A DNA stretch of 64,000 nt from an uncultured SAR86 cluster bacterium (GTDB lineage: Bacteria; Pseudomonadota; Gammaproteobacteria; Magnimaribacterales; D2472): contig CACIJE010000001.1 in assembly GCA_902586925.1 (NCBI GenBank), forward strand, positions 204,104 to 268,103, read 5' to 3'. Within the stretch, counting starts at the first letter, position 1. Each line of letters begins with the position of its first letter. The position numbers and the translations under genes were made by a program. Below are positions 1 to 64,000 of this stretch, in pieces. The notes under the pieces were generated by a model. It worked only from the letters and a program-made list of their open reading frames with translations, did not search any database and was not told where the DNA came from.

Positions 1-164
1 AATATTTCTTTTAATTGTGCATTAGCCTCGTGCATATCTTTTTCACTTGCATTTCCCTCTGCATAACTTATATATGTATCAAGCATTTTTTTATTCTCTT
101 CTGTTTCGTCTAGGAAAAGGTCTTTGAGTTTTAATAAATTTTGTTTTAATTTATGTGTATTCAT
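1..164 (-). CDS. Partial hypothetical protein (5' end only)
   Basis: Only the first 54 codons of this leftward-reading gene lie in the window; the rest is off the left edge. It begins with ATG at 164 and the peptide starts MNTHKLKQNLLKLKDLF. It is rich in Lys, Glu and Leu, looks helical, and has no signal peptide or membrane segment in the visible part. I do not recognise the family. It is divergent from nth, with about 32 bp between the two start codons, so the two promoters must overlap or lie within the genes. Confidence 0.55.
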   Translation of the reverse strand, partial: MNTHKLKQNLLKLKDLFLDETEENKKMLDTYISYAEGNASEKDMHEANAQLKEI

Positions 165-196
165 AGCGTTGAAAATATTATGCTACATTTATTACT

Positions 197-850
197 ATGA
201 ATAAATCTGAAAGAGCTATTGAAATTAAAAAAATCCTGGACAAAACTTATCCAGAAATACCAGTTCCCCTAGATCATGAAGATAATTTTACATTACTTAT
301 TGCTGTTCTTTTATCAGCACAATGTACTGACGAAAGAGTGAATCAAATAACTCCAAGTCTTTTTTCAGTTGCTTCAGATCCTTTATCAATGTCAAAGATT
401 TCAGTAAATAAAATCTACAAAATTATCAAGCCTTGTGGATTAGGTCCCCAAAAGTCTAAAGCTATTTCTAAACTTTCAAAGATTTTAGTTAAAAAATTTA
501 ACTGTGAGGTTCCAAATAATTTTTCTGATCTTGAGAACTTACCAGGCGTTGGACATAAGACTGCTTCTGTTGTTATGAGTCAGGGTTTTGGAATTCCAGC
601 CTTTGCTGTAGATACTCATATTCATAGGCTTGCACAAAGATGGGGACTAACAAATGGTAAAAATGTTAAAAAAACAGAAGAAGATCTAAGAAAAATATTT
701 CCAAAAGAATCTTGGAATAAACTACATTTACAAATTATATTTTGGGGCCGACAATACTGTACGGCAAGATCATGCTATGGACTAGAATGTAAAATTTGTA
801 AAAGTTGTTATCCAAAAAGAAGAAAACCTTTTGTGCACAAAAAGCCATAG
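197..850 (+). CDS. nth: Endonuclease III (DNA glycosylase/AP lyase)
   Basis: Base-excision repair enzyme that removes oxidised pyrimidines and cleaves the abasic site. The 217 residues match the usual length (E. coli 211). The helix-hairpin-helix LPGVGHKTA lies at 115-123 with the expected catalytic lysine K121, and the catalytic aspartate is D139 in VDTHIHR. The C-terminal Fe-S region is odd: cysteines fall at 188, 193, 198, 201 and 204, whereas the family norm is C-X6-C-X2-C-X5-C. A cluster could still form from C188/C198/C201/C204, but the spacing is unusual. It stands alone, divergent from the partial gene to its left. Confidence 0.93.
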   Translation: MNKSERAIEIKKILDKTYPEIPVPLDHEDNFTLLIAVLLSAQCTDERVNQITPSLFSVASDPLSMSKISVNKIYKIIKPCGLGPQKSKAISKLSKILVKKFNCEVPNNFSDLENLPGVGHKTASVVMSQGFGIPAFAVDTHIHRLAQRWGLTNGKNVKKTEEDLRKIFPKESWNKLHLQIIFWGRQYCTARSCYGLECKICKSCYPKRRKPFVHKKP

Positions 851-895
851 ATAATATAAAATTATATCTATTATATTAATATTATTAAAAAAATT

Positions 896-2218
896 ATGAA
901 ACAATCAAGTAACTATAATATCTTTACTACAAAAATTGAAACGTCGTCAAAAAGCGATAATATTTTTGCCAATAAAGAGTCTATAAAAGATTATGACTCC
1001 GAATTATGGACATCTTTTGAATATGAAGCAGACAGACAAGAGGATCATATTGAATTAATAGCATCTGAAAATTATGCATCAAAAAGAATTCTTGAGGCAC
1101 AAGGATCTTTATTGACAAATAAATATGCTGAAGGATATCCATCAAAAAGATACTATGGTGGTTGTGAAAATGTTGATATTGCTGAAAATCTAGCTATCAA
1201 AAGAGCAAAACAACTTTATAAAGCAGATTATGCAAATGTTCAGCCCCATTCAGGCTCATCTGCAAATGCTGCAGCTTATTTGGCATTATTAGAGCCAAAT
1301 GACACTATACTTGGAATGAGTCTTGATCATGGAGGACACTTAACGCATGGTTCAAAAGTTAATTTTTCTGGTAAAAATTATAAAAGCGTTCAATATGGAC
1401 TTCATCCTGAAACACATGATATTAATTACGACCAAGTTAGAGCATTAGCAAAAGAGCATAAGCCTAAGTTAATAATTGCTGGTTTTTCTGCATTTACTGG
1501 AATAATAGACTGGAAAAAATTTCGTGAAATATCTGACGAAGTTGGTGCATATTTCCTAGTTGACATGGCTCATGTATCTGGACTTGTCGCAGCAGGTTTG
1601 TATCCATCTCCAGTTCCATATGCAGATGTTGTTACATCAACAACTCATAAAACTTTACGTGGGCCAAGATCAGGCATAATTCTTGCAAAAGCAAATGAAG
1701 AAATCGAAAAAAAACTTAATTCTGCTGTTTTTCCAGGTTCACAAGGTGGTCCTTTGATGCATGTTGTTGCAGCAAAAGCAATATGTTTTAAAGAAGCTCT
1801 TGATCCAGAGTTTAAAATTTACATACAACAAGTAATGGATAACGCAAAGACCATGGCTAAAACATTGATGTCAAACGGCATTGATATTGTAAGCAACGGA
1901 ACAGAAAATCATATCATTTTAGTTGATCTTAGATCTAAAGGCATTACTGGTAAGGATCTTGAGAGAGTGCTTGGCTCTGTAAACATTACTGTTAATAAAA
2001 ATTCTGTGCCAAATGATCCAGCATCTCCATTTGTTACATCTGGTATAAGAATTGGAACACCTGCTGCTACCACACGGGGTTTTAAAGAGAAAGAAATTAT
2101 TCAAGTAAGCAATTGGATATCAAACATTATTAATGACTTTGAGAATGAGGATTTGCAACAAAGCATTAAAGAGGAAGTGCAAAATCTGACAAGTGATTTT
2201 CCAGTATATAATGTATAA
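896..2218 (+). CDS. glyA: Serine hydroxymethyltransferase
   Basis: PLP enzyme interconverting serine and glycine with tetrahydrofolate, the main source of one-carbon units. Strong family signatures are visible: [10 protein letters not shown] at 51-60, the YYGGCE substrate loop near 86-91, and the PLP lysine K252 in the motif STTHKTLRG. At 440 residues it is about 23 longer than the E. coli enzyme because of an N-terminal Ser/Asn/Lys-rich extension before the conserved DYDSELW segment. No internal ATG sits closer to the conserved start, so I keep the first ATG. nrdR begins on the base after its stop, so the two are probably co-transcribed. Confidence 0.96.
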
Positions 2219-2698
2219 ATGTATTGTCCTTTTTGCCAAGCCGAAGATACTAAGGTAATTGATTCAAGATTAGTTGCTGACGGTTCACAAATCAGAAGAA
2301 GAAGAGAATGTGAGGTTTGTCATTCTAGATTTACAACTTTTGAAACTATAGATCTAGCTCTTCCAAGAGTTATAAAGAGCAACGGAGAGAGGCAGCCCTT
2401 TAATGGCTCTAAGTTGAAAGCAGGCATGCTAAGAGCACTAGAAAAAAGACCTTTATCTACTGAAGAGATAGATACTATATTTGGTAAAATTTTAAAAGAA
2501 ATTAGAACAAAAGGTGTTCGTGAAATCAATTCTATTGAAATTGGTAAAATTATGATGAATGCATTAAAAGAGGTTGATACTGTAGCCTATGTTCGATTTG
2601 CATCCGTTTATAGAGATTTCCAAGATATTGAAGATTTTTCTCAAGAAATTAGTTCATTAAGCAAAGAAAGGCCCTCAAAGAAAAACACTAAAAAATGA
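2219..2698 (+). CDS. nrdR: Transcriptional repressor NrdR
   Basis: Nucleotide-sensing repressor of ribonucleotide reductase genes. The N-terminal zinc ribbon has cysteines 3, 6, 31 and 34, with the DNA-contacting stretch RRRREC between the pairs. An ATP-cone domain follows from about residue 46 to 136, containing PRVIKSNGERQPF. Length (159 aa) is slightly above the usual 150 because of a Lys/Ser-rich tail. It begins directly after the glyA stop and overlaps ribD by 4 bp (ATGA), the common gammaproteobacterial glyA-nrdR-ribD order. Confidence 0.96.
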   Translation: MYCPFCQAEDTKVIDSRLVADGSQIRRRRECEVCHSRFTTFETIDLALPRVIKSNGERQPFNGSKLKAGMLRALEKRPLSTEEIDTIFGKILKEIRTKGVREINSIEIGKIMMNALKEVDTVAYVRFASVYRDFQDIEDFSQEISSLSKERPSKKNTKK

Positions 2699-3702
2699 TT
2701 TACGGGGACTTAATGCTTCGTGCAATCAAAAAAGCTGATTTATTTAAATATAGTGCCAAACCAAACCCTGTTGTAGGTGCAATAGTTTTAAAAGATAACG
2801 AAATAATCTCAGAAGGTTATCATGAAATATATGGAAAAAATCATGCTGAAATTAATGCAATTGAGGAGGCTAAAAAATATTTAGGTAAAAGGTTTGAGGA
2901 CTTTTCAGAATTAACTTTATTGTGTACATTAGAGCCATGTAGTCATGTTGGCAAGACCGGTTCTTGTGCAAATTTCATAGTTAAAACAGGTTTTAAAAAA
3001 GTTGTAATTGGAGCTGTTGATCCTAATCCATATGTTTCAGGCCGTGGTATAAAAATTTTAGAGAAAAATCAAATTCATGTTGAAGTTGGACTACATGCAG
3101 ATCTTGTAGAAAAACAAAATAAATTTTTTTTCTACAAACATAAAAAAAATAAGCCATATGTTACAGTGAAAATTGCGTCTTCACTTGATGGTAAGTCTCA
3201 TTACAAAAACAAAAAAAATTTTATTACTACTGAATCATCTCGAAAAGATGTTCAGCTAATTAGAGCAAATTATGATGCTATTTTAACTGGAGGGAATACA
3301 CTTAGAATTGATGATCCAAAAATGGACGCTCGAGTTGACTTTTTTGTTAATCAGGCTAAAAAGATTTTATTAACAAATAAGCCTTATGATAATAATTCAA
3401 TTTTTTTTAAAGATGCTTCGGTTGATGTTATTAATATCACTAATTTACAAGAAATTATTTATTCCTACAAAGATAGTGAAATATGTTCGATATTAGTTGA
3501 GGCAGGTCCAAAGCTAGTAAATGCTTTTCTTCAAGAACAAATAGTTGACGAATTAATTGTCTATACTTCAAAAGATGAACTCGGAGAAAATGCTGTAAGT
3601 TGGTTTGACGAAGATAATGCTATTGAAAATTATGGTTTTAAATTAGAATCCTCATATAAAATTGATACAGATACAAAAGAGATATTCAAAAGAGATGATT
3701 AA
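2695..3702 (+). CDS. ribD: Riboflavin biosynthesis deaminase/reductase RibD
   Basis: Bifunctional enzyme for the second and third steps of riboflavin synthesis: deamination of the pyrimidine product of GTP cyclohydrolase II, then reduction of its ribosyl side chain. The deaminase domain has the zinc ligands H50 (with E52 in HAE), C82 and C91 in PCSHVGKTGSC. The reductase domain begins near residue 150 with YVTVKIASSLDGK. At 335 aa it is shorter than E. coli RibD (367), mostly in loops. The ATGA overlap with nrdR and the 8-bp overlap with the next gene suggest translational coupling. Confidence 0.95.
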   Translation: MIYGDLMLRAIKKADLFKYSAKPNPVVGAIVLKDNEIISEGYHEIYGKNHAEINAIEEAKKYLGKRFEDFSELTLLCTLEPCSHVGKTGSCANFIVKTGFKKVVIGAVDPNPYVSGRGIKILEKNQIHVEVGLHADLVEKQNKFFFYKHKKNKPYVTVKIASSLDGKSHYKNKKNFITTESSRKDVQLIRANYDAILTGGNTLRIDDPKMDARVDFFVNQAKKILLTNKPYDNNSIFFKDASVDVINITNLQEIIYSYKDSEICSILVEAGPKLVNAFLQEQIVDELIVYTSKDELGENAVSWFDEDNAIENYGFKLESSYKIDTDTKEIFKRDD

Positions 3703-4774
3703 AAATAATATTTTAGAAATAATTCAAGACATTAAAGATGGAAAGATGGCAATTATTGTCGATGACGAATCAAGAGAAAATGAAGGTGATCTTGTCTGCG
3801 CAGCCGAATTAGTAACTCCTGAAATTGTAAATTTTATGGCTTCTAAAGGTAAAGGTTTAATTTGTCTACCAATGAGTAGTGAACTCTGCCAAAAGTATAA
3901 TCTTCAAATGATGACTAGTAATAACAGAGCAGCAAATAAGACAGCTTTTACCGTATCAATAGAAGCTGCAGAAGGAATAACTACTGGAATATCTGCTGCT
4001 GATAGATCTCATACAATAAAAACTGCAGTAAATGAGAATTCAAAACCAACAGATATTGTGCAACCAGGTCATGTCTTTCCCTTAAAAGCAATGAAAGGTG
4101 GTGTACTTAGTAGAGCCGGCCATACTGAAGCTGCATGCGATTTAGCTAAATTAGCTGGATTTCAGTCTGCTGGAGTTATATGTGAAATTATGAACGAAGA
4201 TGGAACAATGGCGCGCAGAGATGACCTGCTAAATTTTAGTCAAGAAAATGACATAAAAATTGGTACTATTGCAGATTTAATTGACTACAGACTTTCAATG
4301 GATGCAACCGTTGAGTCTGTTCTAGATAAAAATGTTGAAAATGAGTTTGGTGAATTTAAGTTAAATGTATGGAGGGATAAAATACGTGACGAGTATCATT
4401 TTTCTTTATTAAAAGGTGATCTTAAATCGGTTGAGTCTCCTCTTGTAAGAGTTCAAACTCAAAGCATTCTTCAAGATACATTGGGGATAAATGATCTTGG
4501 TAAAAATTGGTCTATTAGGGATTCATTAAAAAGAATTGCTAATGAGGGCACTGGATTATTTGTGCTTATTAACCATAAAGATGCTAAAAGTTATTGGTTA
4601 AACAAACTTGAAGAAAAGGAAATAGAGCCAAAAAGCAATAGAAGAGTTATCGGTGTTGGTTCACAAATTTTAAGAGCTTTGGATTTAAAAAAAATTACTG
4701 TTCTTGGGACACCTACTAAATATAATGCTGTTTCAGGTTTTAATATTGAAATAACAGGGTTTGAAAATGAGTAA
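3695..4774 (+). CDS. ribB: 3,4-dihydroxy-2-butanone-4-phosphate synthase with degenerate GTP-cyclohydrolase-II-like domain (RibBX type)
   Basis: The N-terminal half (about 1-200) is a full DHBP synthase: [10 protein letters not shown] at 23-32 binds the metal, ADRSHT and [11 protein letters not shown] are also present. It makes the four-carbon unit from ribulose 5-phosphate. The C-terminal half resembles GTP cyclohydrolase II but has no cysteines, so the Zn-binding triad C-X10-C-X-C and the surrounding catalytic motif are missing; it is unlikely to open GTP. This matches the RibBX form known in proteobacteria. I chose ATG 3695 (MIKNNILEI), which puts the conserved region at its normal place; an ATG at 3662 would add 11 residues and lie deep inside ribD. 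Confidence 0.92.
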
Positions 4775-5154
4775 AGTCTTAATAGTTCATACTGGGTGGT
4801 ATCCAGAGAGTATTGAAATAATGAATCATATTTCCATTGAAATTTTAGAAAAAAAATATAGTTTTGAAAAAGTTGCAGCACCTGGAGCAATTGAACTTGC
4901 TGCCCTAGCTAAAAGTAAAATACTAAAAAATGAATACGTAGGAATAATTTTTAATGGAATAGTGATAAGAGGTGCAACTTCGCATTATGATTTAATTTCG
5001 AACGAAGCTTTTAGGTCAATTGGCACTCTTGCTGAAAATTTTTGTGACATTGCGGTTATAAACAACGTAATTTGTGTTGAAAATAAAAATCAACTTAAAG
5101 AGAGGCTTGAGAAAAATACTAAGAATAATACTAATGCGTTAATGCTTCTCATAA

Positions 5155-5171
<17 letters not shown>
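4767..5171 (+). CDS. ribH: 6,7-dimethyl-8-ribityllumazine synthase
   Basis: Penultimate enzyme of riboflavin synthesis, condensing the ribityl pyrimidine with the four-carbon unit made by RibB. The substrate loop APGAIELA (38-45) and the IRGATSHYD motif with the catalytic-type histidine H73 are present. At 134 residues it is shorter than most family members (about 150-160), losing N-terminal residues, but the core looks intact. ATG 4767 overlaps the ribB stop by 8 bp; a TTG two codons earlier is possible. Its end overlaps nusB by 17 bp. Confidence 0.92.
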
Positions 5172-7655
<2,484 letters not shown>

Positions 7656-7663
<8 letters not shown>

Positions 7664-8702
7664 CATCATCACCTTTTTTCTTATTTTCTTCCATGATTTT
7701 ATCAAGTGGTAAATAAAGAAGGTTATTTCCTCCCTCTACATCAACCATAATTTTTGTCGAATTTGACAAGACTGACTGAAGAGCATCAAGATAAAGTCTG
7801 TCTCTTGTAACTTCTGGTGCTTTTGCATATTCTTCAAGAAGCTTGTTAAATCTGTCAACCTCACCCTCAGCTTTTGCAACTACTTCTTCTTTATATGCTT
7901 CTGCACCTCTAATTCTTGCTTGTGCTTGTCCTCTTGCCTCTGGAACAATTGTTAATGCATATCTTTCAGCCTCATTTTGTAATCTTTCTTTATCCTCTCT
8001 TGCTGCAACTACATCATCAAAAGCATTCTTGACAGCTGCTGGAGGATCTGTTTTTTCAATATTTACTTGTTGAACTAATAAACCTGTTTGATATATATCT
8101 AAGTAAGACTGAAGCCTTGCTTGAACTTCCTGTGCAATATTTTCTCTTCCAACTGTTAGTGTCTGATCTAATGTATTATCTCCAACAACATGACGTAATG
8201 CACTCTCTATTGCGTTTCTTAAGCTGCCTTCAGGATCTTTTACATTTAAAACAAAATCTTTTAAATTTGCAATTCTGTATTGAGCTGAAACTGTAACATC
8301 AACAATATTTTCATCTTTTGTTAGCATGCTATTTGTTTGCGTGTATCTTCTTGTCAAAGAGACATTTTCTATATATCTTTCATCAATTCCAGCTAATCTG
8401 AAATTCAGTCCTTCCTCTTGTTCCTCAAAGAATTTACCAAATCTTAGGATAACTGCTCTCTCAGATGCATCTAATTGATATATACACTGTGATGCATAGA
8501 TGATTGAAAACCCAAACAAGGCATATAAAAATATTCTAGAAGATGGGAATTTGAATCCACTAGAATTCCCCCCATTACCAGAACCATTACTAGAAGACTT
8601 TTTTCCTCCTAAAATAGAAGAAAACTTTTTTATCAACTCATCAAAATCTGGTGCATCATTTTTGTTGCCCCATGGATCTTTGTTTTGATTTTCCCAATTC
8701 AC
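7656..8702 (-). CDS. hflK: FtsH protease activity modulator HflK
   Basis: Partner of HflC in the inner membrane, regulating FtsH. A Gly/Asn/Ser-rich cytoplasmic N-terminus (DPWG at 9-12, typical of HflK) precedes a membrane segment at about 55-73. The SPFH domain follows (LDASERAVILRFGK), and a charged coiled-coil region extends to about 310. The 348-residue length is a little shorter than E. coli HflK (419). It heads the hflK-hflC-purA unit. In E. coli hfq and hflX would stand between miaA and this gene; here only about 60 bp of apparently non-coding DNA separates them. Confidence 0.95.
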
Positions 8703-8761
8703 TTTATGTTAACCTCAAGTTTGATACCAATATTGTAATATGTTGGGACTTATTATTACAT

Positions 8762-9694
8762 TTAAAGTGCACTTATTAATTTTTTAATACTATTATGTAG
8801 TAATTCATATTTATCAGAACTTATCTTTGTAAATTTATCCCAGCTTCTTATCCAGGTAATTTGTCTTTTTGCAATTTGCCTTGTTGCAAAAAGAGCCTTT
8901 TCATAAAAAGTTTCATAGCTATATATATTTTCTAAATAATCAAATGCCTGTCTGTAATTCACTGATTTTCTTATTGGATGATCTATGTCTATATTATATT
9001 TATTTAAAAGATTTTTGGCCTCGTTTATAAATCCACATTCAATTATTCTATCAAGTCTATTTTTAATTCTTTCATGAAGAATGTTTCTTTCATGAAAGGT
9101 ACAAAATTGAACAACATTATAATTTTCTGTTAAATTTTTTTTTGAATCATTTGAATTAATTCTACTCATTTTAAGACCAGAATTCTCATATACCTCAAGT
9201 GCTCTTACTATTCTGACTTCATCATTTTTGTTTATCTTATTTGCATAATCTGGATCTATTTTTTTTAATCTATTAAACAAAAAATATTCACCATTATTAG
9301 ACTTTAGTTTTTTTAATTGTTTCCTTAAATTTTGATCTCTGTTTGGAAGATTATGCATTCCCAAATAAAGAGATCTAAAGTACATCATTGAGCCGCCAAC
9401 AAATATCGGTATTTTGTTTTTATTATGAATATCTTGAATTATGTTTTTAGAGAATCTGCAAAAATCTCCAACTGTAAAAATTTCATTTGGACTTAAGACA
9501 TCTATAAGGTGATGAGGATACTTTTTTAGTACTTCTTTGCTTGGCTTTGCTGAACCTATGTCACATCCCTTATAAACCATTACAGAGTCTACACTAATTA
9601 ATTCAACTGGAAATTTCTCCTTTAATTCAATGGCTATATCTGTTTTTCCAGATGCCGTAGGTCCAAAAATAAAAACTATTGATTTTTTTTTAAT
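8762..9694 (-). CDS. miaA: tRNA dimethylallyltransferase MiaA, probable non-AUG start
   Basis: Adds the dimethylallyl group to A37 of tRNAs that read codons starting with U. The P-loop GPTASGKT lies near residues 11-18, followed by LISVDSVMVYKGCDIGSAKPS, the FVGGSMMYF segment and the RQITWIRSW region near the end. No ATG, GTG or TTG exists between the upstream in-frame stop and the P-loop; the first ATG (9580) falls after the P-loop and would remove the active site. The usable candidates are ATT at 9694 (product begins MKKKSIVFIF) or ATA at 9700, which overlaps the PII stop and has GAGGA about 9 bases upstream. I chose ATT because of its precedent in infC and pcnB. Confidence 0.85.
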   Translation of the reverse strand: MKKKSIVFIFGPTASGKTDIAIELKEKFPVELISVDSVMVYKGCDIGSAKPSKEVLKKYPHHLIDVLSPNEIFTVGDFCRFSKNIIQDIHNKNKIPIFVGGSMMYFRSLYLGMHNLPNRDQNLRKQLKKLKSNNGEYFLFNRLKKIDPDYANKINKNDEVRIVRALEVYENSGLKMSRINSNDSKKNLTENYNVVQFCTFHERNILHERIKNRLDRIIECGFINEAKNLLNKYNIDIDHPIRKSVNYRQAFDYLENIYSYETFYEKALFATRQIAKRQITWIRSWDKFTKISSDKYELLHNSIKKLISAL

Positions 9695-9696
9695 GT

Positions 9697-10038
9697 CTAT
9701 TTCAGAGCATCCTCATTCATTTCACCAGTTCTGATTCTTACAATTTCATCAATTTGCGATATAAAAATTTTTCCATCTCCAATTTTACCAGTTGAAGATG
9801 ATTTTATAATTGCATTTTTGACCTTATCAACCATGTCGTCATCAATGGCTATCTCAATTTTTATTTTTGGTAGAAAATCAATTGTATATTCTGCACCTCT
9901 ATATAATTCTGTATGGCCCTTTTGCCTCCCAAAACCTCTTACCTCTGTCAAAGTCATTCCAGAAATCCCAATCTTATTAAGAGATGTCCTAATTTCTTCA
10001 ACTTTAAAAGGTTTAACTATTGCTGTCACTAATTTCAT
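9697..10038 (-). CDS. glnB: Nitrogen regulatory protein PII
   Basis: Trimeric signal protein that reports nitrogen and energy status by binding 2-oxoglutarate and ATP/ADP. The uridylylation tyrosine Y51 is in RGAEYTIDFLPK on the T-loop; TGKIGDGKIF marks the nucleotide-binding B-loop, and RIRTGEMNEDAL is the usual C-terminus. GlnB and GlnK are hard to tell apart here; no amtB is adjacent. Its start lies 26 bp inside the waaA 3' end, and its stop overlaps the candidate miaA start. Confidence 0.95.
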   Translation of the reverse strand: MKLVTAIVKPFKVEEIRTSLNKIGISGMTLTEVRGFGRQKGHTELYRGAEYTIDFLPKIKIEIAIDDDMVDKVKNAIIKSSSTGKIGDGKIFISQIDEIVRIRTGEMNEDALK

Positions 10039-11278
10039 GATTAATCAAATCGCTGATACATTTATATTGTGTTTCTGAAGAGCCCCTATTTTTTTCAATA
10101 ACTTCGACTGCATTATCTATCATATTAATTCTTAATTCATTATTATTCATTAATTCTTTATATGCTTTTGATAATTCAAAGTAAGATTTTATTTGAACAC
10201 AGGCATCCGCGTCTTTAAATAAGTTTAAAACATCTTCAAAGTTCATCATAAATGGCCCAACAATAATTGCACATCTATTTTGAGCTGGCTCAATAATATT
10301 ATGGCCACCATATTTACTAAATAAACTTCCGCCAATAAAAGCCACATCAGCTAAATCATATAATGAATTTAATTTGCCTATTGAATTCAAAATGATTCCA
10401 TCAGAATTTTCAAAATCAAAATCAAGATTTGATTCAATGCTTGCTTTTATCTTTTTCTTAACAAATATATTTAATATTGAAGAGCATCTCTCAGGATGTC
10501 GTGGCACAATTATTAACTTCATACTTGGGAAGTCTTTCAACAGTTTGACATAAGACTCTATAACAATTTCATCTTCTTGCTCATGAGTACTTGTTGCAAG
10601 AAAAATTTTATTTTCGGCAAAAATATTTTGGCTGTTAATATGATTTATTGGTGAAGTATCAAATTTTACTGATCCGACTTGAATAAGCCTTTCTTTTGGA
10701 AAACCAATTTGAATAAATCTCTTAACATGGCTTTCACTTTGTGCGAGAACCAAAGAAACTTTACTAAGTATATATTTTGAGAATTTACTAAACGATAAAT
10801 ATTTTTTGAGTGACGACTCAGATAATCTTGCATTTGATAAAATTATAGGGATATTTTTCTTAGAACATAAAAAAATCATTGATGGCCATATTTCAGTTTC
10901 AAATAAAACTAAGCAAATTGGATTAAATTTTTTGATGAATAGCCACACAAATATATATAAATCCCATGGTGCATAAACTATGGTTATTTTCGAGTCATAT
11001 AATTTTTGTGCATGCCTTAAACCTGTTGGAGTAGATACTGTAAGGATTATTTCTTTCAAGCCAATGAATTTTCTTAAAATTTTTTCAGACCCAATAACCT
11101 CACCTAAGCTTACAGCATGGAACCAAATTAAATTATCTTTGCTTGAATCTTTATAAATACCAAATCTATTTATGAAATTTGAAAGATAGTCTCTATCTTT
11201 AAAGCCCTTAATCACAATTCTTGTTACCATAATGGGTAAAAAAATTAATAAAACTAAGTTATATATTAATATCATCAT
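10013..11278 (-). CDS. waaA: 3-deoxy-D-manno-octulosonic acid (Kdo) transferase
   Basis: Membrane-associated GT-B enzyme that attaches Kdo to the lipid A precursor in LPS synthesis. The N-terminus is a membrane anchor (about 1-20) followed by the donor-site HAVSLGEVIGSE with the conserved glutamate. Also seen are LFETEIWP, NARLSESS and the C-terminal sugar-nucleotide region FIGGSLFSKYGGHNIIEPA. The 421-residue length fits. It is divergent from the lipid A acyltransferase with about 46 bp between starts, and together they mark an LPS assembly locus. Confidence 0.95.
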   Translation of the reverse strand: MMILIYNLVLLIFLPIMVTRIVIKGFKDRDYLSNFINRFGIYKDSSKDNLIWFHAVSLGEVIGSEKILRKFIGLKEIILTVSTPTGLRHAQKLYDSKITIVYAPWDLYIFVWLFIKKFNPICLVLFETEIWPSMIFLCSKKNIPIILSNARLSESSLKKYLSFSKFSKYILSKVSLVLAQSESHVKRFIQIGFPKERLIQVGSVKFDTSPINHINSQNIFAENKIFLATSTHEQEDEIVIESYVKLLKDFPSMKLIIVPRHPERCSSILNIFVKKKIKASIESNLDFDFENSDGIILNSIGKLNSLYDLADVAFIGGSLFSKYGGHNIIEPAQNRCAIIVGPFMMNFEDVLNLFKDADACVQIKSYFELSKAYKELMNNNELRINMIDNAVEVIEKNRGSSETQYKCISDLINHEISDSNS

Positions 11279-11324
11279 AAAATATTTAATAATCTTATAA
11301 TGTAATGATACATCTTAATATGAA

Positions 11325-12197
11325 ATGAAAAATGCTTTATTAATATTTCTAATTTCTTTTTGGAAAATATTAGTTTTTTTCCCAATAGGATTTCAAAAAT
11401 TAATTTCAACTGCTTTAGGGTACTTAATAATTTGCTTACCACTTAAAAGAAATAGAATTAGTAGAGCAAATATCTATTTATGTTTCAAAAATTTAAATCA
11501 GCAAGATAAAGATAAAATTTATAGAAAAAATATTTTTGCATTTGCAAGAGTAATATTTTATACAGGTATTGCATGGTTTTGGTCAGATAAAAAAATAAAA
11601 AAAAATATTTGTTTTGAAATTAATGGTTTAAAAAACTTATTAATTAACCAAAGATCTGAAAATGGAACTCTTCTATTTTTTAAGCACTCCTTGCATCTTG
11701 AACTAGACGCAAGGATTTTAGCAATGCATGCAGAAATTTATGGAATTCAAAGAGAGCATAATTCCAAAATGTTTGAAAGTATTCAAAGGTCAGGCAGACT
11801 TAAGAGTATGAAAGGAATTACCGATAGGAATAATACTCTTGCTTTTATGAGATGGTTAAAACAAGGTAAAACTGTTTTATATGCTCCAGATCAAGATTAT
11901 GGTCTCAAGAAGTCTGTTGAGGTAAATTTTTTTGGAATACCTGCAGCAACAATTTCAGCACCTTTGAAAATTATTGAAAAAACAGGATGCAAAACTTATT
12001 TTATTAATTCTTATTTCAATAAAGATAGACTCATATTAGATATTAAAGAAATAAATATTGATCAATCATCTGTAGAAAAATTTTCTGAAAATTTAAACTT
12101 AATTATTGAAAATAAAATAAAACTTCATCCACATGAATATCTTTGGCAACATAGAAGATTTAAATCAACACTTGGTAAGACAAAACTCTATAAATGA
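11325..12197 (+). CDS. Lipid A biosynthesis acyltransferase (LpxL/LpxM family)
   Basis: Late acyltransferase that adds a secondary fatty acid to Kdo-lipid A at the inner membrane. The HX4E catalytic motif is H121/E126 in HSLHLELDAR, followed by RSGRLKSMKGITDR and the YAPDQDYG motif, all typical of LpxL. One N-terminal membrane segment is visible. At 290 aa it is slightly shorter than E. coli LpxL (306). I cannot tell LpxL from LpxM. It overlaps the next gene by 4 bp (ATGA). Confidence 0.92.
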   Translation: MKNALLIFLISFWKILVFFPIGFQKLISTALGYLIICLPLKRNRISRANIYLCFKNLNQQDKDKIYRKNIFAFARVIFYTGIAWFWSDKKIKKNICFEINGLKNLLINQRSENGTLLFFKHSLHLELDARILAMHAEIYGIQREHNSKMFESIQRSGRLKSMKGITDRNNTLAFMRWLKQGKTVLYAPDQDYGLKKSVEVNFFGIPAATISAPLKIIEKTGCKTYFINSYFNKDRLILDIKEINIDQSSVEKFSENLNLIIENKIKLHPHEYLWQHRRFKSTLGKTKLYK

Positions 12198-12796
12198 ATT
12201 TTGATTCTATTAAAAAAATTAAAGGTTTTATGCCAGAACATGAAGGCATGGCACTTTTTAAATGGGCAAAAAATTTTTCTGAATTCGGACCTGTTTTAGA
12301 AATAGGAACTTATTGTGGAAAGTCTTCGATATATCTTTCAGCAGGCGCAAAAAAAAATGATCAATACGTTTATACAATCGATCATCACCAAGGATCTGAA
12401 GAACATCAATTAAATGAAGAATATTTTGATGAAGAAATATACGATCACTATATGAAAAGGGTTAATTCACTTCCTTTATTAATTAAAAACATAAATAAAT
12501 TTAATGTAAAAAATATTGTTCCAATAATTGGAGAATCTAAAAAGATCTCATCAAATTGGAAATCAAACATCGGTATGTTATTTATTGATGGAGGGCATTC
12601 TCACGAATCAGCTGATAATGATTATAAATATTGGGAATCAAAAATTAGCAAAGGAGGTTGTTTGGTGATTCATGATATATTTGAAAATCCTGATAAAGGC
12701 GGTCAAGCACCCTACGAGATATACCAAAAAGCATTAAAAAATAACTACAAAATTCATGAGAGAGTTGACACCATTGTGAGTTTAGTAAAGCAATGA
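12194..12796 (+). CDS. Class I SAM-dependent methyltransferase (Methyltransf_24 type)
   Basis: Motif I VLEIGTYCGKSS lies at 34-45 and a second family motif MLFIDGGHSHES near 128-140; the spacing fits the Methyltransf_24 group that includes sugar and small-molecule O-methyltransferases. No membrane segment or signal peptide. Translational coupling to the lipid A acyltransferase and the nearby glycosyltransferase suggest an envelope glycan target, but the substrate cannot be read from the sequence. Its end overlaps the convergent next gene by 15 bp. Confidence 0.85.
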   Translation: MNFDSIKKIKGFMPEHEGMALFKWAKNFSEFGPVLEIGTYCGKSSIYLSAGAKKNDQYVYTIDHHQGSEEHQLNEEYFDEEIYDHYMKRVNSLPLLIKNINKFNVKNIVPIIGESKKISSNWKSNIGMLFIDGGHSHESADNDYKYWESKISKGGCLVIHDIFENPDKGGQAPYEIYQKALKNNYKIHERVDTIVSLVKQ

Positions 12797-13828
12797 TTGA
12801 TTGTTTAAAAATAAGTCAGAAGCATTAGAGAAATTCATCACAGAATCAGCAGCAATAATTAATGCTGCTGCAGTCCAACTTGGTTTTTCGTTTGGCCAAA
12901 ATATATTTTCTTCATATTGCCATCCCATAAATGGGATTTTATTTTCATCACAAATGCTTAAAACATCAATAAGGAGTTCTTTAGACTTATCTAAATCACC
13001 AGAAATTATAAGAGAAATTATAAACTCAGAAGTTTCTGCGACCGTTACCCATGGCTCTTCAATTACACACTTTATGCCTATTTTATCCACATAAAAATTA
13101 GAAAAAATTTTATCGATATAAGATTTAATTTCATTTTCATTTAAACATCCTGACAAAATTGGATAATAAGAATCCATTGAGAACCTTTTTCTATTTTTAA
13201 CAAGATCAAATTTTCCTGATGGATTTTTTATTGCTTCCGATAGAAGATGATAAGATTCTGTCCAATTTTCGACATTTTTATCTTTTTGTAAAATTTTTGA
13301 TATTGCTAATCCACAATCAATACTCTTCAATATTGAAGATGAGCCTGTTATTAGAAAATCATTTTCAATTTCTCCTCTCTCATCCACCGACCAAGGTATT
13401 GTTCCATTACTCATTTGAAGATTTAAGGAAAAATTTATTGCAAGTTTAATTGAAGGCCATAATTTTTCTAAAAAATCTTTGTCTTGAAAAATTTTATAAA
13501 AATGTAAGGCTGCAACAGAGATATACGGCCCGAAATGAGTTGGTTTATTTTTTTCAATTGGGATTTCATTTTTATATTTTGCAAACCAACTACCATCAGG
13601 ATTTTGATTTTTTATTAACCATAAAAAGGCAAGTTTAGATGCTTCATGCTCTTTAGAAAAATTTAAACCCATTATTGACTCAATATGGTCCCATGGATCG
13701 TGACAACCATAATCATCAGAAGGAATTGCTCCAGATTCAAGTTGTATGTTTTTAATATGCTTACCTAAATTTTCAAAAAAAGTAATCTCTAAATCCTCTA
13801 TAGAGAAAATTTTTTTTGGATAATGCAT
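12782..13828 (-). CDS. Alpha-toroid protein (prenyltransferase/squalene-cyclase-like repeats)
   Basis: Cytoplasmic protein of 348 aa built of helical repeats with QW-like motifs: LIKNQNPDGSW near 71-81 and LNLQMSNGTIPW near 136-147. This indicates an alpha/alpha toroid like that of terpene cyclases, prenyltransferases and six-hairpin glycosidases. The squalene-cyclase DXDD catalytic motif is not present, so cyclase activity is not supported. It starts where the upstream methyltransferase ends (1-bp overlap), in one unit with that gene and the GT4 gene. A role in polysaccharide or lipid-linked sugar processing is a guess from neighbours. Confidence 0.7.
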   Translation of the reverse strand: MHYPKKIFSIEDLEITFFENLGKHIKNIQLESGAIPSDDYGCHDPWDHIESIMGLNFSKEHEASKLAFLWLIKNQNPDGSWFAKYKNEIPIEKNKPTHFGPYISVAALHFYKIFQDKDFLEKLWPSIKLAINFSLNLQMSNGTIPWSVDERGEIENDFLITGSSSILKSIDCGLAISKILQKDKNVENWTESYHLLSEAIKNPSGKFDLVKNRKRFSMDSYYPILSGCLNENEIKSYIDKIFSNFYVDKIGIKCVIEEPWVTVAETSEFIISLIISGDLDKSKELLIDVLSICDENKIPFMGWQYEENIFWPNEKPSWTAAALIIAADSVMNFSNASDLFLNNQSLLY

Positions 13829-14535
13829 TATTGGGTTTTTTCAAAATACATTGAAAAACTCTTACCCATAATAGGATTCATTATCTTATCAATACTATCA
13901 ATGATAAAAGGTTTTTTTAGAATATGTCTTTCAAGAATTTTTTTGTAAATTTTTACAAGTAAATTTTTATCTTGAGAGTTCCAAAACAAACATCTTAGCC
14001 ACCAATAAGGACTATGAATAGAATGAAATTTTTCTGATGATAAGAATCTGAATCCACAATCTTCTATCTCATTAATGAGTTTCTTTTGATCAAATATCCT
14101 TAAATGTCCGCCTGGCTGGTTTTGATAATCCTTAGATAGCTGCCAGCAAATTTTTTCAGGCCAGGAAGCAGGTACGCTAGCAAAAAATTTTCCACTGGGC
14201 TTTAAAACTCTATTTATTTCAACAACAGCATCATTGTATTCATGTAAATGTTCTAGAACCTCGGAACAAACAATCAAGTCAAAAGTATTATCTTGAAATG
14301 GTATTGAGTATGCTGATCCTTTTATAAATTCAGCTCCAGCCTCAGATATCGATTCAAAATAAGCATATCCCTCCTCGGCCTTTTTAAGTGAGTCGTCATC
14401 CATATCAATACCGATACATTTCATCATTGGATATTCCTGCATCATACCAAATATATGTCGTCCCTCACCGCATCCAACATCAAGCATTGAACCTTTAAAA
14501 TTTAGATTATATTTCTTGAGATTAAATGTTAGCAT
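13828..14535 (-). CDS. Class I SAM-dependent methyltransferase (Methyltransf_11 type)
   Basis: Motif I MLDVGCGEGRH lies at 17-27; the acidic motif II (GIDMDDDSL) and the post-I segment VCSEVLEHLHEY are clear, matching small-molecule methyltransferases such as UbiE/Methyltransf_11 members. Length is 235 aa, with no membrane segment. It overlaps the GT4 gene upstream by 14 bp and touches the alpha-toroid gene downstream, so the three probably act in the same pathway. The substrate is not known. Confidence 0.88.
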   Translation of the reverse strand: MLTFNLKKYNLNFKGSMLDVGCGEGRHIFGMMQEYPMMKCIGIDMDDDSLKKAEEGYAYFESISEAGAEFIKGSAYSIPFQDNTFDLIVCSEVLEHLHEYNDAVVEINRVLKPSGKFFASVPASWPEKICWQLSKDYQNQPGGHLRIFDQKKLINEIEDCGFRFLSSEKFHSIHSPYWWLRCLFWNSQDKNLLVKIYKKILERHILKKPFIIDSIDKIMNPIMGKSFSMYFEKTQ

Positions 14536-15775
14536 TATTAAATTCTTCCAATGTTTTTAAGATAATTTTCTCATATTCTTTTGTTATCTTTATCCAATTA
14601 AAATTCTGAATTATGTGTTTTCTTCCATTTTGGGCAATTTTCTTATATTTAGGATAATCTAAAAGTATCTCTTTAACACTATTAGATATCATTTCCTTGT
14701 TTTTGGGTTCAATTAATTTTGCATAATTTGATGTTAGTTCAGGAATTGATGAAGTATTTGTTGCTATTAAAGGAACTTCACAACTCATTGCCTCTATAAC
14801 TGGATAACCAAAACCCTCATATAATGAACTAACAATTGCTATTGAGCTAGATGCATAAAGTTGATTAATTTCTAATTTAGACAGGTTAGCTTTAAATATT
14901 ACATTGTCTTTAAGATTTAATTTTTTGATAAGTTTGCGAGTATGTCCATTATTCTTAATGTTTCCAATTACTATTAAATGTATCTTTGGAAAATCTTTTT
15001 TAAGAATCTTTAAAGCCTGTAATGAGTAATCTAGTCCCTTTAATGGCACATCAGCACTTGCAGTGGTAATAAGTCTGTATTTATTTCTTGAATAATTTTT
15101 TATTGGTGAAAACTCATTTGTATCTAAACCATTATTGATAACACTTATCTTTTCCTGATCGCACTTAAACTCACTAATGATTCCTTGTTTTGAACTATTT
15201 GATGGAGTAATAATCCTATTAATACCTGGTGCCACTTTTTTTTGCATTTTTAAAAACGAATACCACCTGTACCTTGAGATTCTGTATTTAATTTTCTTAG
15301 ATGATTCTAATTCATGCTTATAATCAATTGTTATTGGATGATGAATAATTTCTATAAAAGGAAATCTTTTTTGAATATCTAACATGCCGTAGCTAATAGA
15401 TTGATTATCAATAATTAAATCATATTTTTTACTTTTTCTAAGATATTTGTTAACTCTAATACCAAAAGTTTTTGGTTCTGGGAAACCCCCAAATAGGACT
15501 GAAAAAAATTCATAATAATCATGGATACTTTTGTTTTTTTTACTAAAAAGTTTTTTTAATCTATCTTTGAAAAAGAATGTTTCGAATAAATCTAATCCTG
15601 GAAGTTTTATTAGATTTACCTCTTTATGTAAATCTGGATATGGAGGTCCAGATATTACCTCGACATTATGACCCATTAAATTTAAAGCATATGAGATATC
15701 TCTAACATAAATACCCTGACCACCACCAAAACGAGCACTTCGATAACTTAAAATTGCTATGTTTAATTTACGCAA
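14522..15775 (-). CDS. Glycosyltransferase family 4 (GT-B)
   Basis: Retaining GT-B glycosyltransferase. The N-terminal domain begins NIAILSYRSARFGGGQGIYV, with the glycine-rich donor/acceptor loop usual in GT4. The C-terminal domain starts near residue 230 (TTASADVPLKGLDYSLQAL), with the EX7E element in YEGFGYPVIEA. No membrane anchor. Next to waaA, a lipid A acyltransferase and two methyltransferases, it likely adds a sugar to LPS core or another surface glycan. It lies 6 bp downstream of ilvE on the same strand. Confidence 0.9.
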   Translation of the reverse strand: MRKLNIAILSYRSARFGGGQGIYVRDISYALNLMGHNVEVISGPPYPDLHKEVNLIKLPGLDLFETFFFKDRLKKLFSKKNKSIHDYYEFFSVLFGGFPEPKTFGIRVNKYLRKSKKYDLIIDNQSISYGMLDIQKRFPFIEIIHHPITIDYKHELESSKKIKYRISRYRWYSFLKMQKKVAPGINRIITPSNSSKQGIISEFKCDQEKISVINNGLDTNEFSPIKNYSRNKYRLITTASADVPLKGLDYSLQALKILKKDFPKIHLIVIGNIKNNGHTRKLIKKLNLKDNVIFKANLSKLEINQLYASSSIAIVSSLYEGFGYPVIEAMSCEVPLIATNTSSIPELTSNYAKLIEPKNKEMISNSVKEILLDYPKYKKIAQNGRKHIIQNFNWIKITKEYEKIILKTLEEFNNANI

Positions 15776-15781
15776 AAGGCT

Positions 15782-16702
15782 TTAACTAATATGTGTTAGC
15801 CAGCTTTGGTATTTTGAATCCTCACCGGATATTATCTGCTGAAATTTATTTTGAAGTTCTTTTGTTATATCTCCTCTTTTACCATCATTAATAGATTTTT
15901 TATCAAGCTTTGAAATTGGGGTTATTTCAACTGCAGTACCTGTAAAAAAAGCTTCATCAGCGTTTAATAAATCATTATATCCAATGTCCTTTTCAAATAT
16001 TTCTAACTGAAGATCTTTAGCGATTTGAATAACTGACTGACGAGTAATACCATTTAAACAATGTTCAGTTGTTGGTGTAAAAACTGATTGATCTTTAACA
16101 ATAAAAATATTTTCGCCACTTCCCTCCGATATAAAACCATTCTTATCCAACATTATTGCTTCATCTGCACCATTATCTATAGCTTCATGAAGAGCCATAG
16201 TGTTGCTGAAATATGTTCCTATTATCTTGTTACCAGAGTGAAGTGGATTTTCATATTGTCTATATGAAGATTTCATAACAGATATACCATTTCTCTTTGC
16301 TTCAGGATCCATATAAGATGGCCACTCCCATGAAGCAATAGCAACATTTACACTCAAGTCTTTTGCTCTCAAGCCGAGACCTTCATTTCCTAAATAAACA
16401 ATAGGTCTAATATATCCTTCTTTTAAATCATTCTTTTCTAAGGTATCACATTGAGCCTGATTTAATTCTGCCTCAGTATAAGGAATTTTAATACCTATTT
16501 TAGATGCAGCGTCAAAGAGCCTTCTAGTATGATCATCAAGTCTAAAAATAGCGGCGCCATCTTTTGTATGATATGCCCTTACTCCCTCAAAGACACCAGT
16601 ACCATAATGAAGGGTATGAGATAAGATATGTACGTTTGATTCATTCCAGCTTTCAAACGAACCATTTTTCCATATAAATTTATTTTCAGTATTTACAAAC
16701 AC
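15782..16702 (-). CDS. ilvE: Branched-chain amino acid aminotransferase
   Basis: PLP fold-type IV aminotransferase making Leu, Ile and Val from their keto acids. The PLP lysine is K159, the same number as in E. coli IlvE, within the segment HSGNKIIGTYFSN. LHYGTGVFEGVRAY and the SEGSGENIF phosphate-binding motif are intact, as is the ending TGTAVEITP. 306 aa, a normal length. In pseudomonads ilvE also lies beside LPS core genes, so this placement follows an old gammaproteobacterial arrangement. Divergent from algC. Confidence 0.95.
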   Translation of the reverse strand: MFVNTENKFIWKNGSFESWNESNVHILSHTLHYGTGVFEGVRAYHTKDGAAIFRLDDHTRRLFDAASKIGIKIPYTEAELNQAQCDTLEKNDLKEGYIRPIVYLGNEGLGLRAKDLSVNVAIASWEWPSYMDPEAKRNGISVMKSSYRQYENPLHSGNKIIGTYFSNTMALHEAIDNGADEAIMLDKNGFISEGSGENIFIVKDQSVFTPTTEHCLNGITRQSVIQIAKDLQLEIFEKDIGYNDLLNADEAFFTGTAVEITPISKLDKKSINDGKRGDITKELQNKFQQIISGEDSKYQSWLTHIS

Positions 16703-16762
16703 GTTTCAAGATATAATTGTGAATAGATATTATTGCAAAATCATCGATATAACTAAAGAAAA

Positions 16763-18136
16763 ATGATAGAAATTACAAAATCTATTTTCAGAGAATACGA
16801 TATTAGAGGCATTTATCCTGATGAAATAAATGAAGCCTCAATAAGTCTTATAGCAAAAGCAATATCAATTAAATGTAATCAAGAAGATGTTTCAGAAATT
16901 TGTATTGGTAGAGATGGAAGGAATTCAGGTGAATCACTACTCAATGCTCTTGAAAAATCACTTTCCAATTTTGGTATAAATGTTAAAAACATTGGCCTTG
17001 TAACTACTCCCTTGTTGTATTTCGCTGCTAAAAAAAATAAATCAAAAAGTGGAGTAATGATTACCGGCAGTCATAATCCCAAAAATTATAATGGCGTAAA
17101 ACTCATAATAAACGACAAACCCATTTCAGGAAGTGAAATATATAAGCTTATTAATCAAAGTAAAAATCAATCTGATTGCGCAGGAAAAATATTAAAAGTG
17201 GATATAAAAGACATATATATAGAAGAAGTTATTAATAATATTAAAATAAAAGGTGAAGAAAAACTAAAAGTAGTTATTGACTGTGGTAATGGAGCGGCTG
17301 GGTGTATTGCCCCAAGATTATATAGAGAATTAGGTTGTGAAGTTGTTGAACTTTTCACAGAGATTGATGGCAATTTCCCAAATCATCATCCTGATCCAGG
17401 TAAATTGGAAAATCTTTCGTACCTAATTAATAAAGTCAAGTCTACAAAAGCAGATCTTGGTTTAGCCTTTGATGGTGATGGAGATAGAGTTGGTCTGGTA
17501 TCAAATAAGGGTGATGTAGTGTTTCCGGATAAAATCATGATGATATTAAGTCAAGATATTCTTTCAAAGAAAAAGGGGTCCATAATATTTGATGTTAAAT
17601 GTTCAAATGCTCTTCCAGATATTATTAAAAGTCTTAATGGAACACCAATAATGTCACCAACAGGTCATTTCCATATTAAAAATGCTATCAGAGAACATAA
17701 TCCGCTTCTAGCAGGTGAAATGAGTGGTCATATATTTTTTAATGATAAATGGTATGGATTTGATGATGGTCATTACTCTGGTGCAAGGATAATTGAGCTT
17801 ATTTTAAATAAAGATAAAAGTATTTCATCAATGATAAAAAAGCTACCTATATTATTTTCTACTCCAGAATTAAATATCACAGTAACAGAGGAAAATAAAT
17901 TTCAAATAATTGAAGAATTCACAAAAAAATGTAACTTAAATGGTGAAAAGATTACTATTGATGGACTTAGAATCAACTTTAAAAATGGATGGGGTTTAAT
18001 CAGAGCTTCTAATACAACTCCAAAGTTAGTTTTGAGATTTGAAGGAAATTCTCAAAGAGATCTCGAAACCATTCAAAGTAAATTTATAGATGAACTTTCT
18101 CGCATTTGTACTTATATTGATATAAATTTAGACTAA
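16763..18136 (+). CDS. algC: Phosphomannomutase/phosphoglucomutase
   Basis: Alpha-phosphohexomutase interconverting the 1- and 6-phosphates of mannose and glucose, supplying sugar nucleotides for LPS and other glycans. The phosphoserine S103 is in TGSHNPKNYN; the Mg site is FDGDGDR with D237, D239 and D241; GEMSGHIFF is the sugar-binding loop and the C-terminal RASNTTPKLVLRFEG loop binds phosphate. 457 aa. The algC-slmA adjacency resembles the coaBC-dut-algC-argB neighbourhood of Pseudomonas, with intervening genes lost. Confidence 0.93.
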   Translation: MIEITKSIFREYDIRGIYPDEINEASISLIAKAISIKCNQEDVSEICIGRDGRNSGESLLNALEKSLSNFGINVKNIGLVTTPLLYFAAKKNKSKSGVMITGSHNPKNYNGVKLIINDKPISGSEIYKLINQSKNQSDCAGKILKVDIKDIYIEEVINNIKIKGEEKLKVVIDCGNGAAGCIAPRLYRELGCEVVELFTEIDGNFPNHHPDPGKLENLSYLINKVKSTKADLGLAFDGDGDRVGLVSNKGDVVFPDKIMMILSQDILSKKKGSIIFDVKCSNALPDIIKSLNGTPIMSPTGHFHIKNAIREHNPLLAGEMSGHIFFNDKWYGFDDGHYSGARIIELILNKDKSISSMIKKLPILFSTPELNITVTEENKFQIIEEFTKKCNLNGEKITIDGLRINFKNGWGLIRASNTTPKLVLRFEGNSQRDLETIQSKFIDELSRICTYIDINLD

Positions 18137-18139
18137 ATA

Positions 18140-18709
18140 ATGAAAAAAGATAGAAAGAATATTATCTTACAATCACTTGCAGGTATGCTTGAGGAAAGAA
18201 ATTTATCTAAAATTACAACCGCAGCACTTGCTAAGAAATCTGAAATTACTGAAGCAGCTTTATATAGGCATTTTCCAAGCAAAAGATCAATTTATGCTGA
18301 GCTTTTTTCCTATTGTGATGATACGGTGTTTGCTAAATGTAATGAATTAAAAAAAGATAAAATATCTTCAAGAGACAAGGTAAAAAAAGCGTTTGTATTT
18401 TTTATGATTTTCATTGAAAAAAATAAAGGATTTGCAAGATTGCTTTCAAGAGAAGCCCTCTCATCAAATGAACAAAATGTAAGCGACAGTGTTAATCAAT
18501 TCTATGAGAGGTTTGAATTGATGTTAAGACAGATTCTAAAAGAGGATGAAAAAAATTTGGTTTCTAATGCAGGCATCTCAGCGCAGTTAATCATAACTAT
18601 TCTTGAGGGAAACATTGGTAGGTATATAAGGTCAAAATTCAAGGATTCTCCTTCTAACTATATTGAAAATGTATGGGATCTTTTGTCCTTAAGTATTTTT
18701 AAACGTTAA
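18140..18709 (+). CDS. slmA: Nucleoid occlusion factor SlmA (TetR family)
   Basis: DNA-bound FtsZ antagonist that blocks septum formation over the nucleoid. The N-terminal helix-turn-helix contains ILQSLAGMLE, KITTAALAKKSEITEAALYRHF in order (about 10-50), very close to SlmA rather than generic TetR regulators. The C-terminal helices carry RLLSREALSSNEQ, NQFYERFE and RSKFKDSPSNY, matching the SlmA pattern. 189 aa against 198 in E. coli. It sits 3 bp after algC and overlaps mrcA tail to tail by 4 bp. Confidence 0.9.
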   Translation: MKKDRKNIILQSLAGMLEERNLSKITTAALAKKSEITEAALYRHFPSKRSIYAELFSYCDDTVFAKCNELKKDKISSRDKVKKAFVFFMIFIEKNKGFARLLSREALSSNEQNVSDSVNQFYERFELMLRQILKEDEKNLVSNAGISAQLIITILEGNIGRYIRSKFKDSPSNYIENVWDLLSLSIFKR

Positions 18710-21144
18710 TTTATATTCTCATTTAGAAATAATTCAAAGTAAGTATTTTCATCTGACTCTTCATCAATTTCTCCTGTTGCACTGCTAACCTTTACAAATG
18801 ATATATTTTCCGGAATGACTTTATTTGATACTTCTAAATCATTTAATTTAAATTCCATATAATTTAACCAAATTGGTAGAGCGATAGTAGAACCATATTC
18901 ATTTTGCCCCAATGAAGTAAAGTCATCTGTTCCAACCCAAACTGTAGTAACCAAGTTATTATGAAATCCAGAAAACCAAGTGCTTATAGAGTTATTGGTT
19001 GTGCCAGTTTTTCCTCCAATATCATTTCTATTCAAAAACTGAGACTTTCTTCCTGCAACTCCATTTTTCATAAAATCTTTTAAAGTATCCTCTATTAGAA
19101 ATGAGACTCTTTGATCAACAACTCTACTTCCATTTTTAATTGGCTTTAAAAGGTAATAGGGTTTTTTTATGTTCATTTCTACAGTATTTAACCATGGAAA
19201 AGCTTTTGTATTCTGATTTAATGTTTCTGCATCAAATTTATTTTGAGAATAAATATAATTACCTTCCCTATCAATTATGCTATCAATAAAATGCATATTA
19301 GAAATATAACCATCATTCGCAATTACACTGTATCCTCTTACCATTTCTGCAGGTGAAAAATTAGCAGAGCCTAATGCTAACGATAAATCTTTTGGGAGTC
19401 TGGATTCTTCAAATCCAAATTTTTGTAAATAAGATAATGATTCATCAATACCGAGTTCTCTTAAGAGCTTGATTGAAACTATATTTACAGATTTTATCAG
19501 AGCTTCTCTTAATGATATTGGTCCATAAAATTCACCAGTATAATTTTGGGGTTTCCAAACACTTTCGAGATTTTCATCTTGAAATACAATTGGAGCATCA
19601 TTAATTAAACTAGATAAATTGTAACCATTTGCAAGACTAGCTGTATATATAAATGGTTTAAAGCTGGATCCTGACTGTGGAAAAGATAATCTTACTCTGT
19701 CAAAGTTACTTTCACTAAAATTTTTTCCACCAATATAAGCTAAAACTTCTCCACTTTTTGGATTAATGGATATCAAAGAGGATTCTGCTTCTGGTATTTG
19801 ATCTAAAGAATAAAATTCTCCATTATTTTTTAAATATATTAAATCACCAAACTTAATAATGTCTTCAAAACCATTTATTAATGGTCCTAATTCATTGATA
19901 GATATTCTCTGCCTAGCCCAGTTGAAATCACTGGTCCAAGATACACTTACAAGGTTAAAATTTTCGTTAACTAAGTAAAGTATGTCATTAGAAACTTTTA
20001 TTACTAAAGCCTTTTCATAATTTTCATAAAATGGATACAAATCAAAAATATCTGAGAGTTCATTCGAAATATTATTTTCATTAGGATTTGATTCACTCAA
20101 ATATGAATTCTCAATAAGAAAATCTATATTCATTTCTTTCAAGAGATTCTTTTGGTCATCTGAAAAAATATTCTCATAATTATCTGGTTCTCTCCAGCCA
20201 TGTCTTTTGTCATATATAAATAGCTCATTTAAAAGGTTTTTAAATGCTACTTCTTGAGATTTTGAATCAATTGTTGTGAAAACTGACCATCCTTCTTTAT
20301 ATGCATCCAATCCGTATCTTTGTATTATTTCTTGTCTTGCAAGTTCTGCTATATGTTTTGCATCAACACTATATAAGTTAATGTTGTTAGCAATTTTAAT
20401 ATCCATAGATATTGCATTTTTATACTCAGTTTCGCTTATATAATTAAGCAAAAACATTCTATACAAAATCCAATTTCTTCTTTGGAGAGTCCTTCTTGGA
20501 TTTTTTACAGGGTTTATTCTAGATGGAAGTTGAGCTATAGCTGCAATTACTGCTGATTCATCAATACTTAATTCATTTAAACTTTTATTGAAATATGTAT
20601 TTGAAGCAGCTTCAATACCGTATGATCTATTACCTAAGAAAATTCTATTTACATAAAGCTCAAAAATTTTTTCTTTGTCAGTTTTTCCTTCAAGTTCTAA
20701 TGCAAGAAAAATTTCTTTTATTTTTCTTTTAATTGTTTGTTCTGGAGATAATAAATATCCTCTAACTACCTGCATAGTTATCGTGCCTCCTCCTCCTTGG
20801 CATCCTGAAGGCTGTAAACATCTTATAAGTGATCTAATTAAGCCAGAATAACTTATGCCCTGATGATTAAAAAAATTATCATCTTCTGCAGATAAAAAAG
20901 CATTTTTAATATGAATTGGGATATCCTCAAAGCTTGTTGATCTTCTCTTAATTTCCCCAAATTCACCAATTAATACTCCATCTTTTGTATAAACTTTTAA
21001 TGGCATCTGAAGCTCAGATTCATCAACATATTTAATTTCAGGTAAGTTAGGTTTTAAAACTAAATAGGTTACTGTAATAGTAATAATTGATAAAAAGCAC
21101 AAAAATATAACTGTAAAAAATAGAATCTTTATTAATTTGTGCAT
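18706..21144 (-). CDS. mrcA: Penicillin-binding protein 1A (bifunctional peptidoglycan synthase)
   Basis: Inner-membrane enzyme that polymerises and cross-links peptidoglycan. One N-terminal membrane segment (about 7-29). The glycosyltransferase domain carries the catalytic glutamate in LSAEDDNFF and GGGTITMQ. An OB-like insertion is followed by the transpeptidase domain, with the SxxK serine in GSSFKPF, the SVN motif and KTGT near residue 715. 812 aa, normal for PBP1A. It is divergent from aroK; in Pseudomonas pilMNOPQ would stand between them. Confidence 0.96.
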   Translation of the reverse strand: MHKLIKILFFTVIFLCFLSIITITVTYLVLKPNLPEIKYVDESELQMPLKVYTKDGVLIGEFGEIKRRSTSFEDIPIHIKNAFLSAEDDNFFNHQGISYSGLIRSLIRCLQPSGCQGGGGTITMQVVRGYLLSPEQTIKRKIKEIFLALELEGKTDKEKIFELYVNRIFLGNRSYGIEAASNTYFNKSLNELSIDESAVIAAIAQLPSRINPVKNPRRTLQRRNWILYRMFLLNYISETEYKNAISMDIKIANNINLYSVDAKHIAELARQEIIQRYGLDAYKEGWSVFTTIDSKSQEVAFKNLLNELFIYDKRHGWREPDNYENIFSDDQKNLLKEMNIDFLIENSYLSESNPNENNISNELSDIFDLYPFYENYEKALVIKVSNDILYLVNENFNLVSVSWTSDFNWARQRISINELGPLINGFEDIIKFGDLIYLKNNGEFYSLDQIPEAESSLISINPKSGEVLAYIGGKNFSESNFDRVRLSFPQSGSSFKPFIYTASLANGYNLSSLINDAPIVFQDENLESVWKPQNYTGEFYGPISLREALIKSVNIVSIKLLRELGIDESLSYLQKFGFEESRLPKDLSLALGSANFSPAEMVRGYSVIANDGYISNMHFIDSIIDREGNYIYSQNKFDAETLNQNTKAFPWLNTVEMNIKKPYYLLKPIKNGSRVVDQRVSFLIEDTLKDFMKNGVAGRKSQFLNRNDIGGKTGTTNNSISTWFSGFHNNLVTTVWVGTDDFTSLGQNEYGSTIALPIWLNYMEFKLNDLEVSNKVIPENISFVKVSSATGEIDEESDENTYFELFLNENIN

Positions 21145-21244
21145 ACTATATTTTAAATCTTAAACTTTGCAGAATACATCTTTTATAATTTAAAAAGTGT
21201 AATTTTTACTTTAAATGTTAAAATTTCGCTTAAATTTATAAACT

Positions 21245-21748
21245 ATGAATATTTTTATTGTTGGTCCCATGGGATCTGGAAAATCTACTGTTGGTAAAAT
21301 AATATCTGATGAACTATTTTTAGACTTTTATGATACAGATGAAGAAATTGAGGAGAGAACTGGAGCATCTATAGATTGGATATTTGATCTTGAAGGTGAG
21401 GATGGTTTTCGAAAGAGAGAGTCAGTGATGCTTGAAGAAATGGTTGAAAAAAATTCAATTGTTTTGTCAACCGGTGGTGGAATAATATTATCAGCTTTTA
21501 ATAGAGAATTGTTGTCTTCAAGAGGTACAGTATTTTATTTATCTACTCCCATATCAGTTCAAATAGAAAGAACTTCAAAAGATAAAGACAGGCCATTATT
21601 AAAAGGTGGTGATCCTAGAGATATCCTAACAAAACTTGATGTTGAAAGAAAAGATTTCTATGAATCTGTTTCAGATCATGTGGTCAAAACTGAGGATAAG
21701 ACCAGTCAAGAAGTAGCTACAGAAATTATTAACTTAGTTAAAACTTAA
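21245..21748 (+). CDS. aroK: Shikimate kinase
   Basis: Phosphorylates shikimate at the 3-hydroxyl in the aromatic amino acid pathway. Walker A GPMGSGKSTVGK at 7-18; shikimate-binding D (DTDEEIE) and the FR pair in DGFRKRES; the STGGGIIL motif; and the adenine lid RPLLKGGDP. 167 aa. It is followed by aroB after 2 bp, the usual operon. The 100 bp upstream separate it from the divergent mrcA and must hold both promoters. Confidence 0.96.
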   Translation: MNIFIVGPMGSGKSTVGKIISDELFLDFYDTDEEIEERTGASIDWIFDLEGEDGFRKRESVMLEEMVEKNSIVLSTGGGIILSAFNRELLSSRGTVFYLSTPISVQIERTSKDKDRPLLKGGDPRDILTKLDVERKDFYESVSDHVVKTEDKTSQEVATEIINLVKT

Positions 21749-21750
21749 CC

Positions 21751-22812
21751 ATGTCAAAGATAGCAGCAGGTAAAGGTGACACTAAATATAATATTTATAT
21801 TTCAAATAAGATATCTAAAAGGACTCTTAATCAATATTTAAAAACTTATAACAAACTATTAGTAGTTACAGATAGTGGTATACCTAAAGAGCATCTTAAA
21901 AATTTAAAATCAAATATCAATAATAGAAATGTATACTTTTTTACATTGCCTATGGGCGAAAACTCAAAGTCATTTTCTTTATATCAAAAGATTATTAATG
22001 AACTGGTTAAATTTAATTTTGATCGCACAGACGCTCTTATTGCTTTTGGTGGTGGTGTTGTTGGTGATATTACAGGATTTGTAGCAGCAACTTATTTAAG
22101 AGGTATTTGTTACATTCAGATTCCTACAACACTTCTTGCACAAGTGGATTCTTCAATTGGAGGAAAAACTGCTATAAATATTCCTCAAGGTAAAAATCTT
22201 GTTGGATCATTCAATAATCCTAAGTGTGTTTTTATCTCAACATATTTCCTTAATACTCTTCCTCAAAAAGAATTTAACTCAGGTCTTGGAGAAATAGTTA
22301 AGTATGCATTAATTGGAAACAGAAAATTAAAGAAACTTATTGAGAATAATCCTCAACAAATAAAAGATAAAAAAGAATCCATCTTGAGAATTATTATTGA
22401 GGAATCTATCAAAACAAAATCAAAAATTGTAACTAGAGACGAAAAGGAATCAGGAGTGAGAGCAATATTAAATTTTGGTCATACATTTGGACATGCTATT
22501 GAAGCATATAATGATTATAAAAACATTTCGCATGGTGCAGCTATTACACTGGGTATGATAATTGCTTCAAAATTATCTTTTTATGAAGGACATATTAAAG
22601 ATTATCAACTTGACAATGTTATTAATATAGTCGATTCACTGGGGCTAAATTCTGATCATCGTAAATATAATTATTTTAAGCTTAAGAAATTTATGGCAAA
22701 TGATAAAAAAGTGTCTAAAGGGAAATTAAATTTCATAATGATTGATAAAAATTTTAACGGATTCAAAACATCAAACTATGATATTAAGAATGTTAAAAAA
22801 GCTTTAAATTAA
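21751..22812 (+). CDS. aroB: 3-dehydroquinate synthase
   Basis: NAD- and Zn-dependent cyclase forming 3-dehydroquinate from DAHP. The cofactor loop FGGGVVGDITGFVAATY is near residues 101-117; QIPTTLLAQVDSSIGGKT follows; Zn ligands are the glutamate in GLGEIVKYALI and the histidines in NFGHTFGHAIE and ISHGAAIT. 353 aa. Forms a unit with aroK and overlaps the convergent gltB by 4 bp. Confidence 0.96.
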   Translation: MSKIAAGKGDTKYNIYISNKISKRTLNQYLKTYNKLLVVTDSGIPKEHLKNLKSNINNRNVYFFTLPMGENSKSFSLYQKIINELVKFNFDRTDALIAFGGGVVGDITGFVAATYLRGICYIQIPTTLLAQVDSSIGGKTAINIPQGKNLVGSFNNPKCVFISTYFLNTLPQKEFNSGLGEIVKYALIGNRKLKKLIENNPQQIKDKKESILRIIIEESIKTKSKIVTRDEKESGVRAILNFGHTFGHAIEAYNDYKNISHGAAITLGMIIASKLSFYEGHIKDYQLDNVINIVDSLGLNSDHRKYNYFKLKKFMANDKKVSKGKLNFIMIDKNFNGFKTSNYDIKNVKKALN

Positions 22813-25800
22813 GCTGCACTAGCAGTTGTTGCCTTAAGTAAATCTTGAATATTTGATGCTGCAGGAACAACCAACCAAAAATGTGATTCAAACCTATCAA
22901 AATCCTCTAAAATTTCTTTAGCTTTGCTACTGTTGGTATATTTATGATGATTGTTTAGAATTTCTTTTAAATGTTTTCTGTGAGGTTGCATATCTTCGGT
23001 GGTGATTCTTTCTAATCCAACCAATCCCCTGTTGCACTTATCAAAAAATGTTCTGTCTTCATCGAGAACGTATGCAAAACCTCCTGTCATGCCAGCAGCA
23101 AAATTTGTTCCCACATTTCCTAAAACAGTAATATGACCACCAGTCATATATTCGCAACAGTGATCTCCAGAGCCTTCTATAACTGCTTTAGCTCCTGAGT
23201 TTCTTACACCAAATCTCTCTCCAACAGAGCCACTAATGTATATTTCTCCACCAGTCGCTCCATACAAGCATGTGTTTCCTGCTAAAATTGTCTTATTATC
23301 ATTAACGGCATAGTCTGAATCGTTTCTAATTACAATTCTTCCTCCATTCATTCCTTTTCCGACATAATCATTTGCATCACCAATTAAGGTTAAATTTAAA
23401 CCTTGCGCATTCCATGCTCCAAAACTTTGCCCTGCAGATCCTTCAAATGACAGATCAATGCCCTCCTTTAATCCATTTTCACCATAAGTAGCTGCTATTT
23501 TTCCAGATATACTGGCTCCTATAGATCTATCAGTGTTAGAAATTTTATAATTGAAACTTCCTTTTTTATCTTTTTGAATTTTATTAGAGGTATCAGATAA
23601 AATTTGTTTGGACAAATTTGCTTTATCCCATGGTTTATTTTTAGGCAACGTGCAAAAGTGAGATTCATTACTACTTTTGTCACTATAAAGAATTGCGGAG
23701 AGATCAATGTTTTTTAAATAGTCTTCAATGTCCTGAAGTTGACTGAGATATTTTGTCTGTCCAATTATGTCTTCAAGTTTGTGAACACCAAGCTCAGACA
23801 AATATTTTCTAACATCATTTGCAATAAAATTAAAATAATTCATCACACGATCTTTCTCACCAATAAAATGTTGGTTAATTAAGTCTTTTCTTTGTGTTGC
23901 AACACCCGTTGCACAATTATTTAGATGACAAATCCTTAAATATTTACAACCCATTGCTATCATTGGCCCTGTACCAAATCCAAATGATTCTGCCCCTAAC
24001 ATGGCAGCTTTAATAACATCTAAGCCTGTTTTCATTCCTCCATCAGCTTGCAATCTTATTTTGTGTCGCAATCCACTATTTCTTAGACTTTGATGAGCTT
24101 CTGCTAAGCCAAGCTCCCACGGTGAGCCTGCATATCTAATAGAAGTTAATGGGCTTGCACCAGTCCCTCCATCATGACCTGAAATTGTAATAAGGTCTGC
24201 GTATGCCTTGGCAACACCGGATGCAATAGTTCCAACGCCAGGTTCTGAAACCAACTTTACAGAAACTAAAGCTTTTGAATTGACTTGTTTAAGATCAAAT
24301 ATTAGTTGAGCTAAATCTTCAATAGAATAAATATCATGATGGGGTGGAGGTGAAATAAGAGTGACACCTGGTGTTGAATATCTTAATTTTGCGATAAGCT
24401 TATCAACTTTACCTCCTGGTAATTGTCCACCCTCACCTGGTTTTGCACCCTGGGCAATTTTAATCTGAAGTACTTCAGCATTCACTAAATAATGAGGAGT
24501 TACTCCAAATCTGCCGGAAGCAACTTGTTTAATTTTTGACATCTTGTCAGTGTTATATCTTTCTTTGGCTTCACCACCCTCACCTGAATTAGATCTTGAA
24601 CCAAGTGAGTTCATCGCTTCAGCTAAAGTTTCATGTGCTTTTGGTGATAATGCACCCAAACTCATTCCTGCAGAGTCAAACCTTTCCAAGATTTTCTCTT
24701 TTGATTCAATATTTTTTAAGTTTACTTTCTCAGATGATTTTCTAATCTCTAGAATGTCTCTCAACATTGCTGGTGGTCTTTTATCAACAAGATCTGCATA
24801 CTCTTGATAAATTTTTTGTGCTCCAGTTGAAACAGCCTCTTGAAGTTTTTTTACAATTTCGGGATTATAAGTATGATATTCTCCTCCATGGACATACTTT
24901 AGAAGACCTCCAACATTAATATCAGATAAATTAGACTTTGCATATTTAGTCAATTTTTTGTTTTCGTTATCAAGATCCTCGAAGTTTTTTCCACCAATTC
25001 TGCTAATAGAGTTTGTAAAACATAAATCAACTATATCTTTATTTAGGCCAACTATTTCAAATAATTGAGAGCCTCTATAACTAGAAATTGATGAAATTCC
25101 CATTTTAGATATAATTTTTAGAACTCCCTTGTTAACACCCTTTCTATATCTTGCGCAGTTTTCGTGTGGCATTCCTTTTATTTCATTTCTTTCTGATAAA
25201 TCAAGAATAGTTTGATATGCTAGCGATGGATAAACAGCAGTGGCACCAAAACCAATTAGACATGCTATCTGATGGGTGTCTCTAGCTGATGATGTTGATA
25301 CGACTATGTTTGCATCTGATCTAAGCCCAAGAGAAACTAATTTCTGATGCACAGCTCCTACTGCGAGTAGAGCATTGATTGAGAATTTGTTTTTACTGGG
25401 TAATTTCTCAATTAGATGAATTATTACCTTACCATTTGTAACCTCTTTCACAACATCTTCTTGTAACTTCTGAAGAGCACTTTTTAAATTAGTTTTATCA
25501 GAGTACTCAAGATTAATTTCAACAGAATCAAAGTGTTTGTTATTTATAACTGCTTGAAGTTTTTTGAACGAGAGGACTGGAGAGGTAGTAACTAGTCTTT
25601 TCGCATGATCTGGAGTTTCATCGAAAACATTAAGCTCAGGACCGTAACAAGTTTCTAACGACATAACGCTCACTTCTCTTAATGAATCAATTGGAGGATT
25701 TGTTACTTGTGCAAATTGTTGTCTAAAATAATCATATATTTGTCTGTGCATTTTGCTCATCACAGCTAATGCAGTATCGTCACCCATTGATCCAGTGCCT

Positions 25801-27242
25801 TCGTTAGATTCTACAGCTAATGGTTTTATTACTGAGGTTCTCTCTTCTTTATGAAGAAGAAACATCTTAGAGGCTATTGATAGTTCATCCTTGGGAATTT
25901 TTTTTAAACCAGGACCTTCATATTTATCAAGACTTGACTCAATATAAACTGTTTGTTCTTTTAACCATTCTCTGTATGGGAGTTTGTCCTTAAGAGCTTC
26001 ATCAATTTGGACTTCATTAATAATTTCACCAGTAAATGTGTTTACTGCAAGAATACCACCTGGAGAAACTCTTCCTTTTTTTATAATGTTTTGATTATCT
26101 TCTGGATTAACACCTGTCTCAGAAGCTATTGTAATTATATTATCCTTACCTATTTGATATCTTGCAGGCCTAAGTCCATTTCTGTCCAGCATACAAACAG
26201 CCCATTTGCCGTCTGACATAACTATACCTGCGGGACCATCCCAAGGCTCCATATGCATCGAGTTATATTCATGAAAACTTTTAATATCTGGATCAAGCAA
26301 GTAAGAATTTTGCCAAGCTGGTGGCATCACCATCCTAACAGCTCTGAACAATTTTACGCCCCCATTGAGAAGAATTTCTATCATATTATCTAATGCAGAT
26401 GAATCAGAACCTTTTTCATTTACTAGTTGTTTAAATTTTTGAATTTTTGGTATTCGAGGGCTTTTAAATTTCGACGATCTTGCCTTAACCCAATTTCTAT
26501 TGCCTCTGATGGCATTAATTTCACCATTATGTGCTAATAACCTAAAGGGTTGAGCCAAATGCCAACGAGGGTCAGTATTAGTAGAGAACCTCTGGTGGAA
26601 GACGCAAATAGATGATAAAAATTTATTGGACTTGAGATCTAAATAAAAATCTTGAATAGCATTAGGAAGCATTAACCCTTTGTAGACAATAGTTTTTGAT
26701 GAAAAGCTACAAAAATATAATTTTTCGTCGTCTAAATATATTTCTTCAATTAACTTTCTTGCTTGATAGATGTTTGTTTCAAATTTTTCTTCATAAAATA
26801 CTTTGTCAGTAGATTGAATGTAAAGTTGATAAATATTAGGTAAACAATTTTTTGCAATAGATCCAAGTATTTTTGTATTGATTGGAACTGGTCTAACTGC
26901 TTTTAACAATAAGTTTTCACTTTTAAGTATTTTTTTTATTTTTGGTAAATCTGACTCAATTTTTTTATCTGTAAAAATTTGACCAATCGCAAATTCATTT
27001 GTGATTTTTATATTTTGTTCTTTAAACAATATGTCGATAAAAAAATTTTTATCTAAATCAACTAATAAACCACAGCCATCACCTGTCTTACCATCAGCTC
27101 CTATGGCACCCCTGTGAGTCATGCTTTTTAGAGCATCTATTGACTTTGTTATGATTTCATGGGATTTATTACCATTAATATTAGCAATTAAGCCAAATCC
27201 ACAGTTATCTCTAAAGTCATCTTTTTTAATTAATTTAGACAT
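22809..27242 (-). CDS. gltB: Glutamate synthase (NADPH) large subunit
   Basis: Makes glutamate from glutamine and 2-oxoglutarate with GltD. The N-terminal nucleophile is C14 in DNCGFGLIAN, so a 13-residue propeptide must be removed. The glutaminase domain is followed by the central domain and the FMN/synthase domain with GAKPGEGGQLPGGKV and GHDGGTGASPL. The 3Fe-4S cysteines are in CKYLRICHLNNCATGVATQ, and the glycine-rich C-terminal beta-helix ends the chain. 1477 aa, normal. Oddly it points away from gltD, whereas the two are normally co-directional in one operon. Confidence 0.97.
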   Translation of the reverse strand: MSKLIKKDDFRDNCGFGLIANINGNKSHEIITKSIDALKSMTHRGAIGADGKTGDGCGLLVDLDKNFFIDILFKEQNIKITNEFAIGQIFTDKKIESDLPKIKKILKSENLLLKAVRPVPINTKILGSIAKNCLPNIYQLYIQSTDKVFYEEKFETNIYQARKLIEEIYLDDEKLYFCSFSSKTIVYKGLMLPNAIQDFYLDLKSNKFLSSICVFHQRFSTNTDPRWHLAQPFRLLAHNGEINAIRGNRNWVKARSSKFKSPRIPKIQKFKQLVNEKGSDSSALDNMIEILLNGGVKLFRAVRMVMPPAWQNSYLLDPDIKSFHEYNSMHMEPWDGPAGIVMSDGKWAVCMLDRNGLRPARYQIGKDNIITIASETGVNPEDNQNIIKKGRVSPGGILAVNTFTGEIINEVQIDEALKDKLPYREWLKEQTVYIESSLDKYEGPGLKKIPKDELSIASKMFLLHKEERTSVIKPLAVESNEGTGSMGDDTALAVMSKMHRQIYDYFRQQFAQVTNPPIDSLREVSVMSLETCYGPELNVFDETPDHAKRLVTTSPVLSFKKLQAVINNKHFDSVEINLEYSDKTNLKSALQKLQEDVVKEVTNGKVIIHLIEKLPSKNKFSINALLAVGAVHQKLVSLGLRSDANIVVSTSSARDTHQIACLIGFGATAVYPSLAYQTILDLSERNEIKGMPHENCARYRKGVNKGVLKIISKMGISSISSYRGSQLFEIVGLNKDIVDLCFTNSISRIGGKNFEDLDNENKKLTKYAKSNLSDINVGGLLKYVHGGEYHTYNPEIVKKLQEAVSTGAQKIYQEYADLVDKRPPAMLRDILEIRKSSEKVNLKNIESKEKILERFDSAGMSLGALSPKAHETLAEAMNSLGSRSNSGEGGEAKERYNTDKMSKIKQVASGRFGVTPHYLVNAEVLQIKIAQGAKPGEGGQLPGGKVDKLIAKLRYSTPGVTLISPPPHHDIYSIEDLAQLIFDLKQVNSKALVSVKLVSEPGVGTIASGVAKAYADLITISGHDGGTGASPLTSIRYAGSPWELGLAEAHQSLRNSGLRHKIRLQADGGMKTGLDVIKAAMLGAESFGFGTGPMIAMGCKYLRICHLNNCATGVATQRKDLINQHFIGEKDRVMNYFNFIANDVRKYLSELGVHKLEDIIGQTKYLSQLQDIEDYLKNIDLSAILYSDKSSNESHFCTLPKNKPWDKANLSKQILSDTSNKIQKDKKGSFNYKISNTDRSIGASISGKIAATYGENGLKEGIDLSFEGSAGQSFGAWNAQGLNLTLIGDANDYVGKGMNGGRIVIRNDSDYAVNDNKTILAGNTCLYGATGGEIYISGSVGERFGVRNSGAKAVIEGSGDHCCEYMTGGHITVLGNVGTNFAAGMTGGFAYVLDEDRTFFDKCNRGLVGLERITTEDMQPHRKHLKEILNNHHKYTNSSKAKEILEDFDRFESHFWLVVPAASNIQDLLKATTASAA

Positions 27243-30008
<2,766 letters not shown>

Positions 30009-30012
<4 letters not shown>

Positions 30013-30884
30013 TTGTCCCAAAGTCTTATAAGGCCTTCTTGAGTGCAAGATGCTATTAATTTTCCATCCCTTGAAAAAATAGAACCTCTTGAGAAACCTC
30101 TTGCATTTCTTGTTATTGGACTATCGATGGTATACAAGAACCAACCTTTTAAATCTAATTTTCTATGAAACCACATCGCATGATCTAAACTTGCATTCTG
30201 AAAGTTTTTAGTTAAAAAATTTACCCCCACAGAGTTATTTGCAGCTGCTAATAAGCCCATATCTGATATATATAACAAAAAGGCTTGTTGTATTTTTTCA
30301 TCTTTTGGAAGTTCACCCTCTGTTTTAATCCATGTATTTTTATATGGCGGCAATCTTTTTGGATTCAGATAATTCTCCTCTTCAACAGGTCTCATTTCAA
30401 TTTCTCTTTGTTTTATAAAAAGCGGTATGTCTTCTTTTTTAATATTCAATTTTTCTAAAACTTCTTCTCTTATCTCTAATTCGTTCTTTAAGCTTTCTGG
30501 TTCAGGCACAATAGGCATATCAATTTGATGTTCAAGTCCCTTTTCTCTTTTTTGGAATGATATTGAACAATTAAATATAGCTTCTCCATCTTGAATAGCC
30601 TTAACAGTCCTTGTTGTAAAACTTTTGCCATCTCTTATCCTGTCAACAGTAAATGTAATTGATTTATTCATGTCACCAGGTCTTAAAAAATATGAATGAA
30701 ATGAGTGAGCGAAATGCTCAACGTCGATGGTCTTGTATGCAGCGATTAAAGTTTGAGCCATAACTTGGCCACCAAATATTCTTTTATAACCGACATTTTT
30801 ACCAGTCCAACAAAAAATGTCTCTATCTATCTGTTCTAGCTCAAATAACTGTAATGATTTTTCTAAAATTGTTTTCTCACTCAT
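30009..30884 (-). CDS. tesB: Acyl-CoA thioesterase II (TesB)
   Basis: Double hot-dog thioesterase hydrolysing acyl-CoAs. The first hot-dog has NVGYKRIFGGQVMAQTLIAA and the HSFHSYFLRPGD motif; the second carries NASLDHAMWFHR with the catalytic-type aspartate and the ending RGSIFSRDGKLIASCTQEGL, containing the conserved glutamine. 291 aa against 286 in E. coli. It follows the SDR gene by 3 bp on the same strand, which hints at a shared lipid-related role. It overlaps hemE tail to tail by 4 bp. Confidence 0.94.
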
Positions 30885-30887
30885 CTT

Positions 30888-31643
30888 TTAAGTTGCACTT
30901 AAGCCTCCATCGATAACTAGCTCAGTTCCAGTAATAAAAGATGATTCGTCTGAGGCTAAAAAAACTGCAGCATTTGCAATATCAATTGGCTCTGCCAATT
31001 TTCTAATTGGAATTTGTTTTACAAGTTTTTCTTCAATATTTCTATCAGGTAAAGAATCGATCATGCTTTGAACCATTGCTGTTCTTGTAAAAACAGGATG
31101 AATAGAATTACATCTAACAAGATTTGTTGATTTTGCGCAGTGTAAGGCGACTGACTTTGAAAGATGTCTTACTGCAGCTTTAGAAGAATTATATGCAGAT
31201 GTGTTATGTGAAGCTACAATTCCTGACATTGATGAAATATTAATAATTGAACCGTTTCCTGAATCTCTCATCAACGGAAGGGAATATTTACATCCTAGAA
31301 AAACAGAGTCAAGATTGACACTATGAACTTGATGCCAAGATTCAAGGTCTGTATTTTCAACATCTCCTCCCCCAGCTATTCCTGCATTGTTTACGAGAAT
31401 GTTTAATGAGCCAAAATCCTCTTTAATTTTTTTTATTACATCTTTCCATTGGTCCTCTTTTGTAACATCAAGAAGAAAATACTTACATGATAATTCTTTT
31501 GAAGTTTTTTCCAGAGCACCCTCATTAATATCAGTAATTATGATATCTGCACCCTGAGAAATCATTGCTTTAGCCATTTCTTTACCTAAGCCTTGAGCAG
31601 CTCCTGAAATCAACCCAACTTTATTCTTCAATCTATCTGACAT
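30888..31643 (-). CDS. Short-chain dehydrogenase/reductase
   Basis: Classical SDR with Rossmann fold: NAD(P)-binding GAAQGLG at 14-20, NNAG at 85-88, and the catalytic tetrad N110, S138, Y151, K155. D38 after the second strand (IITDIN) favours NAD over NADP. The C-terminal SSFITGTELVIDGGLSAT is standard. 251 aa. It resembles cyclopentanol or hydroxysteroid dehydrogenase types, but the substrate cannot be named. Upstream of tesB with 3 bp between, so probably one transcript. Confidence 0.9.
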   Translation of the reverse strand: MSDRLKNKVGLISGAAQGLGKEMAKAMISQGADIIITDINEGALEKTSKELSCKYFLLDVTKEDQWKDVIKKIKEDFGSLNILVNNAGIAGGGDVENTDLESWHQVHSVNLDSVFLGCKYSLPLMRDSGNGSIINISSMSGIVASHNTSAYNSSKAAVRHLSKSVALHCAKSTNLVRCNSIHPVFTRTAMVQSMIDSLPDRNIEEKLVKQIPIRKLAEPIDIANAAVFLASDESSFITGTELVIDGGLSAT

Positions 31644-31744
31644 TATTTTTTATTGACGTTAAAATGCTATCTTACATTGTTTGTAAAAAAACTAGAACTT
31701 TAAACACTCAGAAGGTAGGATATGCAATCCTAAAAGTATAAAAA

Positions 31745-32722
31745 ATGACGATTAATAAAGAGATAGAATTACCTAAGAAACCTGATGTCAAAATCAATGT
31801 CTCAGATATGTTTGGAATTGATTCAAAGCTTTCAGTAAAAGGATATAAAAACAAAACAGATTGGGTTCCTGAAATTGATAATTCATATGTTTTTGATAAA
31901 GAAACTACTCTTGCAATATTGGCTGGTTTTGAACATAACAGACGAGTAATGATTCAAGGGTTCCATGGAACAGGAAAATCAACCCATATTGAGCAAATTG
32001 CTGCTAGATTAAATTGGCCTTGTGTAAGAATAAACCTTGATAGTCACATCAGTAGAATCGATCTTCTTGGAAAAGACGCCATCAAATTAAATGACGGAAA
32101 GCAGATTACTGAGTTTCAAGAAGGTCTTTTACCATGGTCAATTCAAAATCCTGTTGCATTAGTTTTTGATGAGTATGATGCTGGGCGTCCAGATGTAATG
32201 TTTGTTATCCAAAGAATTTTAGAAGTTGAAGGAAAGCTTACTCTTCTTGATCAAAATAAAATTTTAAGTCCGCATACATCTTTTAGATTATTTGCAACAA
32301 CAAATACAGTTGGTTTAGGAGATATGACTGGTTTGTATCATGGCACGCAACAGATTAACCAAGGTCAAATGGATAGATGGCACATATTATCAACATTAAA
32401 TTTCCTAGATCCATCACAAGAATTTAAAGTAGTGATGTCAAAGCTAGGCAATTTAAAAGGTGATAAAAATAAAGAAATGATTAAAAATATGATTAAATTA
32501 GCAAATCTTACTAGAACTGGATTTGCAAATGGTGATATTTCTACTTTGATGTCTCCTAGAACAGTAATATCTTGGGGTCAAAATTTCAAAATTTTTAAAG
32601 ATCTTGTTTCCTCTTTTAATTTAACTTTTTTAAATAAATGTGATGATTTGGAGAGATCTATTATTTCAGAATATTTCCAAAGATGCTTTGATATTGAAAT
32701 ACAAAATAATATATCAAGTTAA
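31745..32722 (+). CDS. cobS: Cobaltochelatase-type AAA+ subunit CobS
   Basis: MoxR-type AAA+ ATPase that in aerobic B12 synthesis works with CobT and CobN to insert cobalt. Walker [10 protein letters not shown] at 72-80, Walker [11 protein letters not shown], and sensor 1 FATTNTVG. The N-terminal region, with [14 protein letters not shown] and [12 protein letters not shown], is specific to CobS rather than other MoxR ATPases. 325 aa. It precedes cobT by 8 bp. No large CobN subunit or other cobalamin gene is in the window. Confidence 0.92.
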
Positions 32723-32730
32723 ATACCTCG

Positions 32731-34494
32731 ATGAGTTGGACAAAAAATAGGGAAAAGTTGTATGAAGCTAGCGTTTCCACTTTAAGAGCAATATCCAAAA
32801 ACAAAAAAATTACATCTAAGACTGGGTTATCTCAGAGACCCCCAACATCAGTTAATATTGCACTACCAAATGTTCCAAGATCCTCAAAAGATATTTACAA
32901 ATGGAGGGGTGAATCAGATTTTCAGGCTTTTTGGCATCTATTTCATAAAAAAACTAGAGATTTTCAACTTACGCTTCCTGCGAAAATGATATTTAATGAA
33001 TTGGAAATATCTAGAGTTGAATTACTAGGTTGTAAAAAGTATCTTGGTTCAAAAAAAAATATATCTGAGTTTACAAATGCAAGAAGTGACGAGCTCGAAG
33101 ATGAAAAATCTTTAAATTTTTTATCCTATGGAGCAAATCTTTGGATAAAAAAAGCATCGGGTCAATATTTAACTGATAACTCAAAAAATATCTTAAATAA
33201 ATTCATAGATAAATATAAAATCGATGATTCATGTGATTTATACAGAAAAAATCTCCTAGCTAGTATAGATAGCCAAGCTGAATTTGAAAAAAATGCTTTA
33301 AAGCTTCTTAAAAAGATTAATTTACTTAGAGAAGATTTTGAAGAAGATGAATTAGATATTGAAGATGCTCCTGGTTCAACTGATGATATTGAAAATATTG
33401 ATAGCAATATTGAAGAAGAATCGGTTACTGATGAAAAACTTGACTTAGAAGAATTTCAAGAAGACTTTAATATAGATATTCAAGAAACTGTCGATAGCAT
33501 TGATGATACGTCAATTGAAGAAGAGATTGACTCAATTGCATACCCTAATAATCAATTTAAATCGAATAAAGAAAAGGACTATTCTATATACACCACAAAT
33601 TTTGATGAGATTATCGATGCAAAGGATTTAGTTACGAACGATGAATCTTTACGTTTAAGAAATCAATTGGATAATCTTATAAAGCCACATATTCCTACTA
33701 TTGGAAAACTTGCAAATAGGTTGCAAAGACTACTTCTTGCTAAACAGAATACAAATTGGAATTTTAATCTTGATGAGGGAATGCTTGATAACGCTAGATT
33801 GCATAGGATCATTGCAAATCCCAGATTCCCTCTCAGTTTTAAACAAGAAACAGAAAATGATTTTAAAGATACAGTTGTGACTTTATTAATTGATAATTCA
33901 GGTTCAATGAGAGGCAGATCAATAAGCCTTGCTGCTATATGTGCAGATATTATTGGCAGCACTCTAGAAAGATGTCAGGTAAAAACTGAAATATTAGGAT
34001 TTACAACAAAGCATTGGAAAGGTGGAGACTCGAAAAAAATGTGGATTATCAATGGCAACACTTCAAATCCAGGGAGACTAAATGATATAAGACATATCGT
34101 ATATAAAAGTGCTGATAACAGTTGGAGAAGATCGCGTAAATATTTTGGAGCGATGTTAAGAGAAGGTTTGTTGAAAGAAAATATTGATGGAGAAGCCTTA
34201 TCATGGTCTCATGAAAGGCTTTTAAAACGTCAAGAAGAAAGAAAAATACTTATAGTTATTTCTGATGGTGCTCCCGTTGACGATAGTACATTATCAGCAA
34301 ATCGTGAAGATTTTCTGGATAATCATTTAAGAGAGATTATTTCACAAATTGAAAAAGAAAGTCCTGTTGAGCTTCAAGCAATTGGAATAGGACATGATGT
34401 AACAAAATATTATAAAAATGCTTTAACAATAAATAGAGCTGAAGAGCTTGGTGAAGTCCTCCTTGAAGAGTTGTCAAAACTTTTCAAGGACTAA
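32731..34494 (+). CDS. cobT: Cobaltochelatase-type vWA subunit CobT
   Basis: Partner of CobS. The N-terminal region (about 1-200) is CobT-specific, with [11 protein letters not shown] replaced here by [13 protein letters not shown] in context. A strongly acidic Asp/Glu-rich stretch follows at about 205-285. The von Willebrand A domain is C-terminal, with the metal-ion site DNSGSMRG starting near residue 388 and [10 protein letters not shown] further on. 587 aa, shorter than alphaproteobacterial CobT (about 630). The acidic linker is normal for chelatase vWA subunits. Its true job without CobN nearby is uncertain. Confidence 0.92.
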
Positions 34495-34560
34495 ACATTA
34501 CTATAAAATATACATAATTTTAATCGTTAAAAATCAAAAATAATATAAAAGGTATTAGTT

Positions 34561-35667
34561 ATGAAAATTCGTAAACAAGATGGTCCACCAGAAGACTTGC
34601 TTTATTTTGATGAAGATTTAGATCTTTCTCAAAAACAAGTTGAGGATGTTGTAGAGATATTTAATACGCCTCTCACCGGCTCATACAATTGGGATTACAC
34701 TATTGCCGACGATAGAATAAAGAAACTTTATGAGCTTGGAAAAGAGCTTAATTGGAATGGCTCAATAGACTTAAATTGGGAATATACGCATCCAGCTGAT
34801 GAAAGAATTGTCGAACCTGATGAGGAGTTACCTCATGAAACTTTAGAAGCATACGATAAACTTTCGGAAGAAGAAAAAATCTTATTTGATAGACATTCAA
34901 CTGCAGAATTAATGAGTCAATTTTTACATGGAGAACAAGGAGCGTTGTTAGTTGCTTCTCAACTTGCTTCATGTGCCCCTACATACAATGCAAAACTATA
35001 TGCTGCTTCTCAAACATTTGACGAAGCAAGACATGTAGAAGTTTTTAATAGATATTTACAAGAAAAAATTGGTATACATTATCCTATTAATCCGTCGCTG
35101 AAGTTACTTTTGGACAAGATTCTCACTGATGAACGTTGGGACTTAAAGTTTATTGGAATGCAAATTATTATTGAAGGATTGGCTCTAGCTGCTTTTCAAA
35201 TGCTTAAGTCAATAACCAAAGACCCTTTACTTAAACAACTACTTCATTATGTTGTTCGTGATGAAGCAAGACATGTAACATTCGGTATTAATTATCTAGA
35301 AGAATATATCAAGACATTGACACCTGAAGAAATTGAAGAAAGAGCTCAGTTTGCATACGAAGCTTGTGTAATATCAAGAGAAAGATTAATAAATACTAAA
35401 TCAGAGCAAAGGTTTTTAGGTATGTCAGAAGATGAAGCAAGAGCTTTTCAAATGGAGACAAAATCATTTGAAATGTTTAGAAATTTCTTGTTCTCAAGGG
35501 TTATACCTAATTTATCAAGAATTGGGCTTTTAACAGATACAGTTAGGCCTAAATTTGAAGCTTTAGGATTACTAGAATATGAACATGCTCCTGATGATTT
35601 TGAGTGTGACTGGGCTGAGATGAAAAAGCCATTAGAAAAATTTGGTCAAATACCTACATCTTTATAG
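34561..35667 (+). CDS. Ferritin-like diiron protein (putative oxygenase)
   Basis: 368-aa helical protein with a full carboxylate-bridged diiron set: E125 (HGEQG), E155/H158 (DEARH), E205 (IIEG), E235/H238 (a second DEARH). This E, ExxH, E, ExxH pattern is that of ribonucleotide reductase R2-like and AurF-like oxidases. No membrane segment or signal peptide. The substrate is unknown; N-oxygenation or hydroxylation chemistry would fit the family. It stands alone 66 bp after cobT and could be transcribed with it. A role in cobST function is only a guess. Confidence 0.8.
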   Translation: MKIRKQDGPPEDLLYFDEDLDLSQKQVEDVVEIFNTPLTGSYNWDYTIADDRIKKLYELGKELNWNGSIDLNWEYTHPADERIVEPDEELPHETLEAYDKLSEEEKILFDRHSTAELMSQFLHGEQGALLVASQLASCAPTYNAKLYAASQTFDEARHVEVFNRYLQEKIGIHYPINPSLKLLLDKILTDERWDLKFIGMQIIIEGLALAAFQMLKSITKDPLLKQLLHYVVRDEARHVTFGINYLEEYIKTLTPEEIEERAQFAYEACVISRERLINTKSEQRFLGMSEDEARAFQMETKSFEMFRNFLFSRVIPNLSRIGLLTDTVRPKFEALGLLEYEHAPDDFECDWAEMKKPLEKFGQIPTSL

Positions 35668-35712
35668 CTTTAAATTTATTATTCGGACCATACATTAGTA
35701 GTATTACTTAAC

Positions 35713-35796
35713 ACGGAGCACACATATGTCTAAACATACCCCAATAAATAGATTACGGAGTACACATACGTCTAAACATACTGCAATAAATAGATT
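35713..35796 (+). repeat. Tandem 42-bp duplication covering ribosome-binding site and start of the BI-1 gene
   Basis: Two adjacent 42-bp copies (35713-35754 and 35755-35796) differ at 4 positions. Each contains the ribosome-binding sequence ACGGAG and the first codons. In copy 1 the start codon is ATG (35726); in copy 2 the same position is ACG, so initiation moved to copy 1 and the second copy is now read as coding sequence. The protein therefore starts with a 14-residue near-repeat, SKHTPINRLR then SKHTAINRFG. Confidence 0.9.
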
Positions 35797-36511
35797 TGGC
35801 AGGTCTGCAAATCCAGCCTTTACAAGAAACTTTAATGGATTTTCAAGAGATATTCCTTCAAGTGAAAGAATGACTTTGGATGGTGCTGTCAATAAAACAG
35901 GCATCTTGCTATCTCTTTGTTTCGGTGGAGCTTTTATTGGATGGAACATTCCTACGCTTATGTTTCCAGCAATGATTGTTGGTTTTATCCTTGCATTAGT
36001 CACAATTTTTAGGAGTCCTTCAAAAGCTGGCTCTACTGCTCCACTATATTCTCTCACTCAAGGTATTTTTCTTGGAGGAATAACATTAATTTTTGAAACC
36101 CAATTTCCTGGAATTGCAATACAAGCCCTTGCTTTGACATTTGGTATACTCGCAACGCTCCTAGTTTGTTACAAATCTGGACTTATATTACCAACACAGA
36201 ACTTTAGATTGATGATTGCTTCTGCTATTGGAGGAATATTTCTTTTATATTTTGTGAATTTTATAATGAGCTTTTTTGGCTCAACCTTGAACTTTCTCAC
36301 TTCAAACTCATTAACCAGTATTGGAATATCTTTAGTAATTGTTGGTGTAGCAGCTTTGAGTCTTGTACTTGATTTTGATTTTATTGAAGAAGGGGCTGAA
36401 AAGGGCTTACCAAAATATATGGAATGGTATGGAGCATTTAGTTTAATGGTTACTTTAATTTGGCTTTATTTAGAAATAATCAGATTATTGGCAAAAATCA
36501 GAAGCAGGTAA
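35726..36511 (+). CDS. Bax inhibitor-1/YccA-like membrane protein
   Basis: 261-aa integral membrane protein with about seven hydrophobic segments after a polar N-terminus. GRSANPAF and the segments ending in DFDFIEEGAEKGLPKYMEWYGAF match the bacterial BaxI_1 group, whose conserved Asp/Glu pair lies in the last third. Function in bacteria is not settled; eukaryotic relatives leak Ca2+. The first 28 residues are a tandem duplication that includes the old start codon, changed to ACG. It is followed by two short-spaced genes, the 61-aa protein after 4 bp and the DUF305 protein after that. Confidence 0.85.
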   Translation: MSKHTPINRLRSTHTSKHTAINRFGRSANPAFTRNFNGFSRDIPSSERMTLDGAVNKTGILLSLCFGGAFIGWNIPTLMFPAMIVGFILALVTIFRSPSKAGSTAPLYSLTQGIFLGGITLIFETQFPGIAIQALALTFGILATLLVCYKSGLILPTQNFRLMIASAIGGIFLLYFVNFIMSFFGSTLNFLTSNSLTSIGISLVIVGVAALSLVLDFDFIEEGAEKGLPKYMEWYGAFSLMVTLIWLYLEIIRLLAKIRSR

Positions 36512-36515
36512 TACT

Positions 36516-36701
36516 TTGAATTCAATTTTTTTTGGCGTAATTGCGATATTATCCTTATTTGCTTTTTTTAAACTTGCAAAAGTTAAAGCATCAAGCAAAC
36601 AAACGAATAGATCAAACAGGATTAACAGATTTGGTAATCAAGAATCTAGTAACATTATTGAAGGAGAATCTGAAGATATCACCGATGAAAAAGAGAAATA
36701 G
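36516..36701 (+). CDS. Small single-span membrane protein, TTG start
   Basis: 61-aa protein with one N-terminal membrane helix (about 3-19), then a basic Ser/Asn-rich stretch and an acidic tail ending ITDEKEK. It begins with TTG, 4 bp after the BI-1 gene stop, and ends 3 bp before the DUF305 gene; this tight packing supports it as a real gene in that unit. The motif NRINRFGNQ echoes the NRFGRSANP of the BI-1 N-terminus, a curious but short likeness. I do not recognise the family. Confidence 0.6.
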   Translation: MNSIFFGVIAILSLFAFFKLAKVKASSKQTNRSNRINRFGNQESSNIIEGESEDITDEKEK

Positions 36702-36704
36702 CTT

Positions 36705-38888
36705 ATGAAGAATAAAAATAAAATTATCACACAGCTTTTATTTTGTATCGTTTTTATTAATTCGTCATTATTAGTAAATGCTGATAATAGTGCCCCAATT
36801 ATTCAGCCAGGAGCTCCCGGCTATCCATCAAAAGTTCTAAATGAATTAGAAGCAACAAATATTGCAAATACATCCTATATTAAAGCTGATGTTATATTCC
36901 TCCAAAGAATGATAGTTCACCATGAACAAGCAATATTTATGTCTGAAATGGCTGATACCAGAACAAATAATGAAACAATTCTTGATTTAGCTAAAAGAAT
37001 AGATGCGTCTCAAAAAGATGAAATTAATTTTATGGAAAGCTGGCTAAAAGATAGAAACGAATTTCAAAATATATCTAATAGTGATCATCAAAATCATAAA
37101 ATGCATTCATCTATGAAAATGGAGGGAATGGCTACTCCAAAACAACTCAATGATTTAGGTAATTCTAAAAGCACTAATTTTGACAGATTATTTTTACAAC
37201 TAATGATTAATCATCATGATGGCGCACTCGAAATGGTTGAAGAGTTAAAGAAATATCCAGGAAATGCATATGATCCTATTTTAAATGAATTTGTTTCCGA
37301 TCTCATAAATGATCAGGGTGTTGAAATAGAAAGAATGAACATCATCCTTACTGGTTTGTCTGATGATCCTAGGTCTGGATTAGCAGCTGGTTTATTCATT
37401 GCAGAAGAGGCTATTTTAAATATGGAGCTAGTAACATCTCTGAAAAAACCTACAGGTTTTTTTGATCCAGCTAATCCAGCTGAAAAAGGGTCGGAAGATT
37501 TAACTGAAGACAACGAAGATAAAACAACTGCAGAAATTTCAAGATCTTTGAGATCACCTATGCTGTCTTTTGCCAACACTGACATGGCTTTCAAGGATAA
37601 TATTCTAGTTGCTGGCAGTTATCATGGATTTAATATCTATGAACTTAGTGATAGCGGAATCCCTAATCTCGTTTCATCAGTTGTTTGTCCAGGTGGACAA
37701 GGGGATGTTTCAATTGTTGAAAATCTCCTAATTATGTCAGTTGAAGAAAATAGAAGTAGAATTGATTGTGGTTTAGAAGGAGTAAATAGAGACTCGAGCC
37801 CTGAAAGATTTAGAGGAATAAGAATCTTTGACATTTCTAACTTAAATGAACCAAAACAGGTTGGAGCAGTCCAAACATGTAGAGGCTCTCATACACACTC
37901 TGTAGTTTCATCATCAAAAAAACAAGGCAAGATTGTTGTTTATAATTCTGGTACAGGTCGTGTCAGGGATAATGAAGAAAAGGATGATTGTTTTGGTTGG
38001 GATGGTGGCGGTTCGTCATATTTTTCAATCGATATTATTGAAATACCAATTGACGATCCCTCAAAATCTAAAATTGTAAAAAGCCCAAAAGTTTTTATGG
38101 ATTTAGAAACTGGTAATATTGCAGGTTTATGGCGTGGAGGAGATCATGGAGATGATACTCAAGATACGAATACAACTAACCAATGCCATGACATAACAGT
38201 ATTTCCATCCGCTAATCTTGCAGCAGGTGCTTGTTCAGGAAATGGGATTTTATTTGATATTTCTGACCCATATAACCCTGAAAGACTTGATGTTGTAACA
38301 GACGTTGGTTTTGCATATTGGCATTCAGCTACCTTTAATAATGAGGGTACGAAAGTAATCTTCACAGACGAATGGGGCGGCGGTGGTCGAGCCAGATGTC
38401 GCGCATGGGATCCATTAGATTGGGGCGCAGATGCAATATATGACATTGTTGACAATAAATTAGTTTTCAAAAGCCATTACAAAATGCCTGCACCTCAATT
38501 AGAAACAGAAAATTGTGTGGCTCATAATGGTTCTATTATTCCTGTTCCAAATAGAGATATTTTTGTTCAAGCTTGGTATCAAGGTGGGATATCCATAATG
38601 GATTTTACAGATTCATCTAATCCAATTGAAATTGCTTACTTTGACAGAGGTCCAATATTAGAAGACATATTAATAACAGGAGGTTATTGGTCAACTTATT
38701 ACTATGAAGGCTTTATTTATGGAACTGAAATCACAAGAGGTCTTGATGTATTTAGATTAGTTCCTAGTGAATTTATTACAAGCAATGAGATCGATGCAGC
38801 TTCAAAAGCATTCCCTGCAGTTGGAGATAAGGTTTTTAATCCTCAACAACAGTTCCCAATGTCATGGCCATCAATTTATTTAGAATAG
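36705..38888 (+). CDS. Secreted DUF305 plus LVIVD/beta-propeller fusion protein
   Basis: 727 aa with a signal peptide (about 1-26, ending VNADN). The DUF305 four-helix region at about 55-230 carries two metal-type motifs, MIVHHEQAI (H72, H73) and MINHHDGAL. From about 280 the rest looks like a beta-propeller of LVIVD-type repeats, for example FANTDMAFKDNILVAGSYHG and IRIFDISNLNEPKQV. Most DUF305 proteins are about 150-250 aa, so this is an unusual fusion. Its cargo may be a metal at the periplasmic side, but no activity can be assigned. Last gene of the BI-1 unit. Confidence 0.8.
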   Translation: MKNKNKIITQLLFCIVFINSSLLVNADNSAPIIQPGAPGYPSKVLNELEATNIANTSYIKADVIFLQRMIVHHEQAIFMSEMADTRTNNETILDLAKRIDASQKDEINFMESWLKDRNEFQNISNSDHQNHKMHSSMKMEGMATPKQLNDLGNSKSTNFDRLFLQLMINHHDGALEMVEELKKYPGNAYDPILNEFVSDLINDQGVEIERMNIILTGLSDDPRSGLAAGLFIAEEAILNMELVTSLKKPTGFFDPANPAEKGSEDLTEDNEDKTTAEISRSLRSPMLSFANTDMAFKDNILVAGSYHGFNIYELSDSGIPNLVSSVVCPGGQGDVSIVENLLIMSVEENRSRIDCGLEGVNRDSSPERFRGIRIFDISNLNEPKQVGAVQTCRGSHTHSVVSSSKKQGKIVVYNSGTGRVRDNEEKDDCFGWDGGGSSYFSIDIIEIPIDDPSKSKIVKSPKVFMDLETGNIAGLWRGGDHGDDTQDTNTTNQCHDITVFPSANLAAGACSGNGILFDISDPYNPERLDVVTDVGFAYWHSATFNNEGTKVIFTDEWGGGGRARCRAWDPLDWGADAIYDIVDNKLVFKSHYKMPAPQLETENCVAHNGSIIPVPNRDIFVQAWYQGGISIMDFTDSSNPIEIAYFDRGPILEDILITGGYWSTYYYEGFIYGTEITRGLDVFRLVPSEFITSNEIDAASKAFPAVGDKVFNPQQQFPMSWPSIYLE

Positions 38889-38975
38889 TTTTTGTTTAAA
38901 CAAAATTGAGAATATAGTAATATGACTGCTGCATGAAGTTTCATTCAAACTATAAATAAATGTGTAATCGAGTAT

Positions 38976-40226
38976 ATGGAAGTTTTAACAGATAAATCGA
39001 TAATAATTACTCTCGCAGTTCCTGCGTTTTTTGTTCTGATTTTTATAGAATATTTTTATGGTTTATTTGTTGGGAAAAATACCTATCGATTGAATGATAC
39101 TTTAACCAGTATTTCTCTTGGAATGATAAGTAGATTTCCAGTAATGTTAAATTTCGGAGTTCAAAGTGCGATATTTATTTATATAAGCAAATATCTAAAT
39201 CTTGGACTTCTCTCAGTTAAGAATCCTTTTACTTGGATTGTTGCTTTCCTTCTATATGATTTGTCATATTATTGGATGCATAGAATGCATCATGAAATAA
39301 AAATATTGTGGGCAACCCACAGTGTTCATCATCATGGGGAAGATTTTAACCTTGCTACAGCACTAAGGCAGACTAGTACAGGATGGCTTTGGAAATGGAT
39401 TTTTTATACACCAATGATGTTAATTGGTGTTCCAGGTGAAGTCTTCGTTACAGTAGCTGGAATAAACCTAGTTTATCAATTTTGGGTACATACTGAGCAT
39501 ATTGGACATCTTGGTTTCCTTGAAAAGATATTTATTACTCCAATGAATCACAGAATACATCATGCAAAAAATAAGGAATATATTGATGCAAACTATGGCG
39601 GTGTTTTTGTCATCTGGGACAGGATGTTTGGAACATATACTCCACAAAGAGAAGATTTAAAGCCAGTCTATGGAACAGCTACTCCTTTAAACAGCTGGAA
39701 TCCTATATGGGCAAATTTTCAGGTATTCTCAATAATGTTAAAGGACACCATTAGAACTAAATCTTTAAAAGATAAATTCAAGGTATGGTTTTCAGAAACC
39801 TACTGGAGGCCGGCAGACTGCGTAGAGGAAAAAGACCCAAAAGATTTTTATAAAAAGTTTAATCCTAGGATTAGTGCAGATATAAAACTATTTAGCATTA
39901 CACAAATATTATTTACTACCACTGTTTTTAATCTAGTATTTCTAAATGCACAGCTACATTCTTATTATGAAATTATTTTATTTGGCATTTCATTAATAGC
40001 TTTGGCATCTTTAACAGGATTCTTAATGCATGGGAAAAGAATTGCTTATCAACTGATTTTAGTGTTTTCTACAATAAGTTTAATTGCTATATATTTTTAT
40101 AATCCTTTAAATATAAGCCTTATATCTACAAAGCTATTATTAGCTCAACTAAGCTGTAATGTATTGATAATAACTGGAATACTTTTATTCCAGTCATTAT
40201 CAATTTTTAAAGTTTTGAAAACTTAG
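38976..40226 (+). CDS. Sterol desaturase/fatty acid hydroxylase family membrane protein
   Basis: 416-aa membrane protein with the eight-histidine non-heme diiron motif: HRMHH (H102, H105, H106), HSVHHH (H115, H118, H119) and NHRIHH near residue 192. Hydrophobic segments flank the motif, and the C-terminal third adds further membrane helices, as in alkylglycerol monooxygenase-like members. The enzyme probably hydroxylates or cleaves a lipid; the substrate is not readable. It ends 3 bp from the convergent katG stop. Confidence 0.87.
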   Translation: MEVLTDKSIIITLAVPAFFVLIFIEYFYGLFVGKNTYRLNDTLTSISLGMISRFPVMLNFGVQSAIFIYISKYLNLGLLSVKNPFTWIVAFLLYDLSYYWMHRMHHEIKILWATHSVHHHGEDFNLATALRQTSTGWLWKWIFYTPMMLIGVPGEVFVTVAGINLVYQFWVHTEHIGHLGFLEKIFITPMNHRIHHAKNKEYIDANYGGVFVIWDRMFGTYTPQREDLKPVYGTATPLNSWNPIWANFQVFSIMLKDTIRTKSLKDKFKVWFSETYWRPADCVEEKDPKDFYKKFNPRISADIKLFSITQILFTTTVFNLVFLNAQLHSYYEIILFGISLIALASLTGFLMHGKRIAYQLILVFSTISLIAIYFYNPLNISLISTKLLLAQLSCNVLIITGILLFQSLSIFKVLKT

Positions 40227-40229
40227 ATT

Positions 40230-42371
<2,142 letters not shown>

Positions 42372-42535
42372 TTACTGATTCTCCTAGTTAATTTATATAG
42401 TGCAGTTTAAGTATTTAAACATGTATATATTATCAAAAAAATAAAAAAAAAGAACTTATAGAATAAATTTTTATAAATATTTTTTATGTAAATATTACAT
42501 TGATTTCTTAATAATAGTTTTGTTAGGATAGCTGT

Positions 42536-42931
42536 ATGAAATCACCAAAATTTTTTAGAACAAGCATCATGTTTTTAGTTGACTCATGGAGAGTCGTCAT
42601 GAACGTTAAATATAATCCTTTGAAGTATGTTCCTGATCCTAGTATTCAGACCTACTTTATGGTCGTACTATTTACAATTTGGAGCGCGTTTTTTGGATTG
42701 ATAGCAATATTTTGGCTTGGATTTATTGGGTATAATATTCTTACAAGTGTCATTGTTCATCTGTCTATCATTATTCCAATAGCTTTCACAAATGCAGTTT
42801 TTGTTGATGCTGAAAGAGACGGTGAGAATTGGTTAAAAGAATGGCGAGAAGAACAATCAAGATTCAAATTGCTTAAAAATAGGCTTAAAAGAAAGAATTT
42901 GGTCTTATGGGATCCAAATAAAGAAGCTTAA
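42536..42931 (+). CDS. Two-span inner-membrane protein, unknown function
   Basis: 131 aa with two strong hydrophobic helices (about 40-63 and 68-90) between basic ends; the C-terminal part ERDGENWLKEWREEQ is charged and likely helical in the cytoplasm. I do not recognise the family. It lies just left of the putative attachment repeat, so before the element inserted it would have been followed within about 35 bp by the 3' end of tRNA-Ala. It is probably ordinary chromosomal sequence. Confidence 0.65.
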   Translation: MKSPKFFRTSIMFLVDSWRVVMNVKYNPLKYVPDPSIQTYFMVVLFTIWSAFFGLIAIFWLGFIGYNILTSVIVHLSIIIPIAFTNAVFVDAERDGENWLKEWREEQSRFKLLKNRLKRKNLVLWDPNKEA

Positions 42932-42963
42932 TTAAGGTTTAAAAGCAAAGAAGCGATCATTGA

Positions 42964-42995
42964 TGGTGGAGCTATTGGTTCAAAACTGGAACCAA
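42964..42995. other. Left attachment site with hairpin
   Basis: The 11-bp core (42964-42974) equals the 3' end of tRNA-Ala on the opposite strand. Directly inside the element comes a perfect 7-bp inverted repeat TTGGTTC/GAACCAA around a 7-base loop (42975-42995), standing where the tRNA T-arm would be. It could be a recombinase-binding site or a terminator-like fold. Confidence 0.65.
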
Positions 42996-43023
42996 CTAGT
43001 CCCCTACTTCAAGAGATTAGGCT

Positions 43024-43524
43024 ATGTCCTTGAAGAATAGTCAAAACATAGAAAATCTCAAGTATGAATATATCTACGGTAGTGTTCATGGTGATGGCAG
43101 AAGAAGCTTTAAGTCATTAGATAACTTAATAAAAGAACATCAATTAGCAGCGTCAACTATCTACAGGCGTTCGTCTAAAGAATTATGGAAAGATCAAAGA
43201 ATATCTTTTAGAGCTGAGCTAAGTGAGGAGATTAAGAAAGCCAAGAAGCATGATATTGTTAACGATATCCAGTTTATTCAGAACAAAGCTACAAACGGCC
43301 TCTCTCTTATCCTAGATAAGGCTATAGATTATTTGGAAATGGATAAATCTATTAATCCTAGAGGCTTATATAACTTAACTCAAACTATTGTTGCTTGTAG
43401 CAGGAACCTTCCAGCAATAGCTGAGAGTGATGAGGATGATAATGAAGGGTTCACCAGAGCAATGGAGATGTTAGATCAGATAGCTGACTTTAAGAGAGAT
43501 ACACCTGGCTTTAATTTTGAGTAG
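43024..43524 (+). CDS. Small-terminase-subunit-like phage protein
   Basis: 166 aa. The N-terminal half has the pattern of phage small terminase subunits: YIYGSVHGDGRRSFKSLDNL, then a helix-turn-helix with AASTIYRRSSKELWKDQR, followed by a long helix and an acidic C-terminus (ESDEDDNEG). Small terminases bind phage DNA pac sites; satellites such as PICIs use their own to redirect packaging. No large terminase or structural gene lies near. The start overlaps, in the joined circular form, the last 17 bp of the recombinase frame. Its 3' end overlaps the convergent next gene by 14 bp. Confidence 0.6.
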   Translation: MSLKNSQNIENLKYEYIYGSVHGDGRRSFKSLDNLIKEHQLAASTIYRRSSKELWKDQRISFRAELSEEIKKAKKHDIVNDIQFIQNKATNGLSLILDKAIDYLEMDKSINPRGLYNLTQTIVACSRNLPAIAESDEDDNEGFTRAMEMLDQIADFKRDTPGFNFE

Positions 43525-44260
43525 ATTTGGTCTCTAAACATTCAATAAATGCAGCTTTTGTCTCAAGATAATTTTCGTCGTTAACATTTTTTTTTAACTG
43601 AAACAATTTACTATTGTATTTTACATATTTGTTTCCATTACCAAGATACTCATTACAACTTTGTACCATCCTTCTTATGTTTATTTGTGCTTGAAGTTTT
43701 CTTACTTCATCAAGAGCATCAAGTCGTCTTAACTCCTCTTCTAATTTTAGCTGTTCAAGAATAATCAAATCTGTCTCCGTTTTTAATTCAGTAAGAGATT
43801 TGCTCTTAATATCATCTTTAGTAGTTGAATCTTTGGGTTGAGGGATTAATGAGTTACTTTCTGCCCTTTCACCATATTGAATAATATTAACTAATGGGAT
43901 GAGAAAAATAATTATTAAAGAGACAGTGTAAATCCATTTTTTATTATTAACCTTATTTTTAATATATCTATAGAGAAATAACGGTACAAAAATTATGCTC
44001 ATCCAAAGCGAACTTCCAAGGTAGGCTATAGACATTTTACCGAAATGATAAAGGTCTAAAAACCAAACTTTAACGATTAGCTCCGAGTAAACCCAAAGCC
44101 AGGCTAAACCTAAAATATTTGCAACTACAATTGATAATAGAGCAACAGCTAAAACATTTAGGGCGTATATAAAGCCTGAGCTATTTTTAGAAATTAAAAC
44201 CTTTGCTACATCAACAACAATAAAAGAGCATAAAAATCCAACAAAAGTATAAAGAGCCAT
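43511..44260 (-). CDS. Element-borne multi-span membrane protein with coiled-coil C-terminus
   Basis: 249 aa: about four membrane segments in the first 130 residues, then a charged coiled-coil stretch (ILEQLKLEEELRRLDALDEVRKL read in pieces near 168-190) and a short C-terminal domain with two cysteines (SCNEYL and IECLE). I do not recognise the family. It is the last gene of a five-gene leftward run with gaps of 0-6 bp or small overlaps. A role at the host membrane, such as exclusion of other phages, would fit a satellite but is a guess. Confidence 0.6.
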   Translation of the reverse strand: MALYTFVGFLCSFIVVDVAKVLISKNSSGFIYALNVLAVALLSIVVANILGLAWLWVYSELIVKVWFLDLYHFGKMSIAYLGSSLWMSIIFVPLFLYRYIKNKVNNKKWIYTVSLIIIFLIPLVNIIQYGERAESNSLIPQPKDSTTKDDIKSKSLTELKTETDLIILEQLKLEEELRRLDALDEVRKLQAQINIRRMVQSCNEYLGNGNKYVKYNSKLFQLKKNVNDENYLETKAAFIECLETKSTQN

Positions 44261-44263
44261 AAT

Positions 44264-44584
44264 TTATTCCGAACACTCCATTTGATATTGAGACCTCTTG
44301 GAAGCTATTCTGGGAGGTAAAGATGCATTCTTCATTAACCATTGATGATCTTCTTTTGTAAAATTATCAAAATACTTGTGTCCTAAGCAATTGCAATATT
44401 CTTTGATTGATCTTATAACATCTGTGGATTGAGAATTTAGGCCCATATTTGTATATTGAGTCTGGATAGTTGGAATGCAGGTTCCAGAGTGCCCCTTAAT
44501 TAATGCTGATTTTGTTTTTTGATCAATTGATTGAGAACATGATGAGATTATTAAAAGAAAGGTTAGGCTTAGCAACTTACTCAT
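44264..44584 (-). CDS. Element-borne small lipoprotein
   Basis: 106 aa starting MSKLLSLTFLLIISSCSQ: a signal peptide with lipobox ISSC, so the mature protein would begin with the lipidated cysteine C16. Four further cysteines (CIPT, CNCL, MECSE) suggest disulfides in the periplasm. I chose ATG 44584, which gives a clean lipoprotein signal and overlaps the previous gene by 8 bp; an ATG 18 bp upstream would add six residues. Family not recognised. Confidence 0.6.
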   Translation of the reverse strand: MSKLLSLTFLLIISSCSQSIDQKTKSALIKGHSGTCIPTIQTQYTNMGLNSQSTDVIRSIKEYCNCLGHKYFDNFTKEDHQWLMKNASLPPRIASKRSQYQMECSE

Positions 44585-45191
44585 TGGGATCGTTAACCTC
44601 AATATTATGTTTTAGTAAAAGATATGCTTTAAATAATTTATATATTTCTATTACTTCTAGATTTGTAGTTTTAAGATCAATAGATTCGCTTGCTTCAAAT
44701 TCTTTGTAGCAATGATGATTAAAAAAATCAAACATTGTTAAGTGGACTTTTGATCTTGGGGTTCTAGTTACATCTTTAAAGATACTACTATTCTTATCAT
44801 TTTTAGTAACTATAGTTTTATCAATATTCCGAGTGTTTATAGTATCTTGAATAAATTGTCTTTCTTTTTTCACTGCCATATCTCTTTCAGATTTTATTTG
44901 TTTCTCAGATTTACTGAGAGGTGTGCTTTTTGAATTATTACCATCTAAAACAGATCTACCAAAAGTTGGCGTTTTAACTTCAGCATTAGTTAGAAGAGTT
45001 GCAATAATTCCAATCAAGCCACCCCAATACAAAATAAAAAGGCTATTGTCTGGACTAAATGAATACTTTAAATTAAGAAATAAAAAAAATGGAGGAAATC
45101 CATTAATTAAATTTATAGGTATTTTTACTATTTCCAAAACAACGCATAGTGCAAATGCCCATATTCCATAATATTGAATTTTTTCAATCAT
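44577..45191 (-). CDS. Element-borne membrane protein, unknown function
   Basis: 204 aa with two or three N-terminal membrane segments (about 8-28, 30-45 and 50-67), then a polar, Lys/Ser-rich linker and a soluble C-terminal part with MFDFFNHHCYKEF and a predicted helix. Not recognised. It is preceded by the 45198-45803 gene by 6 bp and overlaps the lipoprotein gene by 8 bp, which supports one transcript. Confidence 0.55.
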   Translation of the reverse strand: MIEKIQYYGIWAFALCVVLEIVKIPINLINGFPPFFLFLNLKYSFSPDNSLFILYWGGLIGIIATLLTNAEVKTPTFGRSVLDGNNSKSTPLSKSEKQIKSERDMAVKKERQFIQDTINTRNIDKTIVTKNDKNSSIFKDVTRTPRSKVHLTMFDFFNHHCYKEFEASESIDLKTTNLEVIEIYKLFKAYLLLKHNIEVNDPNE

Positions 45192-45197
45192 TGATTT

Positions 45198-45803
45198 TTA
45201 TTGCATCCTATCAGAGAGAGTTTTGTTATTACTATCAATATATCTAATCCGACTTATCACCTTATCCCAATCATTTGGCATATTCATACATGAGGCAGTT
45301 AAATTCCTTACAGGACCTAAAAATGTTGGCTTATCTACTACTTGTATTTCGTAGTCGTTTTTATAATATCTTCTCATCGCAGTTATTTTCCAAGGATCAT
45401 CAAACATTAAAGAATTTTCACTTAATGAGCTATTTAAATCTCCAGGGCTTTTATAGTTAATATTCAGACCCGACGATTGATCAGAATCTCTATAGTAAAA
45501 GTTATTAACTAAAATTAAATTTTTCTTTTTTGCTCTTACTAAAAATTGATACATGGTATCTGTACCATAATCAGTAAACTTAAATTCTATTTCAAATTCA
45601 TCTCCAATATTCATACCATCCATATACGAAGAATATGACTTTGCTAAACCATCCTCTGTTTCTAAAATATGTTGCCCTGTTATTTTGCATTTAACTGAAA
45701 AGTTATCGTAAATATCATTAATCTCATCGGAATATGCAAGAGGAAATAAAAACATAATAAATAAAAATATTTGCATTTTTTTAGAGTTACAAACTTTTTT
45801 CAT
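45198..45803 (-). CDS. Element-borne secreted protein, unknown function
   Basis: 201 aa with a basic start and signal peptide (about 10-25, ending PLAYSDE). The mature part looks mostly beta: FSVKCKITGQ, FEIEFKFTDYG, and two cysteines 39 and 173 or so could pair. Its layout (signal, VKCKITG, later PVRNLTASC) resembles that of the upstream neighbour, which also begins with a C-containing beta strand after the signal, so the two may be distant paralogues. The family is not recognised. ATG directly follows the neighbour's stop. Confidence 0.55.
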   Translation of the reverse strand: MKKVCNSKKMQIFLFIMFLFPLAYSDEINDIYDNFSVKCKITGQHILETEDGLAKSYSSYMDGMNIGDEFEIEFKFTDYGTDTMYQFLVRAKKKNLILVNNFYYRDSDQSSGLNINYKSPGDLNSSLSENSLMFDDPWKITAMRRYYKNDYEIQVVDKPTFLGPVRNLTASCMNMPNDWDKVISRIRYIDSNNKTLSDRMQ

Positions 45804-46280
45804 TTAAAATTTCTTTTTAGAGACATCTAAAACAGAGCAATCACCAGAAAAGTTTTTTGGAGATGCCATGGCTTTATATTCCATTTTTCCTGTAACTCTG
45901 GAAATAGTTACTTTAGGTTTATTTATAAAGTTAATTTTAAATTCAGCTTTAATCTCTGTATCTGTTACAGATATATTTTTTAATTCAAATTTATCTATTT
46001 TCTTTCCACCTATTGGAGGTCTCATTACACTTGGCAATTGAATAAAACCATTATCAAAGCCATCATCAAGATGAAAAATAACCTCTGCAGAAGCCTGCCT
46101 ATCTGTTGCAGTTACTGTTGAGCCAGATCCATAAGCAGAGGTGCCCTGTCCATATACTTGTGCAGAGGATGAGCTTACTTTACTATCGGTTACTGTTGCC
46201 TCCCCTGAACAGACAAGATCTAAGTCTTCTGAAAAACTAATTGGTGCATATAATATTATTAGTACGAGTATTTTTTTCAT
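45804..46280 (-). CDS. Element-borne secreted protein, unknown function
   Basis: 158 aa with a short signal peptide (about 1-17, ending ISFSED). The mature chain starts DLVCSGEATVTDSK, has a Ser/Gly/Thr-rich stretch (about 35-62) and ends in beta-like segments containing ISRVTGKMEYK and CSVLDVS; the two cysteines probably form a disulfide. Not recognised. It is the first gene of the leftward run, and its promoter must lie in the 160-bp gap shared with the rightward recombinase unit. Confidence 0.55.
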   Translation of the reverse strand: MKKILVLIILYAPISFSEDLDLVCSGEATVTDSKVSSSSAQVYGQGTSAYGSGSTVTATDRQASAEVIFHLDDGFDNGFIQLPSVMRPPIGGKKIDKFELKNISVTDTEIKAEFKINFINKPKVTISRVTGKMEYKAMASPKNFSGDCSVLDVSKKKF

Positions 46281-46381
46281 TATCTAATTCTGCCACAACA
46301 GTTTGATTTAATAAAATTTCTATAATAAATGATAGAAAAGTGATAAAAAACTTAGTAATATTAAGTTAATACAAACCGCAG

Positions 46382-46399
46382 TTAATGCAGACGCATTAA
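46382..46399. promoter_or_regulatory. Inverted repeat in the element's central divergent region
   Basis: A perfect 7-bp inverted repeat TTAATGC/GCATTAA with a 4-base spacer lies in the 160-bp gap between the leftward cargo run and the rightward 40-codon ORF/recombinase unit. It is the most symmetrical sequence in the gap. It could be an operator for both units or an RNA hairpin in the recombinase leader; there is no T-run, so a terminator is less likely. Confidence 0.4.
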
Positions 46400-46440
46400 G
46401 CTTTATTTGATAGATTTCAATCTGCTTTTATAGGAGACGT

Positions 46441-46563
46441 ATGTCTATGGAAGCTTATATGAAATATCTAGAAAATCTTGATTTATCAGATTCTGATAAA
46501 CTTTTAATCATTAATCAGTTATTAGAACTAAGTGAGAGGTTGTTTGATGAATACTATAAATAA
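46441..46563 (+). CDS. 40-residue ORF coupled to the serine recombinase
   Basis: A 40-aa reading frame starting MSMEAYMKYLENLDLSDSD, acidic and helical, with a strong ribosome-binding site TAGGAGACGT directly before the ATG. Its last 17 bp overlap the recombinase start, so translation is probably coupled. I do not recognise it. Its place suggests a recombinase partner or expression control element, for instance a directionality factor, but nothing in the sequence proves this. Confidence 0.55.
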   Translation: MSMEAYMKYLENLDLSDSDKLLIINQLLELSERLFDEYYK

Positions 46564-48109
46564 AGAAGGTGTTATATACACAAGAGTTTCATCATTGAAA
46601 CAAGTCACTCAAGGCAGCGGGTTAAACACACAGCACTCAGCCTGTCTGAAGTATGCAAAAGAAAACAATATTAATGTTATTAAAACTTTTCAAGATGCAG
46701 CTATGTCTGGCAAAACTATTGATAGGCCAGCACTATTTGAAATGATCCACTTCATTAAAAAAAGAAAACGTGAAACCTTTGTAATATTTGATGATATTTC
46801 AAGGCTATCAAGAAATACTGAGGAATATTACTTTATCAAAGATAAGATTAGGAGATATGGCGGCTATCTTCTCTCATTAAAAGATGATCTTGAGTCTACT
46901 GATCCCATAAGCCGCCTTAAAGAAAATATGGTAGTTGCTTTTGCAGACTATGATAGAGAAAACAATTTACTAAGGGTTAAAACAAGGATGCGAGAAAAAC
47001 TTCAAGCTGGGTATTGGTTATTTAAGGCTCCTATTGGCATGAGATTGGTAGATAAGATTTTATATCCAGATAATACGAATTCAGTTTTAATTAAAAAGAT
47101 TTATGAAGATTATGCTATAGGCAGATACATCACTTATGAGAGTATTAAATATTCTAAAGAGGCGCAGCAATTAATTAATCCATATATCAATAAGCCATAT
47201 CAGCTTAGTAATGATTTAATGAAAAAAATTCTTACCAATAAACTTTATATAGGAATCATTGATTATCCTAAATGGGGTTTTAAAGAAATTAATGCCATTC
47301 ATGAGGGATTTATAGAAAAAGAATTGTTTTATAAAGTCCAACAAAGGATTAAATCTAAAAAAAGAAAAAAATATAGTGTTGTTGGAATTGAGCACTTCCC
47401 TCTTAAAGGCGATATTGAATGTGGTTCATGTTCAAGTAAATTACTAGGTAATTATTCTACGGGCAGAGATAAAAAGAAATATCCTTATTACAGATGCGAT
47501 TCATCCAGAGATATATGTGATATTAAACCTAAAAATATCCAAAGAGATGTTATACATCATGAATTTATTGGGCTTTTAAAGAAAGCTCGCATTAATAAAG
47601 ATGTGTTAAAACTAGCTGATAAGATTATGGATGATACTTTTAATAAGAATTCTAATCACCTAAGCAGTATCAAAAACCACAATCAAATTAAAATAGATGA
47701 ATTGGCTAAAAGAAAAAGGGCTCAGTTAGAAAAATTCATTAAGGCATCCAATCCTTCTTTGATAAATGCTTTAGAAAAAGAGATAGAGTCTATTGATAGG
47801 CAAATAAGGGTTTTAGAGCAGGTACAGTACTCTGAAGATGATGTAATAAAGTTTAAACTGCAAGGAAAAACTCTATTAAGCCATCCAGATAGAGCCTGGC
47901 AACAAGCAGACTCAAATACGAAAAAGATCATCTTTAATTTCATTTTTGAAGAAAATCTGAAAGTTATAGATGGCAAAATTGGAAACACCAAATATAGCTT
48001 ACCCTATAGGGTTTTGAAGGGAAAAAAATCTTCAAACAAAGGATTGGTGGAGCTACGCGGGATCGAACCGCGGACCCCCTGCTTGCAAAGCAGGTGCTCT
48101 CCCAGCTGA
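46547..48109 (+). CDS. Large serine recombinase (site-specific integrase), C-terminus encoded by the tRNA
   Basis: 520 aa. Resolvase domain at 9-150 with the catalytic serine S15 in YTRVSS and FDDISRLSRN; a recombinase domain follows (about 160-270), a zinc ribbon with C292, C295, C317, C324, and a helical segment (about 340-420). The frame then runs through the element end into tRNA-Ala, so the last 17 residues (RGIEPRTPCLQ onward) are read from the antisense of the tRNA and are unlikely to be native. ATG 46547 has GAGAGG 7 bases upstream; GTG 46532 is less likely. Confidence 0.9.
   Translation: MNTINKEGVIYTRVSSLKQVTQGSGLNTQHSACLKYAKENNINVIKTFQDAAMSGKTIDRPALFEMIHFIKKRKRETFVIFDDISRLSRNTEEYYFIKDKIRRYGGYLLSLKDDLESTDPISRLKENMVVAFADYDRENNLLRVKTRMREKLQAGYWLFKAPIGMRLVDKILYPDNTNSVLIKKIYEDYAIGRYITYESIKYSKEAQQLINPYINKPYQLSNDLMKKILTNKLYIGIIDYPKWGFKEINAIHEGFIEKELFYKVQQRIKSKKRKKYSVVGIEHFPLKGDIECGSCSSKLLGNYSTGRDKKKYPYYRCDSSRDICDIKPKNIQRDVIHHEFIGLLKKARINKDVLKLADKIMDDTFNKNSNHLSSIKNHNQIKIDELAKRKRAQLEKFIKASNPSLINALEKEIESIDRQIRVLEQVQYSEDDVIKFKLQGKTLLSHPDRAWQQADSNTKKIIFNFIFEENLKVIDGKIGNTKYSLPYRVLKGKKSSNKGLVELRGIEPRTPCLQSRCSPS
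48045..48055. other. Right attachment repeat within tRNA-Ala
   Basis: TGGTGGAGCTA here is the reverse complement of the tRNA-Ala 3' end (acceptor strand plus CCA) and repeats exactly at the left end of the element. Because the right copy lies in an intact tRNA, the element regenerated the gene on insertion. Confidence 0.75.
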
Positions 48110-48120
48110 GCTATAGCCCC
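48045..48120 (-). tRNA. tRNA-Ala (anticodon TGC)
   Basis: 76 nt on the minus strand, starting GGGGCTATAGCTCAGC and ending in an encoded CCA. The anticodon loop CTTTGCAAG-type segment gives TGC; the D-arm, T-arm (CGCGG, TTCGATC, CCGCG) and the G-U pair near the acceptor end typical of alanine tRNAs are all present. It closely matches E. coli alanine tRNA. The 3' end faces the integrated element. Confidence 0.97.
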
Positions 48121-48166
48121 ACATTTAGATGCATTATTGTACTTTAATGGATAAATTTTTGTTGAT

Positions 48167-48715
48167 TTAATCTAAATCTTTTTTGTTGTTGATTGGTGCA
48201 AACTTTGAAGACTGCATCGACGAAGACAGAGGATTTTTACTACTTCTTCCAGCAGCGCTTGATTGAACTTTTTCTCTATATAAATTAAATACTTCGAATA
48301 ATAAATAAAACCAGAAGCCATTTATAACTGGTTCTACTATCGCGTCAATAGCAGCAAGATTTAGAGGAGCTCCAGTAAGAAGTCTATTACATGTCATAGC
48401 AATTAAGATGTGTCCAATCGTATAGATTACAGCTAAATAAATTCCGATTTTATTCGGGTTTAAAAACTTTAAGCTTAAAGAATTAATTTTCTCCATGATT
48501 CGTTTTTTGAAAACCACTAATAATAAGTAAAACCAAAAACCGTTAATTATTGGCTCAATGAAAGCGTCTGCTGCAGCCATGTCTAGAGTAGCGCCTGTAA
48601 TAATTCTATTACAAGTTATTGCTATTAAAATATGTCCAATTGTGTAAATTAAAGCAAGGACTAAATTATCATATTTAAATACTTGAGTATCATCATATTT
48701 TAAATAATTTTTCAT
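48167..48715 (-). CDS. DUF2061 membrane protein with internal duplication
   Basis: 182 aa containing two copies of the DUF2061 domain: near 20-70 and 92-145, each with IYTIGHILIA, a TCNR motif, then IEP(I)INGFWFYLL or VEPVINGFWFYLL. Each copy has two membrane segments. A Ser/Lys-rich cytoplasmic tail follows. Function of DUF2061 is unknown. Two-copy forms exist in the family, and the strong similarity of the repeats is obvious by eye. It is read leftward, with the TonB receptor's terminator just upstream. Confidence 0.85.
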   Translation of the reverse strand: MKNYLKYDDTQVFKYDNLVLALIYTIGHILIAITCNRIITGATLDMAAADAFIEPIINGFWFYLLLVVFKKRIMEKINSLSLKFLNPNKIGIYLAVIYTIGHILIAMTCNRLLTGAPLNLAAIDAIVEPVINGFWFYLLFEVFNLYREKVQSSAAGRSSKNPLSSSMQSSKFAPINNKKDLD

Positions 48716-48731
48716 AAAAGAATTTAAACAT

Positions 48732-48759
48732 AAAAAAAGGGGTAATGCTATGTTACCCC
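48732..48759 (-). terminator. Rho-independent terminator of the TonB receptor gene
   Basis: On the minus strand, GGGGTAA/TTACCCC forms a 7-bp stem with a 7-base loop, followed directly by seven T residues. It lies 43 bp after the receptor stop and 17 bp before the DUF2061 start, so it separates the two genes. Confidence 0.9.
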
Positions 48760-48801
48760 TCTATTTATGGGGTCCTATATAGCACCCCTCTCCCAATTGA
48801 A

Positions 48802-51012
48802 TTAGAAATCGTATGAAAAGCCAACTTTCATTGTTCTAGGTTTTTGTGATCTCGCACCTTCAGATGGTGCTCTAGAGATTAGATCCTCGTCATCTAATGT
48901 ATTTTCAAGAATTACATATACATCCATTGAACTATTTATTGCTTTTCTAATGCTTAGATCTAAGAAACTATATGAATCAATCTTGTTATAGATTCCACAA
49001 GCAGCTATCGAGCAAGAGCTACCGACATTAACTAATCTAGCACTTCCACTCAAACCATTATCAGTAATAAAGCCTGCAACAATAGAGCTTTGTGTATCTG
49101 GAATATATGGTAAGTCATCTCCAGCAGCAACTAAACCAAAGTAGTCACTTTCTGAGCTATTTTTAAATGTTGCATCTGTACTTGTGTAATTAACTGAAAT
49201 TGGATAGCTAAAACCATTTCCACCTTCCAGTACTATTGAACCACTGAATTCAATACCAGAAACTTCAGCTTCACCTCCACTGAAAATAGCTGATTCATCT
49301 GCATCACATGCAGCACCACTAACAAGAGTACATTCAGCAGCAAGTCTTGAATAATCGCTTGTGAAGTAAAAAGCTTCAACATTTGTAGTGCCCTCAGAAT
49401 ACCTAACACCTAATTCCATATTATCAGCTTCCTCAGGATCAGCTCCAAACATTGGTGTCATACCCTCGTGAAACCCAGCTATTAAAGTTGTAGTATCATT
49501 CAGATCATAAGTTGCAGCTATGCTAGAAGTAGTATGATCATTGTAAGCCATTGTATCTCTGTTATCTGCTGGACCAATTCTTACTTCTGTTAAATTTGGT
49601 CCTGCTTTATCTGACCATCTTCTATGACGTTGTTCATAATCTTCTGACCTATATCCTAATGTTATAGCAAGCTTGCCAAAATCCATCGTATCCTCAATAT
49701 AATATGATGTTGCGCTTGATTCTCTTAACCTGTTGTTACTATTATTTAAACCATCATAGCCATATATAGCAGATAAAGAGCCATCTGCTGCCTGATCTGC
49801 ATACTCATGAGCTTGAACTCTGCTCTCAGAGTCTTCCATATCTCTGTAACCTAAAGTAAGCGCATGAATACCAATTTCAGTTGAAACAGTAAATTGATAG
49901 CCTTCATTGGTATAGTATCTGTTGTTGTGCTTATATTCTATTTGAACCGGTAGTTGTCCATCTAAAATTGCCTGAGCATTTGCACTTCCATTATTAGCGT
50001 CGCTAATTAGCTCATTTATATCATCTTGCTCTCCGTGCTCTTTGAGATTATTGAAATCACTAACTTTGAACCAATCTCTATGATAGTCGTTTTGCCAAGA
50101 GGTAAATACAATATCAAGATTATCAAAATCACCAACATATGTTAAAGAAGTTTGTTCGCCATCATTCATCATTTCATCATATGCGGTAGCACCGTATCTC
50201 ATTCTTGCATCAGCATTAAAACTCGCTTGAGATAAACCAACATAAGATTGATCTGAGTTTTCCTCTAAATCAACCATTTTGAATTTTAAGGTATGACTAC
50301 CTGAACTATACTCTGCCTTAAGCATTAAATCTGATTTATCAAAACCTGTATCGCCACCAACATTTGCAATGGAGTCAAAACCATCACTCGAATGTTCATG
50401 AACTTCAACAAGAGCACCAAAATTTCCACTATTTACGCCATAGTATGCGTGTGTTCTTGCCATACCATTTTGACCAAGTTCTTGAATAAACTTTGCAGAA
50501 TTAACTTCTGGAATAGGTGTACTAATTAAGTTAATTGCGCCGCCAATAGTTTGTGGACCTTGAGATACGACTGCAGGCCCTTTTAGAACTTCAACTGAGT
50601 GTATTCTTCCTGTTGTTGGAAAATAATATGCAGAGGAAGATGTATATGGCGATGGAGCTACTAAAACGCCATCTTCCATAATTGTTACTTTTGCAGATCT
50701 CTCAATAGCAGTACCTCTTATTGATATATTTGGTCTTAGTCCATATCCTTCTTCTGTCCTCATATAAAGACCTGGAACAGCTGTAAGAATTTTTTGGATA
50801 TCAGTATCCATTGCTTTTTCTAAACCTTCAATTGAAATTACAGCACCTGAACCTGCTAATTCTTTTAGATCATCTTTTGATCCTATTATTGTTACTGACT
50901 CAACTTCTTCAACATCTTGATCTTGCGCAATGATAAAAGAAGATATTAATAAAACACCTATGAAAAGTATTGATGAAATATCATCAAGAACTTTATTAAA
51001 TAATTTATTCAT
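48802..51012 (-). CDS. TonB-dependent outer-membrane receptor (iron-regulated)
   Basis: 736 aa. Signal peptide (about 1-29), TonB-box-like EEVESVTIIGS, plug domain with ILTAVPGLYMRTEEGYG, NISIRGTAIERS and VEVLKGPAVVSQGPQTIGGAINLIS, then a long beta-barrel ending in phenylalanine (VGFSYDF). It resembles FecA-type ferric siderophore or citrate receptors, but the ligand cannot be told from sequence alone. A perfect Fur-type palindrome and a foldable leader lie upstream, and a strong terminator follows. The TonB partner at 62.8 kb could energise it. Confidence 0.93.
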   Translation of the reverse strand: MNKLFNKVLDDISSILFIGVLLISSFIIAQDQDVEEVESVTIIGSKDDLKELAGSGAVISIEGLEKAMDTDIQKILTAVPGLYMRTEEGYGLRPNISIRGTAIERSAKVTIMEDGVLVAPSPYTSSSAYYFPTTGRIHSVEVLKGPAVVSQGPQTIGGAINLISTPIPEVNSAKFIQELGQNGMARTHAYYGVNSGNFGALVEVHEHSSDGFDSIANVGGDTGFDKSDLMLKAEYSSGSHTLKFKMVDLEENSDQSYVGLSQASFNADARMRYGATAYDEMMNDGEQTSLTYVGDFDNLDIVFTSWQNDYHRDWFKVSDFNNLKEHGEQDDINELISDANNGSANAQAILDGQLPVQIEYKHNNRYYTNEGYQFTVSTEIGIHALTLGYRDMEDSESRVQAHEYADQAADGSLSAIYGYDGLNNSNNRLRESSATSYYIEDTMDFGKLAITLGYRSEDYEQRHRRWSDKAGPNLTEVRIGPADNRDTMAYNDHTTSSIAATYDLNDTTTLIAGFHEGMTPMFGADPEEADNMELGVRYSEGTTNVEAFYFTSDYSRLAAECTLVSGAACDADESAIFSGGEAEVSGIEFSGSIVLEGGNGFSYPISVNYTSTDATFKNSSESDYFGLVAAGDDLPYIPDTQSSIVAGFITDNGLSGSARLVNVGSSCSIAACGIYNKIDSYSFLDLSIRKAINSSMDVYVILENTLDDEDLISRAPSEGARSQKPRTMKVGFSYDF

Positions 51013-51036
51013 AATTTTTCTTCTTTATAAAATAAA

Positions 51037-51129
51037 ATGAAAGCTACCTTGTTCGCCTAAAGATTTTTTGATTGTAAAAATCATAAAACTGCACACTTTT
51101 AGGGGAATGACCAATAAAGTAGCTTTCAT
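51037..51129 (-). promoter_or_regulatory. Structured 5' leader of the TonB receptor (candidate RNA element)
   Basis: On the minus strand, an 11-bp perfect inverted repeat closes the element (ATGAAAGCTAC at 51129-51119 with GTAGCTTTCAT at 51047-51037). Inside it CCTAAAAG can pair with CTTTAGG (one bulge), and GATTTTT with AAAAATC, giving three nested stems. It lies between the Fur palindrome and the start codon. No known riboswitch signature was recognised. The ribosome-binding region lies outside the closing stem. It may instead be a stabilising leader or chance fold. Confidence 0.5.
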
Positions 51130-51136
51130 GAATGAG

Positions 51137-51155
51137 AATGATAATGATTATCATT
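51137..51155. promoter_or_regulatory. Fur box
   Basis: AATGATAATGATTATCATT is a perfect 19-bp palindrome (9-1-9) and matches the Fur consensus GATAATGATAATCATTATC at most positions. It sits 125 bp upstream of the TonB receptor start, the expected place for iron-dependent repression. Confidence 0.9.
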
Positions 51156-51239
51156 TAGATTTACAAGTTAAAAGTAAAAAAAATTAAATTATTTTTAACT
51201 ATTTAAATATAAAAGAATTTTAATAATGAAAGATAGGGT

Positions 51240-51662
51240 TTATTTATTACCCTTGATAGCAAAATATACGCCTAGTAAAAATAAGAAAATCTGCTCGCTC
51301 ATAAATAATTTTTTTGTTATTAGCCAATCAGAGTGAGCTATAACAATTGCACCAATCATAATTACTCCAACCGCTCCACCAGAAAGTCTTGTAATTAAAT
51401 TACCAACATTATTATTAATGAATCCACCAAGTATTATTCCTACGCCAGCTCCAACCTCTCCAAGAGCTACCATACTGGTTACTAATTCAGGATACATATA
51501 TCCCATACTTTCAAACCAGGTAACCATTTTTTCAGGAGGCAAAGGAAACTTGCCAATACCATGCAATATAAAAGAGATACCAAGCCCAAGTCTCAGTAAC
51601 CATGGAGCAATTGGCAATAAAGGATTTGCAACTGACTCAAGTATATTATTTAGATTTTTCAT
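51240..51662 (-). CDS. DoxX family membrane protein
   Basis: 140-aa protein with four membrane segments. LLRLGLGISFILHGIGKF and the following GEVGAGVGIILGG are the typical DoxX signatures, with an arginine in the first helix and a histidine-glycine in HGIGK. DoxX proteins take part in redox or thiosulfate-related membrane complexes in some organisms, but most are uncharacterised. It is preceded by hflX with one base between and may be co-transcribed. Confidence 0.85.
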   Translation of the reverse strand: MKNLNNILESVANPLLPIAPWLLRLGLGISFILHGIGKFPLPPEKMVTWFESMGYMYPELVTSMVALGEVGAGVGIILGGFINNNVGNLITRLSGGAVGVIMIGAIVIAHSDWLITKKLFMSEQIFLFLLGVYFAIKGNK

Positions 51663-51663
51663 A

Positions 51664-52980
51664 TTAAGCTTTATTAGATATTAAAAGTATATCTTCATCA
51701 TGACAAAGTTCAAAACCTTTATGAATTAATAACTCATCTAATTCATCATTCCCAATTTTTATCTTAATGAGCATTTTTCCACAACTTGAAATTTTTTCTT
51801 CTTTTACACACCCCATATCAAAAAGTGAAGACCTAATATTTCCTAGATTATTTTCCATTGAAATCCAGCCATTATAAATACCATTAAATAAAACAGTATT
51901 TAACTTAGATCTTAGGTCATTAAAATTATCTTCTCTTTCTGCAGAGATAAAAATCTCATCCTTCCTTCTAGTTTTTAAAAGATCTAGTTTCGCATTGTCT
52001 ATTAAATCGCATTTATTATTAACAATGATTTGAGGAATGTTGATAACACCAATATCAGACAATATTTTATTTACTTTTTTTATTTTTAATTTGTAATCTA
52101 CATCAGATGAATCAACTACATGCAAAAGCAAGTCTGCTGTTTTTAATTCATCCAATGTAGCTTTGAATGATTCTATCAATTGTGTTGGTAAATCAGATAT
52201 GAAACCAACTGTATCGGAAAATAAAATTGGGCCATGTTTTGGGTCCTTATTTTTTCTTGTTACCGAATCTAAAGTAGCAAATAGCTTATCTTCTGCAAGT
52301 TGAGAACTTTCTGTCAGTTTATTGAACAAGGTTGTCTTTCCTGCATTGGTATATCCAACTAAGGAAACTAATTTATTTCTGCTCTTTCTTCTAAAGTATC
52401 TATTTATCTCCTTTTGTTTATGAGACTTTTCTAATTTTTGATTGAGTCTTTTAATTCTTTTGCCTATAAGTCTTCTATCAGTTTCTAGCTGAGTTTCTCC
52501 AGGGCCCCTTAGACCAATTCCACCCTTCTGTCTCTCAAGATGAGTCCACCCTCTGATTAATCTTGTTGATAAATGTTTTAATTGAGCAAGCTCAACTTGT
52601 AATTTACCAACATGTGAAGAAGCTCTTGAAGCAAATATGTCCAGTATTAGTTCAGTTTTATCAATTACTCTTTTATTTAAATATTTCTCAAGATTTCTTG
52701 TTTGCGATGCTGAAAGTTCATGATTAATAACAACAATGTCTATTTCATCTTGTAAAATTGATTGCTTGAAATCTTCAATCTTTCCTTTACTTAAAAACGT
52801 ATTAATGACCGGAGTATTTTGACTGATATTTCTTTGATCTTGTATTGTTAATCCTGAAGAAAGAACAAGACTTTTGAATTCATCAAAACTATTTTCTAAT
52901 TTATTTCTTTGATCAAAGGATTTTATGTTTACGTAAATTAAAAACGCATTTTGGATTAGATTAATTTTTGTAAAGTTCAT
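51664..52980 (-). CDS. hflX: GTPase HflX
   Basis: Ribosome-associated GTPase that splits stalled or stress-arrested ribosomes. The N-terminal HflX domain contains NTFLSKGKIEDFK and VVINHELSASQTRNLE, the linker has GGIGLRGPGETQLETDRR, and the G domain starts with G1 GYTNAGKTTLF near 215, then G3 DTVGFISDLP and G4 NKCD. 438 aa. In E. coli it follows hfq beside miaA and hflKC; here it lies about 43 kb away, and no hfq is next to it. Confidence 0.95.
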   Translation of the reverse strand: MNFTKINLIQNAFLIYVNIKSFDQRNKLENSFDEFKSLVLSSGLTIQDQRNISQNTPVINTFLSKGKIEDFKQSILQDEIDIVVINHELSASQTRNLEKYLNKRVIDKTELILDIFASRASSHVGKLQVELAQLKHLSTRLIRGWTHLERQKGGIGLRGPGETQLETDRRLIGKRIKRLNQKLEKSHKQKEINRYFRRKSRNKLVSLVGYTNAGKTTLFNKLTESSQLAEDKLFATLDSVTRKNKDPKHGPILFSDTVGFISDLPTQLIESFKATLDELKTADLLLHVVDSSDVDYKLKIKKVNKILSDIGVINIPQIIVNNKCDLIDNAKLDLLKTRRKDEIFISAEREDNFNDLRSKLNTVLFNGIYNGWISMENNLGNIRSSLFDMGCVKEEKISSCGKMLIKIKIGNDELDELLIHKGFELCHDEDILLISNKA

Positions 52981-53015
52981 GAAGTTTTAAAAAACTTATG
53001 ATTTATTTAATTATT

Positions 53016-54320
53016 TTATTCAGCGAAGTCTTTTCCTTTAGAAGCCTCAACTTCTCTTTTATTTGGATTAACTGATTCTCTGAAGGGAACATTTACAACC
53101 TCGCCTTCAACTGGCTCTCCTGGTGTTACAGAATATTCATCAGGTAGTTTCACCAAAAGCTTAGTTCCAGCCTCAGAAGAGGACCATGGAACCCATGCAA
53201 GTGCAATATTTGTTCCAAGTTCTGGAGACCACCATGGGGAAGTAACATATCCCATTTCATCTCCATTAGTATCGGTGACAATCCAGAAGTCAGGTGCATA
53301 ATCCGTTATTTCTTTGCCACCAAGAGTAATACCTACCATTTTCATTTTAAAAGGAGCTTTGCCTTCGTCAATCATATCCCTTTGTCTTTCGAGCTCTTCT
53401 TTTCCAATATAATCTGCCTTTTTATTTCTTGGAACTTGATAACTTAAATTAACTTGGAATGGAGACGATTCATGATCTAAATCTTGACCCCATGACAAAA
53501 TACCTGCTGCAATTCTTCTATGATGAGCAGGCGCTATGACCATAAGACCAAATTCTTTCCCGTCTTCTAAAACTTGATTCCAAACTTTTTCTGCGTTTTC
53601 ATGTGTATCTCGAACATAGATTTCGTAACCCTTTTCACCTGTAAAACCTGTTTGACTAATAACACAATCTGCACCATTTATATTAGTTTCCATAAGACCA
53701 TAATAGGGAACATCTCGTAACTCTTCACCAGCCATTTTTGCCATTAAATCCTCAGATAACGGTCCTTGTATTTGTAACGGACAACAATCTATTTCATCAA
53801 TTTCTACATCATATTTTTTAGTTACATTTACACCTTGCAACCAAAAAAGAAGATCACTATCAGATATCGAAAACCAGAATTCATCTTCTGAAAGCCTTAA
53901 TAAGACAGGATCGTTAAGGATCCCACCTTTGTCATTACATAAGATTGCATACTTACCATGCATAGGTTTGATCTTTGTAGCATCTCGAGTAATAACAAAA
54001 TCTGTAAATGCCTCTGCATCAGGTCCTTTTACTCTTATTTGTCTTTCAACAGCAACATTCCACATAGTTACTCTATTTACCAATGCCTCATACTCAACCA
54101 TAGCCCCACCATCCTCAGGTCTGACATAACCTCTTGGATGATAAATTCTGTTGTAGACCGTTGCTCTCCAGCATCCTGCTTCGTGAGATAGATGCCAAAA
54201 GGGTGATTTTCTAACTCTGGTTGAAATAAGTAGTTCGGTCGGTGTTCTACCGCTTTGTCTAAGATTGTATGGAACTACCCTATCACTTTGATCTACATTT
54301 GGATGGTTTGGATGTGTCAT
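53016..54320 (-). CDS. GcvT-family aminomethyltransferase, DmdA-like
   Basis: 434-aa tetrahydrofolate-type methyltransferase with a GCV_T fold. Similar to the dimethylsulfoniopropionate demethylase DmdA and its relatives: STRVRKSPFWHLSHEAGC, NVAVERQIRVKGPDAEAF, DPVLLRLSEDEFWFSISDSDLLFW and QTGFTGEKGYEIYV. True DmdA proteins are about 370 aa, so this belongs to a longer neighbouring clade whose substrate I cannot name; demethylation of a small sulfur, nitrogen or methoxy compound is plausible. No gcvH, gcvP or metF adjoins it. Confidence 0.8.
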   Translation of the reverse strand: MTHPNHPNVDQSDRVVPYNLRQSGRTPTELLISTRVRKSPFWHLSHEAGCWRATVYNRIYHPRGYVRPEDGGAMVEYEALVNRVTMWNVAVERQIRVKGPDAEAFTDFVITRDATKIKPMHGKYAILCNDKGGILNDPVLLRLSEDEFWFSISDSDLLFWLQGVNVTKKYDVEIDEIDCCPLQIQGPLSEDLMAKMAGEELRDVPYYGLMETNINGADCVISQTGFTGEKGYEIYVRDTHENAEKVWNQVLEDGKEFGLMVIAPAHHRRIAAGILSWGQDLDHESSPFQVNLSYQVPRNKKADYIGKEELERQRDMIDEGKAPFKMKMVGITLGGKEITDYAPDFWIVTDTNGDEMGYVTSPWWSPELGTNIALAWVPWSSSEAGTKLLVKLPDEYSVTPGEPVEGEVVNVPFRESVNPNKREVEASKGKDFAE

Positions 54321-54402
54321 ATTACCTCCTCACAATATAATACGAACTGATTAAATTTATCATCAGTTTTTAACTTTGTAAATCAAAATATATCTGTGAT
54401 CT

Positions 54403-54474
54403 TTAAATGATTGGTATAAAAGGAATACAACCAAAAAGTCCAAAACCAATAACAAAAATAATAATTAATTTCAT
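54403..54474 (-). CDS. Possible 23-residue lipoprotein
   Basis: A 23-codon frame starting MKLIIIFVIGFGLFGCIP and ending FIPII. It has a basic residue, a hydrophobic helix and a lipobox-like LFGC, so the mature lipopeptide would be only about eight residues. A GAGAG ribosome-binding sequence lies about 9 bases upstream. It sits in the 190-bp gap between the divergent GcvT-like and DUF411 genes. Too short to be certain; composition alone could produce it. Confidence 0.35.
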   Translation of the reverse strand: MKLIIIFVIGFGLFGCIPFIPII

Positions 54475-54512
54475 ATATGGATTCTCTCATGTAAAGCGAA
54501 TAAAATATCTAT

Positions 54513-54983
54513 ATGTTTCTAAAATATACTGCAATATTTTTGTTCTTAATCACTTCGTCTTTTGGTTTATCAGAAAATAATGTTAAAAATTCTGCTTTTG
54601 AAGAAATGCTTCTAGTTCACAAAACACCTACCTGTGGATGTTGCAAAATGTGGATGAAACATGCTGAAGAAAGTGGAATGACTGTATATTCTCAAGATCA
54701 TCAAAACTTAATGACAATTAAAGAACAATATCAAATTGAGCCTAAGTATAGATCTTGTCATACTTCAGTATCATCAGATGGATTTGTTTTTGAAGGACAC
54801 ATTCCAAGTAAATACATTGCTCAATTTTTGTCTGAAAATCATACAGATGCAATTGGTTTATCTGTTCCCGGCATGCCGTTAGGTTCACCAGGTATGGAGT
54901 ACGAAAATCAATTTTCTCCATATGATGTTCTTATTCTTTTTAAAGATGGAACCAGCAAGGTTTACGCAGAAGTAAGACAATAA
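54513..54983 (+). CDS. Secreted DUF411 metal-binding protein
   Basis: 156 aa with a signal peptide (about 1-19). The mature part carries KTPTCGCCKMW (C41, C43, C44) and a distal RSCHTS cysteine, then GHIPSKYIAQFL and GLSVPGMPLGSPGME, the DUF411 signature seen in periplasmic copper-associated proteins. It lies 63 bp upstream of the CobW-type GTPase gene on the same strand, which suggests a metal-handling pair. The metal is not proven by the sequence. Confidence 0.88.
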   Translation: MFLKYTAIFLFLITSSFGLSENNVKNSAFEEMLLVHKTPTCGCCKMWMKHAEESGMTVYSQDHQNLMTIKEQYQIEPKYRSCHTSVSSDGFVFEGHIPSKYIAQFLSENHTDAIGLSVPGMPLGSPGMEYENQFSPYDVLILFKDGTSKVYAEVRQ

Positions 54984-55046
54984 AACTATCAAAATATACT
55001 TGACAGATATGTTACTTTATTAACTAACACTTTTAGGAATTAAACA

Positions 55047-56258
55047 ATGCAAAATGCAATGAACAGATTGCCTGTAACTGTATTATCAGGTTTTTTAGGT
55101 GCAGGCAAAACAACAGTTTTGAGTCATATTTTAAATAATCGTCAAAATAAAAAAGTTGCCGTTATTGTCAATGATATGAGCGAAATAAATATTGATGCTT
55201 CAATGGTAAAAAATGATATCTCTTTAAACCGAAGTGAAGAAAAGTTAGTCGAAATGAGTAATGGCTGCATCTGTTGCACTTTAAGAGAAGATTTATTACT
55301 TGAAATTAACAAGCTAGCTAAAGAAAAAAAATTTGATTATCTTGTTATAGAGTCAACTGGGATATCTGAGCCTTTACCCGTTGCTGAAACCTTTACCTTT
55401 GAAGATGAAACTGGTGTTTCGCTATCAGATGCAGCAAATTTAGATACAATGGTAACCGTTGTTGATGCAGTAAATTTTATTAAAGATTACGAAGAGGCAA
55501 AATATCTTCAAGAAACAGGAGAATCTTTAGGTGAGGATGACGAAAGAAGTGTAGCTGATTTACTAGTAGATCAAATTGAATTCGCTGATGTGATACTAAT
55601 TAGTAAAACTGATCTAGTTGAAGATAAAGATATAAATAAATTAAAAGCAATTATAAAAACCCTTAATACTCAAGCAGAAATTATCCCAATAAAAGAAGGA
55701 AATGTCGAAATTGATAAAGTACTAAATACTGGTCTTTTTAATTTTGATAAAGCAAAAGAAGCGCCAGGATGGCTCAAAGAAATGAGAGGTGAACACATTC
55801 CAGAAACTGAAGAATATGGAATTGGAAGTTTTAGTTATACTGCCCGAAGACCATTTTTTCCAGATAAGTTCTATAAGTTTCTTCATAGCACAGAACAATA
55901 CGGTAAATTGATTAGATCAAAAGGTTTCTTTTGGCTTGGTTCACGTCTTGAGTATGCTGGACAGTGGAGTCAAGCTGGCGGTATTGCTAGATATGGATAT
56001 GCGGGTTTATTTTGGAGATCTGTACCAAAAGAAAATTGGCCAACAGATGAACAGGCTCTTGCAACAATAAAAGAAAATTGGATAGAGCCATTTGGTGACA
56101 TGAGACAAGAATTAGTATTTATTGGCCAAGGACTCGATGAAGCAGCAATGAAAAAAGCCCTTGATGAGTGTCTTGTATCTGAAGACGATATGCTAAAAGA
56201 TGCAGAATTTTGGACTAATCTCGATGATCCATTTCCGCCATGGCAAGAAGTGCAATAA
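55047..56258 (+). CDS. CobW/ZNG-type G3E GTPase (metallochaperone)
   Basis: 403 aa G3E GTPase: Walker [10 protein letters not shown] at 15-23, the metal-binding CxCC motif C74-I-C76-C77, the switch region [12 protein letters not shown], the G4 motif SKTD, and the CobW C-terminal domain from about 260 with [14 protein letters not shown]. Length and motifs fit the zinc-transfer group (ZigA/ZNG1-like) rather than HypB or UreG, but the metal is inferred. The stop codon is followed directly by a tRNA fragment. The upstream region holds a TTGACA hexamer but no certain Zur site. Confidence 0.9.
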
Positions 56259-56300
56259 TGGTAGGCCCTGAAGGACTTGAACATCCGACCAATGGATTAT
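56259..56300 (-). pseudogene. 3' fragment of tRNA(CAT)
   Basis: 42 nt matching the intact tRNA at 57975-58016 at 37 positions, from the CCA end through the T-arm and variable loop to the 3' side of the anticodon arm. The 5' half is missing, so it cannot fold as a tRNA. It begins on the base after the CobW-type gene's stop codon. Confidence 0.85.
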
Positions 56301-56342
56301 AAAGGCTCTTATCGATTAAAAATCATTCAAGCAGTTTATTTC

Positions 56343-57905
56343 TTAAGAATTAGTTTCAACTAATAAATTTGGTTTGCCTTTGCGTTTTTGAAGAAGAAAT
56401 TCATCATATAGCTTTCCTGTTGCCGTATAGGCGCGGAACCTCAGATTGTCATTATTGATATCTATAATTTGATAGAGTTGTGTATTCTCTCCAATTTTTT
56501 TTGCAAATTGGCCTTTTCCAATCTTATACATTTTTGGTCCACTGACAGAAACTACATGCACTGTTCCAATTTCTGGATCATAAGCTTGCTGATATCCTGT
56601 TGGGATATTTTCAATTTTTTCTGCATCAATTAGTCCAGTTCGAGAGTAAGAATGATCATGTCCACTTAAAACTAGATCAACTTTAAATTCATCAAGTAAC
56701 GGTTTCCATAATTGACGCATTTTAAAATTATCACGGTCTGATACAGGCGAATATAATGGATGATGGAATGTAATTATCGTCCAACGATTTTTATTTTCCT
56801 CTAGAACTTTTCTAAGCCAATCTGATTGAATTTCCATCTCTATATTTGAATCAAGGGAAATAAACCGAACTCCTTGATAATCAACATAATATAAAGTTTC
56901 CTTAAGTCTCTCATCAGGGACATCTTGGATTGGAAAAGAGAATTGTGGCCTCCAATGACTGCTAACCTTTTCAATACTATCAGGATTTCGAAGACGATCA
57001 TATAAAGGAGCTTTGCCTCCCAAAATGAATTGATTTATGAGTTCTTCTTTTTTGAATCCAGTAATTAATTCTATACCTTTATCGACATCTATTATTTCTC
57101 CCGAATCTTTTACCTGTATTGTTCCTTTTTTACCTTCAAAATCTTCAACATCAACAACAAAAATATCTGGGTTATCATTATTCAAAAATTCAATATCAAT
57201 ATTGATGGGTTGACCTTCTTTATTGGTCCATATTCTTTTAGTCTCAAAGTCTTTTTGATATTCGTGATTACCTGGTGTTGCAATGACTGGAATGGTTCCA
57301 TTAACCCAGTCAGGTCCTTGATGCCATTCTCCCCATTGTGAATCCATATTATGCACATCTATCAAATCGCCAGCATGTAAAGTAAATGCAGCTCTTGGTG
57401 CATCACGAAATGCCTCCCTAAAAACTCTTGACCAATGAGTTCTCACTTCATTTTGTGCGTCACCAAAATAAATAAAACTGAAAGGTTTTTCTTCATGGCT
57501 TGCAGTTTTAAAATGATAATACTCGGTCCAATTTACTCCATCTCCAACTCTATAGGCATACGTAGTATTAGGTTGAAGGTTTTTAAAAGTAACACTGTGA
57601 TAATTGGCCTCATTAATATCACTCTTGAAATAGCTTGTTTCTGCTTTAAATTCGTCTGGCTTTAGTGCTCTTCCATTTGCATTTGCTATTGCGAGGTGTG
57701 CAAGTCCAACTTTCACAGACAAATCTGTTCGCCAATTAACCGCTTGAGTGGTTGCTGGATCATCATTCCAAGTCAAAACAACTCTGTCAGGCAGAGGTGT
57801 TGGAATGTGTGCCATTTCATTGGGATACTTCTTAATAGACGAATCTGGATGAGATTGAATATTTACTGAAATAGAAAAAATAAATAAATAAATAAACTTT
57901 TTCAT
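56343..57905 (-). CDS. Secreted purple-acid-phosphatase-like metallophosphoesterase
   Basis: 520 aa from ATG 57905 (MKKFIYLFIF), giving a clean signal peptide of about 18 residues; an upstream ATG at 57962 would add 19 residues. An N-terminal fibronectin-like domain (VVLTWNDDPATTQAVNWRT) precedes the metallophosphatase motifs in order: FGDAQ, GDLIDV, GNHEY, FHHPLY and GHDHSYSR. These bind a dimetal centre, and export suggests scavenging of phosphate from organic esters outside the cell. It is bracketed by a tRNA fragment and an intact tRNA, so it may have been acquired. Confidence 0.9.
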   Translation of the reverse strand: MKKFIYLFIFSISVNIQSHPDSSIKKYPNEMAHIPTPLPDRVVLTWNDDPATTQAVNWRTDLSVKVGLAHLAIANANGRALKPDEFKAETSYFKSDINEANYHSVTFKNLQPNTTYAYRVGDGVNWTEYYHFKTASHEEKPFSFIYFGDAQNEVRTHWSRVFREAFRDAPRAAFTLHAGDLIDVHNMDSQWGEWHQGPDWVNGTIPVIATPGNHEYQKDFETKRIWTNKEGQPINIDIEFLNNDNPDIFVVDVEDFEGKKGTIQVKDSGEIIDVDKGIELITGFKKEELINQFILGGKAPLYDRLRNPDSIEKVSSHWRPQFSFPIQDVPDERLKETLYYVDYQGVRFISLDSNIEMEIQSDWLRKVLEENKNRWTIITFHHPLYSPVSDRDNFKMRQLWKPLLDEFKVDLVLSGHDHSYSRTGLIDAEKIENIPTGYQQAYDPEIGTVHVVSVSGPKMYKIGKGQFAKKIGENTQLYQIIDINNDNLRFRAYTATGKLYDEFLLQKRKGKPNLLVETNS

Positions 57906-57974
57906 AATAGATGCAATTTTACTAGAAAAGAATAGTTTTGGTTTAATTAAAAAATTTATCAAATTTGAAAAAGA

Positions 57975-58051
57975 TGGTGGGCCCGGGAGGACTCGAACCT
58001 CCGACCAATGGATTATGAGTCCACTGCTCTAACCAACTGAGCTACAGGCCC
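57975..58051 (-). tRNA. tRNA with CAT anticodon (probably tRNA-Ile2, possibly tRNA-Met)
   Basis: 77 nt starting GGGCCTGTAGCTCAGTTGG and ending in an encoded CCA. The anticodon loop CTCATAA gives CAT. The arms pair well: acceptor GGGCCTG with CGGGCCC (one G-U), T-arm GGAGG/CCTCC. The variable region TTGGTCG resembles tRNA-Ile2 (lysidine-modified), and in E. coli a tRNA-Ile2 (ileX) also lies near rpoD. Elongator tRNA-Met cannot be excluded by eye. Confidence 0.93.
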
Positions 58052-58150
58052 AATGTTCATATGAACAAAAGAGCGGTAATTATATAAGAATTAATTTATT
58101 AAGGAAGTCTTAAAACTTTTCAAAAAAAACTGATAGGTTATTATCTTATT

Positions 58151-58786
58151 ATGATTAATCTTGATGGAATGACTCCTTTTGCAAAAGGAGGTAACCGTTT
58201 GTGTTTTGTTCACCCCAATAATCCTAATAGATGTTTAAAAGTGGTTCATCCAGGATTGCTTGATGAAATTAAAAAAAATAAATCTTGGTATAAAAGACTT
58301 AGATCGATTAAGAGTTTTGATGATAATTTAAGAGAGCAACAGGCATATAATCAAAAAGCACTCAGAAAAGATGATCCTGGTATCTGGTCACATCTCGCAA
58401 AATGGTATGGAATGACCGAAACAAATATTGGCATGGCTTCTGAAACTGAATTAATAACAAATGGTGGTGAAATTGCTGAAACGCTTGAAGCATATCTTTT
58501 TAGAGAAGGTATTACAGAGGAGATAAAATTATCTATCGAGAAGTTTCAATCGTGGCTAAGAGAACATATAATCTTAACTAAAAATCTAATACCTCATAAC
58601 CTAGTTTTAGGTCATGAAAATGACAAAATTGTTATAAAAATTATTGATGGATTAGGATCACAAGCATTCATCCCATTGCCAAACTATTCAGATTTTTTTG
58701 CTAAAAGATATGTTGAAAGAAGAATAAAACTTATGTGGAGTAGGATAAATTGGGATCTCTCAGGACGTAATGGAAACTGGAAGTAA
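58151..58786 (+). CDS. yrbL: YrbL-family protein (kinase-like fold)
   Basis: 211 aa matching the PhoP-network protein YrbL family: the N-terminal GGNRLCFVHPNNPNRCLKV is the signature loop, with the lysine typical of a kinase-like fold. NLVLGHENDKIVIKIIDGLG corresponds to the metal/catalytic segment and has an IIDG aspartate. It ends WDLSGRNGNWK. The biochemical role is unknown. E. coli YrbL is 210 aa. It is convergent with rpoD, with one base between the stops. Confidence 0.85.
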   Translation: MINLDGMTPFAKGGNRLCFVHPNNPNRCLKVVHPGLLDEIKKNKSWYKRLRSIKSFDDNLREQQAYNQKALRKDDPGIWSHLAKWYGMTETNIGMASETELITNGGEIAETLEAYLFREGITEEIKLSIEKFQSWLREHIILTKNLIPHNLVLGHENDKIVIKIIDGLGSQAFIPLPNYSDFFAKRYVERRIKLMWSRINWDLSGRNGNWK

Positions 58787-58787
58787 A

Positions 58788-60602
58788 TTATTCGTCTAGG
58801 AAATTTTTTAAATGGCTGGATCTGCTTGGATGCCTCAATTTTCTTAAGGCTTTTGCTTCTATTTGTCTGATTCTTTCTCTTGTAACATCAAACTGTTTAC
58901 CAACCTCTTCAAGAGTATGATCAGTATTCATGCCAATACCAAATCTCATTCTTAAAACTTTTGCTTCTCTTGCTGTAAGTGATGCTAGTACATCATCAGT
59001 TGCAAAGTGCAAACTTTCTTCTGTTGCATTTTCAAGCGGAGATTCTATTACAGTATCCTCGATAAAATCACCTAAGCTTGAATCTTCATCATCTCCGATA
59101 GGTGTTTCTGTAGAAATTGGTTCTTTTGCAATCTTGAGAACTTTCCGTACCTTATCTTCAGGCATATCAAGCTCTTTACTTAATTCTTCTGGAGTAGGCT
59201 CTCTACCCATATCCTGCATCATTTGGCGTGAAACTCTATTAAGTTTGTTGATTGTTTCAATCATATGAACCGGAATTCTTATCGTTCTTGCTTGGTCTGC
59301 TATTGATCTTGTTATAGCTTGTCTAATCCACCATGTGGCATAGGTTGAAAATTTATATCCCCTTCTATATTCGAATTTATCTACAGCTTTCATCAAACCA
59401 ATATTTCCTTCTTGAATAAGATCCAAGAATTGAAGTCCTCTATTGGTATATTTTTTTGCAATTGAGATTACAAGTCTCAAATTAGCTTCAACCATATCTT
59501 TTTTGGCTCTTCTCATCTTAGTTTCACCCATAGACATGTTTCTATTTATTTCTTTAATTTCTTTAAGGCTAAGGCCAACCTTGCTCTCTATTTCAATTAA
59601 ATCTTTTTGAGCAATCACCACATCTTGTTTGACATTTTCAAGTAGGTTCTTTTTATATTTTTTTTCTTTCATTAAATTGTCTACCCACCTAACTTTAGTA
59701 ACATTATCAGGATAAAGGGTAAGAAAATCTTTTCTTGGGATACGAGCATTCTTAACTAATTGAGTTTGAATAAATTTTTCTTTTTCTCTTATACTATTCA
59801 GGCCATCTCTTGCAATGGAAGCAATATCTTCAAACATTCTTGGACTAAATTTTAGGAATTGGAATATCTCTCCTAACTTCTTAAACTCTTGATTTGCTTC
59901 TTTTGAATGTCTACCTTTTTTCTCAATTACTTTTGTAGTTTTATTAAACTGTCGTTTTAAGCTGGTCATTCTTCTTTGAACCTCTTTCATATCAGGACCA
60001 GATGATCCCTCATCGTCAGATGATTCCTGTGCTTCAGCTTCTTCTTTTGCTCTCTGACTTCCAGGACCAGCCGATGGAACTTCTTCCATCTCCTCTAAAA
60101 AACCAGTTACAAAATCATTTATCTTTTTTTCTTCATCTTTTACTAATTGGAAGAAATGTATTACATACTCTACAGTTTTGGGATAGGCAACACTTGCATT
60201 TAAAAGATCTCGCATACCCTCTTCTATTCTCTTTGCTATTTCAATTTCACCTTCTCTTGTCAGCAAATCTACAGTACCCATTTCTCTCATATACATCCGA
60301 ACAGGATCGGTAGTTCTACCTGTCTCATTTTCTACCGCTGCTAATGCTTCCGCTGCTTGTTCTAAAGCGATATCATCAGAATCTTCGGATTCAGCTAACA
60401 TTAAAGTGTCAGCATCGGGTGCTGTTTCATGCACTTGAAGACCCAAATCATTGATCATGCCAATGATTTCGTCTACTTGATCAGGATCAGATATGTCATC
60501 AGGTAAATGGTCATTAACATCGGAATAAGTTAAGTAACCTTGCTCTCTGCCTTTTTCTATAAGTTCAGCTATCTTTGAACCTTTTTGATTAAGTTTATCC
60601 AC
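58788..60602 (-). CDS. rpoD: RNA polymerase primary sigma factor RpoD (sigma 70)
   Basis: Housekeeping sigma factor. The acidic region 1.1 is at the N-terminus; region 1.2 contains [21 protein letters not shown]; a long non-conserved insertion is present (about 150-330); region 2 has [20 protein letters not shown] and the -10 contact stretch [12 protein letters not shown]; region 3 and region 4 follow, with the helix-turn-helix [20 protein letters not shown]. 604 aa against 613 in E. coli. It is downstream of dnaG, with 59 bp between, as in the macromolecular-synthesis operon. Confidence 0.97.
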
Positions 60603-60661
60603 GGATTAAACGTACCTCTAGTATATCCCCTATATTTATGGATTGATTGCTAAAAATCAAT

Positions 60662-62437
60662 CTATCCAGAGCTTAAACTTTTAATTAAAGCCTCTTCTTC
60701 GGACGACATTTTATCCTTTTTTAAGATAATTTGTTGTAATTCTCTCTTTTCTGAAGAATTTAATTCATTCATTTTATATTTTTCAATTAATAGATTTTCT
60801 CTTTCTGAGTAAGTCTGTGATATCAGTTCGATACAATCCTTTATCATAGATGATGCGTCTTCCTCTGAGATTTTAATCTCAGATACTAATGCCTCTCCAA
60901 AAACATTTTTTATTTTTTCTTGCTCAATCTTCTCAAGTATCATTGAAGCAGTTGAATTTGGATGTTTTAAAAATATATCTCTTACGTCTAACAAAAAAGA
61001 AAACTTAGACTCATAGGCAATCAAATTAAACTGCTTGCTATCAGCTAACTTAGGATGTTGAATTAATGCACTAAATATTCCAAGTACAGATTTCTTCATT
61101 ATAGATCTTGTATCAACTTCAGTTTTTTCTTTTTTGGGAACATTAATATTTTTGTGTGTTTCATTTCCTTGGATAAGCTTTGAAAAATCAAGATCGCATA
61201 CACTTGATGCCTCATTTATATATGCCTGCTTTATTGTTTCACTGGAGATGGATTTAATTAAAGGTAATGCAAACTTTGCAGCAATTGTTCTTCCTTCAAT
61301 AGAAGATAAATCATCCTGTTTTTTTAATGTTTCAAAAAAGTATGTGGAAAGTGATTTTGAGTCCTTAGCAAGATTATAAAAAGCTTCTTTTCCATGTTCT
61401 CTTATAAAGCTATCTGGATCATCTCCCTCATTGAGAAAAATAAAATTTATTCTAGTATCTTCTCTGAGTAATGGCATTGAATTTTCTACAGTTCTCCAAG
61501 ATGCTTTTAGACCAGCTTCATCACCATCAAAAACTATATAAATTGTATTTGTATAGTTAAGTAATTTTCTAAGTTGCTCCTTTGTAAAAGCAGTACCTGA
61601 AGATGCAACTGCATTTTTAATACCATGCTGGAAAAGTCCAATGACATCCATATAGCCTTCAACAACAAATATTGAATCAGGTCTCTTATCAATTTGCCTA
61701 ACCTCATATAAACCATATAGTTCATATTTTTTTTTGTATGTTTTTGTTTCAGGAGAGTTTAGATACTTTGCCTGATTTTCTTTATCTTTGAGTAACCTTC
61801 CTCCAAAAGCTATACAGTCACCTTTAATATTTCTTATTGGAAACATTAATCTATCTCGGAATCTATCATAAAACTCATCATTATCATTTTGACCAAATAG
61901 ACCAGATTCGTTTAATTCTTCTTTATTAAATTCTTTTGATAGTTTCTCGTATAAGCTCGGAGCCCTAGCATTTGCGTATCCTAAATTAAAGAATTTAGCT
62001 GTTTCACCAGAAATCCCCCTACTTTTTAGGTAACTAATGGTATTTTTTCCATTTTCTTCTTTAAGTTGGGAATAAAAAATTTCTCCAGCCCTATTATTAA
62101 TATTTGTTGATTTGATTACTACTGGACTTCTTTCTTGTTTTGGAATCTCCATTCCAACATATGAAGCTAGTTGCTCTACTGCTTCTATAAAATCTAAGTT
62201 ATCGTGTTTCTTTAGAAAAGAAATTGCATTTCCGGTCTCTTTACAGGTAAAACAATGGTAGGTTCCGGTTTCTTCATAGATTTTCATTGACGCATTATTT
62301 TCTTCTCCACCCTTATGAAAAGGACATTTAGCCATATAAGCACCGCCTCTTCTCTCAACTTGTCTTCGTTTTTGGATAACTTCAACAATATTTACAGAGT
62401 TTAGTAATCGTTCTATAAAATCCTCGGGTATATACAT
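60662..62437 (-). CDS. dnaG: DNA primase DnaG
   Basis: Makes RNA primers for replication. Zinc-binding CHC2 motif C38, H41, C62, C65; the catalytic TOPRIM domain with FVVEGYMDVIGL and the acidic IVFDGDEAG; a C-terminal DnaB-interacting helical region from about 430. 591 aa, normal. It follows ruvX by 2 bp. In E. coli rpsU precedes dnaG; here the upstream gene is ruvX, so the old rpsU-dnaG-rpoD block is broken and joined to the gshB-tonB-ruvX block. Confidence 0.97.
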   Translation of the reverse strand: MYIPEDFIERLLNSVNIVEVIQKRRQVERRGGAYMAKCPFHKGGEENNASMKIYEETGTYHCFTCKETGNAISFLKKHDNLDFIEAVEQLASYVGMEIPKQERSPVVIKSTNINNRAGEIFYSQLKEENGKNTISYLKSRGISGETAKFFNLGYANARAPSLYEKLSKEFNKEELNESGLFGQNDNDEFYDRFRDRLMFPIRNIKGDCIAFGGRLLKDKENQAKYLNSPETKTYKKKYELYGLYEVRQIDKRPDSIFVVEGYMDVIGLFQHGIKNAVASSGTAFTKEQLRKLLNYTNTIYIVFDGDEAGLKASWRTVENSMPLLREDTRINFIFLNEGDDPDSFIREHGKEAFYNLAKDSKSLSTYFFETLKKQDDLSSIEGRTIAAKFALPLIKSISSETIKQAYINEASSVCDLDFSKLIQGNETHKNINVPKKEKTEVDTRSIMKKSVLGIFSALIQHPKLADSKQFNLIAYESKFSFLLDVRDIFLKHPNSTASMILEKIEQEKIKNVFGEALVSEIKISEEDASSMIKDCIELISQTYSERENLLIEKYKMNELNSSEKRELQQIILKKDKMSSEEEALIKSLSSG

Positions 62438-62439
62438 AA

Positions 62440-62832
62440 TTATTCTTTATTTAGCTCAAACCAATTATCAATAAGAATTTTTGCAGCATTTGCATCAACT
62501 TCAACTTTTTTTTCATCAAAGATTTGTCTGGCCTCAAAGGTAGTAAGCCTCTCATCTACATATTCGAATCTTGCGTCATAAATATTTTTTAGTTTTTGAT
62601 AAAATCTTTCAACCTCTTTCATAATTTCACTATCTGTTCCATCCATATTTAGTGGCTTACCAATAATAATAATATCTGGATTCCACTCTTTTAAAAGAAT
62701 ATTTATTTCATCAAAATTTATCCTATTATTTTTATTAAATATTACCTGTAAGGGTGAGGACGAATTTGTTTCAGTTTGGCCAACCGCAACGCCAATCTTT
62801 TTTGTACCAAAATCAAAAGCAACTATTTGCAT
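62440..62832 (-). CDS. ruvX: Holliday-junction resolvase-like RuvX (YqgF)
   Basis: 130 aa RNase H-fold nuclease of the YqgF/RuvX family, implicated in 16S rRNA end processing and possibly junction resolution. FDFGTKKIGVAVG near the N-terminus has the first catalytic aspartate; IIIGKPLNMDG and VDERLTTFEA follow with the further acidic residues. The length is near the usual 138. It is adjacent to the tonB gene (1 bp), the gshB-tonB-(yqgE)-ruvX order of Pseudomonas with yqgE missing. Confidence 0.94.
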   Translation of the reverse strand: MQIVAFDFGTKKIGVAVGQTETNSSSPLQVIFNKNNRINFDEINILLKEWNPDIIIIGKPLNMDGTDSEIMKEVERFYQKLKNIYDARFEYVDERLTTFEARQIFDEKKVEVDANAAKILIDNWFELNKE

Positions 62833-63456
62833 TTAATTTGACGAAAAATTCCAGTCTCTTATTATTTCAAGAATACTATATTCACTAGACATAGTTTGAT
62901 TGAAAGGAGCAAACGGTGCTGATTCATTTAAAATATTCAATGCCATCTCATCAATAAATTTATCTCCTGAGGAGATCAAAATCTTTGAACTTATTAAATT
63001 TCCATAAATATCTATTGTTGCCATAATCTGTACCTTTCCATCAAACAAATTTTTACTCTTTGAGATTATATCGTCTCCAGTTGTCTCAATTTGCCTTTGC
63101 CATAAATTTAAATAAATGGCTTCGTCAGAGTTAACAACAGAGTTTGCTTGTAGTTTTTTTATTCTAAATGATTGTGATGCACCTTGAGAAACTAGCATGT
63201 TTCCATCAACAGAATTTTGTAAATTTTTTTTTAAAGTCTCGTTGCCTCCCATATTAATTTTTGAATAAAGATCCTGATTAGAATTTGCGAATTTAACATT
63301 AATAATTGGTGATTCCTTAAAAATTGGTAGCTTGTAATAAGTTGTTATTGAAATACCAAAAATTAAAAGTAAATGTATTATTAAAGATATAAAAAAGGAT
63401 TTATTAAAAGTTAATGAACGTCTACTAACAATTTTTGATGCAGAAAATATACTCAT
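62833..63456 (-). CDS. tonB: TonB-type energy transducer
   Basis: 207 aa: one N-terminal membrane helix at about 20-38, a Ser/Asn-rich periplasmic linker, and a TonB C-terminal domain (about 125-205) with VQIMATIDIYGNLISSKILISSGD and the helix FIDEMALNILNESAPFAPF. The linker lacks the proline-rich Glu-Pro/Lys-Pro repeats of classic TonB, as in TonB3-type proteins. It overlaps gshB by 4 bp. It may energise the TonB-dependent receptor at 49-51 kb, though no exbB/exbD is here. Confidence 0.87.
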   Translation of the reverse strand: MSIFSASKIVSRRSLTFNKSFFISLIIHLLLIFGISITTYYKLPIFKESPIINVKFANSNQDLYSKINMGGNETLKKNLQNSVDGNMLVSQGASQSFRIKKLQANSVVNSDEAIYLNLWQRQIETTGDDIISKSKNLFDGKVQIMATIDIYGNLISSKILISSGDKFIDEMALNILNESAPFAPFNQTMSSEYSILEIIRDWNFSSN

Positions 63457-64000
63457 AACCCCTCAAAGTACTCAGATATAGGATTAATTTTTGTTTGTTC
63501 AAATATTTCTCTTGCGCATGTTGGACTTGTTATATTAATTTCAGTTAAATATTTGCCAATAACATCAATGCCAGCAAGGCTAATTCCATTTTTTACTAAG
63601 ACTGGAGCAATCTTTTCAGCAATTTTTTGTTGAACTGGTGTTATATCTTTTGCAATACCTTTTCCACCTGCAGCAAGATTTCCCTTGAAACTTCCAGATT
63701 GTGGCACTCTCGCCAAGGTCTTTTGAAATGGCTTTCCATTAACTATAAGTATTCTAAAATCACCCTCATAAATGTCCTCAATAAATTCCTGACAAATAAT
63801 TTGAGTTTCTTCTGAGTTTGTTAAGTCTTTAATAATATTTAAGCTATCAGTATTTAAATCATTAATTTTAAATATTGAAGTTCCTCCCATGCCATCAAGA
63901 GGTTTAATAATCATCTCTTTATGAGAAGAATAAAACTTTTTTATTTCTGATATTTTTGATGACACGAGTGTATCAGGAATAAATTCTGGAAAATGAACTG
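63453..64000 (-). CDS. gshB: Glutathione synthetase (3' part, start outside window)
   Basis: The visible 181 residues are the C-terminal ATP-grasp part of GshB, which joins gamma-glutamylcysteine and glycine. KPLDGMGGTSIFK is the ATP-binding glycine-rich segment; VPQSGSFKGNLAAGGKG the substrate lid; and INITSPTCAREI the glutathione-binding end. The frame is open to the right edge (reading leftward), so the start codon lies beyond 64000. It is followed by tonB with a 4-bp overlap. Confidence 0.95.
   Translation of the reverse strand, partial: VHFPEFIPDTLVSSKISEIKKFYSSHKEMIIKPLDGMGGTSIFKINDLNTDSLNIIKDLTNSEETQIICQEFIEDIYEGDFRILIVNGKPFQKTLARVPQSGSFKGNLAAGGKGIAKDITPVQQKIAEKIAPVLVKNGISLAGIDVIGKYLTEINITSPTCAREIFEQTKINPISEYFEGL

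What the first reader, a model, noticed from the sequence alone, without database searches (positions are those of the whole stretch)
43511..46280. Five-gene operon of unrecognised membrane, lipoprotein and secreted proteins as satellite cargo
Seen: five leftward genes with 0-6 bp gaps or short overlaps. In order of transcription they are two secreted beta-rich proteins, a membrane protein, a lipoprotein with four more cysteines, and a membrane protein with a coiled coil. Every product is directed to the envelope. Known: temperate phages and satellites often carry superinfection-exclusion or host-modification genes at the envelope. Inference: this operon may be a new envelope-located defence or exclusion system, or a release aid.
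Basis: inference. Interest (0 to 1): 0.6.

Follow-up and report, generated by a model that had tools for sequence, protein, structure and literature searches.

The report
Envelope cargo of SAR86 mobile element
Five unrecognised envelope genes in an uncultured ocean bacterium of the SAR86 group are the exchangeable cargo of a small mobile element that inserts beside a tRNA gene and whose relatives carry quite different genes, even a histidine-synthesis pathway, in other SAR86 genomes.

Summary
In detail: five leftward ORFs, spaced 0, 6, -8 and 3 bp. They are cargo of a sharply bounded 5.08-kb integrated element (42964-48044) in a SAR86-order genome. Its core is a 39-aa ORF, a large serine recombinase running into tRNA-Ala(TGC), and a terminase-small-subunit-like gene (43024-43524, moderate support). 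An 11-bp core occurs at both borders and nowhere else in the window; a same-genus genome has the empty site. The same left end marks 23 places in 19 of 203 order genomes (own included); in 13 islands tRNA-Ala lies inside it, always with its 3' end facing the element, and cargo differs (LOG-type, cytochrome b561, phosphatases, esterase, his operon, large lipoproteins). attP appears to lie inside the recombinase gene: the left end continues its reading frame (0 of 500 shuffles match the synonymous excess), so integration would swap the enzyme's tail for antisense-tRNA peptide and unlink it from the TerS-like gene. In 107 family genomes the five-gene set does not recur; relatives of two members sit in other islands. 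Defence or exclusion is possible (about 0.35) but untested; no known defence family matched. 'Satellite' is plausible, unproven. New variant of cargo-carrying integrative elements.

The parts
42964..42974 (+). left att core TGGTGGAGCTA (outer border of the element)
   Evidence: the core occurs exactly twice in the 64-kb window, both strands searched, 0 of 100 shuffles reach two; border shared by 23 places in 19 of 203 order genomes, own included
42975..43040 (+). sequence that continues the recombinase reading frame when the ends are joined (tail LVQNWNQLVPYFKRLGYVLEE, stop TAG)
   Evidence: joined frame open, 524 aa; synonymous fraction 0.38 in this frame against 0.18 sd 0.06 in column shuffles, 0 of 500 reach it; stop count not decisive, 55 of 500 shuffles as low; natural joined, decayed copy in L127
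43024..43524 (+). 166-aa HTH + long-helix protein, terminase-small-subunit-like; starts inside the recombinase tail
   Evidence: model pLDDT 67, Foldseek viral hits incl. named TerS at E 0.02, 6ejq TerS Z 6.4 rmsd 13.6 over 118; relatives or fragments in 9 of 107 family genomes, own included
43511..44260 (-). cargo gene 5: four-TM membrane protein with charged, 2-Cys tail (249 aa)
   Evidence: N-terminal 142 aa 62% identical to a gene in the tRNA-Phe island of G049 that has a different tail
44264..44584 (-). cargo gene 4: lipoprotein with four further Cys
   Evidence: no relative in 107 family genomes
44577..45191 (-). cargo gene 3: two-TM protein with soluble C-terminal part (204 aa)
   Evidence: only in own genome, 1 of 107
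45198..45803 (-). cargo gene 2: exported protein modelled as a beta barrel (201 aa)
   Evidence: relatives in G033 35%, G093 32%, G074 23%; model and weak barrel matches
45804..46280 (-). cargo gene 1: small exported protein, two Cys (158 aa)
   Evidence: no relative in 107 family genomes
46441..46563 (+). 39-aa ORF overlapping the recombinase start
   Evidence: similar ORF next to the recombinase of G088
46547..48109 (+). large serine recombinase, integrated form; last residues read antisense through tRNA-Ala
   Evidence: PF00239 4.7e-28, PF07508 5e-7, PF13408 8.6e-6, phrog_95 integrase 1.2e-62; 53% relative in G088
48045..48055 (+). right att core TGGTGGAGCTA, at the 3' end of tRNA-Ala
48045..48120 (-). 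tRNA-Ala(TGC), integration site
   Evidence: empty site with the same flanks in G078:C2

Best explanation
The five genes are the exchangeable cargo of a 5.08-kb integrative element of SAR86. SHOWN: borders, empty site, recurrence of the core module or its end with other cargo, and reading-frame continuity across the joined ends. INFERRED mechanism: the serine recombinase recombines an 11-bp core at the 3' end of tRNA-Ala with attP, which lies inside its own gene. In the circle the 39-aa ORF, recombinase and TerS-like gene form one overlapping operon, and the recombinase ends ...VEL-LVQNWNQLVPYFKRLGYVLEE. Integration replaces that tail by antisense-tRNA peptide and parts the TerS-like gene from the recombinase promoter, so the TerS-like protein would be made mainly from the excised circle, where it could steer the DNA into a helper phage's capsid. 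The cargo slot lies between the TerS-like stop and about 46300. The five cargo products would form an envelope set: two membrane proteins, one lipoprotein, two exported proteins. My commitment on their job is an accessory envelope trait carried for the element's benefit; entry exclusion or defence is the single likeliest form (about 0.35), a surface or nutrient trait close behind (0.3).
For: Core only at 42964 and 48045. Left end in 19 of 203 genomes; tRNA-Ala inside in 13 islands, its 3' end facing the element in 13 of 13. Empty site G078:C2. At the same katG/TonB-receptor site: five-gene element (window), LOG-type gene (G042), homocysteine methyltransferase (G041), nothing (G078, G054, G061). 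Recombinase + TerS-like pair with other cargo in G088. Reading-frame test 0 of 500 shuffles; naturally joined copy L127. TerS-like fold. Relatives of genes 5 and 2 lie near tRNA-Phe (G049, G074), beside a tyrosine integrase (G033) or after a glmS-like gene (G093); phrog_4756-type genes occur in just 2 of 107 genomes, G033 and G049. Two copies are in SCGC assemblies (single cells, recalled), so not metagenome chimaeras.
Against: Excision, packaging and expression are unseen. TerS identity rests on a pLDDT-67 model from four close sequences; no Pfam or PHROG match; PDB Foldseek E 0.4 at best; most rows of the second look are bare long helices. No close viral-contig, phage or plasmid match where searched. 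The joined frame's low stop count is not unusual (55 of 500 shuffles), and the L127 joined copy is frameshifted. In G008 and G153 (2 of 24 ends) no tRNA-Ala was found in 7.4 and 8.8 kb read inside the end; 8 more ends run into a contig edge. Cargo function has no direct evidence.
Confidence: 0.8

Rival explanations
1. The operon is a superinfection-exclusion or other anti-phage envelope system, protecting host and element from non-helper phages, as PICMI UP2 does in Vibrio.
For: Genes 2 and 5 belong to families found here only in a few SAR86-family genomes (4 and 2 of 107, own included), mostly in islands; the gene-2 profile hit only the own genome among 369 class genomes. A satellite carrying a defence gene against non-helper phages is described in PMC10803314 (passages).
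Against: No PADLOC match; sibling cargo is metabolic or surface; the set does not recur as a unit in 107 genomes.
Confidence: 0.35
2. The operon is a surface or nutrient trait (binding or uptake of a ligand by barrel-type exported proteins with membrane partners), selected like the other cargo.
For: Cargo in the same slot elsewhere: PhoX, PhoD, esterase, cytochrome b561, Big_9 lipoprotein, his operon; gene 2 model resembles calycin-type barrels, best Z 7.2, rmsd 3.4, 107 aligned.
Against: Z under 8 may be a common arrangement only; no transporter, receptor or enzyme among the five by Pfam.
Confidence: 0.3
3. The element is not a phage satellite but a plain integrative element; the 43024-43524 protein is an excision or directionality factor, not a TerS.
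For: It would overlap the recombinase in the circle, like PICMI iolg, which is needed for excision (PMC10803314, passages); no Pfam or PHROG terminase match; no viral-contig trace.
Against: Foldseek places it with viral proteins, two named TerS at E 0.02, and G20c TerS in the second look.
Confidence: 0.4
4. The left-end reading frame is accidental; conservation reflects the att site's DNA only.
For: att DNA is bound by the recombinase, so conservation without coding is expected; the low stop count is matched by 55 of 500 shuffles.
Against: Synonymous share 0.38 in this frame against at most 0.28 in the five others and 0 of 500 shuffles; in frame with the recombinase in window, G088, G087, G091.
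Confidence: 0.1

Closest known systems
Tycheposons (passages of PMC10872708, and PMC11389934; the original paper is not held)
   Same: cargo-carrying elements of marine or freshwater streamlined bacteria with a tRNA at the border and metabolic cargo
   Different: here a large serine recombinase, not a tyrosine one; tRNA-Ala; attP apparently inside the recombinase gene
PICMI satellites of Vibrionaceae (PMC10803314, passages)
   Same: small (6.1 kb for the type element), marine, few genes, a gene overlapping int, variable slot with defence cargo
   Different: no AlpA, no primase, not at fis; helper unknown; TerS-like gene present
VEIMEs (named in PMC10803314 and PMC11389934, passages)
   Same: integrative elements of marine bacteria found in virions
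   Different: no virion evidence here
Archaeal 'suicidal' SSV-type integrases (PMC8371274, passages)
   Same: att site inside the integrase gene, so integration alters the gene
   Different: those are tyrosine recombinases split into inactive parts; here a bacterial serine recombinase would change only its last about 20 residues and stays open
Genomic islands at tRNA genes in general (Islander; PMC4383910, abstract in a search listing)
   Same: tRNA gene restored by the element, borders marked by repeats
   Different: those are said to be catalysed by tyrosine integrases; here a serine recombinase and an 11-bp core shared by two tRNA-Ala genes (TGC and GGC)

Membership tests
Tycheposon | tRNA gene at the border, cargo-carrying, 4-200 kb (as worded in PMC10872708) | tested here: met
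   tRNA-Ala at border, 5.08 kb, cargo exchanged
Tycheposon | tyrosine recombinase | tested here: not met
   resolvase, recombinase and zinc-ribbon Pfam domains, serine type
PICMI | integrase, AlpA, primase and insertion at fis | tested here: not met
   no AlpA or primase among the seven element proteins scanned (the 39-aa ORF was not scanned); site is tRNA-Ala
PICI-type TerS satellite | own terminase small subunit | tested here: inconclusive
   TerS-like fold only; no profile match
PICI-type TerS satellite | replication and capsid-remodelling genes | tested here: not met
   none recognised by Pfam, PHROGs or NCBIfam among the seven element proteins
VEIME / phage satellite | packaged in virions, needs a helper | not testable with these tools
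   indirect, limited scans of viral contigs and phage records negative
Suicidal (SSV-type) integrase | att site within the integrase gene | tested here: met
   frame runs through the core into the left end, by sequence only
Suicidal (SSV-type) integrase | tyrosine recombinase split into inactive parts | tested here: not met
   serine recombinase, frame stays open to 48109
Known anti-phage defence system | match to a described defence protein | tested here: not met
   0 of 8 proteins match PADLOC-DB 2.0.0 at E up to 1
Superinfection exclusion | blocks phage entry when expressed | not testable with these tools
   needs an experiment

The most novel reading that the evidence does not exclude
A new family of SAR86 mobile elements in which a bacterial serine recombinase carries its own attP inside its gene: integration swaps a conserved C-terminal tail for antisense-tRNA peptide and uncouples a TerS-like packaging gene, so the integrated or excised state itself switches the element's behaviour. 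The family moves whole traits (here an unknown five-protein envelope system that may block phages; elsewhere histidine synthesis or phosphatases) between SAR86 cells through phage particles.
Probability: 0.4. Interest if true: 0.8.

Novelty: new variant of a known kind. Interest (0 to 1): 0.6.

Why it matters
SAR86 is among the commonest surface-ocean bacteria (recalled), with small genomes, and how it gains genes is little known. A precisely delimited element family with readable ends gives a marker (a 30-bp end) for finding islands and their cargo, ties trait variation such as histidine synthesis (hisG in 53 of 107 family genomes, 7 of them of the window's genus, not in its own genome) in at least two genomes to a vehicle, and offers a testable serine-recombinase switch. 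For the operon itself it turns 'unrecognised envelope genes' into a defined cargo set, two members of which belong to families seen in other islands.

Tried and rejected
Known families for the five: Pfam, PHROGs, PADLOC, NCBIfam gave nothing convincing; the weak PHROG hit of gene 4 (phrog_22687, E 0.0065 over 24 residues, function unknown) was not pursued. Phage records: no match for genes 5, 2, 1 and the TerS-like protein; plasmid records: none for gene 5 and the TerS-like protein; genes 1 and 2 were not searched in plasmids, genes 3 and 4 in neither. Viral contigs: eight scans, which find close relatives or exact patterns only; nothing but generic serine integrases at 21-27% identity. PDB by sequence: nothing below E 0.3. 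Only two proteins could be folded; genes 1, 3, 4 and 5 were not. Promoter and terminator scan: 26 promoter-like sites against 27.4 in shuffles, 2 terminator-like against 2.1, uninformative. Rejected: an integron-like or MITE-like reading of the repeated end, because it lies in frame with the recombinase and opposite a tRNA-Ala. Rejected as chance: end matches in G157 and G159 (20 bp, query 71-90, not the border) and a match across the gene 5/gene 4 joint of the query in G028 (E 0.036). Most of the 81 of 107 genomes with a 'recombinase' match show only tRNA-Ala read antisense. In the reading-frame test G041 was dropped (degraded core) and identical rows merged: 22 ends used of 23, 20 distinct rows. 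The cargo relatives' other element type (tyrosine integrase, phrog_4756) was not traced further; its protein has 28-29% relatives in 4 Vibrio phage records. Papers: a serine integrase with attP inside its gene was sought; one gave the archaeal review, 99 and 129 nothing on it. SAR86 islands were sought; the listings showed no paper on this element. Absence in print is not claimed beyond these searches.
Full report
OBSERVATION. Five minus-strand ORFs lie at 43511-46280 as described, spaced 0, 6, -8 and 3 bp if the lipoprotein starts at its ATG, 44584. Features: hydrophobic N-terminus in gene 1, a weaker one in gene 2 (under the hydropathy cut-off, read by eye), lipobox-like stretch and four further Cys in gene 4, two membrane stretches in gene 3, four in gene 5. 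None of the five matches Pfam, PADLOC or NCBIfam convincingly.

THE ELEMENT. To the right is a large serine recombinase whose ORF runs into tRNA-Ala(TGC), 48045-48120. The 11 bp TGGTGGAGCTA at the tRNA's 3' end occur just once more in the 64-kb window, at 42964. Relatives or fragments of the plus-strand gene at 43024-43524 were found in 9 of 107 family genomes, own included. In 6 of the 8 others (9 places) DNA similarity begins at window 42962-42964; G101 matched only in the 3' part and G063 not at DNA level. A 128-base probe of this end matched 21 of 203 order genomes; two of these (G157, G159) are 20-bp matches off the border, leaving 23 places in 19 genomes, own included, and a 24th end appears in G150:C19. 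The chromosome to the left, including the 131-aa gene 42536-42931 and katG, is followed directly by tRNA-Ala in same-genus genome G078:C2, which gives the empty site. G054, G061, G069 and G082 also have katG next to tRNA-Ala without insertion, and no 131-aa gene in the stretch read. The element is thus 42964-48044, about 5.08 kb, uncertain by the 11-bp core.

CARGO IS EXCHANGED. Of 24 ends, 14 (13 islands, window included; G053 has two ends in tandem) have tRNA-Ala 1.0-7.6 kb inside the end, with the tRNA 3' end facing the element in 13 of 13 islands; 8 ends reach a contig edge first (G042:C25, G104 twice, G087:C12, G090, G043, G150:C19 twice) and 2 (G008, G153) show no tRNA-Ala in 7.4 and 8.8 kb. 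G041's core is degraded. Cargo by Pfam, others by BLASTP clustering: PF03641 LOG-type (G042; name LOG recalled), cytochrome b561 (G044, clustered G045), homocysteine S-methyltransferase (G041), esterase (G098), SPFH protein (G078, clustered G053 and G150), PhoX, PhoD, glycosyltransferase and phosphoesterase (G078, clustered G053), a histidine operon (HisG, fused HisD and imidazoleglycerol-phosphate dehydratase, HisH-type amidotransferase, two His_biosynth proteins, HisIE-type, aminotransferase, HAD; Pfam on G065, clustered G062), a Big_9 lipoprotein (G088, clustered G091). The katG/TonB-receptor TGC site has three different contents or none in six genomes, though a 182-aa gene lies on the other side in G041 and G042. 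HisG is in 53 of 107 family genomes and not in the window's own. In a collection of named genomes the exact end pattern hit 14 loci: 10 titled SAR86, 2 'Gamma proteobacterium SCGC' (single cells, SAR86 by recall), 1 Rhodospirillales, 1 Proteobacteria. That the window is SAR86 follows from its kinship with these.

attP INSIDE THE RECOMBINASE GENE. Reading the recombinase through the core into the left end gives an open frame of 524 aa ending VEL-LVQNWNQLVPYFKRLGYVLEE, whose last codons contain the start of the 43024 gene. The tail is recognisable at the ends of other islands, with stops in G078:C11, G053 (both ends). Differences from the window by codon position are 42, 18 and 57 for positions 1, 2 and 3 over 22 other ends. 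Over 20 distinct rows the synonymous share is 0.38 in this frame, 0.11 and 0.16 in the other forward frames and 0.28 at most in the reverse ones; 0 of 500 column shuffles reach 0.38 (mean 0.18, sd 0.06), while the number of stops, 2, is matched or beaten by 55 of 500. Rows are related, so these are not plain probabilities. A 5.2-kb contig (L127) has recombinase tail, core, left end and 43024-type gene in a row, decayed by frameshift. That the integrated form ends in antisense-tRNA peptide is read directly from the window; that this changes activity or expression is inference.

THE 43024 GENE. The AlphaFold model (four sequences, mean pLDDT 67) has an HTH-like N-terminal part, a 55-residue helix and further helices. 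Foldseek in viral models: best E 2e-6 (unnamed, 26% identity), named TerS at E 0.021 and 0.024. PDB: phage protein 2ao9, E 0.4; second look, G20c TerS 6ejq Z 6.4 but rmsd 13.6 over 118, thirteenth among rows that are mostly long helices. I hold TerS at about 0.6. PICMI elements have a different int-overlapping gene needed for excision (PMC10803314, passages), so a directionality role is the rival.

THE FIVE GENES. A chimaeric query (genes 5, 4, 2, 1) and gene 3 alone were searched in 107 family genomes: a gene 5 relative in 1 other (G049, 62% over 142 residues, then an unlike tail), gene 2 relatives in 3 others (G033, G093, G074 at 35, 32 and 23%), none for genes 1, 3 and 4. In 369 class genomes, few of them SAR86, the gene-2 profile found only the own genome. 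The G049 and G074 copies lie near tRNA-Phe, G093's after a glmS-like gene (name from reading), G033's in a contig with a tyrosine integrase; phrog_4756-type genes occur in 2 of 107 genomes, G033 and G049. So two of the five belong to families that occur in unlike islands; in G033 and G049 they stand in similar runs of small membrane, lipoprotein and exported genes (by reading). Gene 2's model is a barrel weakly resembling calycins (best Z 7.2). Function remains inference: exclusion or defence 0.35, surface or nutrient trait 0.3, other 0.35.

KNOWN KINDS. Tycheposons share tRNA borders and metabolic cargo; those described in PMC10872708 (passages) have a tyrosine recombinase. PICMIs share small size and habitat but are defined by integrase, AlpA, primase and fis. 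[quoted passage not shown] Bacterial phage integrases whose 3' end overlaps attP are known to me from memory, so the tail swap is a variant rather than without precedent.

Noticed in passing
L096 1002-8380 (G065), L097 2126-9511 (G062): Histidine-synthesis operon, apparently complete, lies between tRNA-Ala(GGC) and the element's end; hisG is patchy, 53 of 107 family genomes, absent from the window's own genome.
   Followed up: partly
L022 1057-7133 (G063:C5): tRNA-Met island with haem-uptake-like genes (ABC transporter, TonB receptor; names from reading only) and a remnant of the 43024-type gene: a tRNA-Met branch of the family may exist.
   Followed up: partly
L062 6291-13684 (G049), L063 1-7952 (G033): Second mobile element type: a phrog_4756 protein, with a tyrosine integrase in G033 and near tRNA-Phe in G049, and long runs of small membrane, lipoprotein and exported genes.
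   Followed up: partly
L017 6880-7365 (G008): End and first half of the 43024-type gene abut a broken phosphate-permease-like gene (name from reading) with no tRNA-Ala near: deletion, secondary integration or assembly chimaera.
   Followed up: no
window 48167-48715: 182-aa membrane protein with a 149-nt internal direct repeat, 72%; its relative lies on the other side of the island in G041 and G042.
   Followed up: no
L105 3981-9932 (G054): tRNA-Ala(TGC) with part of katG and a neighbouring gene duplicated 3 kb apart.
   Followed up: no
L123, L127: SAR86-type element ends in contigs titled Rhodospirillales and 'Proteobacteria bacterium': mis-binned contigs or transfer to other hosts.
   Followed up: partly
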